64,000 nt of DNA from Aurantibacillus circumpalustris (lineage in GTDB: Bacteria > Bacteroidota > Bacteroidia > B-17B0 > Aurantibacillaceae): contig NZ_CP121197.1 in NCBI RefSeq assembly GCF_029625215.1, forward strand, positions 2,604,001 to 2,668,000, given 5' to 3'. Below, piece by piece: positions 1 to 64,000 of the stretch. Made by a program: the position numbers and the translations under genes. The notes under the pieces are model-generated. The model saw nothing but the letters and a program-made list of their open reading frames with translations, did no database searches and was not told where the DNA came from. Position 1 is the first letter of the stretch; each line of letters begins with the position of its first letter.

Positions 1-272
1 ATATTTCCGAGTCATTTTTATTTTAAGAAATCAGGTTGAATATCTACGTTATTATTTCGTAGAAATATTTGAGGCAAAACAAATAAAAACCTAGTACCTT
101 AGTAAAAAAGTAAATCTATTTTGAGCCGCACGTTATATATCCATTGCCCTATTTGCTAAATGTATGTATGAATGTGGCTTTACATTTTTTTTATAAAATA
201 ATTTTTAAAAATAGGGGTTGTTTGTGTGTGAGTTGTCTTAGGTATAGATAACACAAAAAAATAAAACAAAAT
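1..272. other. intergenic stretch at window edge
   Basis: AT-rich sequence with no credible reading frame. A short inverted repeat (TCTACG at about 42-47 with CGTAGA at about 57-62) is the only structure seen. The 3' part serves as the leader of the downstream lipoprotein gene, but I see no clear TAnnTTTG box. Confidence 0.4.
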
Positions 273-998
273 ATGAAAACGCTAAAATTAATTTCCAGTC
301 TAGTAATCTTAAGTATATTTTTTCAATCATGCCAAAAAGGTGGGCCATGGGGGATTATGGGTAAAGGTGACAATATCACCGAAACAAAAGACATAGGTGA
401 ATTTGATAGAGTTCATTTATCTATAGATGCTGATGTTTTTTATACGCAAGATTCCGTCTATAAAGTTGAAGTCTCAGCTCAATCAAATATTCTGGCAGTT
501 CTATCGACTGAAGTGAAAAGTGGTGTTCTTACTTTTGATTTTAAAAGAAATGTCTGGGATCATGAAAAGATAAAAATTACAGTTCACTCTCCTCGAATAA
601 ATGAAATAAACATAAGCGGAAGTGGTAATGTGACAACGCAAAACGCAATAACTACAAATGATTTAGAACTAAGTATAAGCGGTTCGGGGAGTGTTTATAT
701 TGCGTCATTAAACGCTGTTAGTTTAAAGGCGGATATTAGTGGCAGTGGGGATGTTACAATCTATAGCGGTTCTCTCATCAGTCAAAATCTTTCTTTAAGT
801 GGCTTTGGAAAAATTGACGCTGAAAATATTATGGCGAAAATTTGTACTGCTGATATCAGTGGATCGGGTGATATTACAGTTAATGTTTCTGATAATTTGA
901 ATGCAACTATTTCTGGAAGCGGAAATATTAGTTATAAAGGTAATCCAACTCTTGAGGTTGATATTAGTGGCTCTGGTAAGCTTGTCAAGATAAATTAA
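273..998 (+). CDS. DUF2807 head GIN-domain lipoprotein (putative auto-transporter adhesin)
   Basis: 241 aa. The N-terminus is a lipoprotein signal: charged MKTLK, a hydrophobic stretch and a lipobox-like FQSC with Cys20, so the mature protein is probably lipid-anchored in the envelope. Residues about 40-240 contain recurrent I-S-G-S-G turns (near 112, 133, 154, 193, 211 and 229), the signature of the right-handed beta-helix head GIN/DUF2807 family common in Bacteroidota. The family is often labelled putative auto-transporter adhesin, but the biochemical role is unknown. The start is supported by the signal peptide. It lies 96 bp upstream of a TonB receptor on the same strand; an imperfect hairpin (TGATCGT/ACGATCA, about 1029-1056) lies between them, so co-transcription is uncertain. 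Confidence 0.85.
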   Translation: MKTLKLISSLVILSIFFQSCQKGGPWGIMGKGDNITETKDIGEFDRVHLSIDADVFYTQDSVYKVEVSAQSNILAVLSTEVKSGVLTFDFKRNVWDHEKIKITVHSPRINEINISGSGNVTTQNAITTNDLELSISGSGSVYIASLNAVSLKADISGSGDVTIYSGSLISQNLSLSGFGKIDAENIMAKICTADISGSGDITVNVSDNLNATISGSGNISYKGNPTLEVDISGSGKLVKIN

Positions 999-1094
999 TC
1001 CATAAAATAAGTAATAAATAAAATAACGTTGATCGTAATTTAAAAGTTAACGATCAGTGTAAGGGATGAATTATGCCCAATAAAAAGTAAAACT

Positions 1095-3464
1095 ATGAAT
1101 AGATTTAATATTATTTTTTGCGCAATTGCATTTTTAGTACTTGTGTCTAATAAGAAAAAGGCTCAAACAGTTTCTCAAACAATACGAGGAACCGTTGTAG
1201 ATAAAATATCTCAAACTCCCATACCTGGAGCTGTTATACAGGTTTTAAATTCAAATCCTTTGCAGGTTGTTAGCTCCGACATGAATGGAGATTTTAAACT
1301 AACAAATGTTTTGGTGGGCAAACAAAGTCTGAGAATTGCTTATTTGGGTTACAAGGAAATTTTTATGCAAAATCTTTCGCTCAATGCAGGAAAAGAACTA
1401 GTTCTTAATGTTAACATGGAAGAAGACGCTATGCAAATGCAAGAGGTTGAAATAACCGCAAAAGTTGAGAAAAACAAACCACTAAACGACATGTCGGCTG
1501 TGAGTACACGTGCTTTTTCTGTGGAGGAAACACAAAAGTTTGCAGCGGCGGCAAACGATCCTGCGCGCATGGCTCTGGCCTTTGCTGGCGTTGTAGCGGC
1601 TGGTGATGGCAATAATAATATTTCAATTCGTGGTAATTCTCCCAATGGCCTTTTATGGCGAATGGAGGGTGTAGAGATTCCTAATCCCAACCATTTTTCC
1701 AATGTCGGAACATCGGGAGGTGGAATCTCTATTTTAAGCGCACAACTATTAAATAATTCTGATTTTTCTACCGGAGCATTTGCAGCGGAGTATGGTAACG
1801 CACTGTCAGGAGTATTTGATTTAAAGCTAAGAAAAGGAAATAATCAAAAGCATGAGTACACTGTTCAACTCGGGGTGCTTGGTTTAGATTTGTCCACAGA
1901 AGGTCCTTTTAAGAAAGGCTACGGTGGTTCTTATCTCATCAATTACCGCTATTCCACTTTATCAGTTCTAGGTAAAATTGGAGTGCCGCTTGGTAATGCT
2001 ATCACAAATTTTCAAGATCTTTCCTTTAATATTTCTCTCCCAACAAAAAAGTTTGGAAGCTTTGGCGTATTTGGTTTTGGCGGAATAAGTGATCAAACGG
2101 CTTACGCTAAAAAGGATTCTGCTTTATGGAATGAAGATAGTTTTTACAGAGCTGATTCAAAATTCTATGCTAATACTGGTGCAATTGGACTAACCAACAC
2201 GCTTCTTCTGAAAAATCAATCTTACCTTAAAACAGCTCTTGTTTATTCAGGAACGCAAAACGGATATAAACAAGATAAATTAGAAAACGATTACACAACT
2301 TTTATACGCGACTATGAGCAAAAGTTTGTGCAAACGAAACTAACACTTTCAAGTGTTTACACTCAAAAAATAAGTGCAAAAAGTAATATCAGAACCGGAA
2401 TCATTTTAAATCAACTCGGATATAGCCTTTCTCTGCGCGATATGACTGATACAACCGTACTCATTGATAAAATAAAAGTGGAAGGTAATACTCAAACCGC
2501 ACAAGCCTTTTTTCAGTGGAATTATAAGTTGACTAAAAAATTGACTACAAATTTGGGTTTACATTATTTTCAATTGTTTCTTAATAATTCTAATTCTGTT
2601 GAACCACGCGCTTCTTTAAAATATGAATTAACTCCTAAAAATAATTTAAGTCTGGGTTATGGATTACATAGTCAATTACAACCAATAGGTGTTTATTTTG
2701 CTAAACAAAATCTAACCGACGATTCATACACTACACCAAATAAGAATTTAGGCTTGAGTAAAGCGCATCACTTGGTTGTTGGATACGACAGAGTTTTAAA
2801 TGAATTCTCTCACATCAAAACAGAACTGTACTACCAACATTTATATAACATTCCTATTAGTAATGATCGAACAGGTACGTATTCCATTTTAAATGTCATG
2901 GATGGTTACAATACAGAGCCTCTTACAAATAAAGGTTTAGGAAGAAATTATGGTGCAGAATTGACTTACGAAAGATTCCTTCATAAAAATCTATACTATT
3001 TGTTGTCGGCATCGTTATACGATTCAAAATATAAAGCGGCTAATAATAAATGGTACAATACACGCTTTAATACAAATTTCGCACTCACCTTTACTGCCGG
3101 TAAGGAGTGGGTTTTAAGTGGTGGGACAAAGAATAGAATTATTGGTTTTAATATTAAATCTATTTATGTTGGAGGATTTAGATACACGCCAATTGATCTA
3201 CAAGCTTCTATTGCTGCTGGTGAGCAAAAGATAGATGATACAAAAACATTTGCTGAACAAAACCCAGCTTATTATCGTTTAGACATTCGCATCAGTTTAA
3301 AACGAAATTATAAACACGTAACAAGCACATTAGCTTTGGATATTCAGAATACAACTAATCGTAAAAATGTTGGAGGGCAATATTTTGATTCCGGAACGGG
3401 AGAGGTAAAATATTGGTACCAAACGCCTTTGTTGCCTTTACTGAGTTATCGTTTGGAGTTTTAG
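1095..3464 (+). CDS. TonB-dependent receptor with CarboxypepD_reg-like N-terminal domain
   Basis: 789 aa outer-membrane protein. A signal peptide (about 1-24) is followed by a carboxypeptidase regulatory-like beta-sandwich (about 28-115; begins IRGTVVDKISQTPIPGAVI), then a plug domain (about 125-245; ISIRGNSPNG and the AAEYGNALSGVFDLKLR plug end) and a beta-barrel ending in the C-terminal LEF with a terminal Phe. This is the usual Bacteroidota receptor layout, but no SusD partner is adjacent, so it is not a typical glycan-uptake pair. The substrate cannot be read from sequence. The barrel is short relative to SusC proteins (about 1000 aa) and fits the smaller carboxypeptidase-regulatory receptor class. 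ATG start with signal peptide. Confidence 0.9.
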   Translation: MNRFNIIFCAIAFLVLVSNKKKAQTVSQTIRGTVVDKISQTPIPGAVIQVLNSNPLQVVSSDMNGDFKLTNVLVGKQSLRIAYLGYKEIFMQNLSLNAGKELVLNVNMEEDAMQMQEVEITAKVEKNKPLNDMSAVSTRAFSVEETQKFAAAANDPARMALAFAGVVAAGDGNNNISIRGNSPNGLLWRMEGVEIPNPNHFSNVGTSGGGISILSAQLLNNSDFSTGAFAAEYGNALSGVFDLKLRKGNNQKHEYTVQLGVLGLDLSTEGPFKKGYGGSYLINYRYSTLSVLGKIGVPLGNAITNFQDLSFNISLPTKKFGSFGVFGFGGISDQTAYAKKDSALWNEDSFYRADSKFYANTGAIGLTNTLLLKNQSYLKTALVYSGTQNGYKQDKLENDYTTFIRDYEQKFVQTKLTLSSVYTQKISAKSNIRTGIILNQLGYSLSLRDMTDTTVLIDKIKVEGNTQTAQAFFQWNYKLTKKLTTNLGLHYFQLFLNNSNSVEPRASLKYELTPKNNLSLGYGLHSQLQPIGVYFAKQNLTDDSYTTPNKNLGLSKAHHLVVGYDRVLNEFSHIKTELYYQHLYNIPISNDRTGTYSILNVMDGYNTEPLTNKGLGRNYGAELTYERFLHKNLYYLLSASLYDSKYKAANNKWYNTRFNTNFALTFTAGKEWVLSGGTKNRIIGFNIKSIYVGGFRYTPIDLQASIAAGEQKIDDTKTFAEQNPAYYRLDIRISLKRNYKHVTSTLALDIQNTTNRKNVGGQYFDSGTGEVKYWYQTPLLPLLSYRLEF

Positions 3465-3517
3465 CAATGGGATAACTAAGCTTTTTAATTTTTCGAGAGG
3501 CTTGTTTATTTAAGTTT

Positions 3518-4738
3518 TTAATCCATCATAGTAGCCTCAACGTCTTTTGGAAAAAGTCGGGGAAAAATATAAGGCGCATATTTAATCGGAAAATTTATTA
3601 AAACAGGCGAACGTAAATCAGAAGATTCATTTATTAGAAGTTCTTTATCAATTAAGTTTTTCATGATTCCTCTAGCGACATTTTCCGACTTTCCTGTAAT
3701 ACGCTCTAAATCCCCTTTTATTACTTTCCCCTTATATAAAGCTTCTTCCAAGAGATATCTGCTCTCTTTTCTCATTTCGTCACGAGCGGTCATAAGTGCA
3801 ACAAACTCGTTTAAGCGAGCGCTTATTTTATTTGGTTCAAGAATCGACAACATAAAATTTGTTTGATCTACCGCGCTTTTTAGAAAAAACGCACAAAACT
3901 CAATAAGAAATTTATTAGATAAATTTCCGTGACCATCATAATCATTCCAGCGTTTCATGTCGGCATTAGCAAGAGCACTGTAGTAATCTTTATTATTAAC
4001 GGCTAATCCACGTGAAATAGACCAAAGTCCGTCTCCATCAATTTTTTCAGTAATTGTAGCTGCTTCGCTAAATAAACGAACTACTCTGCCGTTTCCATCC
4101 AAAAAAGGGTGAATCCAAGCAAGTCGGTGATGCGATGCTGCTATAGCAATAATACGGTTAAGAGGATCAGAATTAGTTTCTCTCGTATAGCCTTTTTCAA
4201 AAAATGAAATAAAATCATTTAGTGCATCTGCTGCTGGAGCTATGTGTTTGCCTACTTCAACTTCGGTATTCCTTTTATGTCCTGGCTCAAGAATCAAATT
4301 AGTACCAGTCTTACTGGTAACAGTTCTGAATTCAGGAGGCATATTAGCGTAAAAGTTTTCATGAAGCCAACTTATAAATTTCCAGGAATAGGGATTATTT
4401 TCACTGAGTAATTTTATCTTCATGTTATGATTAACTATAACATGCGCTTGACTTTCAAGTTGAAGTATTTTTTTCTTTGGTTCTTTTGAATAGTTTTTTT
4501 TAAGTGCTTTTTCTATATCTAAAGGATGCGTGTAATGACCCTCAATAAGATTTGAATAATAACTATTCATTGGTTCAATAAGTTTGGCGACAGCTTGCCG
4601 AGTTATTGGATTAAACGCACCAGTAAGTTTGGCTGAATTTTTAATTAGTTCAGCAGCAAGCTCTCTCAATTCGCCGTCTTTCTCAGGAAATAACGGCGTC
4701 ATAGAGCTTGGTGAATGATATAAATTAGCCTTTGACAT
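3518..4738 (-). CDS. Fic family protein (class II AMP-transferase) with C-terminal winged helix
   Basis: 406 aa. The catalytic Fic motif HPFLDGNGRVVR (210-221) is complete, with His210 as general base and Asp214 for metal binding; the family transfers AMP from ATP to protein Ser/Thr/Tyr. An inhibitory helix motif S-x-x-x-E-G is present N-terminally (Ser62, Glu66, Gly67), placing it in class II Fic proteins that are self-inhibited. Residues about 325-395 look like a winged-helix DNA-binding domain (RITGKSENVARGIMKNLIDKELL). The promoter carries 12-bp iterated repeats that such a domain could bind. No separate antitoxin gene is nearby. Target proteins are unknown. Confidence 0.9.
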   Translation of the reverse strand: MSKANLYHSPSSMTPLFPEKDGELRELAAELIKNSAKLTGAFNPITRQAVAKLIEPMNSYYSNLIEGHYTHPLDIEKALKKNYSKEPKKKILQLESQAHVIVNHNMKIKLLSENNPYSWKFISWLHENFYANMPPEFRTVTSKTGTNLILEPGHKRNTEVEVGKHIAPAADALNDFISFFEKGYTRETNSDPLNRIIAIAASHHRLAWIHPFLDGNGRVVRLFSEAATITEKIDGDGLWSISRGLAVNNKDYYSALANADMKRWNDYDGHGNLSNKFLIEFCAFFLKSAVDQTNFMLSILEPNKISARLNEFVALMTARDEMRKESRYLLEEALYKGKVIKGDLERITGKSENVARGIMKNLIDKELLINESSDLRSPVLINFPIKYAPYIFPRLFPKDVEATMMD

Positions 4739-4862
4739 ACTGCAAATTTACGGAAAATTATGCGGAATATAATGCGGAATGTGATATCTGGTTAAATAAT
4801 TGAATATCAGTATTTTAATATGATTTTTCTGTATTAATTTTTTATAAAATGCGGAATATAAA
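4739..4862 (-). promoter_or_regulatory. Fic promoter with 12-bp iterated repeats
   Basis: Reading toward the fic gene on the minus strand, a perfect Bacteroidota -7 box TAAATTTG (4743-4750) sits directly before the ATG. Upstream are copies of ATTCCGC (plus-strand GCGGAAT) at 4774-4780 and 4762-4768, and a degenerate copy (ACGGAAA) at 4750-4756 that overlaps the -7 box. Spacing is exactly 12 bp. A further copy lies at 4851-4857. Phased repeats overlapping a promoter suggest an operator, possibly for the winged-helix domain of the Fic protein itself. That link is inference. Confidence 0.6.
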
Positions 4863-4873
4863 TCGCCGCCAAT

Positions 4874-5596
4874 TTATTTCGTAGCAACAATGGTAATCAA
4901 ACCATTCAGCTCTTTATGATAAGTAACAGTCATATTGTTTTCTTCAAGCAAATCAATTATTTCATCGCCTGAAATTCTATATTTATTATAAGAACTCACT
5001 TTCTGCTCCCAGGTGTTTCCATTAAACTCGTGTAACAAATCTGTAACCACAACATGCGTTGGAGTGTAATCTAAAAAACAGGTTAATATACGATTTGCGT
5101 CACTTTTTACGGGAATAAAACGACTATCGCCGATACGTTTTTCAGAATAATTTCTAAATGAAAGAATAAACTTACTGCCTTCTGATAACAAATCGCACGA
5201 ATACTCGATAAAACGTTCTATGTCGCTTTCGCTCTCCAAGTGTGTCAAAGTATCACCCCAACAAACAATCACTTCAGGATCTAAATCCTCGTATTTGGTT
5301 ACTAATCGCATGTCCTGTTCAACGGCCGTAACGTCCAATCCTTCACAATTTATTATAAGTTCGTCTAATAATTGTTTATTAAAATCGATTGCCCACACTT
5401 TAAATCCAAGTTTTGCCAATGCTGCGCTTTGTATACCATGTCCGGCACCCAGATCTAGGGCCATTTTTGACGAAGAAGGAATAATTCCTTGTTCTTCTAA
5501 AAAAAACTGAAATTCCTTTTGTTTGGTTTCGAAATCGCCTGTCATCCAAGAATAAAAGTTGGCAAGGTGATTTTCGTAATGTTTTTTTGTTGTCAT
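4874..5596 (-). CDS. class I SAM-dependent methyltransferase
   Basis: 240 aa from the preferred ATG (MTTKKHYENHL). The frame stays open further upstream, but that would run into the divergent pseudouridine synthase gene and adds an unnatural hydrophobic leader. Motif I of the Rossmann methyltransferase fold is clear (ALDLGAGHGIQSAALAKLG), followed by the acidic strand-2 end (VWAIDF) and a motif similar to VCWGDTLTHL in the post-II region. The N-terminal NHLANFYSWMTGDF resembles small-molecule methyltransferases. The substrate is unknown. It is divergent from rluF with about 52 bp between the chosen starts. Confidence 0.8.
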   Translation of the reverse strand: MTTKKHYENHLANFYSWMTGDFETKQKEFQFFLEEQGIIPSSSKMALDLGAGHGIQSAALAKLGFKVWAIDFNKQLLDELIINCEGLDVTAVEQDMRLVTKYEDLDPEVIVCWGDTLTHLESESDIERFIEYSCDLLSEGSKFILSFRNYSEKRIGDSRFIPVKSDANRILTCFLDYTPTHVVVTDLLHEFNGNTWEQKVSSYNKYRISGDEIIDLLEENNMTVTYHKELNGLITIVATK

Positions 5597-5648
5597 AATC
5601 TTTTGCCAAATGGCAGATATCAGCAAACTTAATAATAACTTAGCACTC

Positions 5649-6344
5649 ATGAAAATTGATAAATACATTGCATATTATGGTTACACGTCACGTCGCAAAG
5701 CCTGTGATTTGATTGATGAAAAAAAAGTTATTGTAAATGGGAAGATAGCGAACTTTAGCACCAAATTTAATGAGGGTGATGTTGTTGAAATTAATGGCGA
5801 AGTATTGAAGCCGCGGACTTTTGTTCCAACATTTATTGCATACCACAAACCAAAGGGCGTTGTGTGTACCACAGAAAAAATATCTGGAAATATAATTGAT
5901 GCCGTTAATCATACCGAAAAGATTTATCCTGTTGGACGTTTAGACAAAGAGTCTGAAGGCTTAATTTTATTAACCAATCAGGGAGAACTGATTGATAAAA
6001 TTGCCAATGCCGCACACGGACACGAAAAAGAATATATTGTTACTGTGAATTTACCAGTGCGCAATCAATTTTTAAAAGAGATTTCTGACGGCATAAAACT
6101 GCAAGGCGAAATAACAAAACCCTGTGTAGTGAGTCTGGAGCCAAACGCCAAACGTATATTCAGAATTATTCTAACGCAGGGAATGAACCGTCAGATCAGA
6201 CGGATGTGTAATGCTTACGATTATCAGGTTCTTAAATTACTGCGGGTGCGTGTGATGAATATTATACTTGGTAAATTAAAACCAGGTGAATGGAGAGATT
6301 TAACAAAAGAAGAACTAGAAACTTTGCTGGCTCAGATCGTTTAA
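5649..6344 (+). CDS. rluF: 23S rRNA pseudouridine synthase, RluF-like (RsuA/RluB/E/F family)
   Basis: 231 aa from ATG 5649 (MKIDKYIAYYG); an in-frame ATG at 5610 gives 244 aa but adds a non-conserved leader. An N-terminal S4 RNA-binding domain (IDKYIAYYGYTSRRKACDLI) is followed by the catalytic domain with VGRLDKESEGLILLTN, whose Asp (residue 99 from the chosen start) is the nucleophile. The AHGHEKEYIVTV segment resembles RluF more than RsuA, which would point to U2604 of 23S rRNA; that substrate assignment is by family resemblance. The stop codon overlaps the convergent TMTC-like gene tail by four bases. Confidence 0.85.
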   Translation: MKIDKYIAYYGYTSRRKACDLIDEKKVIVNGKIANFSTKFNEGDVVEINGEVLKPRTFVPTFIAYHKPKGVVCTTEKISGNIIDAVNHTEKIYPVGRLDKESEGLILLTNQGELIDKIANAAHGHEKEYIVTVNLPVRNQFLKEISDGIKLQGEITKPCVVSLEPNAKRIFRIILTQGMNRQIRRMCNAYDYQVLKLLRVRVMNIILGKLKPGEWRDLTKEELETLLAQIV

Positions 6345-8068
6345 CGAGCAGAATAAATTCCTAAAAGATCTTGGTAACTTTTATTTTCAGGATCGAGTTC
6401 AATTGCTTTTTTCAAAAAGGCGATTCCTTGTGGAATTAGCTCGACGCCGAAATACAAACTGGAGTATTTAAAATATAGTTCAGCATTACGTGGTTCTTTT
6501 TGAATTTGTTTTTGGAGCCCTTCTAAAAGTTGAAACCATTTGTCCGTTAATTTCTTCTCAAAATCAGGTTTAATCAATTCCGGTGAGTGTTTTTTCAAAA
6601 CACCAAAGTCGTGCATGGCATTTTCAATTTCATTGTTTTTAAAATAGGCTTGACATCTATTTAAATAATATAATTTATTAAAATCCGAATTCTCTATCGC
6701 TTTCGTGTAATCATCCGTGGCTTCTTTAAACTTTCCTAAACTAAAATAAGAAGAACCTCTATTGCTAAGTGCTTGAGGATAATTCGGCCTTATGTCAATA
6801 GCTGCATTATAGTATGCCAGAGAGGCTTGATATTCTCGTTTTTTATTTAAAATATCTGCTTTTTGTAAATGAAAAAGATAGTAGTCTGGACGTTCATTTA
6901 TTCCCGCCTCAATGTAAGATAATTCGTTTTTATAAATATTCATCCGACTATGTGTTTTTAGACAGAAGATCAAACAAAAAAGACTAATACAGATTGGATA
7001 TAATTTTGAGTCCGTATTAAATTTAACCTGACTTAAAAAAAGAATAATACCAATCATAGATCCGTAAATTCTTTGTTCGTAATGCTCACTTCCTGGCTTG
7101 GTTGCACCGAACCATACAGGAATTGCCAAAAGCATCAGGAAAATAAATAATCCTAGAAATGCTGTTTTTTTATTTTTTAGTCCTGGATAAAAGCAAAGAA
7201 TCATAAAAATTAGAAAGGTTGCTATTCCTGGCACAAGAGAAGTATTAACGATGGATGGTAAAACAGATTGCTGAATAGGAAAGATAATTTTCCCAATAAA
7301 AATTAAGTAACCTTGAATGAAATTCAAAAAATCTGTAAGAAAATTATTTTGGCTTGTTATACTCTCACTTGTTATCGAATTACGTATTAAAAGCCAAATG
7401 GCAGATACTGCAATCCAAATAAATGTGAAAGTGATATTTCTTTTTAATGAGTCTTTCTTAAAACCAAAGTAGAGGATTATGTATACCAAGGGCAATATAA
7501 TAGCACTTTCTTTTGTGAATAAGGCGCAGATGAAAAAGAGAAAATGAAACATGAGGTCTTTTCTTTTATTGTTATCAATAAATTTTTTAATATGAATAAG
7601 TGAAGCAAGAGTAAATACACAAAGTATTAAATCGTTTCGGCCAGGAACCCATGCAATGGCATGAAGTAACAAAGGATTAACTGAAAAAAGTAAAGAGAAA
7701 ATGTAGGCTTGTTTCTTTTCAACGTTGAAACCAATCAAAAATTTAAAGAGCAGTATCACAGATAATAGATGCCAGCATAAATTAGTGAGATGATACATCA
7801 TTGGATTTAATTTTGCAAGATGATAATCAAGAATTAATGAGATCATAAACAAAGGGCGATAGTACAAATTGGTGCTAGGTTCCGTAAAAGCAGATTTTAC
7901 ACTGAACCAGTCTTGTAAAAATGTAACGTCTTTTATAATCATCCATTGTTCATCCATGGATGTGAAACCGAAGCTAAGACTTTTGAAATAGAGAAATATT
8001 GCCGGGAGAATAAGGCCTATGAAGATCTGTGTTTTGCTTTTTAAAAAAAAAGGAGAATTTTTCTTCAT
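6341..8068 (-). CDS. TMTC-like membrane protein: GT-C type glycosyltransferase core with C-terminal TPRs
   Basis: 575 aa. Residues about 12-360 contain roughly ten transmembrane helices; residues about 385-570 contain tetratricopeptide repeats (for example ALSNRGSSYFSLGKFKEATDDYTKAI). The first extracytoplasmic loop has an acidic motif (TSMDEQW) where GT-C enzymes hold catalytic acidic residues, and WVPGRNDLI near 140-148 matches the conserved loop of the TMTC family of O-mannosyltransferases. The likely role is transfer of a lipid-linked sugar to exported proteins; donor and acceptor are unknown. It stands alone on the minus strand, tail-to-tail with rluF. Confidence 0.7.
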   Translation of the reverse strand: MKKNSPFFLKSKTQIFIGLILPAIFLYFKSLSFGFTSMDEQWMIIKDVTFLQDWFSVKSAFTEPSTNLYYRPLFMISLILDYHLAKLNPMMYHLTNLCWHLLSVILLFKFLIGFNVEKKQAYIFSLLFSVNPLLLHAIAWVPGRNDLILCVFTLASLIHIKKFIDNNKRKDLMFHFLFFICALFTKESAIILPLVYIILYFGFKKDSLKRNITFTFIWIAVSAIWLLIRNSITSESITSQNNFLTDFLNFIQGYLIFIGKIIFPIQQSVLPSIVNTSLVPGIATFLIFMILCFYPGLKNKKTAFLGLFIFLMLLAIPVWFGATKPGSEHYEQRIYGSMIGIILFLSQVKFNTDSKLYPICISLFCLIFCLKTHSRMNIYKNELSYIEAGINERPDYYLFHLQKADILNKKREYQASLAYYNAAIDIRPNYPQALSNRGSSYFSLGKFKEATDDYTKAIENSDFNKLYYLNRCQAYFKNNEIENAMHDFGVLKKHSPELIKPDFEKKLTDKWFQLLEGLQKQIQKEPRNAELYFKYSSLYFGVELIPQGIAFLKKAIELDPENKSYQDLLGIYSAR

Positions 8069-8213
8069 TTTAGTCGTATCGCTAAAATATACTAATTAAC
8101 TTAAAAATCACGGAAATAATTATTATTTGTAACAAGAGACCAAGGAAAATTTTCACTAAATGATTTAAAAATCCCCTAATAATACCGATATTAGAGCCTG
8201 TCAATTTATATTT

Positions 8214-8738
8214 ATGGAGTATTTGTTTGAGATTTTAAAAGTAACCCTGCCTGCTGTTGCAGTTTTTGCAGCAGCCTATTTAATCGTAAAGAGTTTTTTA
8301 GAGAACGATCAAAAAAGAAGAGATGGTGAAGTCAAGAAATTAAATCAAGCATCCATCATTCCGCTGCGACTGCAAGCTTACGAACGAATTATTATTTTTT
8401 TGGAGCGAGTCAACCCAAGTTCTTTAGTGGTTCGTGTCAATAAAAACGGAATGAACGCACAGCAGTTTCATTTAGAGTTAATAAAGACTATTAAAGGCGA
8501 ATACGAACACAACTTATCTCAACAAATGTATATGAGTGCTGGTGCTTGGGAACTGGTTAAAACGACCAAAGAAGAAATTATTAAATTGATTAATATCTCC
8601 TCAACTAAAGTACCACAAGAAAACAGCAGTAACGATTTGGCAATGATGATTATTAATATTGCATCTAACCTCGATAAAAAGCTACCAAACGATATTGCAC
8701 TTACTTACATCAAAAAAGAAATAAGTCATCTTTTTTAG
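8214..8738 (+). CDS. membrane-anchored protein of unknown function, conserved-type in Bacteroidota
   Basis: 174 aa. One N-terminal transmembrane helix (about 10-30, VTLPAVAVFAAAYLIVKSFL) is followed by a basic linker and a soluble helical domain. I recognise the general pattern (anchor, then PLRLQAYERIIIFLERV and a helical C-terminus) from uncharacterised Bacteroidota proteins, but no function is assigned. ATG start. Neighbours give no functional clue. Confidence 0.7.
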   Translation: MEYLFEILKVTLPAVAVFAAAYLIVKSFLENDQKRRDGEVKKLNQASIIPLRLQAYERIIIFLERVNPSSLVVRVNKNGMNAQQFHLELIKTIKGEYEHNLSQQMYMSAGAWELVKTTKEEIIKLINISSTKVPQENSSNDLAMMIINIASNLDKKLPNDIALTYIKKEISHLF

Positions 8739-8899
8739 TTCGAATTTAAAACCGAATTCCCGTGCTGTTTTTCTTTCATTAGTATAGTGATCAGATTATT
8801 TTAGTCTGACTTAAATTAGAATTATTTTTCTACATTTATAATTGGATCTTCGTGCATTCTAGTTTTTACTCAATATTAACGATCCGCTTGTATATAAGA

Positions 8900-11185
8900 A
8901 TGAGAAATATAGCATTAAAGAAAATCCTTTTTTTACTTGTATTGGTAATCCCTTGCTGCTCAATAATTAAGGCTCAAGAGAATGCACGAGCAATTGATTC
9001 TTTGAATCTCATTGTGAAAAGGGCGGCAAGCGACAGCTCTTTAGCTTTTGCATATTTAGGTCTAAGTGAAATTTTATACGTTTCTAATCTTGATACGATG
9101 AAATTTTTATGCAATAAGTCGAAAAACATTGCTGAAAAAAAATTGGCTCAGACTGGACTATCGAAACAGGAAATAAGAACTTATTCAAGAATTCTTTCGA
9201 TGTCTCTTGCCAACATTGGTTACTATTATGGTGAGGTTGGGAATATTGAGGAGCAAAAAAGGTTGTACTTACAAAGTTTAGAACTTATTAAGAAGGTTGG
9301 AAGTAAATTAGAAATCGCTGAGATATTAAGTAATGTAGGTTATTTGTATGGTGAACTTGGTGACATTGAAAAACAAAAAGAGTATTATTTTGAAGGTCTC
9401 CGCATTAGAGAGGAAGAAGCGGATAAAAAAAGCCTGCACGTTTCTTATAGTAATATAGGACATGTTTATTTTAATCAAGGCAATTTACCTGTTGCCCTCG
9501 ATTATTTATTTAAAGCACTAAAAATACAAGAGGAACTTGATTCTAAAGAAGATATTTCTAATACTTTAAATTCTATTGGTTATATACATGGTCAACAAGG
9601 TGAAATCGAAAAACAAAAAGAGTATTATTTAAAAGGTTTAGCTATTAGTGAATCGATTAACGATTACCGAGGTATGGCTCGTTCAAGCAATGGCTTGGGA
9701 GCAATCTATAAGGGACAGAATGATTTTAAAAAAGCTTTATTTTATCTTAACAAATGCCTTAAGATATCTGAACAAATAAAAAGTAAAGTTGGATATTCTG
9801 CTGCACTTAATAATATTGGAACAATTTATGAAGCCGAAAATAATTTAAGTAAAGCCTTCGAATGCTATCAAAAGTCCTTAGCTATTAGAGAGCAAATAAG
9901 TGATAAAACAGGAATAGTTAGTTCACTATTGTCTGTTGCAGGAATAAATATTAAACAGAATAAGCTAGTAGAAGCAAATAAAAATGCTTTAAGAGCATTA
10001 CAGTTGTCACAAAACTTGGGCTTTACAGATGAAATTCAAAGGTCAGCCAACATTCTTCAAAAAACGTATAAAAAAATGGGTAATTATCAAAAGGGTTGGG
10101 AAGCGTATGAACTTTATATTACCACAAGGGATAGTATGAACAAATTAGAAAATCATAAAGAAACTGTAAAGAGAGGACTTCAATATGAGTTTGAAAAAAA
10201 TGAAGCGAATAGACTTGCAGAGCAGGAGAAGAAAGACGCGCTGGCTTCGGTTGAGAGGCATAAACAGGTAATTGTAAGAAATGCATTTATTTGCGGATTT
10301 ATTCTTATTCTCGTTGTAGCCGCTTTAATTTTCAGAGGTTATAGACAAAAACAAAAAACAAATAGCATTCTTGTTGTTAAGAATGATACAATTGAAAAAC
10401 AAAAACAACTGGTTGAAGAGAAGCACAAAGAAATAACAGATAGTATAAATTATGCCGAACGAATTCAAAGAAGTTTTTTAGCAACAACTCAACTGTTAGA
10501 TGATAACCTAAAAGACTATTTTATTTTCTTTCAACCAAAAGATATTGTAAGTGGCGACTTTTACTGGGCTGGAAAATTAAGTAATGGAAATTTCGCGCTT
10601 GTAACTGCAGATAGTACAGGACATGGAGTTCCTGGTGCTATTATGAGTATTCTCAATATTTCCTGTCTTGAAAAGGCTATGCAAGCTGATTGTCTTACTG
10701 AACCAGCAAAAATATTAAACCATACAAGGGTAAATATCATTGAACGATTAAAAAACGATGGAAGTGCTGAGGGTGGTAAAGATGGAATGGACTGCAGCTT
10801 GGTTAGTTTTGATTTTGAAAATGCAAAGCTTACGTATTCTTCTGCTAATAATCCGGTGTGGATAATAAGAGAAAATAATATAATTGAACTTTTAGCAGAT
10901 AATATGCCGGTTGGTAAACACGATAGGGATTTAGTTTCTTTTAATCAAAGTACGGTCGATTTACAAAAAAATGATATGGTCTATACTTTGACAGATGGAT
11001 TTCCAGATCAATTTGGCGGACCAAAAGGAAAAAAATTCATGTATAGAAAATTGAAAGAACTTTTGATTTCGATGGCTGGCTTACCTCCAATAGATCAGGA
11101 GAAAATTCTTTCTGATACTTTATCAGAATGGAGAGGAAGCCTTGAACAGGTGGATGATATCTGTGTTATAGGCGTTCGTATTTAG
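8900..11185 (+). CDS. TPR-SpoIIE (PP2C) protein phosphatase, membrane-anchored
   Basis: 761 aa from the ATG at 8900, chosen because it starts directly at the signal peptide (MRNIALKKILFLLVLVIPCC); an ATG at 8852 lies in frame. Periplasmic TPR array about 30-440 with regular 40-residue units, a coiled stretch, one transmembrane helix about 460-480, then a cytoplasmic SpoIIE/RsbU-type phosphatase. Metal-binding motifs: GDFYWAG (~551), ADSTGHGVPGA (~570), DGMDCS (~628), TDGFPDQFGG (~697) and VDDICVIG at the end. This is probably a signal-responsive Ser/Thr phosphatase acting on STAS-type partners. It is related to the three genes at 22.6-30.2 kb by protein sequence only; its catalytic DNA is not near-identical to theirs. 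Confidence 0.88.
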   Translation: MRNIALKKILFLLVLVIPCCSIIKAQENARAIDSLNLIVKRAASDSSLAFAYLGLSEILYVSNLDTMKFLCNKSKNIAEKKLAQTGLSKQEIRTYSRILSMSLANIGYYYGEVGNIEEQKRLYLQSLELIKKVGSKLEIAEILSNVGYLYGELGDIEKQKEYYFEGLRIREEEADKKSLHVSYSNIGHVYFNQGNLPVALDYLFKALKIQEELDSKEDISNTLNSIGYIHGQQGEIEKQKEYYLKGLAISESINDYRGMARSSNGLGAIYKGQNDFKKALFYLNKCLKISEQIKSKVGYSAALNNIGTIYEAENNLSKAFECYQKSLAIREQISDKTGIVSSLLSVAGINIKQNKLVEANKNALRALQLSQNLGFTDEIQRSANILQKTYKKMGNYQKGWEAYELYITTRDSMNKLENHKETVKRGLQYEFEKNEANRLAEQEKKDALASVERHKQVIVRNAFICGFILILVVAALIFRGYRQKQKTNSILVVKNDTIEKQKQLVEEKHKEITDSINYAERIQRSFLATTQLLDDNLKDYFIFFQPKDIVSGDFYWAGKLSNGNFALVTADSTGHGVPGAIMSILNISCLEKAMQADCLTEPAKILNHTRVNIIERLKNDGSAEGGKDGMDCSLVSFDFENAKLTYSSANNPVWIIRENNIIELLADNMPVGKHDRDLVSFNQSTVDLQKNDMVYTLTDGFPDQFGGPKGKKFMYRKLKELLISMAGLPPIDQEKILSDTLSEWRGSLEQVDDICVIGVRI

Positions 11186-11234
11186 ATTTATTTTCTTGAA
11201 TCGTTCTATTTTCGAACAAAAAATACAGAATTGC

Positions 11235-11253
11235 AAAGGTAATTAATACCTTT
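11235..11253. promoter_or_regulatory. palindrome upstream of mutA
   Basis: Perfect inverted repeat AAAGGTA-ATTAA-TACCTTT, followed by three more T. It lies 50 bp after the phosphatase stop and 37 bp before mutA. It could be a weak terminator for the upstream gene or an operator/-7 region for mutAB; the sequence alone does not decide. Confidence 0.4.
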
Positions 11254-11290
11254 TTTATAATTAACTTGCGGGTCGTTAATGATGTAATAC

Positions 11291-12616
11291 ATGCAAAAAT
11301 TATTCACAGATTTTAAACCAAGTACAGCCGAAGAGTGGAAGAACCGACTTGTAAAAGATCTTAAAGGAGAACCTTACGAAAGCCTTATCTGGCATAATGA
11401 AAACGGTTTCGATATACAACCTTTTTACGCGGCTGAAGATTTAAAACAGGTTTACGAACCGGCATTCACGCACGCACAATGGGAAATTTGTGTTTCTCCT
11501 CAATTAAATGATTCTAAAGAATTGAATAAACAACTCTTACAACATTTAAACAGCGGTGCAACTTCTATTTCAATTAACTGTAAAGAACCGGATTTAGAAA
11601 TTGCTTTAAAAGACATTCAATTAAATTATATTCATTCTACTTTTTTTGTAAACGAAAAAAATAGTTTAGTATTAAAAAAATATTTGGAAGCAAACTATGA
11701 TCTCAATCGACTGAACTGTTCTCTATTTCCTGAAAAATTAGCTAATACACAAGATTTTGAAAACTGGTTGAAAGTAGTCTCTCTTTTTAAATCTTACGAT
11801 GGAATAAAAATACTCGCGGCAAATGCGCTTCCTTACCATGACCAAAGTTGTTTGGCCTATTACGAAGTAGCATTGGTTCTGTCTCAAATCACAGAGTATC
11901 TCGAGTTTTTTTCAGATAAAAAATCTGAATTGCCAACGTCAGATATTGTTATCAAAACAGGTGTCAGCTCTGATTATTTTATTCAAATGGCTAAATTAAG
12001 GGCTATTAGACGGTTGTGGACTATTCTAAAAAAGGAATACGCAGTTGAGAATGATTTTCATGTGATCGTTGAAACAAGTTTAACCAACAAATCTATTTCT
12101 GATAGTTATAATAATTTATTGCGCACAACTGTGGAATCTATGGCAGCAGTTTCTGGTGGTTGCAACGAATTAATTGTGACCGATTTTGATGTTTTGTTCG
12201 AAACGAATAAAGTATTAGCAGAAAGAATGGCCGTAAATCAACAACTCATTTTAAAAGAAGAAAGTTATTTTGATAAAATGGCTGACGTAGCTTGTGGTTC
12301 TTTTTACATTGAAACCATTACCGATTTACTTGCTAGCAAAGCCCTTGAAACCTTTAAACGTTTTGAAAAAGAAGGCGGCTATTTTAAGTGTTTAGAGAAA
12401 AACATTTTCTCAACTGAAATAGCTACCCAAGCGAAAGAACGTGGAGAGCTTGTGAATGCTAAAAAACAAATTTCAATTGGTGTGAATAAATTTAAAAATG
12501 AAAAAGAAAAAATTGAAATCACTGCCAAAGCCATAAACGAACTTAAGAACTTAGATATTCATAATCCGGTTTTAAATTTTGAATTGGAACATTATTTTAA
12601 TTTAAAAAATGCGTAG
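11291..12616 (+). CDS. mutA: methylmalonyl-CoA mutase small subunit
   Basis: 441 aa. Partner of MutB in the heterodimeric adenosylcobalamin enzyme interconverting succinyl-CoA and (R)-methylmalonyl-CoA. It has the TIM-barrel mutase fold with degenerate motifs ([17 protein letters not shown] in place of the large-subunit [25 protein letters not shown] in place of the WGGSYHVE motif) and lacks the C-terminal cobalamin-binding domain entirely: no DxHxxG is present and the protein is much shorter than the about 620-aa actinobacterial small subunit. It is therefore structural or regulatory rather than catalytic. It overlaps mutB by 8 bp (ATGCGTAG), indicating translational coupling. Confidence 0.92.
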
Positions 12617-14735
12617 ACCTTTAGATAACCTTCAATACATAGCGAAAGGCGTAAATAAAGTGCCTACTTCTGAAAACTATGTCACAGCCGAACAAATAGA
12701 GATCGCGCCTAATTATCAGGCTTCCGATTTAAAGGATTTGGAACATGTAAATTTCGCTGCGGGTCTGCCTCCTTATTTACGTGGACCATACAGTAGCATG
12801 TATGTTAAGAATCCGTGGACGATCCGCCAATATGCAGGATTTAGTACTGCTGAAGATAGCAACGCGTTTTACCGTCGTAATTTAGCTGCAGGACAGAAAG
12901 GTTTGTCGGTTGCATTTGATTTGGCTACGCACCGCGGTTACGACAGTGACAATGAAAGAGTAGAGGGAGACGTTGGAAAAGCAGGTGTGGCGATTGATAG
13001 CATTTTAGACATGAAAATTTTATTCGATCAAATTCCTTTGGATGAAATGAGTGTCTCTATGACCATGAATGGCGCCGTGTTACCGATTTTAGCATTTTAT
13101 ATTGTGGCTGGAAAAGAACAAGGTGTGAGTCCTGATAAATTAACCGGAACCATTCAAAACGATATTTTAAAAGAATTTATGGTGCGGAATACTTATATCT
13201 ATCCGCCTGCACCAAGCATGAGAATCATAGCAGACATATTTGAATACACTTCTAAAAATATGCCTAAGTTTAATTCTATTTCTATTAGTGGTTATCACAT
13301 GCAAGAAGCAGGTGCAACTGCAGACATTGAATTAGCATACACTTTAGCGGATGGTTTGGAATACATTCGTACTGGAATTAATTCGGGTTTAGACATTGAT
13401 ACTTTTGCACCACGCCTCTCTTTTTTCTGGGCTATTGGTATGAATCATTTTATGGAGATCGCGAAGATGCGTGCAGCGCGGATGTTGTGGGCGAAAATTG
13501 TAAAGCAGTTTAATGCTAAAAATGAAAAATCACTTGCCTTAAGAACACATTGTCAAACAAGTGGCTGGAGTTTAACAGAACAAGATCCGTTCAATAATAT
13601 TACCCGTACTTGCGTTGAGGCTATGGCAGCAGCGATGGGACATACACAAAGTTTGCATACAAATGCTTTAGACGAAGCCATTGCATTACCTACCGATTTT
13701 AGTGCACGTATTGCTCGTAACACACAATTGGTTTTGCAAAACGAGACAAACATCACTAAGGTGGTTGATCCTTGGGGTGGAAGCTATCACGTTGAAAAAC
13801 TGACCCATGAGATTGCTCACAAAGCTTGGGCTTTGATTGAAGAAGTTGAAAAATTGGGAGGTATGGCTAAAGCTATTGAAACTGGCATCCCTAAAATGCG
13901 TATTGAAGAAGCCGCAGCCCGCAAACAAGCACGTATTGATGGTGGAAAAGATATTATTGTTGGTGTAAATCAATACAAGGTTGAAGATACTACCCAGATG
14001 GATATTTTGGATGTTGATAATACCAAAGTAAGAACGCAACAAATAGAACGACTAAAAAAATTAAAAGCAGAACGCGATTCTAAAAAAGCTAAAGCGGCTT
14101 TAGCCGCTTTAACGGAAGCTGCTCGTAATGGAAATGGAAATTTATTAGAATTAGCAGTTACTGCAGCAGAATGCAGATGTACGCTTGGTGAAATTTCGTC
14201 TGCGCTTGAAGCAGTTTATGGGCGATACAAAGCGCAAATTCGTTCTATAGCTGGTGTTTATAGTAAAGAAATTAAAATGGATAAGAATTTTATCAAAGCC
14301 AAAGAACTGGCAGATCAGTTTGCGAAAATGGATGGAAGACGCCCGCGTATTATGGTAGCGAAGATGGGACAAGATGGTCACGATCGTGGTGCCAAAGTTA
14401 TTGCCACGAGTTTTGCAGACATGGGTTTTGATGTGGACATTGGTCCTTTGTTCCAAACTCCTAATGAAGCAGCGAAACAAGCTGTGGAAAATGACGTACA
14501 CATTCTTGGTATCTCTAGTTTAGCAGCGGGACATAAAACCTTAGTGCCAAAAGTAATTGCTGAACTTAGAAAATTCGGGCGTGAAGATATTATGGTAGTT
14601 GCTGGTGGTGTTATTCCGCAGCAGGATTACGATTTTTTATTTAAATCTGGCGTCTCTTTTATATTTGGACCAGGCACTGTTATTAGTAAGAGTGCGATAG
14701 ATATTTTAGAGAAATTGATTAAAAAGATTCAGTAA
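12609..14735 (+). CDS. mutB: methylmalonyl-CoA mutase large (catalytic) subunit
   Basis: 708 aa, the full length of the family. N-terminal catalytic barrel with the substrate-region segment [13 protein letters not shown] (Tyr75 corresponds to the radical-steering Tyr89 of Propionibacterium) and [10 protein letters not shown] (His230). The C-terminal B12 domain carries D589-x-H591-x-x-G594, with His591 as the lower cobalt ligand, plus GISSLAAGH and VVAGGVIP. Product: succinyl-CoA/methylmalonyl-CoA interconversion in propionate and odd-chain or branched-chain catabolism. No meaB or epimerase gene is adjacent in this window. Confidence 0.97.
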
Positions 14736-14744
14736 TATTAGATG

Positions 14745-15068
14745 TTAATAAAAATCCTCGTACAATAAATCTTTCACTATTTTCAATTCATAATCGGTTT
14801 TAATCTCAATACACGATTCAAACAATTGCTGTCGCACAGCTTTTGCACTTGGAGGGAGTTTTGTTCCTGAACTTTCCCAGGATTTTCTATTTGGCCATTG
14901 CGCATAGGCAATGTAAAAATTGTCATAAGCTTTATGAAGTCTCGCACCGTAGCTGCCTTCGTATTCATAAATTAACTGAGTCATTTCTGACCATGAGTCT
15001 ATAAAGGCTTCTTCTTTACCTTCTTTAATTCTAAAGGAATAGAGAACTGTGAATTTGTCACTAGTCAT
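14745..15068 (-). CDS. small ABM-like (dimeric alpha-beta barrel) protein
   Basis: 107 aa from the ATG at 15068 (MTSDKFTVLYSFRIK); the frame is open to an ATG at 15110 but the extra residues are not domain-like. The pattern FTVLYSFRIKEGKEEAFIDSW, then a strand/helix pair and YIAYAQWPNRKSWE, fits a ferredoxin-like antibiotic-biosynthesis-monooxygenase fold. That fold is used by heme-degrading and small quinol-oxidising enzymes, but no catalytic residues could be assigned. It is convergent with mutB, 9 bp from its stop. Confidence 0.65.
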   Translation of the reverse strand: MTSDKFTVLYSFRIKEGKEEAFIDSWSEMTQLIYEYEGSYGARLHKAYDNFYIAYAQWPNRKSWESSGTKLPPSAKAVRQQLFESCIEIKTDYELKIVKDLLYEDFY

Positions 15069-15158
15069 GGCGGTGATGAAACAAAATTTTGTAAAACGTT
15101 TTATTAGCAAATAGAATCTTGCCTAAATATAATATTTGTAAATTAAATTTAATCTGAA

Positions 15159-17081
15159 CTAATTCAAAACCAATTTCCCAAAACGAGAGTCAGTCTTATT
15201 ACTGGAGAGTTTATAAAAATAAACACCTTTTGTTTTTTCGTTTAAGTCAAGTTCAAGAACGGTGTCAGTGGAAACTCTATGATAGATAAGATTTCCTATA
15301 ACATCATAAATTTCAAGACTTACTCCTTTTTCTAATTTTGAGAAGGTGAATATACCTGAACTGGGATTGGGAAATATTTTAACTTGCGACAAAGTGTTTG
15401 GTCCAGAAATTCCTGAACACGGGCTAACCATAACAGTTTTCGAAACATTAAATGTGCATCCCGAAGAATTATAATTACAACTATTCGGTGAATCTGAAAA
15501 AGAATAAGTAATGGTATGTGTGCCAGCACTAGCATTAGCGGGATTGAATGTATTACCACTAATTCCATTTCCACCAAATGTTCCTCCAGAAGGGAGGCCA
15601 ATTAAATTACTTGGAAGAGAAAAATTACAATATACAGAATCAAGTCCGCTGAAAGAGGCCTGTGGAATTACGACAACTGTATTTGAAACTGCTGAACAAG
15701 TTCCGTTGGAAACAGTGACGTATAAAGTAGCCGGAGAATTATTATGAAGGGCAGTTATGACACGCCCATTCTGCGTGGTCGTATACGTCCAGTTACCTGA
15801 GCCAATAACCACCCAACCGTAAGTAAGGCCTGTTCCATTTATCGCTTCTAAAGTAACTTGATTTCCAGCGCAGGTATAAAGTGTGTCGGGAGCATTTATG
15901 TAAGCTGTTGGTGCACATGCTGTGTCACTTATTTTGTAAATTTTTCCCGAAGCAACTCCTGATAAATAAAGTTCCCCGTAAACATCTTCTCCCCATGAAC
16001 TGTAATTGTTATTTATTTGCGGTGTTGTTTGAGGAAGTTGACTGGTTGTCCAACCACCAGTACCATTCGGTTCTGTTGCCCAAATTCTTCCTTGGCAATA
16101 ATCGGTAAATAGATATTTTCCAAACAATGCACCTTCTTGTCCCCCACGATACACATAGCCTCCGGTCACTGAACAGCCAAGTGAATGAGCATAATCATAA
16201 ATGGGTGAAATATAACTTGATTGTGATTGACAACCCGCAGTATTGTAGGAAGAATTTCCTTCGTAACAGCGCCAACCATAATTGTGTCCAATAGTATCGC
16301 ATTTTGGCCTAAAATTAATTTCTTCAACAACACTCTGACCGACATCAGCAACCCACATATCATGTTTCATTCTGTCAAAACTACAACGCCAATGATTTCT
16401 TAAACCCCAATCAAATATTTCATCGCGTCCTGGTGTACTGCCATAAAAGGGGTTTCCTGGAGCTGAAAAATAATAGGGTGCTGCAGGATTATTTACATCT
16501 ATACGTAAAGTTTTTCCAAGGAGGGAATCAATATTCTGAGCGCGATTACCAGGATCACCTCCATTACCACCATCTCCCATGCTAATGTATAAATAACCGT
16601 CTTCGGGACCAAACATCAAATTACCACCATTGTGATTTGTATAAGGTTGAAAAATGGTCATAATGATTTGTTCACTGTATTTAAAAGCCGTGTCAGCAAA
16701 GGGACTAACTTGATAACGCGCGATAACTGTTTTTCCATTTGTATTCACATAATCTACGTAGAAGTATCCGTTGTTAACGTAATCTGGATGAAATGCCAAA
16801 CCTAACAATCCACGTTCATCTCCAGCAGTAGTTGCAGGATACACTCTACTATAAATATCAAGAAATGGAGTAGGGGTAATGGCGCCAGTTAAGCGATCAA
16901 CTATTTTAATCCTCCCCCTTTTTTCGAGAACAAATAAACGGGTATCATTTGGTAGACCAGTATTGTGAATACCTACCGGAAGAAGTAAACCTGAGCTAAG
17001 TGTTTCAATCTTCACCGCTTGCGAAAAAACAAGCTTAGGCAGAAGTACAGAAAGTATAACTAAATAAGTAAATTTTTTCAT
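15159..17081 (-). CDS. secreted PQQ-type aldose (glucose/sorbosone) dehydrogenase with T9SS sorting domain
   Basis: 640 aa. Signal peptide (1-20, ending VFSQA), then a six-bladed propeller of the soluble aldose sugar dehydrogenase family (about 25-385) with ERGLLGLAFHPDY, NHNGGNLMFGPEDGYLYISMGDGG, and DVGQSVVEEINF as hallmark segments that shape the PQQ and calcium site. Residues about 390-550 hold Ig/PKD-like modules. The last 75 residues are a Por secretion tail (VKIFPNPSSGIFTF ... KGVYFYKL ... KLVLN), so export is by the type IX system, either to the surface or released. It would oxidise sugars to lactones outside the cell; the real substrate is unknown. The next gene upstream is another T9SS substrate. 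Confidence 0.9.
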   Translation of the reverse strand: MKKFTYLVILSVLLPKLVFSQAVKIETLSSGLLLPVGIHNTGLPNDTRLFVLEKRGRIKIVDRLTGAITPTPFLDIYSRVYPATTAGDERGLLGLAFHPDYVNNGYFYVDYVNTNGKTVIARYQVSPFADTAFKYSEQIIMTIFQPYTNHNGGNLMFGPEDGYLYISMGDGGNGGDPGNRAQNIDSLLGKTLRIDVNNPAAPYYFSAPGNPFYGSTPGRDEIFDWGLRNHWRCSFDRMKHDMWVADVGQSVVEEINFRPKCDTIGHNYGWRCYEGNSSYNTAGCQSQSSYISPIYDYAHSLGCSVTGGYVYRGGQEGALFGKYLFTDYCQGRIWATEPNGTGGWTTSQLPQTTPQINNNYSSWGEDVYGELYLSGVASGKIYKISDTACAPTAYINAPDTLYTCAGNQVTLEAINGTGLTYGWVVIGSGNWTYTTTQNGRVITALHNNSPATLYVTVSNGTCSAVSNTVVVIPQASFSGLDSVYCNFSLPSNLIGLPSGGTFGGNGISGNTFNPANASAGTHTITYSFSDSPNSCNYNSSGCTFNVSKTVMVSPCSGISGPNTLSQVKIFPNPSSGIFTFSKLEKGVSLEIYDVIGNLIYHRVSTDTVLELDLNEKTKGVYFYKLSSNKTDSRFGKLVLN

Positions 17082-17204
17082 GTGAATTTGGATTGGTACT
17101 ATTAAAGATAAGAAAATAAAAAGATTTAATCTTTAATAGAACTATTAAGTAAATTAATCAAATATTATTAATAGGAGTGTAACAAGAAAAGAAGATTTAT
17201 CAGT

Positions 17205-20200
17205 TTAATGATTCACTACTAGTTTCGATCTGAATTGGTAATTATCTTTTTCTCCAGCAATGTAATAAACAGCTTCTGACAAGTCTGAAATTCTTAATTC
17301 AAAATTATTTGAAGCACTAAGATAAATTTCTTTTATAACGCGACCTAAACCATCAAAAATTCTCAAATTAATTTCTGTGTCTGAGTGAATTGTAAATATC
17401 CCTGCACTAGGATTAGGGTATATTAAGATTCCATTTAACTGCCTCTCAAATTTTTGTAAACCAGCACAATTAGAAACTTTCACTAGAACGGTGGCTGTAC
17501 CTGTGCAACCGTTGACATCAGTGCCAGTTACCGAATAAACTGTTTGAATTCCTATTGGTGTTACTTGAATAGTTGAACCACCTGTTAAACCGGTCCATAG
17601 ATAAGTGGATGCACCATTTCCGGAAAGGATTGCCGGTTCACCTTTACATACTATTGATTTACTTGCGCTAGCGGAAACCGTTGGATCTGGAGCAATGCTT
17701 ACGAATACGCTTGCTGAACTTACACAGTTAACACTAAGAGAGCTTGAAGTAGCACTAACGACATACATAGTCGCTACGGTAGGAGTAGCGGTGAAATTTT
17801 GCGATGGAGAAGCTCCGGCCCAAGTATAGGAATTTGCGCCACTTGCGGATAGGATCACACTTCCTCCCTGACATACTGCTGTATTTCCGCTTACACTAAA
17901 ACTTGGCGTAAATATAGAGACGGCTACCGTTTTGCTAACAGGACAATTATATAAAGTAGAATATCCCGTTACAGTGTATACTGTTGATACAAGTGGGTTA
18001 ACTGTTATTGTAGAATTTTGAGAGCCTACACTCCAACTATAAGTATTCGCACCTGTTACTGTTAGTGTTGAAGGTGCCCCAGAACAGACAAGTGGTTTGG
18101 TTGCACCCGCTGTAATCGTTGGTGTTTGACTCACTATAATTACCTCAGATGTACCCGACGTACAACCGAAGTTATTTTCACCAGTTACAGAATACAAGGA
18201 AGTAACATTGGGACTAACGGTTGGATTCGTGCCGCTTAAATTTCCTGGTACCCAGGTATAACTACTAGCACCAGATATAGTGAGTGTTGAAATGTCTCCA
18301 GGACATATTGTGAGAGGACTTGCGGAGATTACAAGTGTTGGATTTGGGTTTACATTGAGCGCGAGTAGTGTGCTGGTTGAGCAAATACCATCAGATGCAT
18401 TTATTGTATAGATAATTGATGAAGCAGGGCTTACAGTTATATTCGAACCGTTAAGATTGCCTGGAAGCCATGTATAAGTTAATGCTCCCGCTGCAGCTAA
18501 AGTTGCAACGTGATTTGCGCAAATACTCGTGTTCGAAGCAATTGCTGCAACCACAAGGGCAGGATTTACCACAAGGCTTATGGTTTTTATTTCCGCGCAA
18601 CTAGCATTAGATTGTGTAACTGTGTATATGGTTGTAATAGACGGACTGACAGAAATACTGGCTGTGTTTAAATTTCCGGGTGACCAGGAGTAATTCGTAG
18701 CACCAAAGGCTGTGAGTATAGCTGATGAACCAAGGCATATAGTGTTTTGATTTAAGGTTGGTGGTATGCTAGGAGAATTATAAACGGTGATGGTTGTTAT
18801 AGCAATGCCAGAACAGTTTAAGGTACTAGTACCCGTAACAGTGTAAGCATTAGTTACTGATGGAATAAAAGCAGACCCATTTGCTATATTTCCAGTCCAA
18901 GTGTATGAACTAGCTCCACTTGCTGTTAACATAACAGAGTTGCCAGAGCAGACTGATGGTGTACTTGCTGTAATATTAATTACAGGAGCGGGACTTATAA
19001 ATAATGAAGTAGCTGCTGTAGCTGTTCCACAACTGTTAGAACCACTAACAGTGTAAATTGCCGAAGAAAAAAGTGGAAAAGGAGTACCGTTTTGGATACC
19101 GCCCGACCAGGTATAGCTTGCTGCGCCAAGGGCAGTTAAGGCAACTGTGTTTCCGGGACAGACAGAATTTGCGCTCGCTGAAATCCCAATTGTCGGACCG
19201 CTTCCATCTACAGAAACATTAAATACGGTAGTGCTGTTGCAACCTAATAAATTAGTCCCAATAACAGTGTAGCTAGCAGAAAGACTTGGTGCAATGGTAA
19301 TGCTGCTGGCAAAGGAGCCAGTGCTCCAAGTGTAGGAGACTTGTCCGCTTGCAATTAAATTTATAGAACCGCCAACGCACATGGATGCAGCGGTGGATAT
19401 AGTTCCAGGGCCAGTTGAATAAGCAATTGTAGCAATGCCATCTCCGGAACTAGCTCCTACAACTGTTGTTCCGTTTGTTAAAGTTCCAGTATAACTCGAG
19501 CCACCGGCACCACTCATTCCGGTCCAGTTTCCCGTTGCTTCATTGCCACCGCCACCAACCCCAACGTATTGACCTGGAGCCCCAAATAAGCCGCCACCAG
19601 CACCACCAGGTACTCCTGCAGCAGTTCCCGCCTGATTGGATGCGATTTCGCAACCTCCATTACCACCACTGCCTTGTGTTCCTGGAGCACCGTTACTACC
19701 GGGACTAGAAATAGTGTAAACTGATGTTCCCGCAAGCCCCCCGCTAATTTGGGTGCCACCAGTAGACATTGTCCATCCGGTTCCACCAGGCCAGGCTGAA
19801 CCACCACCACCACCGTAATAGCCGCCGCCGCCGCCGCCGCCATTTCCACGCCCACAAAATTGTATTCTATTTCCGCTCGCGCCACCGCCACCGCCACCAA
19901 CAATTACACGATCAGTCAAACTTATTCCGTTTAAACGAATGTCAGTAGCCCCACCACCACAACCGGCAAGAGCAGCTGTGCATGTTGAAAATCCTGCTAA
20001 ACCGCCTCCATTATAACCTGTACTACTACCAACATAAATGTGAATAACATCTCCGGGAATTACTGATAAAACACCAGAAGCCGAACCTCCCAGCCCACCT
20101 GGTATGCTTCCTGCACTAGCACCTCCTTTTGCACCAGATACATTAAGAGTTAAATTAAATACGCAGGAAGGAACAGTGAAGGTTTGTACTGAGCCTGTAT

Positions 20201-20321
20201 AACTGTACGTTTGCGTGGTTACCTGAGCTGAATAAGAAAAATAGGAAAATAAAAATAAAGTAGTCGCAATTTTTTTTATGTTTATCGCCAGAAAAGATTT
20301 CTTTTTTGGGGTGAGTTTCAT
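17205..20321 (-). CDS. giant secreted protein: glycine-rich domain plus nine Ig-like repeats and T9SS sorting domain
   Basis: 1038 aa from ATG 20321 (MKLTPKKKSF), which starts the signal peptide; the frame is open 17 codons further upstream. After cleavage near YFSYSAQ comes a Gly-rich region (about 60-290, runs such as GGGGGGASG) like the ALK-receptor-type glycine-rich domain. Nine tandem repeats of about 72 residues follow, with the core C-x-G-x(8)-LTASGA-x-SYTW and a conserved YTVTG strand and second Cys, presumably disulfide-linked beta sandwiches. The C-terminus is a Por sorting domain (YPNPSAGIFTIHS ... KLVVNH). Probable surface adhesin. Translation uses no unusual codons; the repeats are diverged in DNA. 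Confidence 0.88.
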   Translation of the reverse strand: MKLTPKKKSFLAINIKKIATTLFLFSYFSYSAQVTTQTYSYTGSVQTFTVPSCVFNLTLNVSGAKGGASAGSIPGGLGGSASGVLSVIPGDVIHIYVGSSTGYNGGGLAGFSTCTAALAGCGGGATDIRLNGISLTDRVIVGGGGGGASGNRIQFCGRGNGGGGGGGYYGGGGGSAWPGGTGWTMSTGGTQISGGLAGTSVYTISSPGSNGAPGTQGSGGNGGCEIASNQAGTAAGVPGGAGGGLFGAPGQYVGVGGGGNEATGNWTGMSGAGGSSYTGTLTNGTTVVGASSGDGIATIAYSTGPGTISTAASMCVGGSINLIASGQVSYTWSTGSFASSITIAPSLSASYTVIGTNLLGCNSTTVFNVSVDGSGPTIGISASANSVCPGNTVALTALGAASYTWSGGIQNGTPFPLFSSAIYTVSGSNSCGTATAATSLFISPAPVINITASTPSVCSGNSVMLTASGASSYTWTGNIANGSAFIPSVTNAYTVTGTSTLNCSGIAITTITVYNSPSIPPTLNQNTICLGSSAILTAFGATNYSWSPGNLNTASISVSPSITTIYTVTQSNASCAEIKTISLVVNPALVVAAIASNTSICANHVATLAAAGALTYTWLPGNLNGSNITVSPASSIIYTINASDGICSTSTLLALNVNPNPTLVISASPLTICPGDISTLTISGASSYTWVPGNLSGTNPTVSPNVTSLYSVTGENNFGCTSGTSEVIIVSQTPTITAGATKPLVCSGAPSTLTVTGANTYSWSVGSQNSTITVNPLVSTVYTVTGYSTLYNCPVSKTVAVSIFTPSFSVSGNTAVCQGGSVILSASGANSYTWAGASPSQNFTATPTVATMYVVSATSSSLSVNCVSSASVFVSIAPDPTVSASASKSIVCKGEPAILSGNGASTYLWTGLTGGSTIQVTPIGIQTVYSVTGTDVNGCTGTATVLVKVSNCAGLQKFERQLNGILIYPNPSAGIFTIHSDTEINLRIFDGLGRVIKEIYLSASNNFELRISDLSEAVYYIAGEKDNYQFRSKLVVNH

Positions 20322-20421
20322 GTTGTGTATGTTATCTAGAATGAAATTAGAAAATATATTGACAATCAACAATTTTCATCTGTTAAATTGCATATTTAAC
20401 AGATGAAGTTTAAGACTGATT

Positions 20422-21039
20422 TTATTGCATTCGTTTTTCTTGCTCACTTATATTGATTGTTTTTTCAAGCCGTGACAATCTTGTTTTTTCTTGCTTCGCT
20501 GTCATAATCCAATGAATCATTACTTTTTTATAAGAAGGAGCTTGCGCAGTAAAATAATTCCAAGCTGTTTTATTTTTTTTAAATTCTTTTTTAAATTTTT
20601 TGTCAAGTACTGCGGGTTCTTTTTCGTGCGAATAAATTTTAGATTTAGTTTCAGTGCGTAAACTAAATGCTTTTTGTCCTTCCGGCCTCATTAGTCCGGC
20701 CTTTATGAGCTCTTCAATTTTTTTAATATTGACTGCGCTCCAAATACTCGTGCTTCTTCTGGGTGTAAAACGAATGCTGTAACTGTCTTCATCAATCGAT
20801 CTTCTCACACCATCAATCCAACCAAAACACAAAGCCTGATCAACTGATTGAGGCCAAGTCATGGAAGCTTTATTAGTGCCTATTTTGTAAAAGCCGACTA
20901 ATAATTCTGTTTCTTTTTTATAGTTTTTTTCTAACCATTTCCTGAAGAGTTCTTGTGTTGCAAAAAAAGTTGGTTTCATTTGGTTGTGGAGTGATTTGTT
21001 ATTGGTTGACTGCGGCACAATTGCATCCTGCTTTAGCAT
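20422..21039 (-). CDS. YdeI/OmpD-associated family protein
   Basis: 205 aa (185 aa if the ATG at 20979, MKPTFFATQELF, is used, which matches the family start better). Contains the family signature blocks FRKWLEKNYKKETELLVGFYK, SMTWPQSVDQALCFGWIDGV, RFTPRRSTSIWSAVNI and GLMRPEGQKAF, followed by a basic C-terminal segment. Homologues are small cytoplasmic proteins linked by name to bacteriocin or stress tolerance, but no molecular activity is established. Single gene; intergenic spaces on both sides are short. Confidence 0.8.
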   Translation of the reverse strand: MLKQDAIVPQSTNNKSLHNQMKPTFFATQELFRKWLEKNYKKETELLVGFYKIGTNKASMTWPQSVDQALCFGWIDGVRRSIDEDSYSIRFTPRRSTSIWSAVNIKKIEELIKAGLMRPEGQKAFSLRTETKSKIYSHEKEPAVLDKKFKKEFKKNKTAWNYFTAQAPSYKKVMIHWIMTAKQEKTRLSRLEKTINISEQEKRMQ

Positions 21040-21063
21040 TATGTAAATTTTAATTTTTCATTA

Positions 21064-21714
21064 TTATTCTGGAAATGAAATTTCTCCACATGGTATGATG
21101 TAACTATTAACAAGCTCTAGAGCAAGGTACATGGTTGATGAATTCTCTGATTTATTTGAAACGCTTGTAATACTGTCATGCCTGTTTAAATGAAATTTAG
21201 AGTTACTTGTGATCAATTCCATGCGCATAAACTCTCCGTCTATTACGTTAGTGAGTACACCAAAGGTCATAACAAGTCTTTCGTTTGGATTTATGATTTT
21301 GTCTAAAGAAACCGGCTTATCTACATCTTTGTCTAAAAATGTTTTTAACTCTACGGACATACTATTATCAAAATGTTGTCTGTCTGGCGTTAATTCTCGC
21401 GGCAAAAGCAAGATCTTAGCTTTCAGACTATTAGTTGAGCGTAGAGAATTATATTCTTTTGAGAAAGAAATTTTTAAACGAATAGGAACTACACTATCGT
21501 TAGTGATAGTTGTTGTAATATATCTATAATTAAACGCTGTCCCCGCAGTGTCATAATATTGAAAACCTTGTCTTGGTCCATTTTCAATGGATATATTAGA
21601 ATATTTTTTGGAATAACTGCCATAGTATTTTTCCGATTTATGCTCTTTACACAGATCCTCCGAACAAGAATAAAACCCACATAATAATCCAAATGCGATA
21701 ATATGTTTTTTCAT
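21064..21714 (-). CDS. uncharacterised lipoprotein
   Basis: 216 aa. N-terminal signal with lipobox FYSC (Cys17) and a following SED that does not match the export-exception rule clearly. The rest is soluble, beta-rich, with no domain that I recognise. The body starts with the tyrosine-rich YYGSYSKKYSN. ATG start. It is adjacent to the palindromic site that precedes the higBA unit, so it may belong to the same accessory stretch. Confidence 0.65.
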   Translation of the reverse strand: MKKHIIAFGLLCGFYSCSEDLCKEHKSEKYYGSYSKKYSNISIENGPRQGFQYYDTAGTAFNYRYITTTITNDSVVPIRLKISFSKEYNSLRSTNSLKAKILLLPRELTPDRQHFDNSMSVELKTFLDKDVDKPVSLDKIINPNERLVMTFGVLTNVIDGEFMRMELITSNSKFHLNRHDSITSVSNKSENSSTMYLALELVNSYIIPCGEISFPE

Positions 21715-21734
21715 TTAAGATATCCTGAAGTATA

Positions 21735-21840
21735 GTTATAACGTTTTGCAGCCTTGCGCCGTTTTTTGTTATGTCAAGTTACACATTTGAGCGTTAACCC
21801 GCAAAAAATGGTCGCAAGACTGTTGTTATGCAGCGTTGTG
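21735..21840. repeat. imperfect palindrome with GTTATGC at cassette-like boundary
   Basis: Long inverted repeat: CTTGCGCCGTTTTTTG (21753-21768) pairs with CAAAAAATGGTCGCAAG (21802-21818) around a 33-nt loop. A GTTATGC heptamer (21825-21831) overlaps the higA stop, and the reverse GCATAAC occurs at 22521-22527 on the far side of higBA. The layout recalls integron attC-type recombination sites but does not match the consensus exactly. It may also act as a terminator-like structure for higBA, though it is not followed by a clean U-tract. Confidence 0.5.
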
Positions 21841-22125
21841 AACGTACTGCTTTATTGAATTTAAGTCTTTTTGCTTATGGGTCTTTTCGTCTTCAATGTC
21901 AAAATCGTCTTGGAGTCCGAGCCAAAATTTAGCGGAGTTGCCGAAAAATTTGGAAAGCCTTAACGCTGTGTCCGCTGTGATTCGTCTCTTACCTTTAATA
22001 ATTTCAGAAATGCGCGTCTGCGGGATTGAGATTTCTTTTGAAAGTCTATATGCAGTTATTTCAAGCGGAATTAAAAATTCTTCTGATAAAATTTCTCCTG
22101 GGTGAATATTTTTCAATTTTTTCAT
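21826..22125 (-). CDS. higA: HigA-family antitoxin (XRE helix-turn-helix)
   Basis: 99 aa. HTH motif at about 22-60 (AYRLSKEISIPQTRISEIIKGKRRITADTALRLSKFFG), and the N-terminal IHPGEILSEEFLIPLEIT typical of the HigA/VapI antitoxins. Neutralises the HigB ribonuclease and represses its own promoter in known members. Lies 11 bp downstream of the toxin gene on the same strand, the toxin-first order characteristic of higBA. Confidence 0.92.
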   Translation of the reverse strand: MKKLKNIHPGEILSEEFLIPLEITAYRLSKEISIPQTRISEIIKGKRRITADTALRLSKFFGNSAKFWLGLQDDFDIEDEKTHKQKDLNSIKQYVHNAA

Positions 22126-22136
22126 TGTCTTTGTTT

Positions 22137-22418
22137 TTAGTGATAATCTATTAATTCAACGTTAAAAGAATTTCCTTTTGTCCATTGAAAAATTAAGCGC
22201 CATTGGTCATTTACTCGAATAGAATAAAAGTCTTTGCGATTGCCTTTAAGTTTTTCGAATCTGTTAGAAGGCGGAATCATAAGATCTTTAATGTCGAAAG
22301 AGTTATTCAGCATTCTTAATTTTCTTCGGGCAGTTTCTTGTATGTCTGTCGAGAAACCTTTAACCCATTCACCGTCCCAGATTTTTTGGGTTGTCTTGTC
22401 GCCAAACGATACGATCAT
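22137..22418 (-). CDS. higB: HigB-family toxin (RelE/ParE fold ribosome-dependent RNase)
   Basis: 93 aa. Typical HigB blocks: TQKIWDGEWVKGFS near the N-terminus, RRKLRMLNNSFDIKDLMIPPSNRFEKLKG, then YSIRVNDQWRLIFQW and the terminal VELIDYH with the conserved His. Family members cleave mRNA in the ribosomal A site. The gene is preceded by a promoter/operator and forms a bicistron with higA. Confidence 0.93.
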   Translation of the reverse strand: MIVSFGDKTTQKIWDGEWVKGFSTDIQETARRKLRMLNNSFDIKDLMIPPSNRFEKLKGNRKDFYSIRVNDQWRLIFQWTKGNSFNVELIDYH

Positions 22419-22429
22419 ACTGTCTTTTT

Positions 22430-22467
22430 ACGTTACTAACGTCAAAGGTAAGCATTTGTTTTATTGT
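22430..22467 (-). promoter_or_regulatory. higBA promoter and operator
   Basis: On the minus strand, a perfect -7 box TACCTTTG (plus-strand CAAAGGTA, 22443-22450) is immediately followed by the palindrome ACGTTAGTAACGT (22430-22442), 11 bp before the higB ATG. A candidate -33 TTG lies about 20 bp further upstream. The palindrome placed at the transcription start is a natural operator for HigA autorepression. Confidence 0.7.
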
Positions 22468-22524
22468 CTGCAAGTTTATTTTTGGAAGAATATTGTCCGA
22501 TTGTCGGTCTGTACAATACGGCAT

Positions 22525-22620
22525 AACTACTGGCTTGGCGCATAAACAACCGCTTACAAATATTTACAAACGTTTATTATTGACTAAGTAAAGATAAATG
22601 TAATCCTGTATACTCCAAAT
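22525..22620 (+). repeat. direct repeat copy A flanking the phosphatase block
   Basis: 96 bp that align with 30278-30372 at roughly 78 percent by eye. Identical segments include AACTACTGGCTTGGCGC, GCTTACAAAT and AAGTAAAGATAA. Copy A lies just past the 3' end of the first phosphatase gene and next to higBA. No reading frame. Confidence 0.75.
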
Positions 22621-22640
22621 TGATATTTGCGAATAGTTTT

Positions 22641-24878
22641 TTAGATTTTTATACCAATCACACACACATCATCTACTTGCTCTAACTCTCCTTTCCATTC
22701 AGAGAACACTTTGTCAATGAGTAAAGTTTGTTGTTCTGGGTCTAAATTAGAGTGTTGTAATAACAAATCTGAAAATTGTTTGTACTTAAATTTTTTGCCA
22801 TTTGGCCCGCCGAATTGATCTGCAAGACCATCTGTAAATAAATAGAAGGTGGTGTTTTCTTTGTATTCTAGTTCGTGCGTGGTAAATGGTTTTGCATGAT
22901 CAGTTTTACCAATAGGTTGTTTATCGGCTTTAATTTCTTTGAGTTCATTGTTTTGAATATACCAAAGCGGATTGTTTGCGCCACTCCAATACACTTTTTG
23001 ATTTTGTCTATCAATGCAAAGCAGCGAAATATCCATGCCGTCTTTTACTTCGCTGGTGCTTTTTTCAAAGGTTTCTAAAACTAAATCTCTGGTGCGGTCT
23101 AGGATTTTGCCCGTTTCAGTTTCTTTAAATTCTTTCACTGAGCGGTTTAACGCATTTGAACAAACCACAGAAACCATCGCGCCAGGAACACCATGACCAG
23201 TGCTATCTGCGGCTGCAATAAAGAATTTGCTTCCAACACATTCAGCCCAATAAAAATCACCGGCGACAATATCCTTTGGTCTATAAAGAATAAAATTATC
23301 TGGCACATGTTTATTCACAAATTCTTTTGGTGGTAGAATGGCTTCCTGTAAACGTTTGGCGTAGGTGATGCTATCGGTTATTTCTTTTTGTTTTTCTTCG
23401 ACGAGATGCTTTTGACTTGCGATGGTTGCATTTTTAATAGATAACTCCTTATTTGCTTTCTGTTTCTGCTTATAACTTCTGAAAATGAAAAGAGAAAGTA
23501 TAATCACGAAAAATAAACCAAAACCGATAATGTAAATTATTGTCTTTTGTTTTTCCTTTTCTGCTTTTGACAATTCATCTTTTTTTCTTTGTTGTTCTAA
23601 CAACCTCGATTCATTTCTGTCATTTTCATAATTCATTTCTCTAAATAATAGTTCCTGACTATTTTCATGTTTCAAAATTGAATCATTTAGTATATAATAT
23701 TTTAGATGATATTCTGTTGTTTTATATTTATCTCCTTTTACAGCGTAAGCTTCATATAACCTTTTGCTTATTGCTCTTTCATTGTAAATGTCTAATCTTT
23801 TACTTGCTATATCTTCTGCCATAAGATTGTATTTTAAAGAAAGATCAATTCTATTTTGTTTAAGATAAATTTCTCCAATTGCTAAAAGTGTACCGACTAA
23901 AGCGTTTTTCGCTCGTATATGAACCATTAATTTTAATCCTTCGAGATGATATTCTAAAGCTTTGTCTAAATTATTTTCATCTAGATATATATCCCCGATT
24001 CCACTAATTACCTGGCCCATTATAATTGTATCTTGCAGGTTTTTACCTATCTCTAACGCTAGAAATTTATATTCTCTAGCCTCTGGGTATTTTCCAACTT
24101 TACTATAACAATAGGATATGTGGTATAATAATTTAACCTTTTGGCGCCCCTCAAGAATATTTTGTAATTGATTATAACCTTTTAAACAGTATGTTAAAGC
24201 TTGATTATAATCTTTGAGGTCTGCGTAATTTATTCCAATATTGAAAAGTATCCATGGAGTAGATTCTTTATCATTAATTTCCTCTAAAATTTTTAAAGCT
24301 TTTAAATTATAGCTTAGCGATTTTTTTGTATTCCTAATCCTTGCATATACTGTGGCAATTTTTTTCAATGTATTAGCCTCCTCTTTTTTGTCACCAACAA
24401 TTTCTTGTTTTTTCAATCTTTGCATCAGAATTTCCATTGCTTTTGTAATATTTTTCTGCGTAATATAGCATTCAACAATATCATCAATAACACCTTTTAC
24501 TCCTTCCTTGTCTTTTAATTTGTAATTTATTTGAAGGCATATTTGATTGTACTCTTGCAGTTTTGTTAAGTTCGATTTCGAATTGTAATAAACTTTAAAG
24601 TAGAGGTAAACTTCAAGTTTTTTTCTTAAATATTTTTGCTGTTCTGATGGTACATTTGCTTGTGACAGTAGTCGATTTACAATATCCAATGCAGGCGTGG
24701 CATATTTCAAATTTTCTTCAATATTACATGATTCACATAGCTTTAAGTATAGGTTTAACCGGGAAGAATCTGACGATGTTCTATTGAGTAAAAAATTAAG
24801 TGAATCCATTGTTCTATTCTGACCAAATATATTTTGGCTAAAACATAATAGGCAAATTATTAAAAAAAAGTTTTTCAT
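22641..24878 (-). CDS. TPR-SpoIIE phosphatase, paralogue 1 of the local cluster
   Basis: 745 aa from ATG 24878 (MKNFFLIICLLCFSQNIFGQ signal peptide). A further upstream start would overlap the neighbouring gene's end. TPR array about 30-415, one transmembrane helix about 450-470, coiled-coil linker, then the SpoIIE phosphatase (GDFYWAE at ~538, ADSTGHGVPGAM, KDGMDISLL, TDGLADQFGG, VDDVCVIG). From about 22645 to 23412 the DNA is nearly identical to paralogues 2 and 3, except a block at about 23078-23218 that is strongly diverged although the protein changes little. It starts 29 bp after paralogue 2 on the same strand, so the two are probably one operon. Confidence 0.9.
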   Translation of the reverse strand: MKNFFLIICLLCFSQNIFGQNRTMDSLNFLLNRTSSDSSRLNLYLKLCESCNIEENLKYATPALDIVNRLLSQANVPSEQQKYLRKKLEVYLYFKVYYNSKSNLTKLQEYNQICLQINYKLKDKEGVKGVIDDIVECYITQKNITKAMEILMQRLKKQEIVGDKKEEANTLKKIATVYARIRNTKKSLSYNLKALKILEEINDKESTPWILFNIGINYADLKDYNQALTYCLKGYNQLQNILEGRQKVKLLYHISYCYSKVGKYPEAREYKFLALEIGKNLQDTIIMGQVISGIGDIYLDENNLDKALEYHLEGLKLMVHIRAKNALVGTLLAIGEIYLKQNRIDLSLKYNLMAEDIASKRLDIYNERAISKRLYEAYAVKGDKYKTTEYHLKYYILNDSILKHENSQELLFREMNYENDRNESRLLEQQRKKDELSKAEKEKQKTIIYIIGFGLFFVIILSLFIFRSYKQKQKANKELSIKNATIASQKHLVEEKQKEITDSITYAKRLQEAILPPKEFVNKHVPDNFILYRPKDIVAGDFYWAECVGSKFFIAAADSTGHGVPGAMVSVVCSNALNRSVKEFKETETGKILDRTRDLVLETFEKSTSEVKDGMDISLLCIDRQNQKVYWSGANNPLWYIQNNELKEIKADKQPIGKTDHAKPFTTHELEYKENTTFYLFTDGLADQFGGPNGKKFKYKQFSDLLLQHSNLDPEQQTLLIDKVFSEWKGELEQVDDVCVIGIKI

Positions 24879-24907
24879 TAAGGGTGGAGAATATATAATA
24901 AATATAC

Positions 24908-27196
24908 CTAAATTTTTATACCAATCACACACACATCATCTACTTGCTCTAACTCTCCTTTCCATTCAGAGAACACTTTGTCAATGAGTAAAGTTTGTTG
25001 TTCTGGGTCTAAATTAGAGTGTTGTAATAACAAATCTGAAAATTGTTTGTACTTAAATTTTTTGCCATTTGGCCCGCCGAATTGATCTGCAAGACCATCT
25101 GTAAATAAATAGAAGATGGTGTTTTCTTTGTATTCTAGTTCGTGCGTGGTAAATGGTTTTGCATGATCAGTTTTACCAATAGGTTGTTTATCGGCTTTAA
25201 TTTCTTTGAGTTCATTGTTTTGAATATACCAAAGCGGATTATTTGCGCCACTCCAATACACTTTTTGATTTTGTCTATCAATGCAAAGCAGCGAAATATC
25301 CATGCCGTCTTTTACTTCGCTGGTGCTTTTTTCAAAGGTTTCTATGACAAGTTCTCGTGTTTTATCAAGAATTTTTCCAGTTTCTCTTAATCCAAATTCC
25401 TTTACGCTTCGGTTTAAAGCGTTACTGCAAACTACAGAAACCATGGCGCCAGGAACACCGTGCCCAGTGCTGTCTGCGGCTGCAATAAAGAATTTGCTTC
25501 CGACACATTCAGCCCAATAAAAATCACCGGCGACAATATCCTTTGGTCTATAAAGAATAAAATTATCTGGCACATGTTTATTCACAAATTCTTTTGGTGG
25601 TAGAATGGCTTCCTGTAAACGTTTGGCGTAGGTGATGCTATCGGTTATTTCTTTTTGTTTTTCTTCGACGAGATGCTTTTGCTGGACAATGACTTCATTT
25701 TTTTGTAGTAATTCTTTATTAGCTTTTTGTTTTTGTCTCAAGCCTCTAAAAATAAACACAACCAATAGTAGAAGCAATAATAATCCTAGGCTCACAGAAT
25801 AAAGTATAATGCGCTGTTTTTTCTTATCCTCATTATACTTCATTTCTTGTTTCTCTTGCGTCATTTGACCCATCATTTTTTGCATCTCCAAATCGCTCTG
25901 AAATTTTTCACGCGCCGCTGCTTTATGAACATCTTCATTGTTGAGTTTTGCATCTAGTTTTTTAAAATTTTGATAATGTAAAAAAGCACCTTTAAAATCC
26001 TTAGTTGTAGAGTCAATACGATAAGCAAGTTTTTCTGATTTCATTAAATTTTGTGCTCCGGCATTGTTCTTAATCATAATCTGCAGAGAGCGATCTGAAT
26101 ATAATTTTGCCTGAGCATAATTTTTTTGTCCAAAGTAATCGTTGGCAAGCATTCCACAGATTATGGCAATTGGGTCTTCAGCTCCTAAGCGCTCTACTAT
26201 TTTTAATGTACTGAGATGAATTTTGAGTGCGTTTACATAATCATTTTGCATCGCATATATTTCTCCTTTTGTTACAAGACTCCAAAATATGGTACGAAAA
26301 TCATCGGCTTCTTCTGCCAAACGATTCGCTTTTTCGGCGTTCTGTAAAGCCAAAATGTAATCGTGTTTTTCAACATAAACGTCAGCTTTTTTCATATATA
26401 TTTGAGGTAAAGCATTTTTGTTTTGCTCTTTTTCGTAACGTTCGATGGACTTGTTATAATATTCGATTGCTTTATCAAAATGAAAAATCCCTGCGTAAAA
26501 TTTTCCAATTAGAAAATAGCCTCGTGCCCAGCGGGTAGAGTCGTTAATTTCTTTTTCTAAAACAGAAGCTTTTTCAAGATAATTTAAGGCTTGCGCAGTA
26601 TCACCTTGTGCGGCATAGAGAAACATAATTTGAACCAAGAACTGAGACATTCCTTTTTTATAGTCTGCTTTTTTTGCAATCTGCAACCCTTCTTGTAAAC
26701 ATTCTAATTGCATAATAATGTTTCCTTGATCTTTGTACATATTAGCAATAGCAACTCTTGTTCTTATAATGTTTTCCCAATCTTTAAGTTCTTCATATGT
26801 AGTAAGAGCTTGTTGACTATATTCTAAAGACTTGTCATTGCCAATTCTGCCTTCACAGAAAGAGACTAGTGCTGAAGCCTTATAGTGTAATAATTCTTTT
26901 CTCTGGACTGTGTCCTTAATTGTGGATAAAAGTCGATTAGTCATTTCTAACATGGGCGTTGCGTATTTTATAACGTCGTCGCTGTGACATATTTCACAAA
27001 TTGAGTTATACAAGCGCAATTTTATACTGTCGTGTGATGCAGCTTTTACAGCTAGCAACATGGAGTCAATTCTTTTATTGGTTTCTTTAACTTTTTGATT
27101 GATTATGGCGTCAATGGATTTTACTTGCCCGTATAAACTGAGTTTGCATAGCATGAAAGTGCAAATGAATAACAAAATGAATATTAAATTTTTCAT
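24908..27196 (-). CDS. TPR-SpoIIE phosphatase, paralogue 2 of the local cluster
   Basis: 762 aa. Signal peptide, TPR sensor region about 45-430, transmembrane helix about 463-485, and the shared SpoIIE output domain (GDFYWAE ~555, ADSTGHG, KDGMD, TDGLADQ, VDDV). The TPR half is clearly different from paralogues 1 and 3, whereas the output half is almost the same at the DNA level. The protein is first in a two-gene run with paralogue 1. Predicted role: periplasmic sensing through TPR, dephosphorylation of a cytoplasmic partner. ATG start; a 206-bp leader separates it from the DUF2306-like gene. Confidence 0.9.
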   Translation of the reverse strand: MKNLIFILLFICTFMLCKLSLYGQVKSIDAIINQKVKETNKRIDSMLLAVKAASHDSIKLRLYNSICEICHSDDVIKYATPMLEMTNRLLSTIKDTVQRKELLHYKASALVSFCEGRIGNDKSLEYSQQALTTYEELKDWENIIRTRVAIANMYKDQGNIIMQLECLQEGLQIAKKADYKKGMSQFLVQIMFLYAAQGDTAQALNYLEKASVLEKEINDSTRWARGYFLIGKFYAGIFHFDKAIEYYNKSIERYEKEQNKNALPQIYMKKADVYVEKHDYILALQNAEKANRLAEEADDFRTIFWSLVTKGEIYAMQNDYVNALKIHLSTLKIVERLGAEDPIAIICGMLANDYFGQKNYAQAKLYSDRSLQIMIKNNAGAQNLMKSEKLAYRIDSTTKDFKGAFLHYQNFKKLDAKLNNEDVHKAAAREKFQSDLEMQKMMGQMTQEKQEMKYNEDKKKQRIILYSVSLGLLLLLLLVVFIFRGLRQKQKANKELLQKNEVIVQQKHLVEEKQKEITDSITYAKRLQEAILPPKEFVNKHVPDNFILYRPKDIVAGDFYWAECVGSKFFIAAADSTGHGVPGAMVSVVCSNALNRSVKEFGLRETGKILDKTRELVIETFEKSTSEVKDGMDISLLCIDRQNQKVYWSGANNPLWYIQNNELKEIKADKQPIGKTDHAKPFTTHELEYKENTIFYLFTDGLADQFGGPNGKKFKYKQFSDLLLQHSNLDPEQQTLLIDKVFSEWKGELEQVDDVCVIGIKI

Positions 27197-27402
27197 AGTT
27201 GGGTCAAAGGTGTTTTATATCAAATGTATATATAAATTTTTGCCTATTCAATGATGCTGAAAAATGGGAGAATGAAAGAATAGAATAAAACGCTTATTAT
27301 AAAGGACACTTGTTTTTAGTGTGTTGCTTTTTTTTAAAATAAAAATACTTAGTCTTTGTATATTTTGTTTTACGGGAGTTGTTTTTTTGCTAGCATAAAA
27401 CT

Positions 27403-28095
27403 CTAATTGTTATTTATTGTTTCCGATTCTAATAGAGACTTAACTTTATTTACTTTATATTTTCCTACCCAGTAAGCAATTAATGGTAGACAGATAAGAT
27501 ATGGGACTATCCAAGACAGCCATTTAATATCTTTGTATGGAAGTAAATCAGAAAGTCGTAGTGCTATCCCGCTTATAAGTGAAATATAAGTAAAGAGCAT
27601 TTTTTCCATGTGATTGTAAAGCCACGATTTTTTGTCTTGACCTTTATTTCTCAAATATCGAAAATCTTTTATGGTAAAGTAGAAAATGAGCCCTGCAAAA
27701 AATGCACGAACAATACTCCATTTATAACCGTGTTCATAAAAGTCGTCATCAATTCTCAGTGCTCCTGCAAGTAAGAGTAAGCCGCCACAAAATAAGATTG
27801 TCAGTGTTGCCCAAACTGTCCAATTTGCTTTTGAATGTTTGTTTTTTAAAATCCAGAATCCCATAAATAAAAGGTAAGAATTGAGTATGGTGAACCCTAA
27901 AAATAAGTCCTTGTATTTAATGCAGTTCATAATGATGGCTGTAACTAGAATTCCAGTAAAAGAATATAAATAAACCAATCCTGAATTTTTATGGAGCTTA
28001 TTTCCTTTTGGGGATGCAACCATTGCCAGTATTCCAGAAAGTAAAGCAACTCCTGTAAAAATAACATGTATTATTGTAAGCGTTGCGTATATCAT
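27403..28095 (-). CDS. DUF2306-like multi-pass membrane protein
   Basis: 230 aa with about seven hydrophobic helices. The first (TIIHVIFTGVALLSGILAMV), followed by KGNKLHKNSGLVYLYSF, is the family pattern: helix, GxxHR/K-type loop, helix. It is related to DUF2306 proteins, which have a heme-protein-like membrane architecture but unknown function. It sits between phosphatase paralogues 2 and 3 on the same strand and may have been carried along with them. Confidence 0.7.
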   Translation of the reverse strand: MIYATLTIIHVIFTGVALLSGILAMVASPKGNKLHKNSGLVYLYSFTGILVTAIIMNCIKYKDLFLGFTILNSYLLFMGFWILKNKHSKANWTVWATLTILFCGGLLLLAGALRIDDDFYEHGYKWSIVRAFFAGLIFYFTIKDFRYLRNKGQDKKSWLYNHMEKMLFTYISLISGIALRLSDLLPYKDIKWLSWIVPYLICLPLIAYWVGKYKVNKVKSLLESETINNN

Positions 28096-28193
28096 AATAA
28101 AAAGTTATAAGTTAATACTAAATGTATTTTAAATTTTAATTCTAATTGTACGCACATTCCTTCTGCAAGCCAAGACAATCTCCTCCGTTTGCG

Positions 28194-30230
28194 TTATATC
28201 TTTATCCCAATCACACACACATCATCTACTTGCTCTAACTCTCCTTTCCATTCAGAGAACACCTTGTCAATGAGTAAAGTTTGTTGTTCTGGGTCTAAAT
28301 TAGAGTGTTGTAATAACAAATCTGAAAATTGTTTGTACTTAAATTTTTTGCCATTTGGTCCGCCAAACTGATCTGCAAGACCATCTGTAAATAAATAGAA
28401 GGTGGTGTTTTCTTTATATTCTAGTTCGTGCGTGGTAAATGGTTTTGCATGATCAGTTTTACCAATAGGTTGTTTATCGGCTTTAATTTCTTTGAGTTCA
28501 TTGTTTTGAATATACCAAAGCGGATTGTTTGCGCCACTCCAATACACTTTTTGATTTTGTCTATCAATGCAAAGCAGCGAAATATCCATGCCGTCTTTTA
28601 CTTCGCTGGTGCTTTTTTCAAAGGTTTCTATGACAAGTTCTCGTGTTTTATCGAGAATTTTTCCAGTTTCTCTTAATCCAAATTCCTTTACGCTTCGGTT
28701 TAAAGCGTTACTGCAAACTACAGAAACCATGGCGCCAGGAACACCGTGCCCAGTGCTGTCTGCGGCTGCAATAAAGAATTTGCTTCCAACACATTCAGCC
28801 CAATAAAAATCACCGGCGACAATATCCTTTGGTCTATAAAGAATAAAATTATCTGGCACATGTTTATTCACAAATTCTTTTGGTGGTAGAATGGCTTCCT
28901 GTAAACGTTTGGCGTAGGTAATGCTTTCTAAAATTTCTTTTTGTTTGTCTTCAATTAGATGTTTTTGCAGTTGGGTTTCTTTTTCTTTGGCTTCAATAAT
29001 TGATTTTTGTTTTTGTGTAATGTGTAAAGAACGGAAAATGAAGCCCGCAAACACTATAACAAACAACAATCCACTTGCAATTGACCAAATGATAATTTTT
29101 TGCTTTTTCTTTTCTGTTTCCGAAATTGCTATTTGTTTGGCGTGTTCAACTTTTGCTAATTCTTCTTTTCTGTCAAAATCAAATTGTAATTCTACTTGAC
29201 TTGCTTTTTTTGTATCAATGCTGTCCTTTTCCATAATGTAAGCTTTGTAATACTCAAATGCTCTATCGCTATTGTGTCCAGTAAAATCATCAGCGCTATA
29301 AATTTGACTGAGCCAATTGTTTGCTTTAGCAATGTATTCAAGGTAACCAACTTTTTTGCCTAGCGCTATGCTTTTGTTACAATATTCGATTGACTTGTCA
29401 TACTTTTTTTGCTTAAAATATATAATTCCAATGGTTCCTAGTGCTTTAATAGTAGTTCTCTTATGCCCTAATTCTTCTGATAATTTTAAAGCTCTGAAAA
29501 GATATTCAAGAGCGGTAGGATAGTTTTCTTGTTTTAAATAAAGTTTTCCAATATTAACGAATGTTGTAGACAAATTTATTTTATCGCCAATGCGTTCTCT
29601 TATTTTTACTGCTTTGAAATAATAGTCTAATGCAGAAGAATAATTTTCTTGCTCTCTATAGCTGTTTCCGATGCAATTAAACGTATTTGCTACACTTTTC
29701 TCGTTTCCAGCTTCTTCTGCGATTTGTAATGCTTTGAAAAATTGCTCTAAAGCTTTGCTATTGTAATCTTCTTTTGAGGAAGTTTTTTCAGATAAATCAC
29801 TCTGGCCAAAATAAATATCGCCTATGTAATGAATAGAATAAGAAATTCCCGATTTATCGCCAATTTCTTCTCTTATTTTTAATGCTGCAATCTGCGCATT
29901 TAAAGCTTCGAAATAATCCCCTTGAGTTTCATAAGCAATACCTAAATATGATAATGAATTTGCAACTCCTTTTTTAAAGGCAAGTTTTCGGGCTAATTGT
30001 TCCGCTTTGTTTAAGTAAAATTTTGCTTTAGAAAAGTTCTGGACACTGTATTCAAATCCTAAACTGGTTAAAATGTTTACTTGATTCGTGTCTTCCTTTT
30101 CAGTTTTAATAAGAGTGAGAAGAGAGTCTATTTTGTTTTCATCGCCAGTTGCAGTAAGCTGTCCAAACATTACACACTGGTATAAGCATAGTGTCAGTAA
30201 AAGAAAAACGTATTTTGTTGTTTGTAACAA
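28194..30230 (-). CDS. TPR-SpoIIE phosphatase, paralogue 3 of the local cluster
   Basis: 678 aa. The start codon is TTG; it is supported by the signal peptide (YVFLLLTLCLYQCVMFGQ) and no ATG fits. TPR region about 30-340 with well-spaced 40-residue units (SVANTFNCIGNSYREQENYSSALDYYFKAV), transmembrane helix about 377-398, SpoIIE domain (GDFYWAE ~470 and the other metal motifs). DNA is near-identical to paralogue 2 from about 28200 to 28917, including the block where paralogue 1 differs. The shorter sensor part sets it apart. A direct repeat lies 48 bp upstream of its start. Confidence 0.88.
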   Translation of the reverse strand: MLQTTKYVFLLLTLCLYQCVMFGQLTATGDENKIDSLLTLIKTEKEDTNQVNILTSLGFEYSVQNFSKAKFYLNKAEQLARKLAFKKGVANSLSYLGIAYETQGDYFEALNAQIAALKIREEIGDKSGISYSIHYIGDIYFGQSDLSEKTSSKEDYNSKALEQFFKALQIAEEAGNEKSVANTFNCIGNSYREQENYSSALDYYFKAVKIRERIGDKINLSTTFVNIGKLYLKQENYPTALEYLFRALKLSEELGHKRTTIKALGTIGIIYFKQKKYDKSIEYCNKSIALGKKVGYLEYIAKANNWLSQIYSADDFTGHNSDRAFEYYKAYIMEKDSIDTKKASQVELQFDFDRKEELAKVEHAKQIAISETEKKKQKIIIWSIASGLLFVIVFAGFIFRSLHITQKQKSIIEAKEKETQLQKHLIEDKQKEILESITYAKRLQEAILPPKEFVNKHVPDNFILYRPKDIVAGDFYWAECVGSKFFIAAADSTGHGVPGAMVSVVCSNALNRSVKEFGLRETGKILDKTRELVIETFEKSTSEVKDGMDISLLCIDRQNQKVYWSGANNPLWYIQNNELKEIKADKQPIGKTDHAKPFTTHELEYKENTTFYLFTDGLADQFGGPNGKKFKYKQFSDLLLQHSNLDPEQQTLLIDKVFSEWKGELEQVDDVCVIGIKI

Positions 30231-30277
30231 GTTGGCACAAATTATATGTGAAATGTGGTCTTCATAACATTGAACCT

Positions 30278-30372
30278 AACTACTGGCTTGGCGCGAAAAT
30301 AAAAGCTTACAAATCTTTACAGCGTTTATTACCGCTCAAGTAAAGATAATTGTAATTCTTTCAATTCCAAAT
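30278..30372 (+). repeat. direct repeat copy B flanking the phosphatase block
   Basis: Second copy of the ~95-bp repeat (see 22525-22620), in the same orientation, just upstream of phosphatase paralogue 3. The two copies bracket about 7.7 kb containing exactly the three paralogues and the DUF2306-like gene. Confidence 0.75.
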
Positions 30373-30491
30373 AGGCTTGATAAGGGTGTGAAATTCCATC
30401 TTGATTTTAGCTTAAAATAACAGCAGTTTCTCTTTATTTTTCACTGTTTTCTGGCTTCCCATACTTATCTTTGCGCCACAAAATTAGGGGT

Positions 30492-30848
30492 ATGAAAACA
30501 GCAAAAGGCAATTTGGTTGCCAATATTCTTACTGAAAAATGTCCAAGATGTGGAGAAGGGCATGTGTTTGAGAAAAAGAAATTCTTTCAGTTTCCGGTAA
30601 TGAAAAAGAACTGTAATGTGTGCGACTATCAATTCGATCGTGAGCCGGGTTATTTTTTAGGAGCCATGTATTTGAGTTATGGTTTGGCGGTTTTGCAAGG
30701 ACTTATAACTTTCCTCACCTTTTATTTTTTCTTTCCCTCTGTTCCAATACTTTATGTAGCGTTCACAATAGTTGGGGTGATTTTTTTATTTTCTCTCAAG
30801 AACTTTAAACTATCACGTATTATTTACATTCATATATTTCCCTGGTAG
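30492..30848 (+). CDS. DUF983 family protein
   Basis: 118 aa from ATG 30492 (MKTAKGNLVANIL); a start 21 bp upstream is in frame but less typical. Two CxxC pairs (CPRC near 19-22 and CNVC near 42-45) form a probable zinc ribbon, and FDREPGYFLGAMYLSYG leads into two transmembrane helices. DUF983 proteins are small membrane proteins of unknown function in Bacteroidota and Alphaproteobacteria, sometimes found near cytochrome oxidase genes, which is not the case here. Confidence 0.85.
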   Translation: MKTAKGNLVANILTEKCPRCGEGHVFEKKKFFQFPVMKKNCNVCDYQFDREPGYFLGAMYLSYGLAVLQGLITFLTFYFFFPSVPILYVAFTIVGVIFLFSLKNFKLSRIIYIHIFPW

Positions 30849-30899
30849 CAAGGGTTTGGAGGGTAATTTCTAAAGTATAACTTTTACAAGATTTTGTAA

Positions 30900-30938
30900 C
30901 ACTTAACTTTTAACTTTCTAACCTTTAACCTCTAACCC
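30900..30938. repeat. short TAAC(N)TTTAAC linker repeat
   Basis: Run of TAACTTTTAACTTTCTAACC-like units between the DUF983 gene and the SDR gene. Such simple, degenerate repeats fill intergenic spaces in many Bacteroidota; a similar CAGAAA-type run lies at about 31776-31810. Confidence 0.5.
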
Positions 30939-31709
30939 TTACTGCGCGTTCCAACCGCCGTCAATAGAAATAGCTGTTCCTGTAATTGTATTAGAATGTT
31001 CTGCCGCTAATAATAAAGCCATTTGCCCTAAAGTTTCTACACTTACAAATTCTTTTACAGCTTGTTTTAAGAGCATTACTTTATTTACCACATCGCTTTC
31101 GCTCATGTTATGTGCTTTAGCCTGATCGCCAATTTGTTTTTCAACTAAAGGAGTTTTTACATAACCTGGACAAATTGCATTACAAGTAATATTAAAAGGC
31201 GCACCTTCTAAACCTAATGTTTTGGTAAGACCAACGATACCATGTTTACTGGCTACATAGGCACTTTTAAATTCGGAGGCGTTTAATCCGTGCGCTGAAG
31301 CGATATTAATGATTCTACCAAATTTATTTGTTTTCATTCCAGGCCAAACGGCTTTGCTTAAGTGAAAGGCAGAGGTTAAATTAATCGCAATAATAGCATT
31401 CCATTTTTCATCAGGAAATTCATCAATAGGAGAAACGTACTGAATACCGGCATTATTAATGAGTATATCAATCTTTCCAAACTTAGCAATACCATCGGTT
31501 ACCATTTTACGTAGTTCTTCAGGCTTCAACATGTTAGCACCACTGTATAGGGTTTCTATGCCATATTCTTTACCGACCGATGCTGCAATTTCAGCTCCGT
31601 TAGTTTCCAATCCGTTAAAAATAATGTTGTACTGTTTTGTTTTTGCAAATTCTGTTGCAATTCCAAGACCAATGCCGCTTGTACTTCCGGTAATTAATGC
31701 TGTTTTCAT
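30939..31709 (-). CDS. short-chain dehydrogenase, 3-hydroxybutyrate dehydrogenase-like
   Basis: 256 aa. Rossmann SDR with cofactor motif TGSTSGIG (8-15), NNAG (85-88), catalytic Ser138, Tyr151 and Lys155 (YVASK). The stretch AGIQYVSPIDEFPDEKWNAIIAINL and the C-terminus ITGTAISIDGGWNAQ closely follow NAD-dependent D-3-hydroxybutyrate dehydrogenases, which interconvert 3-hydroxybutyrate and acetoacetate. The substrate is inferred from this resemblance. Single gene, minus strand. Confidence 0.82.
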   Translation of the reverse strand: MKTALITGSTSGIGLGIATEFAKTKQYNIIFNGLETNGAEIAASVGKEYGIETLYSGANMLKPEELRKMVTDGIAKFGKIDILINNAGIQYVSPIDEFPDEKWNAIIAINLTSAFHLSKAVWPGMKTNKFGRIINIASAHGLNASEFKSAYVASKHGIVGLTKTLGLEGAPFNITCNAICPGYVKTPLVEKQIGDQAKAHNMSESDVVNKVMLLKQAVKEFVSVETLGQMALLLAAEHSNTITGTAISIDGGWNAQ

Positions 31710-31812
31710 GCCGTAAAGTTACAGCTATTTTTAAAACATCATTAAAAGGAATGTTACAAGTTTGTATCTTTTAAATCAGAAACTAGAAATCAGAAACCAA
31801 AAACCAGAAATC

Positions 31813-32451
31813 TTATATCTTAAATCTGTAAATAGGGTCAATGTCTTCTGAACCATCGTGGATTACACTTAAGTCTGTTATTAAACCGCTATTAATGCCA
31901 TAAACCCAGCCATGAAGGTGTAATTCTCTTGTTTTCCAAGCGTTTTGAACGATTCCGGTTTTTGCAAGATTTCTCACCTGTTCAATCACGTTTAATTCAG
32001 TTAAGCGATCAGCGCGCTTGTCAAAATCTGGAATCGCCTCAAGTTCCTTCATGTTTTCGTGATAAACATCTTTAATATTTCTAAGCCAGTTATCCACGAA
32101 ACCATGCATGTCATTCCCCATAGAAGCTCTTACACCCCCACAACCGTAGTGACCGCAAACAATCACATGTTTTACACCAAGAACATTAACTGCGTATTCT
32201 AAAACGCTTAATAAATTAAGGTCCGTGTGAACTACTAAGTTTGCAATGTTTCGGTGAACAAACATTTCACCACTTTCAGTATTGGTAACTTCATTAGCCG
32301 GAACACGACTGTCGCTGCAACCTATCCATAAGTAATCGGGTTTTTGTCCTAAAGAAAGTTTTTTAAAATATTCCGGATCGTTAATTTTTTTTGACATAGA
32401 GAACAATCTGTTCCCGTCAATAAGTCGTTTATATGATTCTTCCATTTGCAT
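31813..32451 (-). CDS. beta-class carbonic anhydrase
   Basis: 212 aa. Zinc ligands Cys45, His101 and Cys104, with Asp47/Arg49 of the CSDSR dyad motif and HYGCGG. Converts CO2 and bicarbonate. It begins 5 bp after the stop of the upstream SulP transporter, so the two are almost certainly co-transcribed. SulP-carbonic anhydrase pairs are known bicarbonate-uptake units. Last gene of the CO2 locus. Confidence 0.95.
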   Translation of the reverse strand: MQMEESYKRLIDGNRLFSMSKKINDPEYFKKLSLGQKPDYLWIGCSDSRVPANEVTNTESGEMFVHRNIANLVVHTDLNLLSVLEYAVNVLGVKHVIVCGHYGCGGVRASMGNDMHGFVDNWLRNIKDVYHENMKELEAIPDFDKRADRLTELNVIEQVRNLAKTGIVQNAWKTRELHLHGWVYGINSGLITDLSVIHDGSEDIDPIYRFKI

Positions 32452-32456
32452 GTGTA

Positions 32457-33977
32457 TTAAAGTATTTTATATTTTACGAGTTGTATTTCTATATTGTTTT
32501 CTTTTGCTTTTTCGGCAAAGTCGTGAAAAACTTCCTGCACATCTTTGTCTGTTGTTCTGTTGATTGAACCGTCAATGATAACACGACTTTCCGTTTTAAC
32601 TTTATTAAGATAAGTAATAATAAACCCCTTATTAAAAAAGGTAATGTATTGCGGCAATTTAATTAAGTAGTTTCGTTTTCCATCTATAATATCTTCAGCT
32701 ATTTCGAAGGAAGATTTTATATTGTAACGGATAATAAAAAAAAGAGAAACCGCAACTCCAGCACCAACTCCTTTTAGAAGATCTGTCGTAAGCATCACTA
32801 CAATAGTAACCAAAAACGGTAAAAATTGATCAATTCCTTTTTTGAAATGCTCTTTAAATAAATCAAGTTTGGTGAGTTTATAACCTGTAATTACTAGTAT
32901 GGCAGCCAAGGAAGCGTTGGGAATAAGCATGAGTACGTTTGGTATTAGAAATATAGCCAACAATAATAGTGCGCCATGAATGATGGAAGATAACTTAGAA
33001 GTTGCTCCTGCATGTATATTTGCCGAACTTCTTACAATCACTGCGGTAACAGGAAGCGCACCAATGAGTCCACAAGCCATATTGCCAATGCCTTGTGCAA
33101 TGAGTTCTTTATTTGAATTTGAATAACGTTTTTCTGGATCAAGTTTATCGGTTGCTTCAAGACTTAATAATGATTCTAAACTTGCAACAGCAGCCAGTGT
33201 GATCACTACACCCCAGAATCCAGGTTTATAAATTGAACTGAAATCTGGAAAAATGAGTGTGTTGCTCAAATCACCAAAGTTTTTAATTACAGGAAGCGCA
33301 ACCATATGTTCTGGTGAAATTAATAGGGATCCATATTTGTTGAAAGAAATATTGAGCAAAGCACCCACAACAACTACTAAGAGTGGAGTAGGGATCAATG
33401 ATAAAATTTTATCATTTTTATAAAAGGCTCTTTCTCCCATTAGTAGTATGAGAATGGAAACAATCCCAATAATTACAGCACCAGGTGATATGTAATCAAA
33501 CATATAGTAAAGGTCAGTAAAGGTGTTGTGACCATCTTGCTGAAAAAAATCAAAGTTACCTTCAGGGTCGCGGTCGTAGCCTACTAAGTGAGGTATTTGT
33601 TTCATGATTAGAATAATACCGATTCCAGCAAGCATGCCCTTAATAACTGCACTGGGAACAAAGTTTCCAACGCCACCTGCCTTAATTAAGCCTAGTACTA
33701 TTTGAAACGCTCCCGCAAATAATACGGCTGCAAGAAAAATCTCGAAAGAGCCAAGAGCTGAAACAGCTACTAGAATAATTGAAGTGAGCCCTGCCGCAGG
33801 ACCACTTACACTTAGTGTTGAACCGCTGAATAAAGTAACAAGAATACCTCCAACAATTCCTGCAAGAATTCCAGAGAATAATGGAACGTTGCAAGCAAGT
33901 GCAATACCTAAACATAATGGTAGAGCAACTAAAAAGACAACAATTCCTGATCTTAAATTTGTGATGTTTGATTTCAT
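32457..33977 (-). CDS. SulP family anion transporter (bicarbonate candidate)
   Basis: 506 aa, 10-14 transmembrane helices (about 1-410) with the SulP signature VSGPAAGLTSIIL near the N-terminus, and a C-terminal region (about 425-506) resembling a reduced STAS domain. SulP proteins carry sulfate, bicarbonate or other anions. Direct coupling to carbonic anhydrase (5 bp) points to bicarbonate, as in BicA-type systems, but no transport residue proves it. It is preceded by a small exported protein gene whose end is 64 bp away. Confidence 0.9.
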   Translation of the reverse strand: MKSNITNLRSGIVVFLVALPLCLGIALACNVPLFSGILAGIVGGILVTLFSGSTLSVSGPAAGLTSIILVAVSALGSFEIFLAAVLFAGAFQIVLGLIKAGGVGNFVPSAVIKGMLAGIGIILIMKQIPHLVGYDRDPEGNFDFFQQDGHNTFTDLYYMFDYISPGAVIIGIVSILILLMGERAFYKNDKILSLIPTPLLVVVVGALLNISFNKYGSLLISPEHMVALPVIKNFGDLSNTLIFPDFSSIYKPGFWGVVITLAAVASLESLLSLEATDKLDPEKRYSNSNKELIAQGIGNMACGLIGALPVTAVIVRSSANIHAGATSKLSSIIHGALLLLAIFLIPNVLMLIPNASLAAILVITGYKLTKLDLFKEHFKKGIDQFLPFLVTIVVMLTTDLLKGVGAGVAVSLFFIIRYNIKSSFEIAEDIIDGKRNYLIKLPQYITFFNKGFIITYLNKVKTESRVIIDGSINRTTDKDVQEVFHDFAEKAKENNIEIQLVKYKIL

Positions 33978-34041
33978 AAAAGTTTAATAAATTAAAAAAA
34001 TAAAAGAATGGCTAATGATATATTAGACCATATTTTTTTAA

Positions 34042-34371
34042 TTAAACTTTTGGTGGTGGGGTATCCTTTTGTTCTAAAAGATATTTATAGAAGGAATCTG
34101 TAGAAGTGTAAAAGGGTTTTGTAAGTGTTTGAAAGGATCCAAAATTCTCGTAGAAATAATAATTGTAATCTTCCTGAGAGTCATCATCATTATCCATGTC
34201 ATCTCCAGTGCAATCTGAGTCACCGCCTTCTAAATCATTCTGTTTCGCTTTTTTTGTCAACTCAACTCTATGTCCTGGTGTTTCTTCTTCCAAAATTGGC
34301 ACGTACTGAAATACAGTAAATAGCATTCCTGAAAGGAAAATAAAAATGAATATAAAACGAAGCCTTTTCAA
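34042..34371 (-). CDS. small exported acidic protein, type 1 of the CO2 locus
   Basis: 109 aa, initiating at TTG: an in-frame TAG lies 18 bp upstream and the next ATG would cut into the signal sequence. Signal/anchor about 5-25 (FIFIFIFLSGMLFTVF), then an acidic segment (GDDMDNDDDSQEDYNYY) and a short C-terminus. No known family. It is one of three such genes, each immediately upstream of a transport unit. A perfect -7 box TAGATTTG lies 10 bp before the TTG. Confidence 0.65.
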   Translation of the reverse strand: MKRLRFIFIFIFLSGMLFTVFQYVPILEEETPGHRVELTKKAKQNDLEGGDSDCTGDDMDNDDDSQEDYNYYFYENFGSFQTLTKPFYTSTDSFYKYLLEQKDTPPPKV

Positions 34372-34755
34372 AGTCGGGTGACAAATCTAGCTAAAAAAGA
34401 AATGCGAGTACATTAAAATTTCATTAAACAATTAAAATAAACGACAACTCTTGTTAAAATCACTCGCTTCTAATGCTCAGAGGAGTGAGAGTTAGTTATC
34501 CATTAATTTTTTACGAGTTGCCCAATAATGAACATCAGTTTTGGTTTTGTCTATTTTTTTTGAGTCTTTAAATAAAACTTTGTTATGTTTAGGTTTATCA
34601 AAACTGTTTTTGAAAATTGAATGATTCAAAATCAAAAAATTAAAAAGAAAGCGAATCATTAAATCTCGTGCATACATGTAGGACTAACAACTTATGAGAT
34701 TCAATTGCAGATAAAAACCTTAATACCTGTATAGACATCGCTTTCTTTAATTTTT
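34372..34755. other. 384-bp intergenic region between porin and small exported protein
   Basis: Contains the promoter of the small protein (TAGATTTG just before its start) and a hairpin with wobble pairs (CTCGCTTCT 34462-34470 with AGGAGTGAG 34480-34488). A 61-codon frame at 34492-34677 (minus strand) is open but shows no signal, domain or supporting context; I treat it as unproven. Confidence 0.45.
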
Positions 34756-36171
34756 TTAAAAATAAATTTGATACTGTAAAGTAATACTGCTCTTGCGAGA
34801 ACCAGCAACCACATCTTTATTTATATCGTTATAAAAAGTGGGACGGTTTTGATAATCCAATGAGATTTTTGAATTGTGACCTTTAATAAACCAATTTAAA
34901 CCTGCATTGTAAATAATCATTCCTTTGTTTTGTAAAGCCGCATAGTCAGCATATTGTCCACTTATGTAAGGCATTAACCGACCTTTGGTTTCACCTAAAA
35001 TGTTTTTAGGAAGCATAAACCCAAGTTGGGCATAAACAATTTGGCCTGTACCAAACATGGGTACAGCATTTCCATAAGCGCTGCCTTGGATAAGATTTGT
35101 TGCAGTTGAGCCAGTTCCAGGGTTCATTAAACCATTGTAACGTAAATAATTGTGTCCGTAGTTCATGTTGTAGTAGCCTGCAAATGCACTTATCATTGTT
35201 CCTTTTTCTTTATTCAAGGGCATATCTAAAAACGTTTCAACACACAGATGTAACATGTTGTTATATGAGGTATCAATAAGAGCTCCAACATCATTTGCTT
35301 TTAAATTCCAGGTTGCCGCTTTTTGATAAACGCCACCTACAGCAATGTTCCACACTTTTTTTGAACCTAAATATGTGCCTGTCATGTAAGGCGTTGTGTG
35401 TCCCTCATTTTCAAAAAAATTGTAAGCAAAATAGCCGCCAAGTTGATTGTGAATTCCAGGGCCGTTACCTTGCTTAAATGTAGCTGGGTTTACGAAATTA
35501 GCGTTGGTACTTAACGCGGGTGCCCCGTTTCCGTTAGAATTAATTGGAAATGGATTGGATAAATAAACTCTGTAATCTAATTTTCCGACTTGACCGCGCG
35601 CATACACTGCAAGCCTTCTGTCAAATTGATCAATCTGATCAACTGAGTATTGCAGAAAGACCGGAACATCCATTGTCATAATCGTTCCCACAGATGGTTG
35701 TGAAAATCGTGAAAGACCATTCAGTACTGTTAAACCACCACCGATTTTTAATTGATTTTTTTTGGTAATTCTGTATTCACATAAAGCATCATGAAAAAAC
35801 GCAGCTATCTTGCGGTTTCCAGAACTGCTGTAAGCTGCAGTATTATTGAAATTATTTTGTCCAAACTGAAAATAAACAAAAGTTCTGTCAGTTATTTGAC
35901 CAAACAATTGAATGCGAGTTCTTCTTAAACCAATGTCAAAAATATCAGGGGAGTTTTTTTGAAAAAGCGTGGTGCCATCATTACTTTGGGTATATCTTAG
36001 CCATGTTTGATTCATAAAAGTTGCTTGAAAATAATGTGACCCGTCTTCATTTAAATTAAATTTTAAGGCGGTTTTATCCGTTGTTTTCTTTGGTATACTA
36101 TCGGCTTGCTGTGCCAATAAAGTCGAAAATGAAATGCTGGATAATAAGACAATTAAAATGGATGTTTTCAT
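34756..36171 (-). CDS. outer-membrane porin-like beta-barrel protein
   Basis: 471 aa from ATG 36171 (MKTSILIVLLSSISFSTLLAQ signal peptide); a longer frame reaches upstream into the hairpin region and is rejected. The mature protein has alternating beta-strand patterns throughout (for example FQATFMNQTWLRYTQ, RRTRIQLFGQITDRTFVYFQFG) and ends in LQYQIYF with terminal Phe, as expected of barrel proteins. Resembles phosphate-selective/anion porins. Between two SulP genes, so it may admit anions such as bicarbonate to the periplasm; that is inference. Confidence 0.75.
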   Translation of the reverse strand: MKTSILIVLLSSISFSTLLAQQADSIPKKTTDKTALKFNLNEDGSHYFQATFMNQTWLRYTQSNDGTTLFQKNSPDIFDIGLRRTRIQLFGQITDRTFVYFQFGQNNFNNTAAYSSSGNRKIAAFFHDALCEYRITKKNQLKIGGGLTVLNGLSRFSQPSVGTIMTMDVPVFLQYSVDQIDQFDRRLAVYARGQVGKLDYRVYLSNPFPINSNGNGAPALSTNANFVNPATFKQGNGPGIHNQLGGYFAYNFFENEGHTTPYMTGTYLGSKKVWNIAVGGVYQKAATWNLKANDVGALIDTSYNNMLHLCVETFLDMPLNKEKGTMISAFAGYYNMNYGHNYLRYNGLMNPGTGSTATNLIQGSAYGNAVPMFGTGQIVYAQLGFMLPKNILGETKGRLMPYISGQYADYAALQNKGMIIYNAGLNWFIKGHNSKISLDYQNRPTFYNDINKDVVAGSRKSSITLQYQIYF

Positions 36172-36204
36172 TTTGTTTCTTTTTAGAATGAGTGTTTTAA
36201 TAAT

Positions 36205-36386
36205 CTTGCCAGCTCCGACTGAAAGATGTAATAGAAAACTATGAAATAAACTATTACTCAATCAGCCGGTTGGCAAGTTCTTTGCCTCAAAAATAGAAGC
36301 AAAATTTTAATTTGTCTTGCCGGCTCTGTTAAACAATCTAAACAAACTCTATGAAGAACTATGTTTTTTTACAGATTACCGGCAAG
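36205..36386 (-). ncRNA. tandem pair of hairpin elements in the porin leader
   Basis: Two structured elements read on the minus strand. Element 1 is 36386-36316 (71 nt) with outer stem CTTGCCGG/CCGGCAAG, then CTGT/ACAG, then AAACA/TGTTT. Element 2 is 36277-36205 (73 nt) with CTTGCC/GGCAAG, CCGGCTGA/TCAGTCGG (one mismatch) and GTAATAG/CTATTAC. Both carry TTCATAG in the apical loop. They are separated by 38 nt; element 2 ends 33 nt before the porin ATG and element 1 begins 12 nt after the SulP stop. No U-tract follows, so they are not ordinary terminators. Candidate cis-regulatory RNA. Confidence 0.5.
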
Positions 36387-36398
36387 TTTCTTATGAGT

Positions 36399-38012
36399 CT
36401 AGCTCAGTTTTAAAATACGTGTTGACGTTGGATCCTTAGATAATTGACGATGATTTTCAAAACCAAGAACCAATACTTTTCCACCTCCGTCTTTATATTC
36501 CTCTACTAAGCCGTTCATGGTTACAATAGAAGAGTGATCTACAATATTAGCTTCCGAAACGTTTATCGTAATGTATTTTCCTTGCGGTATCGCTTGGAAT
36601 TTCTTTTTGAAGCCCAATAAATTAGAGAATACTAAATCGTCTTTAACATTCAGGGTGTAATTTTCTCCTTCTTCAACCAAAGTAATATTTGTTTTAAAAG
36701 TATTCTTTAAGGAAGCACCGTTAACAAGATTGATAATTAACTCTAATAAAATTCCAGATCCAACGCCCATTAGAAGATCAGTAGAAATAGTGATAAGAAT
36801 AGTCACCAGAAATACGATTAATTGTTCTCTTCCAATATATAATGTGTGTAAAATTTGTTTTGGATGTGCTAATCTGAAACCTACAAAAATAAGCATGGCT
36901 GCAAGTGCCACGTTAGGAATCATTTCAATAAATTGAACACCAACAAGAACCGCGATTAACAGAAACAAACCGTGAAAAAAATTAGCCCAGCGCGTTCTTG
37001 CGCCATAACCAATGTTAGCAGAACTCCGCGCAACTTCACTAATCATAGGAAGTCCACCTAGAATTCCACAAATAGTATTTCCAATACCCACACCAATTAA
37101 ATCTTTATCGTAATCGGTTTTACGTTTAAAAGGATCCATGCCGTCAACGGCTTTGGCAGTGAGCAGTGATTCTAAACTTCCAATTAGTGAATATAGAATA
37201 ACGTATTGAATAAATATTCCAGTGTGCGTTGTTATTCCTGAAAAATCAACGTTTATCAAACCATTTTTAAAAGCTTCGGAGATACTTCCTATTTTTACCA
37301 AAGCGAAACCAGCAATTTCTCCATCGGTTTTAATATGCAAAGCAAATCCTAAAGGAATAGCAACAGCTAATACAATAAGCGGTGCGGGTATTTTTTTTAT
37401 TTTTTCATGTTTAACAAAACTCATTAAAATCATAATGAGCAAACAGGCTAGACCAATCTCTGCCAGATGCGCATTTTCATGCATGATACTGGAAGGAAGC
37501 ATGCCAAGCAATTCAAGCGGTTCTTTACCTTTTAGTTCTGAAGGATTGATGCCCAGTACAAGGTGCAATTGTTTTGTCATAATTATAATACCAATAGCGG
37601 CGAGCATTCCATGTATAGCTGCGCTTGGAAAAAAATCGGCAAGTTTACCAAGTTTAAACACACCAAAAAGAATTTGCAAAAGGGAGGCAACCACCACCAC
37701 ACCTAGTGCCAGGTGCCATCCAATTTCACCATCTCCCATTGCTATTACTGAACCGCTTGCAATTACAATTAATCCAGCAGCCGGCCCTTTGATAGATAAA
37801 CGAGATCCCATAATAAAACTTACAACAACGCCACCAACGATGGCTGTTACAAGTCCAAATATCATTGGGAAGCCTGAGGCTTTTGCAATACCTAAACTCA
37901 AAGGCATTGCTAGTAAAAATACTAGAAAGCCGGATAAAGCATCTTTTGTAAAGTTTTGTTTTAATCCTGCTAATCCGTCTGCAGGTATAAATCTTTTTTG
38001 TTTGGTTGACAT
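36399..38012 (-). CDS. SulP family anion transporter with STAS domain
   Basis: 537 aa. Multi-pass SulP domain about 20-430 (KGPAAGLIVIASGSVI signature) and a fuller C-terminal STAS domain about 440-535 (KYITINVSEANIVDHSSIVTMNGLVEEY). Diverged from the other SulP gene in the window, so the two are not a recent duplication. Located between small exported gene 2 (upstream) and the porin (downstream). Bicarbonate is the likeliest substrate by context; sulfate cannot be excluded. Confidence 0.9.
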   Translation of the reverse strand: MSTKQKRFIPADGLAGLKQNFTKDALSGFLVFLLAMPLSLGIAKASGFPMIFGLVTAIVGGVVVSFIMGSRLSIKGPAAGLIVIASGSVIAMGDGEIGWHLALGVVVVASLLQILFGVFKLGKLADFFPSAAIHGMLAAIGIIIMTKQLHLVLGINPSELKGKEPLELLGMLPSSIMHENAHLAEIGLACLLIMILMSFVKHEKIKKIPAPLIVLAVAIPLGFALHIKTDGEIAGFALVKIGSISEAFKNGLINVDFSGITTHTGIFIQYVILYSLIGSLESLLTAKAVDGMDPFKRKTDYDKDLIGVGIGNTICGILGGLPMISEVARSSANIGYGARTRWANFFHGLFLLIAVLVGVQFIEMIPNVALAAMLIFVGFRLAHPKQILHTLYIGREQLIVFLVTILITISTDLLMGVGSGILLELIINLVNGASLKNTFKTNITLVEEGENYTLNVKDDLVFSNLLGFKKKFQAIPQGKYITINVSEANIVDHSSIVTMNGLVEEYKDGGGKVLVLGFENHRQLSKDPTSTRILKLS

Positions 38013-38075
38013 AGTTTTAATTTTTTATAGTTTTTTTTATTTTAATTTATTTTAATTCTGATTAAAAATCCCGGT

Positions 38076-38417
38076 CTACAAACGGAGTGATCTGAAATTT
38101 ATATACAAGCTTTCTTTTTCAATTTTCTTCTCAATTAAAGTATTTGCCCCAGCTACTAGTGTGTTTGGCTCTGAATGAATAAAGGCAAAAAGAAACTGAG
38201 CTAGCGGAATAGCAGTTAAAATATTGTTATTCGTTGATTCATCAATATCTTCGGTTAACAATGCAATAGTTAATCCACTGTTTTGATTACCAGTAGAAAT
38301 TTCAGTAAACTTTTTAATCGAACGCATGCCTCCAAATTCAATACTGGCAGCACCTACAAATGCCAACAATATTGCAATACAAGTGAAGGATTTTAGTGTT
38401 TTTTTTATTTTCTGCAT
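38076..38417 (-). CDS. small exported protein, type 2 of the CO2 locus
   Basis: 113 aa. Basic N-terminus and hydrophobic signal (MQKIKKTLKSFTCIAILLAF), acidic TEDIDES segment, then a hydrophobic patch (AIPLAQFLFAFI) and a basic C-terminus. No known family. It begins 11 bp after the dabB stop and ends 63 bp before SulP, so it lies inside the presumed operon. It shares architecture, not clear sequence identity, with the two other small genes of the locus. Confidence 0.65.
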   Translation of the reverse strand: MQKIKKTLKSFTCIAILLAFVGAASIEFGGMRSIKKFTEISTGNQNSGLTIALLTEDIDESTNNNILTAIPLAQFLFAFIHSEPNTLVAGANTLIEKKIEKESLYINFRSLRL

Positions 38418-38428
38418 TTCTCTTTTTA

Positions 38429-40303
38429 TTACGATGATTTATATGGTGTTTCGTGATATGTTTTTATATGCGGACCTAAAAATACACGTGCGTAAATTCT
38501 TACTAAGGCTAAACCATCAATAATAAAGCTTACAGAAATTATGATGGCCAAAGCATACTGACTTTCTTTAATGTGACTGAAAATAAGATCTTCTCCAATA
38601 AACGTTGGACTTATCGGAAAGCCTGTTAAACCAAGACATGCGAGCAAAAATATTAAGGCCGTTTTTGGGTGTTCGTAAACGTGACCGTGAAAACGACTCA
38701 AATCCAAATGATGTTCAAATGATTTTATTCTTCTTAAAAAGAACAGGCCAACAATCCCTGCAACTACTATCCCACTTAGGTAAACATGTACGTCGCCATA
38801 ATTAAAGGTTTCATTAAAAGACACTGCAAGAGCAACCCAAAAGTGATTCATGATAATTAGTATCCAACTCATGGTTACATTTTTTGTCTCTGAGAAGGCT
38901 TTTAAAACCATCATCAATCCAATAATTGCAAATAATACTGGTAAGTATTCGTGAATTTCCTCCGCGATATGAGCCTTTGTATAAAGCAGCGTTAGTCCAA
39001 TAAGGTATGCCGGTAAGAAAAAAAGAAACAAACTTTTTAAGGTGAAGAAATTGAGTTTTCTACCAAGATTTTTTAACGGATTCCATAAAAAACGCGCCAT
39101 AAATAAATCGAGGTTAAACTCTTTAAGACTTAATAGATAAACACTATACTCTATTTTTTTCGGCCAAGAATCTTCTATTGTTCTTGTACGTGGAATGTAA
39201 TTGTAAAACTGCTCGCGTATAAGATAACTCGCTACCGATGGAGAAACCAATAATTGATACGTTCTTAAAAAAGCGTTTCCAGCAAAATGCACAAGCGCAA
39301 CATTGTCTAATCCTAAAGCGACTTCAATAAATATCAACCCTATTTGTGCTGCAGACGAATAAGCAATTTGACTTTTTACAGATGACTGAACCCTTGCAAT
39401 TAATGTGGCTACGATGCTGGTGCTCAAGCCTAATAAGCCAATCAAAATTCTTACTGAATATTGATTTTCCCATAAATTATACGTTCTTAAAAGCAGAAAT
39501 ACACCAAAATGCACAGATAAGGAACCGTAAAAAATGGCACTCGATGGAGTTGGTCCTTCCATAGCCCTTGGTAACCAAGATGAGAATGGAAGCTGCGCAG
39601 ATTTAGCCGCTGCTGTTATTAAGATCATTAAAGAAATAAAAACACCCACTAAACTGTGCGAGGTGAGTTGCTCGTGCACCAATTGGTTATTACTTAAATC
39701 AAAAAACGTAATGTTTCTATGCCATAGATGATGCCCCATCCACATAGCAAGAATGAGGCCAATATCACCAACCCTGTAAACCGTGTAAACTTTTAATGCA
39801 TTTCTAACCGGTAAAAAACGATCACGGTAAAAAGCAATAAGTAAGAAAGAACAAATGCCTAAAATTTCCCAACCAATAAATAGCGTTTCTAAATTCCCTG
39901 AAAAAATAGTGATGTTATAACCCAAATAGAAAAATAATAAGGTGTTAAAGAAACGCTTATAACCTTCTTCACGGTGCATGTAATAACGGCTATAGATAGT
40001 TATTAAAAGTGTTAGTGAAGAGCCAACAAATAAATACACTGCCGTAATCTTGTCAAAATAAAAATCAAGATAAAATTCATAACCAGTCGTTCTAAAAAGA
40101 ACAAAGTCTTTCAGATTAACAATCTCGTGACCGTGTGTTAACCAATAAATAAAGAATACAAGAAATAAAAGAAAGTGCGATCCTACAGTAACGTATGTAG
40201 CAACAGATATGAGTGCTTCTTTTGATTTATTAATAAGAAGACTAACAATAAACCCAATTAGAGGAATAAGTAGAAATATATGAAGTATGAATGTCGTTGA
40301 CAT
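38429..40303 (-). CDS. dabB: DabB: proton-conducting subunit of the DAB inorganic-carbon pump
   Basis: 624 aa, NuoL/MrpA-like membrane protein with about 14-16 helices. Conserved features include EGPTPSSAIFYGSLSVHFGVF (antiporter motif with His) and the early acidic AIFSGNLETLFIGWEILGICSFL. It is not part of Complex I here: its start is 1 nt after the dabA stop (TAA-T-ATG), and DabA is its dedicated partner. In characterised DABs DabB conducts cations to drive CO2 hydration and bicarbonate accumulation. Confidence 0.93.
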   Translation of the reverse strand: MSTTFILHIFLLIPLIGFIVSLLINKSKEALISVATYVTVGSHFLLFLVFFIYWLTHGHEIVNLKDFVLFRTTGYEFYLDFYFDKITAVYLFVGSSLTLLITIYSRYYMHREEGYKRFFNTLLFFYLGYNITIFSGNLETLFIGWEILGICSFLLIAFYRDRFLPVRNALKVYTVYRVGDIGLILAMWMGHHLWHRNITFFDLSNNQLVHEQLTSHSLVGVFISLMILITAAAKSAQLPFSSWLPRAMEGPTPSSAIFYGSLSVHFGVFLLLRTYNLWENQYSVRILIGLLGLSTSIVATLIARVQSSVKSQIAYSSAAQIGLIFIEVALGLDNVALVHFAGNAFLRTYQLLVSPSVASYLIREQFYNYIPRTRTIEDSWPKKIEYSVYLLSLKEFNLDLFMARFLWNPLKNLGRKLNFFTLKSLFLFFLPAYLIGLTLLYTKAHIAEEIHEYLPVLFAIIGLMMVLKAFSETKNVTMSWILIIMNHFWVALAVSFNETFNYGDVHVYLSGIVVAGIVGLFFLRRIKSFEHHLDLSRFHGHVYEHPKTALIFLLACLGLTGFPISPTFIGEDLIFSHIKESQYALAIIISVSFIIDGLALVRIYARVFLGPHIKTYHETPYKSS

Positions 40304-40304
40304 A

Positions 40305-42797
40305 TTAGTTTATAAGATAAACGGGAATATTTTCTGTGTTCGTTTCTAAAATAGGGGTTATATCATTCACTGTAGGTGTCTCCTTTTTAAGTGGCACATA
40401 GTTTTCGAATTGTCCATTTTTAAAAACAAAAAGTTCTTTTGTTTTTGGATTAATTGACACTAATTGAACCCATTCATTAATAAACCATTCATACATAGCG
40501 TCCACAGATTGAATTGTTTTTAAAACTACCTCAGGAAAATGTTCAACAATAACCAATAAACGCACAGGATCATGTACCTCTATCATTTGACTTGGAAGCC
40601 CTGGTCTTAAATCGCCATCAAAACCATTTGCAACACCAAATAACCCCATTACATTATGTGGCAGTTTGGTACCAGCACCTAATTTTTGATTGTCAACGCG
40701 GGAGAAAAAATACTCAAGATTAATGCCACCACACACTGGTCCAATGGGCTTCATAATATTAACCAGAATTGTTCCTTCCGGATCTATTCTGTAATCGTAT
40801 GAATTGGTAAATGCTCTGCGATCAAGGAAAACATTTTTAGTCAAATCTCTACTTCCAATAATACACAAAGCATTTGACGCATGATTTAATTCAGGACGAG
40901 GCTCAAATAAAGACACTGATCGGTTCAAAACAGTTTTATGAATATCCTTTGCACTTTTGCAAGTATCTATTAATGCAAAACGACGAGAACGTTCTTTTGC
41001 ATTTAAATCAAGTGCAGTATTAAACGCAATTTTATTGTTTTCATGTGCCTTACGATTCTCTTCGCTTAAAACGTTCTCATCATAAAAAACAATTTCATCG
41101 CGGGTGGTATCGTGCAAACCTCCTACAAACTGAGTGGTTGAAGGAATATCAATTCCTCTTGTAGTAAGAATTTGTCTTACTTCACTATTATTGGCCATAA
41201 AAGCTAATACTCTTGCATTTACGGACCCTGGTCTACCACAGCAAGCGCCACAATTGTATGCGGCATAATGCGGATTGTTAGTGCTACTCGAACCATGACC
41301 AATAGTATAAAAGATAGGTGCAAAATCTTTTACCAAACCAATACTTTTTAAAACAGCCTCTACACGATCAACCATTTGTTCTATAGTAAATCCAATTTGA
41401 AGCCCATTTTCATCCACATGTGAAATGTCATTAAGAATCGTCAACTCTGAGAACTTGTCCATATGACTAAAGGATAAAGACGTTGCTGGTGATAAGGATG
41501 GTTTAAAAATACTGAACAGTAATTTTAAAGCGGACCAAAAACCAAGGGTTGGCGCCATAAATAACCCTCTTATTAGTCCATGGGTTTGTTTTGCAAAGTG
41601 CAGATCTTTTTTGCGTTTATCTTTCGAGCCAATTTCTTTGATTAGAAATTTTGGTGTTACTGGTGCTGGACATTGTTTTGTATACGATTTTCCGTGTTCA
41701 GGCTGAAAATAAAATTCAACACCAAAAAAACCTGGAGTAGCAAATGTTTCACAGTCCTTGTCTGATTTTTCAAGATGATCACGTAAAGAAGTTTCTCGAT
41801 CGTCAATACAAAAGGCGGCCTGAAAACTTTTTTGTTCAACGTTTGTTGTTTCTTGTTTCTTATTAAGTAGGCCAGCTAAAACATCGTCGTAGTAACTCCA
41901 TTCATATGCATCTTGCCACAGTTCCATTACCATATCGTATTCTGTTTGAGCTATTTCTGCAAACAAATCTTCTGGTTTTTCTTTCAGCTTAAGGCCAAGT
42001 GGAGACCATATTTCACCAAACCTGGAATCAAGAGCATCTATTTCTAATAACAGTTCAAAGATGATCACATCTTTAAGACTAATTCTTTTCTCATCTAAAA
42101 GTGTTTCTTTAGAATCTTCAACAACCGATACCATACCCGACCAGCCCTGGTGTGCAAACTGTTGGTCATATAAATATTGCTCGTAAAGAGATTCGTCGCC
42201 AACAACAATTCTAAGAAGTTCAACAATTTTTACGCGACTGCTTAGTAGGTTTTTTACACGTTTGCTAGTGAAAAAACTGCTATAGGTTTGTTTTTCCATT
42301 TCGCGAATCGAGTTTAGAAACCCTTTATCTTGAACAGGGAAATTCCAAATTGAAATACCTTGATCTAAGTAACTGCAAATAGTTCGAAAAAGAATAGGGT
42401 GGGTGAGTACATCTAAATCAAGTCCAAAATGCTTTTTCCAGTTTCTACGAAGCATGCCAACTCTTGGTGTACAAGACATATCGTATTTTTTGGAAGTCAA
42501 TTTGACTTGCCATTCCGAAAGGTGTTCAGTACCCATTTTATCACTAATTACTTTTTCAAGTATATCTTCTCTAATGCGCCCTGACTCTATAAAAGATCTG
42601 AACTCATTTAACGAAAGTGAAACCTTATAACCAAACATGCCCGACGCTTCCCTTAGTGCTTTATAGAATTTTAAATTTTGAAAAGCATGTAAGGTATTGT
42701 GATGTATGAAATCCTTTAGAGGAGCCTGCGCAGGTAAATAATGTTTAAGTTTATGGAGAACATCATGTTCGTTGAACAGCGTAGTGTTTGATTCCAT
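40305..42797 (-). CDS. dabA: DabA: carbonic-anhydrase-like subunit of the DAB inorganic-carbon pump (DUF2309)
   Basis: 830 aa. The predicted zinc site matches the Halothiobacillus DabA arrangement: Cys330 and Asp332 (FCIDDRE), His501 (TIGHGSSS) and Cys516 (YNCGACCGRPGS). The spacing between His and second Cys is 15, and between first Cys and His 171, close to the 15 and 173 of the characterised protein. Together with DabB it should hydrate CO2 vectorially to bicarbonate. A 102-bp leader separates it from small exported gene 3. Confidence 0.95.
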   Translation of the reverse strand: MESNTTLFNEHDVLHKLKHYLPAQAPLKDFIHHNTLHAFQNLKFYKALREASGMFGYKVSLSLNEFRSFIESGRIREDILEKVISDKMGTEHLSEWQVKLTSKKYDMSCTPRVGMLRRNWKKHFGLDLDVLTHPILFRTICSYLDQGISIWNFPVQDKGFLNSIREMEKQTYSSFFTSKRVKNLLSSRVKIVELLRIVVGDESLYEQYLYDQQFAHQGWSGMVSVVEDSKETLLDEKRISLKDVIIFELLLEIDALDSRFGEIWSPLGLKLKEKPEDLFAEIAQTEYDMVMELWQDAYEWSYYDDVLAGLLNKKQETTNVEQKSFQAAFCIDDRETSLRDHLEKSDKDCETFATPGFFGVEFYFQPEHGKSYTKQCPAPVTPKFLIKEIGSKDKRKKDLHFAKQTHGLIRGLFMAPTLGFWSALKLLFSIFKPSLSPATSLSFSHMDKFSELTILNDISHVDENGLQIGFTIEQMVDRVEAVLKSIGLVKDFAPIFYTIGHGSSSTNNPHYAAYNCGACCGRPGSVNARVLAFMANNSEVRQILTTRGIDIPSTTQFVGGLHDTTRDEIVFYDENVLSEENRKAHENNKIAFNTALDLNAKERSRRFALIDTCKSAKDIHKTVLNRSVSLFEPRPELNHASNALCIIGSRDLTKNVFLDRRAFTNSYDYRIDPEGTILVNIMKPIGPVCGGINLEYFFSRVDNQKLGAGTKLPHNVMGLFGVANGFDGDLRPGLPSQMIEVHDPVRLLVIVEHFPEVVLKTIQSVDAMYEWFINEWVQLVSINPKTKELFVFKNGQFENYVPLKKETPTVNDITPILETNTENIPVYLIN

Positions 42798-42899
42798 TTT
42801 TTTTGATCGATTTGATTATTTTTTAATTTGTTTTGTAAACAAAAAACAGGCTTACAGAAAGCCGTCATTCACCTCAGCAGGAGATGAGTTAAAAAATAA

Positions 42900-43259
42900 T
42901 CAAACTCGGAAATTACAAACCGAAAGATAAATCGGATTTGTGTGTGTAACCGCAACAGATTGCGCAGTGATATAATTTGATGTGGATAATTGTAATTGAA
43001 GTTGAGAAATTACGAATGGTAATAGAAGCACTTGCATTTGCATGCTATCTTCATTCTCGTTTTCATTCTCATTTTTTTCTAAAACTACTTGAGAACAACT
43101 TCCTCCATCAGTATCCTGTTTGGCTATGAATTGTTTTTGAATAGAATTAGTGATTTGCGAACTAGGTTTAGACGCAAATACGCTAAATGAACTCACGCAA
43201 AATGAACCTATAAAAAGGAGTAAATTAAATAAACTAAATATTTTACGCGTGGTTTTCAA
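42900..43259 (-). CDS. small exported protein, type 3 of the CO2 locus
   Basis: 119 aa, TTG start (no in-frame ATG nearby upstream). Signal peptide about 1-29 (ending SVFASK), one mature-region Cys near residue 54, acidic repeat-like EKNENENENED, then hydrophobic VLLLPFVISQLQLQL. No known family. First gene of the presumed operon. Its promoter has a perfect TAAATTTG box (43268-43275) almost adjoining the start. Confidence 0.65.
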   Translation of the reverse strand: MKTTRKIFSLFNLLLFIGSFCVSSFSVFASKPSSQITNSIQKQFIAKQDTDGGSCSQVVLEKNENENENEDSMQMQVLLLPFVISQLQLQLSTSNYITAQSVAVTHTNPIYLSVCNFRV

Positions 43260-43267
43260 ATCTGGGT

Positions 43268-43275
43268 CAAATTTA
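43268..43275 (-). promoter_or_regulatory. -7 box before the dab-locus leading gene
   Basis: TAAATTTG on the minus strand, followed by ACCCAGAT and the TTG start. The small gene at 34371 has the parallel arrangement TAGATTTG, TCACCCGACT, TTG. The transcripts would have almost no 5' leader. A TTTC about 17 bp upstream is the only -33 candidate. Confidence 0.5.
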
Positions 43276-43354
43276 AGCTTTAAATCTGTTGAGAAACATT
43301 TTTTTATTTAGTTTAACTAAAAATCAATACCTAACCTTTAAAATATTAAAAATA

Positions 43355-44728
43355 TCAATCCGTTCTTTCTGCATATTCTACCCTTCCATCGTCATATCTG
43401 GTAGCGATTCTATTTATTTTACCAATGAAATTCTTAAAGAATTCCACCGTAAATGTGTCGTTTCCTTTTACACGCATCATGCTTGAGGTCATTGGAATTA
43501 AAGGAAATTTAGCCTTACCTGTTTTTTGATAATAGAGAACACCGGTATTGTAACTTATTGCGTAAGCTCCAAATAACCCTGTAAATCCTTTAAAAGTTGA
43601 AGTATCGAGTTGAATTGGATGATTAACCGATTGAACCAACTCTAACTGCCATTTTAAGCGCTTAATTTCTAAAGAGTCTTTAGCCTTATCAAAAGCTTCT
43701 TCAAATATTTTGGTTTCTGCAATCTCTAAAGCTCTATCTGCAGGAACTTTAATATCTGGTATCACACCAATTTTCTCCCAATTCCTCTTAGTTATCGGAC
43801 TTATAGCTCTTCCAAATGGAATGTCACAAATAAAACCACTACTTAAAGGTCGGTAGGTTACAGTATGTGCACCACCACGAGTCGTCTCGCCTACAATGGT
43901 TGCTCGTTTTAAAGCTTGTAATTCATAAGATAAGCCCTCAGCGGCAGAAAATGTTTTGTAGCTTGTTAGAATGTATAAAGGTATCTCCGTAAGCACACCA
44001 TAGGATGAGTCTGGAACTGTCCAATAGGGAAGCGTGGCATTTTCGCTTCTAATATATATGTCAATAACATGAGTTGGCGATTTAAAAAAATGACTGATAA
44101 TGTGATTTACCATATCAGGCGATCCACCAACACCGTATCTCAGATCAATGATAATAGCGCGTGAATTGGAAAGTAATTTTAGGGCTGCATCAGCCGTTGT
44201 CTTCGAAAATTTATTAAGTCGAGAGAATCCGCTAAGTTCCAAATAACCTATGTTGCCGCTTATTATTTCTACTTTTTTAAAACCAAAATTCTTTTCTTTT
44301 TCTAATCGTAATTTTTCGGCTACCATTTTCGGAACGTCTTCAATATTACCTAACAACTCATCCGTCATTTGTGGATTGTATTCCATATGAAAATGCTCAT
44401 CATGGTTAATAAAAAGAATATCTGAAGTCAAAGCGCCTGCCAAGGCATGAGGATCTTTAATGTTATTATAATGTCCCTCTTTGTACCGTTTTTTTATGTA
44501 GCTGTTCATTTTTATGGCGGCTTCTTTATTGACGTAATATTTTATAATTTGATTAGTTAAACTGTCTACTAAGGTTTTTGTTGCCAATGGACTTAAGGGA
44601 AAAACGTTGGAAGCAACTTGAGAATAAGTTGCAACAGTCATAAATGAGAAAATAATAAAAAGTGTATTCGAAACAATTCTATTATAAAAGTTTATTGCAT
44701 CAAGTTTCTTAAAAATATACTTTAACAT
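43355..44728 (-). CDS. S41 family peptidase (IRBP/tail-specific-like)
   Basis: 457 aa. Signal peptide about 20-37. Residues about 45-140 are a helical N-domain (ALAGALTSDILFINHDEHFHMEY) typical of the retinoid-binding-protein-like S41 branch, then the peptidase fold. Catalytic Ser261 lies in TSYKTFSAAEGLSYEL, and GETTRGGAH follows. IIIDLRYGVGGSPDMV is the family oxyanion-region block. No PDZ domain is evident. Probable periplasmic or surface protease; substrate unknown. Confidence 0.88.
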   Translation of the reverse strand: MLKYIFKKLDAINFYNRIVSNTLFIIFSFMTVATYSQVASNVFPLSPLATKTLVDSLTNQIIKYYVNKEAAIKMNSYIKKRYKEGHYNNIKDPHALAGALTSDILFINHDEHFHMEYNPQMTDELLGNIEDVPKMVAEKLRLEKEKNFGFKKVEIISGNIGYLELSGFSRLNKFSKTTADAALKLLSNSRAIIIDLRYGVGGSPDMVNHIISHFFKSPTHVIDIYIRSENATLPYWTVPDSSYGVLTEIPLYILTSYKTFSAAEGLSYELQALKRATIVGETTRGGAHTVTYRPLSSGFICDIPFGRAISPITKRNWEKIGVIPDIKVPADRALEIAETKIFEEAFDKAKDSLEIKRLKWQLELVQSVNHPIQLDTSTFKGFTGLFGAYAISYNTGVLYYQKTGKAKFPLIPMTSSMMRVKGNDTFTVEFFKNFIGKINRIATRYDDGRVEYAERTD

Positions 44729-45036
44729 ACTAGCAATGTTTTTCTAAAAGAATAAAAATTTGCGTTTTATAAAGATAATAATAGTTTGTAAGGGAACAAA
44801 TGTCTTAGGTTCATCTTATTCAGAATACCCTGTTAAAAACAAGTATTTTCGGTTAATATTTTATAATAATGATCATATCGCAGAGCTTTTACTGGCCTTT
44901 AGCAGATTAGGATATTCGGTTACTGGGTAGAAACACCCTAGTTCGATAACTTAATATGCGATATTCTTAATTGCCCAAATACAGTTGTTATGTTAATCAC
45001 ACTTTAATACTTTTGCTTACTGTTTAAATCCCTTTT
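44729..45036. other. 308-bp divergent intergenic region
   Basis: Separates the S41 protease (minus) from the cytochrome-like lipoprotein (plus). Apart from the promoter at 44985-45015, I see no gene, strong hairpin or repeat. Confidence 0.5.
44985..45015 (+). promoter_or_regulatory. promoter of the cytochrome-like lipoprotein
   Basis: -33 TTG (44985-44987), 20-bp spacer and a -7 box TACTTTTG (45008-45015), matching the Bacteroidota TTG...TAnnTTTG pattern. It leaves a short leader before the ATG at 45037. Confidence 0.55.
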
Positions 45037-45384
45037 ATGAAGCAAGCAATATTTTTTTTGATAATTTCAATTGGTATCTCCAGTTCTTCCTGTAAAAAAA
45101 ATAATTCGTCAAGTAGCTATTCTCCCGATTGTACAGGTACAACACCAACGTACAAAACAGAAGTAAGTCCGCTGTTTTCTACCTATTGTGCAACTTCGGG
45201 TTGTCACACTTCAGGAAGTAGTCAAGGACCAGGTGCCCTTACAACTTATGCTGAGATTAAAAACGCTTCTTTTTCCATTCGAACTTCAATTGTATCCGGC
45301 AGAATGCCACAAGGAACCACATTAACAACAACGCAAAAAAACACCATTGTTTGTTGGATTGATGCAGGAGTAATAAATAATTAA
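45037..45384 (+). CDS. small lipoprotein with CX4CH cytochrome-like motif
   Basis: 115 aa. Lipobox-type signal (SSSSC, Cys19), Ser/Asn-rich linker, then SPLFSTYCATSGCHTSG: a C-x4-C-H heme-binding candidate instead of the common CxxCH, followed by GRMPQG where the Met could be the axial ligand. The helical arrangement and the ending CWIDAGVINN resemble small c-type cytochrome domains found in Bacteroidota lipoproteins. Heme attachment is not proven. Single gene with its own promoter. Confidence 0.7.
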   Translation: MKQAIFFLIISIGISSSSCKKNNSSSSYSPDCTGTTPTYKTEVSPLFSTYCATSGCHTSGSSQGPGALTTYAEIKNASFSIRTSIVSGRMPQGTTLTTTQKNTIVCWIDAGVINN

Positions 45385-45393
45385 GTCTTTTTT

Positions 45394-45759
45394 TTACTCA
45401 AATTCAGTGTAAACCAATTCTTCGTTGGTCGACAATTCAGAGATGTGCCTGCATTCGGCAATAGAACCTAATGGAGTGAAGTTATCCGCAAAAAGAATGG
45501 TTACTTCTTTTCCCTTTAATTTGGCAAGTAAGCCACTCAGACTAAATGTTCCTTCTAAACCACGGTTAATATAAAATTTTGATTTTTGCCCTGCTATCTT
45601 AAACACTGCATCCTTAGTCCCGTCCTCATATATTGCAGTTACAATACCTGAAACATGTCCGCACTTGTTTTTATTTCTAAACACTTCATTAAATCCAATA
45701 AAAATGAATAAAATGCTAAAAAGAATAAAAGGAATTGAAATAAATACCGTTTTTTTCAT
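45394..45759 (-). CDS. small membrane-anchored hypothetical protein
   Basis: 121 aa. One N-terminal helix (about 5-25), then a compact beta-rich domain. No recognised family. ATG start. Lies convergent with the cytochrome-like gene (9 bp) and upstream of no obvious partner. Confidence 0.6.
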   Translation of the reverse strand: MKKTVFISIPFILFSILFIFIGFNEVFRNKNKCGHVSGIVTAIYEDGTKDAVFKIAGQKSKFYINRGLEGTFSLSGLLAKLKGKEVTILFADNFTPLGSIAECRHISELSTNEELVYTEFE

Positions 45760-45824
45760 TGGACTTATTTTTTAATATCATACCGAATATAAAAAATAAA
45801 AGAACCTTAACAAAATTAGAGAGG

Positions 45825-47018
45825 TTAAAACTCTGTTTCAGTTGGTGAAGGTGTAGTTTCCTTTTTTACAGACATCAAACCCAGCATCATAATCAAGGCA
45901 GTAAAAATAATTACCTGTATAATGAGTGAGTTATTTACAAGAGGAATACTTTGTTCCGGCTCAATTGATAAATACAAAAGAATGGTAATTAAACCTCTTG
46001 GTGCTACAAATAATAGTGGGGTCAACGGCAGGAATGAAAGTTTTAATTGAATAGTTCTTAGGATAAATATTCCAGCAACAATACCAGTTGCCCATACAAG
46101 AGTTTCACTGTTTAGGATTTCTGCATTTTCTAAAAGGTAACCAAATACAAGAAAAAAAAGCGCTCTCACTAAAAATGTAGCTTCAGATGTTAACTCTTTA
46201 AATTTTTGAACCTCTTTATTTAGTTCATCCGGTTTAAATTTTTCTACCCACTTAAACCCTTTGAGTTCATCTAAATTCCCTATAAACAAACCGAAGAGGA
46301 GTATAAAAATTAGTCCTGGCAAATCAAATTCTTTCGAAACTTCATAAATAAGTATCACCAATAAAATAATCGGAACAAATTTAATATGATGATCTATTTT
46401 ATTTAGGAGATAAGAAAGTGAAATGGTTGCAATAAAAGAAACAACAATAATTATTAGTAATTGAATTCCGAACTCACCGAAAGAATGACTATCGTAACTC
46501 TCGTTAAGCGCAATAAAATTAAAAAATAAAACACCGATGATATCAGACAAACTACTCTCGTAGATGACAAACTCTTTGGAAGCATTTCCTAGATTTCTGG
46601 CACTTGGAATGGCAATAGCACTGCTTATGATTGAAAAAGGAATGGCATTAATAAGACAATTTCTTAAAGAATAATCTCCAAAACTATTAAACAACCAGGC
46701 AAGTAATAAAGCACTCGCCACCAACGTAAACATAGCACCAAAAAAAGATTTAATAATAAGCCAAAGTTTTGAGCGGTTAAGTTCGAGTTCCAGTGAACCT
46801 TCTAGGACTATAAGAATTAAACCTATGGTTCCCAGAATTGGTAGAATAGGATCGAAGTGTGGTAACTGGATCTCGAAAAAATCTGTAAACTGTCTTACAG
46901 ACCAGCCTAAAATTAAAAGAAGAATAACGGAAGGAATCTTCGTTCTAAAAGAGGTGAGATCAAATAAATAGGCAACTAATAATAATGAGCAAAACGTAAT
47001 AATAATAGCAGTGGTCAT
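45825..47018 (-). CDS. CPA1-type sodium/proton antiporter
   Basis: 397 aa, about 11-12 transmembrane helices without a long C-terminal regulatory domain. It has the family arrangement of paired helices, including SIISSAIAIPSARNL, where acidic/neutral residues of the ion site normally follow, and ESSLSDIIGVLFFNF with the Asp of the ND-like motif. Ion specificity is not readable. ATG start; the upstream S-region is unrelated. Confidence 0.85.
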   Translation of the reverse strand: MTTAIIITFCSLLLVAYLFDLTSFRTKIPSVILLLILGWSVRQFTDFFEIQLPHFDPILPILGTIGLILIVLEGSLELELNRSKLWLIIKSFFGAMFTLVASALLLAWLFNSFGDYSLRNCLINAIPFSIISSAIAIPSARNLGNASKEFVIYESSLSDIIGVLFFNFIALNESYDSHSFGEFGIQLLIIIVVSFIATISLSYLLNKIDHHIKFVPIILLVILIYEVSKEFDLPGLIFILLFGLFIGNLDELKGFKWVEKFKPDELNKEVQKFKELTSEATFLVRALFFLVFGYLLENAEILNSETLVWATGIVAGIFILRTIQLKLSFLPLTPLLFVAPRGLITILLYLSIEPEQSIPLVNNSLIIQVIIFTALIMMLGLMSVKKETTPSPTETEF

Positions 47019-47058
47019 AATAATAGCAATAATGCCTGTTTTAGATTAGTTGAATGTA

Positions 47059-47090
47059 ATAAAAAAAAGCTGCGTAATACTACGCAGCTT
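47059..47090 (-). terminator. intrinsic terminator of the rhodanese-like gene
   Basis: On the minus strand the stem AAGCTGCGTA/TACGCAGCTT (47067-47090) is followed by a T-rich tract. It sits just past the stop of the rhodanese-like gene. Confidence 0.8.
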
Positions 47091-47112
47091 AAACGATTTG
47101 TTAGCTTTATTT

Positions 47113-47541
47113 TTATTCAGCTTCCATAGGGTATCCCTTAGCTACCCAGTCTGGCTTAATGCCTTCTGGCAATTCTAATACTTTAACATTCTTAAAACCC
47201 TGTGCTACCAGAGCATCATATGCAGGCTTAATATTGGGACAACTAGCATAGGAGCAGCAACCACAGTAAACTACTAATGCCTTTGTTTTGTTTTCCATCG
47301 AAAGTGTGGATTTCATTTTTTCAATACAAGTAGCACTTGTTGCCTTGCCAACAAAAACGGCAGTTTTAATGTTCTCCATTGGACCAACATTAAAAATAAT
47401 TGGCTTATCTTTTGCGTTGGTGTTAATTTTTTCCGACAATTCCTGCGTTGGCATTAATTGTTCTTTTTTCCATAGAGGAGTCTGACCAAAGGCATTGATT
47501 ACGCCTAAGAAGGAAAGAGCAAGGATCAATATTTTTTTCAT
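47113..47541 (-). CDS. exported rhodanese-like protein
   Basis: 142 aa from ATG 47541 (MKKILILALSFLGVINAFGQ signal peptide). The active-site loop region YCGCCSYASCPNIKPAYDAL and the following VKVLELPEGIKPDWVAKGYPME are the block of periplasmic rhodanese-like proteins with CGCC motif. The catalytic Cys would be one of the CGCC pair. Role: sulfur or redox handling in the periplasm, not further defined. A terminator follows. Confidence 0.75.
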   Translation of the reverse strand: MKKILILALSFLGVINAFGQTPLWKKEQLMPTQELSEKINTNAKDKPIIFNVGPMENIKTAVFVGKATSATCIEKMKSTLSMENKTKALVVYCGCCSYASCPNIKPAYDALVAQGFKNVKVLELPEGIKPDWVAKGYPMEAE

Positions 47542-47657
47542 AGAATTTTTGTTGTTGTTTATCAAATGTATGCAAAATGGATGCCGATAAATTCTAAAAA
47601 AAGCTAAAAGTATATCGACTTCGCATTCAATGTAAATATATTAAATAGAAAAACCGA

Positions 47658-48863
47658 TTAAAACGAATGCCCCATTTTATCTTTTTTTGTTTGAAGATAT
47701 TTTACGTTATGAGGATTAGATTTTACTATGATGGGCACATTCTCAACTATCTCTAAGCCATATCCGATAAGTCCTGCACGTTTCTTAGGGTTGTTAGTCA
47801 TTAGTTTTATTTTGCGTACACCGAGATCACGTAAAATTTGAGCGCCTACACCATAATCACGTTCATCCATTTTAAAACCAAGTTCAACATTGGCTTCTAC
47901 TGTATCTAATCCTTCTTCTTGTAATTTATAGGCCTTTAATTTATTCAACAAACCAATACCGCGACCTTCTTGATTAAGGTATACAACAACACCCTTACCT
48001 TCTTTTTCAATCATTTGCATAGATTGATGAAGTTGTCCACCGCAATCACAACGACAACTACCAAAAATATCGCCAGTTACACAAGAAGAGTGCATTCTTA
48101 CCAAAACAGCTTCATCTTTTTTCCATTCTCCCTTAACCAAAACAAGATGCTCTTGTCCATTGGTTTCTACAGCATAATCAATTAGTTTAAAATCGCCCCA
48201 TTCGGTTGGCATATTTACTTCTACTTGTCTTTTAACAATACTTTCTTTTGCCAATCGATAAGCAATAAGGTCTTCAATACTAATAATTTTAAGATCGAAG
48301 CGTTCGGCAATTTTCACCAATTGTGGTAAACGAGCCATTGTACCATCTTCATTTAAAATTTCTACCAACACGCCACAAGGTTCAAACCCTGCAAGTACAG
48401 AAATATCAACAGTGGCTTCCGTGTGGCCAGTTCTGCGAAGTACTCCTCCGGGCTTTGATTTTAAAGGAAAAATATGGCCAGGTCTTCCAAAATCAGAAGG
48501 TTTAATACTAGGATCTATTAGAGCTTTCACCGTTTTAGATCTGTCTGATGCTGAAATACCGGTACTGCAACCAAACCCTAATAAATCTACAGAAACAGTA
48601 AAGGGTGTTTCGTGCAAAGATGTGTTGGCTGGCACCATCATGTCGAGTTTTAACTCATGTGCTCTTTCTTCGGTAAGCGGAGCGCAAATTAACCCACGGC
48701 CATGGGTAGCCATAAAATTAATTACCTCTGGGGTAGCATTTCTAGCTGCAGTTATAAAATCTCCTTCATTTTCACGATCCTCATCATCCACCACAATAAT
48801 CACTTTTCCCTGACGAATATCTTCTAGGGCTTCTTCAATACTATTTAATTTAAATTCACTCAT
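47658..48863 (-). CDS. ribBA: bifunctional RibBA (DHBP synthase / GTP cyclohydrolase II)
   Basis: 401 aa from ATG 48863 ([13 protein letters not shown]). N-terminal RibB domain about 1-200 with [11 protein letters not shown] and [13 protein letters not shown] motifs; C-terminal RibA domain with the zinc cysteines of [19 protein letters not shown] and GRGIGLLNK. First steps of riboflavin biosynthesis from GTP and ribulose-5-phosphate. A perfect -7 box TAAATTTG (48873-48880) lies just before the ATG. Divergent from the Nudix gene. Confidence 0.95.
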
Positions 48864-48872
48864 AATTCGCCA

Positions 48873-48880
48873 CAAATTTA
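48873..48880 (-). promoter_or_regulatory. -7 box of ribBA
   Basis: TAAATTTG on the minus strand, ending 9 bp before the ribBA ATG. No FMN riboswitch-like structure fits in the 49 bp between ribBA and the divergent Nudix gene. Confidence 0.6.
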
Positions 48881-48912
48881 GGTAATTTAAGGCTTTGAAA
48901 TAGCATTTTGTT

Positions 48913-49539
48913 TTGGAACAATTGATAAATAGACTTAAAACAGCCCTCGCTCAAACACTTCCAGGTGCAGAAGCCCAATATCTAATGGCACCTACTCACC
49001 GTCAACGTTATGAATTAAGAAGTTTAAAGGCAGAGGAATACAAGCCAAGTGCAGTAATGATCCTGTTTTGTGAAGATAATTCAGGAAACATGTTTATCCC
49101 TCTAACCGAAAGAATGACTTATAACGGTGTTCACAGTGGTCAAATTAGCTTGCCAGGTGGAAAATTTGATAAGAATGACGGTGATCTTTCAAGTACTGCG
49201 CTGCGTGAATGTTATGAGGAAATTGGTGTCAAAGAGATTGAGATGATCGGCAAACTCACCCCTTTATTTATTCCTGTAAGTAATTTTTTAGTTCATCCTT
49301 TTATTGGTGTTTCAAAAATTAAGAATCCCCAAATGAAAAATCAGGAGAGGGAAGTGAAAACAATCTTGAAAATTGGATTACAAAATCTACTGGATGACAG
49401 CATTGTTAAACACGGTTCTATAACTGTTGGTGACGTAGTAATTAAATCTCCCTGGTTTGAAGTAGAAAACCTTAAGGTGTGGGGAGCAACTGCAATGATT
49501 TTGAGCGAACTAAAGCAAATAATAAAAATTACTTCTTAA
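48913..49539 (+). CDS. NudL-like Nudix hydrolase (CoA pyrophosphatase)
   Basis: 208 aa with a TTG start forced by an in-frame TAG 12 bp upstream; the next ATG is residue 25. The NudL/UPF0035 signature [20 protein letters not shown] is followed by the Nudix box (about 82-105) with REC-YEEIG; the first Nudix acid position is Asp, usual for this subfamily. The enzyme family hydrolyses CoA and its derivatives to phosphopantetheine and 3',5'-ADP. The tail overlaps the next convergent gene by 11 bp. Confidence 0.9.
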
Positions 49540-50311
49540 ACTCCGTTAAAACATTATCATAACATAAATAGTACTGACCTTTACCAAGATTATCAATGGT
49601 TAGTTGTTTTCCAAAACCTTTTTTCACAATAACACCATAAGCATCGTAAATTTCAAATGCAGTCTCTTCACTAAAATCAATACTGGAATTATTTCTTGAT
49701 ATCGCGTAAGTAGGCTTGTTAACTGAAGAAGCTACAGTTACGTCTTTAGACATTTTTGTAAGCGCATTTAAGCCTTTTTGCTTAATTCGATATTTGTTTT
49801 CTCCACTATGCATGGCAACTTGAAAAGAATAGTCATGTTGATCGGGTGTACCTAATCCGTCCACAATACCAACCGGAACCCATTTATTCCACTTAAACTG
49901 CTCAATAACGTAAGGCAATGCTCCCATTTCATTTTTACTAGTCCATTTAAGTAAACCACTTGGAGCTATGTTAATTGTTAATACCTCAAAAGTAGGTTTT
50001 GGCTTAAGATCTTCCATGTTTAACACCTTAGGGGTGCAACCTTCATGGTGAGAAATCTCAATAGTTACGTTTTCTCCATATTTTAAATGGAGGGCTTTTA
50101 AATCTATTTCAAAGGCACTTGAATTTATTTCATCTGTAGTGATATTTCCGTTTACCCTGATTTCTTTTGCACAAAAACCAACACCACCTACGCCAAAACC
50201 ATTGTGCACATATACATTTTTGTTCTGATATTTCCCCTCAATAACAAGTGTGGCAGCTCCCGCTAAAAAGCAAGTAGTTAACGCACTCAAAACCAGTAAA
50301 AATCGTTTCAT
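49529..50311 (-). CDS. exported protein with degenerate Por-type C-terminal domain
   Basis: 260 aa from ATG 50311 (MKRFLLVLSALTTCFLAGAA signal). The first half is a beta-rich domain with several Cys residues (FCAKEIR, HHEGC). The C-terminus ([42 protein letters not shown]) has the strand-and-lysine pattern of T9SS sorting domains but lacks a clear PNP box. Function unknown. Confidence 0.7.
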   Translation of the reverse strand: MKRFLLVLSALTTCFLAGAATLVIEGKYQNKNVYVHNGFGVGGVGFCAKEIRVNGNITTDEINSSAFEIDLKALHLKYGENVTIEISHHEGCTPKVLNMEDLKPKPTFEVLTINIAPSGLLKWTSKNEMGALPYVIEQFKWNKWVPVGIVDGLGTPDQHDYSFQVAMHSGENKYRIKQKGLNALTKMSKDVTVASSVNKPTYAISRNNSSIDFSEETAFEIYDAYGVIVKKGFGKQLTIDNLGKGQYYLCYDNVLTEFKK

Positions 50312-50416
50312 AATTAAAAATTTATCAAAACCAAGATTCCGAAACAGCAAAGTTCGAAAAGTGACTAAGGCAAATATACGATAAAATGCCAAAAACTACC
50401 TTTAAAGGCATTAAAA

Positions 50417-50608
50417 TCAGAGAAATTTTCTGATTTTAACAATTATAAACTGCAAAATGAAGAAGAGTATTAAAGCTATCAAAACCTTATAGGTTTTGTT
50501 AAAGTGAATTTTATTCAGTTTTTTTTCCTTCCCGTAACTCCAAATTAACATAATAATAAAGGCTATAACGAAAAGTGAAACAAAAACAATTCTACCTGTG
50601 CTAAACAT
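50417..50608 (-). CDS. 63-aa two-helix membrane protein
   Basis: Two transmembrane helices (IVFVSLFVIAFIIMLIWSY and YKVLIALILFFILQFIIV) separated by a lysine-rich loop. I have seen this small-protein type in flavobacterial genomes, but no function is known. ATG start. Too short for high certainty, yet hydrophobicity and charge pattern support a real gene. Confidence 0.65.
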   Translation of the reverse strand: MFSTGRIVFVSLFVIAFIIMLIWSYGKEKKLNKIHFNKTYKVLIALILFFILQFIIVKIRKFL

Positions 50609-50668
50609 AATGCAAATATAGACATTCCAAAAGGAGTTTCTTTTTTATAATCACGTTAGCAAATAATT

Positions 50669-52162
50669 TTAATCGCTAATTGTCAATAGATCCATCCTTC
50701 CAATTTTAGCCCTTTTATTATAGTTAAATCTCATTGGAAGCGGACTGTTAGGCTTTATGCAATGTGCGTTAAATTTCATAAGGTGTGTGTTTGATTCTGC
50801 TGGTCTAACAACCTCACGAACCATTTTTCCAGAACTATTAATGGTTACACATAGTGTTAAAGTAGCCTTTCCCATACCGCCTGTAGGTTCCCACCTTTTA
50901 ATGTCGTAATTGGTTATATCTGGAAATCTGCTGAGGTTTTTTTGAAGATCCGAATAAAATAAATGAATTTTATTCGTACAAATTACGTGCAATATGTTGG
51001 CATCCTTTGCAACATTTCTGGGAATTATCTGCATCCACTTTAGTCTACCGTCTTGTCCATATTTCAAAACAACAATTTCCTTACCATATTGAATGGACGA
51101 AGAATAATAGTAATAATAATTATAGACATTAAGTGTGTGAAAAGTAACCTCGTAAATCTCGTTATTGATAATATATGTTCTATGGTGTTTGAATACAGGT
51201 CTGGTATTGCCTAACTTTTCATACAATTCTGAACTGAAATAATCAAAACTCGATTGGCTGAGCTCAAACTTAGCCATGTCAAACTTTAAAAGAAAAAAAC
51301 CTATCGTTTTTGGATCTGCCTTGTCTAGGCTTTTATTTACACCATCTACAAATTGTCCGTTACAAATTAGTTGATTCTCTACAAATTCGAGGTTGGAATA
51401 AATTACGGTCTTATTCTCAGTAGGAAACTTAATGTTATAAAGTGATACATTGTCAGGAGGACTAACACATAATGCGTAACCAATATCTTTCTCAGAAACG
51501 TTTCTATAATAAGCAATTTGATAAATGAAGTTGCCTAAATTGTCAACATGGAAGTCGAAAGGGTAGGTGTTGGATTTTTCGAATGTTTCGTGAAACTGTT
51601 TATCCCATATTTTTTTAAATGACTCGGTTTCATATAATTTCACCTCAGGTTTACCTTGTATATTATTTTTATTATTTAAAATGAGTAACATTTTTTTTGA
51701 ATCGGGCGAAAACTGTGCGTCAAATTCAATGGGTTTAATGTCTTCATTTTGCATTTGAAACTCCTGAATTACCATCGTTTCCATAAGATATGCTCCTGTA
51801 GAGGCGTTTAATATTCTTATTAGGAATAAGGTTCTTGATGGGTTTGTTTTTTTTGCTTTGGTGAACAGTATAATTTTATTAGACGCGATGGCTTGAGAAA
51901 CTAAGATCTCATCTTTATCAAGTTCAATGTTTTTCTCGTAATTTAATTCAGAAGTTATATTGTTAAAGCTGCAGAGTTTAAATTCACGGGTCTTATGCCT
52001 GGCGTGTCTAAGTAAGTAATTAGTTTTGTCATCTGAGCCAATAAAAATCGGTTCAAGTTGTATTTGAGGATCAGAAAAATTTTTACCTTGAGTAAGTACA
52101 ATATTTTGCGCCTGGAAGCCTTGTATAACAAAAATAAATAGCGTTATAAAACGAAAAGCCAT
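50669..52162 (-). CDS. exported hypothetical protein, WD/propeller-like
   Basis: 497 aa. Signal peptide about 1-19 (ending GFQAQ). The body is a succession of beta-strand segments with Asp/Asn turns and ends in a TVCVTINSSGK-like region; no assigned family. It may form a beta-propeller. ATG start; divergent to the WG-repeat gene with about 90 bp between. Confidence 0.6.
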   Translation of the reverse strand: MAFRFITLFIFVIQGFQAQNIVLTQGKNFSDPQIQLEPIFIGSDDKTNYLLRHARHKTREFKLCSFNNITSELNYEKNIELDKDEILVSQAIASNKIILFTKAKKTNPSRTLFLIRILNASTGAYLMETMVIQEFQMQNEDIKPIEFDAQFSPDSKKMLLILNNKNNIQGKPEVKLYETESFKKIWDKQFHETFEKSNTYPFDFHVDNLGNFIYQIAYYRNVSEKDIGYALCVSPPDNVSLYNIKFPTENKTVIYSNLEFVENQLICNGQFVDGVNKSLDKADPKTIGFFLLKFDMAKFELSQSSFDYFSSELYEKLGNTRPVFKHHRTYIINNEIYEVTFHTLNVYNYYYYYSSSIQYGKEIVVLKYGQDGRLKWMQIIPRNVAKDANILHVICTNKIHLFYSDLQKNLSRFPDITNYDIKRWEPTGGMGKATLTLCVTINSSGKMVREVVRPAESNTHLMKFNAHCIKPNSPLPMRFNYNKRAKIGRMDLLTISD

Positions 52163-52251
52163 AGATGCTGGGAAAATCTGATAGGTTCTAAAGATACTAT
52201 TTTTCTAAATCTCTTTTATTCTATCAAAAAAAAAGTAAAAAGATTGTGTTA

Positions 52252-54366
52252 ATGAAAAAAAAATACGAAACTTCACACTCTCATTTGATGCTGCAACAAC
52301 TTAAAATATTTGTACTCTTTGGTTTTTTTCTTTTTTCTGGTTTTGTTGCAAAGTCTTCAAAGTTGGAAAAAGGATATGAAGCCTTAAGAATTTACAACTA
52401 TTTTCAAGCGCGTAAATTATTTTATGAAATTCAAAATAAAAAACCAAATGCATATTCTTCTTTTGGCCTAGCAGTTATATTTAGTCGGCACGACAATCCG
52501 TTTCACAACATAGATAGTGCTGGTAAATACATAAAGCTAAGTTTTCATACGTACATAGCTGCTGTGCAATCTCAAACATTGTCTGGTTTTGTTATTGATA
52601 GTACCGCAATTTTAAAACTAGCTGATACCATTTCACAAAAGATGTACCGAAATATTAGCGGGTTAAATTCAATTAATGCATATGAGTTTTTTCTGCAGAA
52701 TTATTATCTCGCAAATTCAAAATTAATTAAAGAGGTTGTTTACGCCAGAGATGAGTTTGAATTTAATCATGTACATGAAACTAACAACAGCGATTCTACA
52801 AAGCAGTTCATGGTCTTGCATCCTCAAAGCCCTTTTTACCGTGAAGCTTTTTTGTTATTGGAAAGCCAGTTATACAATGAAAATACTTTTATTGGAACTG
52901 CTGAGGCTTATATATCTTTTTTAAAAATGTATCCAAATAATAACATGGTAAAAACCGCACACGAAAAATTGTTCAGCATTTACCGCCAACAAAAAGATAG
53001 TGCAGGTTTGGCTTTTTTTGTAAAAAATTACCCAAGCGCATACCAAACCATCGAAGCGTGGAAGCTTCTTTTTTCTTTAAGCGTAAAAGCATTTTCATTT
53101 GATGAATTAAAAAGTTTTGTAAACAAATACCCTAACTTCCCTCTAAAAACATCGATACTGCATGAATTGGAACTGAATAAAATTATACTCTACCCATACC
53201 AACTAAATGATTTTGTAGGATTTATAGATACCAAGGGTAAGTTTGTCATTAAACCTAAATACGATGCGGCAAGCGATTTTTATGAAGGACTATCAGTGGT
53301 TTCAAAAGACGATTCGGTATTTTTTATAAATAAACAAAACGTAAATCCGTTTTCAAAAATATATTCAGAAGCAGCAGTTTTTAAAAATGGAATAGCACCT
53401 GTAAAACAAAACAATAAATGGGTTTTTATTAATAGGCAAGGTCAAACTATTTCGCGATTTTACGATGAAATTAATGAGTTGTCTGATAATGTATATGTAG
53501 TAAAAACGGATTCTAAATATGGAGCTTTAGACCATTTTGGTCAAAATATAATAGAACCTAAATTTGATAAACTAGGCGATTTTAAAAATGGCTATGCGTA
53601 TTTTATGGATAAAGGTTTATATGGGTTTATCTCAAAAAGCGGCACGGTACACAGAGCAGAGTTCGAATGGATTTCTGATTTTAGTGCAGCGCAAATCGCA
53701 ATTGTGAAGCAACAAAATAAATATGGTTTAATAAATGTTTTTGGAAAAAAAATACTTGAACCGCTCTACGATCAAATACTTAGAACCGATACAAATGTGT
53801 TTATAGTTATTTTAAATAATCAATACGGTTTTTTTACTTCCGCAGGTTGTTTCTTAACTCCAATAGCGTATGATTATACTATTGAAAATACGCCACAGTA
53901 TTACACAAACGGATCCTTATTTAAATTGATAAAAAAAGATGAGCAATCTTTCGTAGATGCTAACGGTCGTACTTATATTAATTTTGGAGCTTATCAGGAA
54001 ATTAATTTTCCGGTGAATGGTTTATTGCGTGTAAAACTAAAAAACAAATATGGGTACGTCGATCGCAAACTGACAAATGTAATTCCTTATAAATTCAGCC
54101 AGGCGCAGGATTTTTCAGACAGTTTAGCTCTTGTTAAGTTAAAAGAAAATAATGCAATTATAACAATAAAAGGTGTTGAGGTTTTTTTTACCGGTGCAGA
54201 AATCGTAAAAATATCATCACATTATTTTAGTGTGAACGACGACGCTAGATCTATTATAAATCAGAGGGGAGACCTCATTTATACTGAGGTGGATAATGTT
54301 CAGAAAATAAATAATCTGCTAATTGTTACTCTAAATACAGGAGAAATAAAATTGATATACGATTAA
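52252..54366 (+). CDS. WG-repeat containing exported protein
   Basis: 704 aa from ATG 52252 (a GTG lies 2 codons upstream, another ATG 12 codons downstream starts directly before the hydrophobic signal). N-terminal about 35-310 is helical, TPR-like. From about 325 onward come repeats of the WG/KWG type (FIDTKGKFVIKPKYDAASDFYEGLSVV, GLYGFISKSG, KYGLINVFGKKILEPLYDQI, and similar), each about 45-50 residues. WG proteins are thought to be envelope or binding proteins. Followed by serC 33 bp later on the same strand. Confidence 0.78.
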   Translation: MKKKYETSHSHLMLQQLKIFVLFGFFLFSGFVAKSSKLEKGYEALRIYNYFQARKLFYEIQNKKPNAYSSFGLAVIFSRHDNPFHNIDSAGKYIKLSFHTYIAAVQSQTLSGFVIDSTAILKLADTISQKMYRNISGLNSINAYEFFLQNYYLANSKLIKEVVYARDEFEFNHVHETNNSDSTKQFMVLHPQSPFYREAFLLLESQLYNENTFIGTAEAYISFLKMYPNNNMVKTAHEKLFSIYRQQKDSAGLAFFVKNYPSAYQTIEAWKLLFSLSVKAFSFDELKSFVNKYPNFPLKTSILHELELNKIILYPYQLNDFVGFIDTKGKFVIKPKYDAASDFYEGLSVVSKDDSVFFINKQNVNPFSKIYSEAAVFKNGIAPVKQNNKWVFINRQGQTISRFYDEINELSDNVYVVKTDSKYGALDHFGQNIIEPKFDKLGDFKNGYAYFMDKGLYGFISKSGTVHRAEFEWISDFSAAQIAIVKQQNKYGLINVFGKKILEPLYDQILRTDTNVFIVILNNQYGFFTSAGCFLTPIAYDYTIENTPQYYTNGSLFKLIKKDEQSFVDANGRTYINFGAYQEINFPVNGLLRVKLKNKYGYVDRKLTNVIPYKFSQAQDFSDSLALVKLKENNAIITIKGVEVFFTGAEIVKISSHYFSVNDDARSIINQRGDLIYTEVDNVQKINNLLIVTLNTGEIKLIYD

Positions 54367-54399
54367 ACATTATTACATTTATACCTTAAAATTCAATTT

Positions 54400-55473
54400 A
54401 TGAGTAAAGTTCACAATTTTAGCGCGGGCCCAGGAATTTTGCCTGCAGAAGTATTAAAGCAAGCATCTGAAGCCTGTATTAATTTTGATAATCTTAATTT
54501 GTCATTACTAGAAATTTCGCACAGAAGCAAAAATTTCGAAGCGGTAATGGACGAAGCAAGATCAACTGTAAAAGAATTATTAGGAGTAGGGGATGAGTAC
54601 GAGGTTGTTTATTTAGGAGGAGGTGCAAGTTTGCAATTCGCAATGGTTCCATACAATCTTTTAAAAACAGATGGCTACGCAGCTTACGTAAACACAGGCG
54701 TTTGGGCAAACAAAGCCATTAAAGAAGCAAAAATAATTGGTAATACAAAAGTGATCGCTTCTTCTGAAGATAAGAACTATAACTACATTCCTAAAGGATA
54801 TGAAATTCCTAAGGACGCAGATTATGTGCACATTACAAGTAACAATACCATCTATGGCACACAAATTAAAGAGTTTCCTAATTCGTCAATACCAGTAGTA
54901 TGCGACATGAGTTCTGACATTTTTAGCCGCAAAGTAGATGCTAAAAAGTTTGCTCTTATTTATGCAGGCGCTCAAAAAAACATGGGTCCTGCCGGAAGCA
55001 CCATGGTTATGGTAAAAAAAGATTCACTTGGAAAAACAGGAAGAAAAATGCTTTCGATGTTAGATTACCAAGTTCACATCAAGGGCGGTTCTATGTACAA
55101 CACGCCACCCGTGTTTCCAATTTATGTTACTCTGTTAACCATGCAGTGGCTTAAGAAAAATGGGGGCATTGCTTGGATCGAAAAACTAAATCAACAAAAA
55201 TCAGACGCCATTTATAACGAAATAGATAGAAACTCTTTGTTTTATGGTAGCACAGCGGTAGAAGATCGCAGCCAAATGAACGTATGTTTCTTAATGAACA
55301 AACCCGAATTAGAACCCGAATTTGATAAGTTCTGGAAAGATGCCGGAATCAGCGGTATTCGTGGACACAGGGATGTAGGCGGTTACAGAGCATCCTTATA
55401 CAACGCTTTACCTCTAGAAAGTGTAAATGTTCTGGTTGATGTAATGAAAGCTTTTGAAAAGAAGTTTGCTTAA
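54400..55473 (+). CDS. serC: phosphoserine aminotransferase
   Basis: 357 aa, full length. Class-V aminotransferase with HNFSAGPGILPAEVL at the N-terminus, LGGGASLQFAMVPYNLL, and AGAQKNMGPAG with PLP Lys193. Converts 3-phosphohydroxypyruvate and glutamate to phosphoserine in serine biosynthesis; also used for PLP synthesis. Ends with a good terminator downstream. No serA gene follows in this window. Confidence 0.96.
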   Translation: MSKVHNFSAGPGILPAEVLKQASEACINFDNLNLSLLEISHRSKNFEAVMDEARSTVKELLGVGDEYEVVYLGGGASLQFAMVPYNLLKTDGYAAYVNTGVWANKAIKEAKIIGNTKVIASSEDKNYNYIPKGYEIPKDADYVHITSNNTIYGTQIKEFPNSSIPVVCDMSSDIFSRKVDAKKFALIYAGAQKNMGPAGSTMVMVKKDSLGKTGRKMLSMLDYQVHIKGGSMYNTPPVFPIYVTLLTMQWLKKNGGIAWIEKLNQQKSDAIYNEIDRNSLFYGSTAVEDRSQMNVCFLMNKPELEPEFDKFWKDAGISGIRGHRDVGGYRASLYNALPLESVNVLVDVMKAFEKKFA

Positions 55474-55494
55474 AAAGTCTTAATACAAATTATT

Positions 55495-55530
55495 AATAGG
55501 CTGCTCATTTCGAGCAGCCTATTTTGTTTT
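55495..55530 (+). terminator. intrinsic terminator of serC
   Basis: Stem AATAGGCTGCTC/GAGCAGCCTATT with a short loop, then TTGTTTT. Lies just after serC. Confidence 0.85.
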
Positions 55531-55558
55531 GGGGTGTATTTATTTTAAGAGGCATAAA

Positions 55559-55590
55559 AAAAAGGCTTCCGAAACGGAAGCCTTTTTAGA
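55559..55590 (-). terminator. bidirectional terminator before the 55.6-kb lipoprotein
   Basis: Stem AAAAAGGCTTCCG/CGGAAGCCTTTTT, symmetric with A/T tracts on both sides. Serves the minus-strand lipoprotein gene that ends at 55608, and may also backstop serC transcription. Confidence 0.85.
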
Positions 55591-55607
55591 ATGGTTTTTA
55601 CCAGAAA

Positions 55608-56540
55608 TTAATCAGCAATAAAACTATTGTAAGAGAAGTGGTTTGCGTTTCTAATATTGCTATTGAAAACACCATTTTGATTTAATGTTTGCATTTGAAA
55701 CACGCCCATTTTACCTGGTTTAACTGTGCTGTTTGACATAATAGTGTCGCGAGTTGCAGCATAATCGGCAACCCAAATAGTTGCGTTTTGGTTAAACCCA
55801 GATGTACCAGATGGCACAGTAGCGACATTAAAACTGTAATTACCGTTCGCGTCGGTTGTAGTTTCGTATGACTTATTAGCCAAAGTACTAGGGTCTTTGT
55901 CAAAAGTCAAATAAACTTTATGACTTGCCAAAGGAACATTAGTTGTAGTGATAGAAACCACAGTACCCGTTAAAACTTGTTTAAATAAATTAACCGCAAC
56001 TGAACCCGTAATAGTAGCTGACCCAATTTTAATTGTATTTGGATTAGAAGAAACATTATTAGCAAAGAAATCATAATTAAACACAGAATTTTGTCCCATG
56101 AACAATGTTCTGTTTTGGTTAGTTCCTGCAAATGTTGAATAGAAACCACGTTTGGTTACACCGTTAATTAAAGTGTCAAGTGTTCCAGAATAACCATCTA
56201 TTGTAATCTGAGCACTGACACCAGTAGCATTAGATTTAACAGAGATTTGGTAGTTACCGGTACTGTCTGTAGTCGCTGAATAAACATCTGCTCCTTGCGC
56301 TGTTGAATTCGGATATAAAGAATTCTTGTTTACTTTAATAGAAACATTAATTCCTTTTACGGGAATTCTTGAACCATTTGTCCAGTTACCACTTCCGTTA
56401 GGAGTGATGATGTTTTTAGTAATTGTACCTTTTACAAGAGTAGTTCCTGTTACGTCTGTTGCCGTAAATTCTTTTGGTTCGTCTTTCTTACATGAGAATA
56501 AAATAACTGTAAGAGAAAGGGCTAATATTGATTTTTTCAT
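55608..56540 (-). CDS. lipoprotein with transthyretin-like beta domains
   Basis: 310 aa. Signal and lipobox ILFSC (Cys16). Two similar domains follow (about 35-170 and 170-290) with repeated patterns TTDSTGNYQISVK and TTDANGNYSFNVA, typical of carboxypeptidase-regulatory/transthyretin-like beta-sandwiches. Surface or periplasmic structural role is likely; no ligand can be named. Upstream of it at 56580 lies another envelope protein on the same strand, 39 bp away. Confidence 0.7.
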   Translation of the reverse strand: MKKSILALSLTVILFSCKKDEPKEFTATDVTGTTLVKGTITKNIITPNGSGNWTNGSRIPVKGINVSIKVNKNSLYPNSTAQGADVYSATTDSTGNYQISVKSNATGVSAQITIDGYSGTLDTLINGVTKRGFYSTFAGTNQNRTLFMGQNSVFNYDFFANNVSSNPNTIKIGSATITGSVAVNLFKQVLTGTVVSITTTNVPLASHKVYLTFDKDPSTLANKSYETTTDANGNYSFNVATVPSGTSGFNQNATIWVADYAATRDTIMSNSTVKPGKMGVFQMQTLNQNGVFNSNIRNANHFSYNSFIAD

Positions 56541-56579
56541 GATATTAAATTTTAATTTTTTTATAATTTGTTGGATAGA

Positions 56580-57575
56580 TTAAAAGTGAATTAAGAGTGT
56601 TAAGGCGCCAGCACCTCCATAAAGAGAGGTATTTCCACCTAAAGTATTATTCAATGAGAAAATAGAACCATTGTTGTTATCTATAGAAAACCCTTTGGTA
56701 AGTTCTTTAGAATCTACTTCAACTTCCTCAATGAGTACTTCTGGACCATTTTGACCATTGTTATATACTTCACGTTTAGATGTTGCTGCTCTACGAGTGG
56801 TTATTGCATATCCCCAGCCATATTCAGCAGCAATAGATATTTTAGCAAAAATAAAATACTCAACACCTACAAAACCACGCGCTCCAATTCTAAATCCTCC
56901 ACGGTGACTTGTTTCAAGCGCTCTGGTAACTCTACCAAAAGGAGTAGGGTTTTGAGTTGCAACTTGTGAAGTATTAAAATTGCTAGTGTAATCCACCTGA
57001 AATTGATCAGAAAAAGCGTTACCGTAACTTACACTTTCTGTTGATCCAGTGTTTCCAACACCTAATTCAATACCGTAAAAGCCTTGCAGTCTGCGATAAC
57101 CTCTTCTTTTCTCAATACCAATTGAAATTAACCAGTTATTCTTTTTAAAGGTTAATTTATCATCAACACGAATTAAGGAAGCTGCATTAATGTCATCCTG
57201 AGTTCCTAGTGAAGCAGCATGCATGGCAACAGCATCTTGAACCTGATTGGTCATTGAACCTGATAAAGTATTAAAGCCAAATCTTACGCGAAGCGCAGTT
57301 TTCGCATCAAGAAAATACTTCCCAGTAATTTGATTGTTTGAATTTGAAGTGTACTGCACCACATTTCCAGCACCAGAAAATGGTGTTGCTTTGTTTAGTG
57401 TACCTAAAATCATATCCAAAACTGGAATTGTGTTAAACCCTAAACCGATATCACCTGCTTTGGGTAAGATTTCATTGCCTTTTTTATTCTTGGGGATTTG
57501 ATCGTCCCCGAGATCTTGGGCTGTTGCTAACATTGTACCGAACAGTGTTAACATAATTGTTAATCGTTTCTTCAT
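56580..57575 (-). CDS. outer-membrane beta-barrel-like protein
   Basis: 331 aa from ATG 57575 (MKKRLTIMLTLFGTMLATAQ signal peptide); a longer frame up to 57635 adds a non-signal leader. Alternating strands throughout and C-terminal LTLLIHF end in Phe, consistent with a barrel. Precedes the lipoprotein gene and may share its transcript. No family named. Confidence 0.65.
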   Translation of the reverse strand: MKKRLTIMLTLFGTMLATAQDLGDDQIPKNKKGNEILPKAGDIGLGFNTIPVLDMILGTLNKATPFSGAGNVVQYTSNSNNQITGKYFLDAKTALRVRFGFNTLSGSMTNQVQDAVAMHAASLGTQDDINAASLIRVDDKLTFKKNNWLISIGIEKRRGYRRLQGFYGIELGVGNTGSTESVSYGNAFSDQFQVDYTSNFNTSQVATQNPTPFGRVTRALETSHRGGFRIGARGFVGVEYFIFAKISIAAEYGWGYAITTRRAATSKREVYNNGQNGPEVLIEEVEVDSKELTKGFSIDNNNGSIFSLNNTLGGNTSLYGGAGALTLLIHF

Positions 57576-57864
57576 AGATTGTTGTTTAATTTTAAGCAAA
57601 GGTAAAGCTTTTACTCCTTCACTTAGAATAAACATTTAACAATTGTGTGTTAATCAATTGAAACTAAAAAGAGAATTTATTAATAAGAGTAGTTTAAATA
57701 TTTGATTTTCAGATATTTATATCTAACTTTTTTCAGTAACACTCTACGGTTTTGGGATTTTAGACGAGATCGATATCTTCTAAAACGTTGTAAATAACAG
57801 CTTGATGCTTGCAAAAAACTAAAATTATACAATATTAAATGCTAAGGTTAGTAGTATCTAAACA

Positions 57865-57895
57865 AAAAACCCCAACATTGCTGTCAGGGTTTTTA
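57865..57895 (-). terminator. intrinsic terminator downstream of rpoC
   Basis: Inverted repeat AAAAACCC ... GGGTTTTT with a 13-nt loop, minus-strand T-tract after the stem, 50 bp past the rpoC stop. Confidence 0.75.
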
Positions 57896-57908
57896 ATTTA
57901 TCATTTAG

Positions 57909-57926
57909 TTCCGATAGCTATCGGAA
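57909..57926. repeat. TTCCGATAGCTATCGGAA palindrome
   Basis: Perfect 18-bp palindrome directly between the rpoC terminator and the rpoC stop. Similar CCGATAGCTATCGG palindromes are widespread in flavobacterial genomes, function unsettled. Confidence 0.7.
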
Positions 57927-57945
57927 TTATCAATTTAACATTCTA

Positions 57946-60900
57946 CTAAGCTTCCTCTTCAACTTCTTCTTTAGAAGCCATTAAGCGTTCGTATTCTTCT
58001 TTACTTCCAACTACTAGTTTTTCGTATTGACGTAAACCGGTACCAGCAGGAATTAAATGTCCAACAATTACGTTTTCTTTTAATCCTAATAAAGTATCCA
58101 CTTTACCGTTAACTGCAGCTTCGTTCAATACTTTTGTAGTTTCTTGGAAAGATGCAGCTGAAATCCAGCTATTAGTTTGTAAGGAAGCACGGGTAATACC
58201 TTGAAGAATTGGATTTGCCGTTGCAGGAACTGCATCTCTAGCTTCTATCAGTTGTTTATCCTTACGTCTTAATACGGAGTTCTCATCACGCAATCTACGT
58301 GCAGTGATTATTTGTCCGCGTTTCAATTCAGAACTGTCTCCTGGCTCAATAACAACTTTTTTACCAAAAATTTCGTCGTTTTGAGTCATAAAGTCGCCTT
58401 TATTGATTAACTGTTGCTCTAAGAACATAGTATCACCTGGATCAACAATCTCAACCTTACGCATCATTTGACGAACAATAGTTTCAAAATGTTTATCATT
58501 AAGTTTTTGACCTTGTAAACGGTAAACCTCTTGGATTTCATTTACTAAGTATTCCTGAACGGCAGTTGGCCCTTTAATTGCTAAAATATCTCCAGGGCTT
58601 ACAGCACCATCAGATAAAGCATCACCAGCTTTTACAAAATCATTTTCCTGAACCAAGATGTGTTTACTTAAGTTCACTAAATAACGACGTTGTTCGCCTG
58701 TTTTTGCTTCAACAACTACTTCACGGTTACCGCGTTTAATTTTACCAAAAGTCACAATTCCATCAATCTCACTTACAACAGCTGGATTACTAGGATTACG
58801 AGCTTCAAATAACTCAGTTACACGAGGTAAACCACCGGTGATATCACCTGTTTTACCTGTAACACGAGGAATCTTAACTAACACTTGTCCTGGTTCAATC
58901 TTCGCACCTTCATTTACAATGATGTGTGCACTTACCGGAATATTATATGATTTAAGAGATTCACCTTTTTTATCCACGATACGAATCAATGGACTCATTG
59001 TTTTATCTCTACTTTCGATAATTACTTTTTCACGGAAACCTGTTTGTTCATCACTTTCTTCACGGAACGTAACGTTTTCTTTGATATGCTCAAATTCAAC
59101 ACTACCTCCAAATTCAGAAACGATAACTGCGTTATACGGATCCCAATCACAAATCAAATCACCTTTCTTAACCTTAGCACCTGGCTTAACATACAAGCTT
59201 GAACCGTAAGGTACATTACCTGTTGTTAAAGTAATACCGGTATTTGAATCAGTAATACGCATTTCAGTAGAACGTCCGATAACAATGTTAGATTTTACTC
59301 CTTCGTTATTTAAACGCTCAACAGTACGTAACTCATCAATTTCAAGAACACCATCATGTTTAGCAATCAATGCACTCGATGCAGCAGTATTCGATGCCGT
59401 ACCACCCACGTGGAAAGTACGTAATGTTAACTGTGTACCTGGTTCACCAATAGACTGTGCAGCAATTACACCTACAGCTTCACCTAACTGAACTAAACGT
59501 CCGTTAGATAAGTTACGGCCGTAACATTTTGCACAAACACCTGAACGTGATTCACATGTTAATACCGAACGAATATCAACCGTTTCAATTGGCGATTTGT
59601 CAATTGTCACAGCGATATCTTCCGTAATTACTTCTCCACCACCAATGATTAAATCACCAGTTGTTGGATGGTAAATATCACTAACAGTTGTACGTCCTAA
59701 AATACGGTCATATAATGCTTCAACGATATCATCATTATTTTTCAATGCTGTCATGCTTAATCCACGAAGGGTTCCGCAATCTGCTTCATTGATAATAACA
59801 TCTTGCGCCACGTCAACTAAACGACGGGTTAAGTAACCAGCATCGGCAGTTTTTAAAGCCGTATCCGCTAAACCTTTACGCGCACCGTGAGTTGAAATAA
59901 AGTACTCTAAAATCGAAAGACCTTCACGGAAATTCGATAATACTGGGTTTTCAATAATTGAAGTTGTAGTATCACCCGCTTTTTGAGGCTTAGCCATCAA
60001 ACCACGCATTCCACTCAACTGTTTAATTTGTTCTTTAGATCCACGAGCACCTGAGTCTAGCATCATAAACACCGGATTAAATCCTTGGCGATCTGTGCTT
60101 AAGTTATCAAGTACTTTTTTAGTAACTTTTGAGTTGGTGTGCGTCCAGATGTCAATGATCTGATTGTAACGCTCATTGTTGGTAATGAAACCCATGTTGT
60201 AGTTGCTGATTACCTCATCAACCTGAACTTGCGCTTCACCAATAATTTTCATTTTCTCAATCGGAGTTTGAATATCTCCTAAGTTAAATGATAATCCACC
60301 TCTGAAAGCCGTTTTGAAACCTAATTCTTTAATATCATCAAGAAACTTAGCTGTTTTAGCCATACCTGTTTTCTTAACAATCATACCAATGATGTCACGT
60401 AACGATTTCTTAGTTAATAACTCGTTAATGAAACCAACTTCATGAGGCACTACGATGTTAAATAACACACGGCCTGCAGTTGTTTCAATTATTTTAGTTA
60501 CTAATTTATCACCATCAAGTGCATTGGTAATTTTAATTTTAATTTGTGCGTGAAGATCAACTGCTTTTTCATTAACAGCAATTACTACTTCATCAGCGCT
60601 ATAGAAAGTTTTACCTTCTCCTTTAACAACGTCGTTAGGTAAATTCTTTTTAGATTTAGTCAAATAATATAAACCTAACACCATATCCTGAGATGGAACC
60701 GCTACCGGTGCACCATTAGATGGATTAAGAATATTATGTGACGCTAACATCAAAATTTGAGCTTCCAAAATTGCTGCATGTCCCAACGGAACGTGAACAG
60801 CCATTTGATCCCCATCAAAATCGGCGTTAAATGCAGTACAAACCAAAGGATGTAATTGAATAGCCTTTCCTTCAATTAATTTTGGTTGGAAAGCTTGAAT

Positions 60901-62241
60901 ACCTAGTCTGTGTAATGTTGGGGCACGGTTTAACATTACCGGATGCCCTTTTAAAGCGTTTTCTAAAATATCCCAAACAATCGGTTCTTTTTTATCTACA
61001 ATTTTTTTAGCAGATTTTACTGTCTTAACAATACCACGCTCAATCATTTTACGAATGATAAACGGTTTGAATAATTCAGCTGCCATTTCTTTTGGCAATC
61101 CACACTCATGTAATTTTAATTCTGGCCCTACAACAATTACCGAACGAGCAGAATAATCCACACGTTTACCTAATAAGTTTTGACGGAAACGGCCTTGTTT
61201 ACCTTTTAATGAATCAGATAATGATTTTAAAGGACGGTTGCTATCAGTTTTAACTGCATTAGATTTACGAGAGTTATCGAATAATGAATCTACTGACTCT
61301 TGTAACATACGTTTTTCATTACGTAAGATTACATCTGGAGCTTTAATTTCAATTAAACGCTTTAAACGGTTATTACGAATAATAACACGACGGTATAAGT
61401 CATTTAAATCGGAAGTAGCGAAACGACCACCATCCAATGGAACTAAAGGACGTAATTCTGGTGGAATAACTGGAACAACTTTAACGATCATCCACTCAGG
61501 ACGATTCACTACGTTTTGGTTAGCTTGTCGGAAAGCCTCAATAACTTGTAAACGTTTTAGTGCTTCGTTTTTACGTTGTTGTGATGTTTCTGTATTTGCT
61601 TTGTGACGAAGATCGTAAGATAAATCGTCAAGATTTAAACGTGATAACAAGTCAGCAATTGACTCAGCTCCCATTTTAGCAATAAATTTATTAGGATCTG
61701 CATCATCTAATAAAGCATTTTCTTTTGGAAGAGTATCAACAACGTTTAGATATTCTTCTTCCGTTAAGAAGTCAAGGTAGTTGATACCATTTTCTGCCGC
61801 AGCACCTGCATTAATTACTACATAACGTTCGTAGTAAATAATCATATCTAATTTCTTAGTAGGTAAACCTAATAAGTAACCAATTTTATTTGGTAACGAA
61901 CGGAAGTACCAGATGTGAGCAACAGGCACAACTAAATTGATGTGTCCCATACGTTCACGACGTACTTTCTTTTCAGTAACCTCAACACCACAACGGTCGC
62001 AAACAATCCCTTTGTAACGGATACGTTTGTATTTACCGCAATGGCACTCGTAATCCTTAACCGGGCCAAAAATACGTTCGCAGAACAAACCGTCTCTTTC
62101 AGGTTTGTAAGTCCGGTAATTAATGGTTTCAGGTTTTAAGACCTCACCGCTTGAGCGACGCAGAATAGTTTCAGGAGAAGCTAAACTGATGGTGATTTTC
62201 GAAAAATTTGACTTTTGTTTGTTATCTCTTCTTAACGCCAT
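57946..62241 (-). CDS. rpoC: RNA polymerase beta-prime subunit
   Basis: 1431 aa. N-terminal zinc cluster [20 protein letters not shown] (about 68-87), catalytic [16 protein letters not shown] with Asp474, Asp476 and Asp478 holding the active-site magnesium, and the second zinc-site [14 protein letters not shown]. The end is acidic (KEEVEEEA). Normal length for Bacteroidota, which lack the large insertions seen in some phyla. Lies 116 bp after rpoB on the minus strand; the antisense open frames here are shadows of this gene. Confidence 0.98.
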
Positions 62242-62357
62242 GTTATTTATTTACAATTTATTTATTTACAATTTACGATTTTACCTTGTTAACGAATTTG
62301 AATTTACAATTTCAGATTTTTCAATCATCAATTGTAAATTCGTCAATCGTCAATTGA
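62242..62357. repeat. AT-rich rpoB-rpoC spacer with short repeats
   Basis: Repeated ATTTATTTACAATTT units and CAATTGTAAATTCGTCAATCG-type fragments. No terminator or promoter is obvious, so rpoBC is likely one transcript. Confidence 0.5.
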
Positions 62358-64000
62358 TTAATCCATCGTAATATCTAACGCCAGACCTCTTAATTCATGC
62401 AACAATACGTTGAATGACTCAGGAATACCTGGAGTAGGGATGTTTTCACCTTTTACAATTGCTTCGTAAGCTTTTGCACGACCGGTAACATCATCCGACT
62501 TAACAGTTAATAATTCTTGTAACACATTTGCTGCACCGTATGCTTCGAGTGCCCAAACTTCCATCTCACCAAAACGCTGACCACCAAATTGAGCTTTACC
62601 ACCCAAAGGTTGTTGTGTAATTAATGAATATGGTCCGATTGAACGAGCGTGCATCTTATCATCCACCATGTGACCTAATTTCAACATGTAAATGATACCT
62701 ACCGTTGCAGGTTGGTCAAAGCGCTCACCAGTTCCACCGTCATACAAGTAGGTACGACCGAATTGAGGTAAGCCAGCTTTTTTAGTGTATTCGTCAATTT
62801 GTTCAACAGTTGCACCGTCAAAAATTGGAGTTGAGAATTTCATATTCAATTTCTCACCAGCCCAAGCTAACACAGTTTCGTAAATCTGTCCAAGGTTCAT
62901 ACGCGAAGGTACACCTAGTGGATTTAACACGATGTCAACAGGAGTTCCGTCTTCTAAGAATGGCATGTCTTCTTCTTTCACGATACGAGCAACAATACCC
63001 TTGTTACCGTGACGTCCAGCCATCTTATCACCAACTTTTAATTTACGTTTTTGTGCAATGTAAACTTTTGCTAACTGAACAATTCCATTTGGTAACTCGT
63101 CACCAACAGTAATCTGGAATTTCTCACGTTTGTATTTTCCTAAATAATCGTTGAATTGGATTAAGAAGTTATGTAACAAACGCTCAATTTGTTCGTTTTT
63201 ATCTTTGTCAGTAGTCCAATTGCTTGGATTTACTTCGCTGTAATCGATACGCTCTAATAATTTTTGAGTGAACTTAGTACCGCGTGGTACAACTTCTTCT
63301 CCTAAAATATTAGTAACACCTTGTGAAGTACGACCGTTAACCAGAACAAATAATTTGTCAACTAATTTTAATTTTAAGTTGTAATTATTTTTTTCGTGAT
63401 CCGAATCTAACTTTTCTACTAAAGGTTTTTCTTCAGCTTTAGCTTTTTTATCTTTAATTACACGTGAGAATAATTTTTTATCAACGATAACACCTTTGAT
63501 AGATGGAGATACACGTAAAGACGCATCTTTCACATCACCAGCTTTGTCACCAAAGATTGCACGTAATAATTTTTCTTCCGGTGAAGGATCAGTTTCTCCT
63601 TTAGGAGTAATTTTTCCAATTAAGATATCACCTTCTTTTACTTCAGCACCAATACGAATAATACCTTTTTCGTCAAGGTCTTTAGTAGCATCTTCACTTA
63701 CGTTAGGAATATCTGGAGTTAACTCTTCCATTCCACGTTTTGTGTCACGTACTTCTAAAGTATACTCATCGATGTGAATCGAAGTAAAGATATCTTCACG
63801 AACAATTTTTTCATTGATAACGATAGCATCCTCAAAGTTGTAACCTTTCCATGGCATGAAAGCCACTTTTAAGTTACGACCTAAAGCTAATTCACCGTCT
63901 TGAGTTGCATAACCTTCGCAAAGAACTTGTCCTCTTGAAACTTTATCACCTTTCTTAACGATTGGTTTTAAGTTGATACAAGTGCTTTGATTGGTTTTTT
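62358..64000 (-). CDS. rpoB: RNA polymerase beta subunit, 3' part (cut by window end)
   Basis: About 547 C-terminal residues. The frame continues through the window edge; upstream of the internal Met it reads [25 protein letters not shown], the conserved RpoB block, preceded by [17 protein letters not shown]. Also visible are [16 protein letters not shown] and the C-terminal [16 protein letters not shown]. The gene's beginning lies beyond 64000, so the ATG at 63866 is internal. Confidence 0.97.

Follow-up and report, generated by a model that had tools for sequence, protein, structure and literature searches.

Several kinds of structured elements associated with bacterial operons have been described. 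In E. coli, operons such as malE-malF and similar ones carry protective structures at their gene junctions, as given in the parts of PMC5927463 that deal with them. The pan motif is a stem-like RNA that occurs mostly in tandem in three phyla and has been suggested to bind a dimeric protein (Weinberg 2010, PMC2864571, in its description of the motif). Palindromic candidate RNAs of 80-132 bp have been presented for Bacteroidetes of human microbiomes; those described in the relevant part of PMC8040213 are found near phage, TPR, RuvA and TonB genes, and three of the four named ones are predicted terminators. Further structured RNAs of the same phylum are represented by Rfam families, including 6S-flavo, Bacteroidales-1, Flavo-1 and others.

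An element that can be compared with each of these, here called element E, is present in two copies in the window, that is, the whole stretch of 64,000 nucleotides of the Aurantibacillus circumpalustris genome that was analysed. As expected of a protective intercistronic mRNA element, E forms a stable hairpin where two genes of an operon meet, and it shares with hairpins of the malE-malF type a position between genes that likely need different expression; unlike them, as they are described in PMC5927463, it has an invariant loop and a second small hairpin. The nearest analogue in idea is the pan motif, which is also stem-like and in tandem. In the account of PMC2864571, however, that motif is characterized by conserved bulged A residues, pantothenate genes and a range of three phyla, whereas E has a conserved apical loop, other neighbours (transporter genes) and a range of one family, and no pair of conserved bulged A residues was seen in its alignment. 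Some loci recall the SecM type, as outlined in PMC7897499, in having a small secreted ORF upstream and a stem-loop before the target gene, but E leaves the start codon uncovered and is, at most loci, separated from the small ORF by SulP. From the candidates of PMC8040213, which are likewise hairpin-like and from the same phylum, E is set apart by description only. The Rfam families named above do not reach gathering score in the window; indeed, an Rfam 15 scan, one of the checks proposed in an earlier note on this DNA, returned 0 families at the gathering threshold, and a permissive scan of 36150-36420 gave 8 matches, all far below threshold, the best being MIR169_2 (19.9 bits vs 50, E-value 0.0076). 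No description of E was found in the literature searched, a statement that applies to that search only.

The minus-strand genes around E are arranged in the order small secreted ORF, DabA, DabB, second small secreted ORF, SulP, copies a and b of E, porin, a further small ORF, second SulP and carbonic anhydrase (Table 1), and would be co-transcribed, judging from this order. From the family matches of DabA, SulP and carbonic anhydrase, together with general knowledge of DabA/DabB, it follows that the operon serves inorganic-carbon uptake. No Pfam match was obtained for the porin.

Table 1. Element E, its accessory hairpins and the neighbouring genes in the window
Feature	Position	Strand	Remarks
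Element E copy a	36316..36386	minus	71 nt; 12 nt past SulP stop; apical loop divergent
Element E copy b	36205..36277	minus	73 nt; end 33 nt upstream of porin ATG; apical loop equal to consensus
Small hairpin P0a (TGAG-CTAGA-CTCA)	36394..36406	minus	encloses SulP stop codon
Small hairpin P0b (TTTTGCTTC...GAGGCAAAG)	36280..36304	minus	precedes copy b
Copy b apical loop TTTATTTCATAGTTTT	36235..36250	minus	exact in 20/31 copies
Copy a divergent loop, TTCATAG core	36349..36355	minus	
SulP-family transporter gene	36399..38012	minus	adjoins E upstream; stop 36399-36401
Porin gene	34759..36171	minus	downstream of E; ATG 36171-36169; similarity to porin ExtI below cutoff
First small secreted ORF	42900..43259	minus	ahead of DabA
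Second small secreted ORF	38076..38417	minus	ahead of SulP
Small secreted ORF with TPPPKV end	34042..34371	minus	directly ahead of second SulP gene

The earlier note had described two hairpins between the SulP stop and the porin ATG, spaced by 38 nt, with a common CTTGCC/GGCAAG outer stem, a common TTCATAG apex and different inner stems. Read on the mRNA (minus) strand, all of this is found in place, and a small hairpin preceding each copy as well as the full 16-nt loop can now be added. The exact hairpin stretches have folding energies of -32.5 and -22.4 kcal/mol. The stretches 36204-36276 and 36315-36386, one base off at the edge, fold with z-scores of -7.06 and -4.95, unequalled by any of 200 shuffles, and their mRNA strand reaches -30.7 and -23.5 kcal/mol vs -22.2 and -19.5 for the opposite strand. 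The 266-nt leader region as a whole (z -5.95) folds in the order small hairpin, E, small hairpin, E. A repeat finder reported no repeat in 36000-36600, which fits two copies with differing stems. On the source genome, covariance model R2 gives E-values of 4.1e-7 for copy a, which is in its training set, and 6.7e-14 for copy b, which is in the training sets of both R1 and R2. A strict arm pattern is matched at 7 places in the same genome; the two that represent the element are the only ones accepted by the model. Among the others, the place at 49890 is a repeat of a different kind, a long imperfect palindrome between two ORFs (L001, about 1490-1590; C1:49880-49980) that has CTTGCC/GGCAAG arms with another loop and sequence, and the remaining 4 were not accepted.

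The two source copies are insufficient alone to demonstrate covariation, which becomes demonstrable with copies from other genomes. E is 69-80 nt long, with a kept outer stem CUUGC/GCAAG and a kept apical loop UUUAUUUCAUAGUUUU, changed in 11 of the 31 copies considered (a set that omits G113, G039, the second G023 copy, the second G016 candidate and the G150 match). The outer stem and the apical region average 92% and 87% identity, the inner helices 45%. In alignment A3, made with MAFFT from 8 of 12 aligned copies (source copy a and three divergent copies excluded), double changes occur in 12 of 22 predicted pairs. Model R1 located further copies, and alignment A5 (24 sequences) shows double compensatory changes in 17 of 22 pairs, compared to 10.0 in shuffles (0/500 as high), and 92.5% of its cells are paired as compared to at most 50% in slid controls, counts that are biased towards the structure since A5 was fitted to model R1 and several copies were first chosen by eye on loop or arms; A3 and the single-sequence folds are independent of the model fit. 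Against 5 A-C mismatches there are 35 G-U pairs (apical mini-helix excluded), and the sense (mRNA) strand is the more stable fold in 30/31 copies, the exception being G112. Both features indicate selection on RNA; a DNA palindrome should show no such preference for one strand. Sequence is also kept around the stem, with an A-rich stretch on its 5' side and, in the 3' flank, A at +1 in 29/31 and AC in 25/31 copies (typically ACCAT). E is a structured RNA family, found in one family of environmental Bacteroidota, with shape and loop held while the letters of the stems change.

The small hairpin, P0, is found ahead of E in 21/31 copies when defined as a stem that has 4 or more pairs, reaches score 9 and ends 4-10 nt before E, as compared to 5.9 expected from mononucleotide shuffling, with control windows further upstream reaching the score in 123/527 cases (23%). 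The count was taken outside the MAFFT alignment, where the 3' arm of P0 is misaligned. The arms vary yet pair (TTGAGC/GCTCAA, TTGGC/GCCAA, CGGC/GCCG, TAGCC/GGCTA, TTTGAGTT/AACTCAAA). In most SulP loci the SulP stop codon lies inside the P0 loop, or in loop and arm; there is no such stem in G008 and G025, which are among the 10/31 copies below threshold. P0 is not due to the coding end alone, since in the second copies (source b, G030b) the stem forms without the stop of any upstream gene.

As to the range of E, the covariance-model search, also proposed earlier, was carried out with R2, for which some of the matched copies had served as building material. Matches were obtained in 27/87 genomes of the order (E-value up to 0.01), of which 26 are judged real, all in two genera of the same family; the G039 match (E-value 0.0086) is regarded as chance. 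A weak match was also seen at the G039 porin leader (L010, 0.0028), a match in G113 has an E-value of 4e-5 (L116), and a third genus holds a copy with a shortened loop (G043, L024, R1 E-value 0.022). Carriers other than the source genome have 1-2 matches each, in a search whose first-look filters score some candidates per genome only, so that weak copies may escape. Class-wide, 5/395 genomes match, and the lone match outside the family (E-value 7.6e-4) is treated as chance. A wide pattern scan of an 84,980-species collection returned 44 stretches, 13 of which match R1 at an E-value of 7.1e-6 or better; all 13 belong to the same family and 6 were in hand beforehand. The other 31 have no E-like fold by eye, the best by model being a Lachnospiraceae contig (0.006). 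Relatives of the porin are present in 35/80 genomes, and among the leaders examined at 30 of the places found, many have CTTGC...GCAAG-ended hairpins with the constant TTTATTTCATAGTTTT apex over unrelated stems, and others do not. When the loop was searched with at most 1 mismatch in 11 genomes, 21 of 33 matches fell outside E; the 6 of these that were inspected, including all 3 in the source genome, have no hairpin.

The genomic contexts of E in the 26 genomes are dominated by the SulP-E-porin arrangement, found in 15, including G003, where SulP is broken. In one genome (G022) a DabA fragment lies upstream and the porin downstream; there, DabA similarity stops at residue 430/830, directly at element and porin (L074, 1-1139), a break representing either a rearrangement or an assembly join. 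Three genomes (G030, G010, G099) have a small ORF followed by E and the porin, SulP not lying between, and three (G108, G103, G032) have a small ORF and E ahead of CusA/CzcA metal-efflux operons, E lying directly before an OEP gene in G108, before an OprB porin in G103 and before a 183-aa protein in G032. In three more (G104, G105, G117) E follows the TolC gene in an RND operon, and in G023 a small ORF is followed by tandem copies at a contig end (L142, G023:C80, 1-412, minus strand), where E-like hairpins form an array of ~175-nt units running from an FKI-ending small ORF to the end of the contig. Tandem copies are also present in the source genome, G030 and G108. Where SulP ends within 20 nt (13 loci), the distance from its stop to the start of E is 11-14 nt in 12 cases and 5 nt in G008; behind the TolC stops it is 23-26 nt. 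Among the metal-efflux and TolC cases, a tblastn search with the DIC-operon proteins of the window found nothing in L045, L059, L077 and L084, and no porin was detected in G103, G104, G105, G108 and G117. When the region from small ORF to E is compared between G108 and G110, the two match at the end of the small ORF and again from the last SulP codons (the part that forms P0) through E, with short chance-level matches only in between, which indicates that the loss of SulP left E in place. E is therefore independent of SulP and of this porin. Conversely, in 4 (G007, G019, G026, G028) of 7 family loci fetched because they have no model match, SulP adjoins the porin, which means that the pair can do without E; the G007 junction has a hairpin with other ends and loop. 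A further copy in G003 (L047/L145, 1101-1177, minus strand), with exact loop and small hairpin, is antisense to an adjacent OmpA-like gene, has no same-strand gene close upstream and is possibly a free-standing RNA.

These contexts bear on what E may do. The part of the earlier interpretation that concerns structural selection and covariation, as opposed to a dispersed REP/MITE repeat, holds: the model finds only two copies in the source genome, adjacent to each other, so E is not a scattered repeat, and covariation is present. A CO2/bicarbonate-related ligand, by contrast, is not supported, since some copies of E belong to metal-efflux operons or follow TolC genes. Nor is translational control by covering of the porin start indicated, as the distance from E to this start varies from 19 to about 160 nt and one TolC locus has no same-strand ORF of at least 80 aa after E on its contig. 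A protein ligand is possible and is the option favoured here. In particular, we give about an even chance to E being an intercistronic element that is read by a protein or an RNase and lets operon segments be expressed separately. This preference is based on the position at gene junctions, mostly ahead of an outer-membrane channel and in three genomes after one, on the lack of a U-tract and of a constant distance to the start, and on a fixed apex and base carried by a free rod, the pattern that a protein-recognised hairpin would show.

According to this boundary reading, E would be a family-specific cis-acting RNA transcribed within transporter operons, the unit being composed of P0, the A-rich linker and a rod of ~73 nt in which the base CUUGC/GCAAG-AC and the loop UUUAUUUCAUAGUUUU are fixed. 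Apex and base would be recognised by an RNA-binding protein or RNase, and the rod would act as a segment boundary, the mRNA on either side being stabilised or translated separately, with the usual outcome of an own expression level for the outer-membrane channel gene. Where P0 encloses the stop codon, a terminating ribosome would be expected to melt it, and recognition could in this way be coupled to how the upstream gene is translated. Against the boundary reading are an invariant 16-nt loop that exceeds the needs of a plain exonuclease block, the location after the channel gene in three TolC loci, the antisense copy of G003, the changed loops, the copies lacking P0 at threshold and the SulP-porin junctions devoid of E. 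The family adds a covariation-supported RNA to a phylum with little-known post-transcriptional control, within one Bacteroidota family it marks the inorganic-carbon operon (DabA/DabB, SulP, carbonic anhydrase) as well as certain metal-efflux operons, and its 16-nt loop on a rod is a concrete bait for the search for a binding protein.

Among other explanations, P0, linker and rod might form a riboswitch pocket that binds a small molecule or a metal ion, with tandem copies sharpening the response. Such a pocket is in line with free stems bearing fixed nucleotides in the loop, the base, the linker and the 3' flank, with the tandem occurrence in four genomes and with the predominance of transport operons, including some for metals, among the loci. 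We regard it as unlikely, as no expression platform was found (neither a terminator nor a fixed distance to the start codon), no ligand common to porins, CusC, OprB and TolC is obvious and no Rfam family reaches threshold. A non-canonical transcription attenuator or 3'-end former acting past stop codons is likewise improbable. The narrow spacing behind SulP and TolC stops agrees with it, and so does the L077 copy, which lies between convergent genes. Yet the stem is mostly followed by AC rather than by an immediate U-tract as in intrinsic terminators, a terminator scan of 36100-36500 gave 0 matches, and in most loci the next gene is a same-strand gene of the operon.

A slim chance can be given to a switch that reads translation: as the P0 loop holds the upstream stop, the full site of P0, linker and rod would be available only without a terminating ribosome, so that the channel would be matched to translation of the upstream inner-membrane transporter. 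The NFRI-ending small secreted ORFs, which look like nascent-chain sensors, may perhaps join in such a switch. That E acts at the DNA level, as a repeat, mobile hairpin or recombination site of the REP/MITE kind, is very unlikely from the copy counts and the strand asymmetry. Its palindromic ends, the exchange of genes around it (loss of SulP, OEP or OprB in place of the porin), the array in G023 and the antisense copy in G003 are all compatible with a mobile DNA; but there are at most two matches per genome, nearly every carrier has one locus, the 3 other loop matches of the source genome have no hairpin, G-U pairs prevail over A-C mismatches, and the same place is occupied in many species. 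It is highly improbable that the loop blocks initiation by pairing with the downstream start region. Its UUUCAU could pair with AUGAAA, and ATGAAA opens many of the porin genes examined; but this is a common start in general, the exact loop is present where the porin begins with ATGAAG (G016) or MMNH (G099), and a same-strand ORF of at least 80 aa is missing downstream of one TolC copy. A U-rich triple helix with the A-rich linker, as known in general for ENE elements, was judged implausible with U-tracts of 3-4 and a rod that is too long.

The small secreted ORFs (the first two in Table 1 and their relatives in L140-L144, L147, L154, L155, L157-L160, L162-L168, L171 and L175) are about 111-147 aa long and stand at the head of these transporter operons or within them, and also ahead of RND efflux operons; in G105 and G117, one ending in FRI is found upstream of the RND operon. 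Their C-terminus (NPIYLSVCNFRI, or other FRI/LRI/LRL ends) is more conserved than the remainder, and in layout they resemble SecM-like nascent-chain leaders. Five of them gave no Pfam or NCBIfam match at cutoff, and a profile built on 16 matched in 3/119 genomes of the class, all of the source genome's own genus. They are also present in operons devoid of E (G007, G026). The ORF ahead of the second SulP gene ends differently, in a polyproline C-terminus that could stall the ribosome, and PPPKI ends resembling its TPPPKV end occur in L146 and L156.
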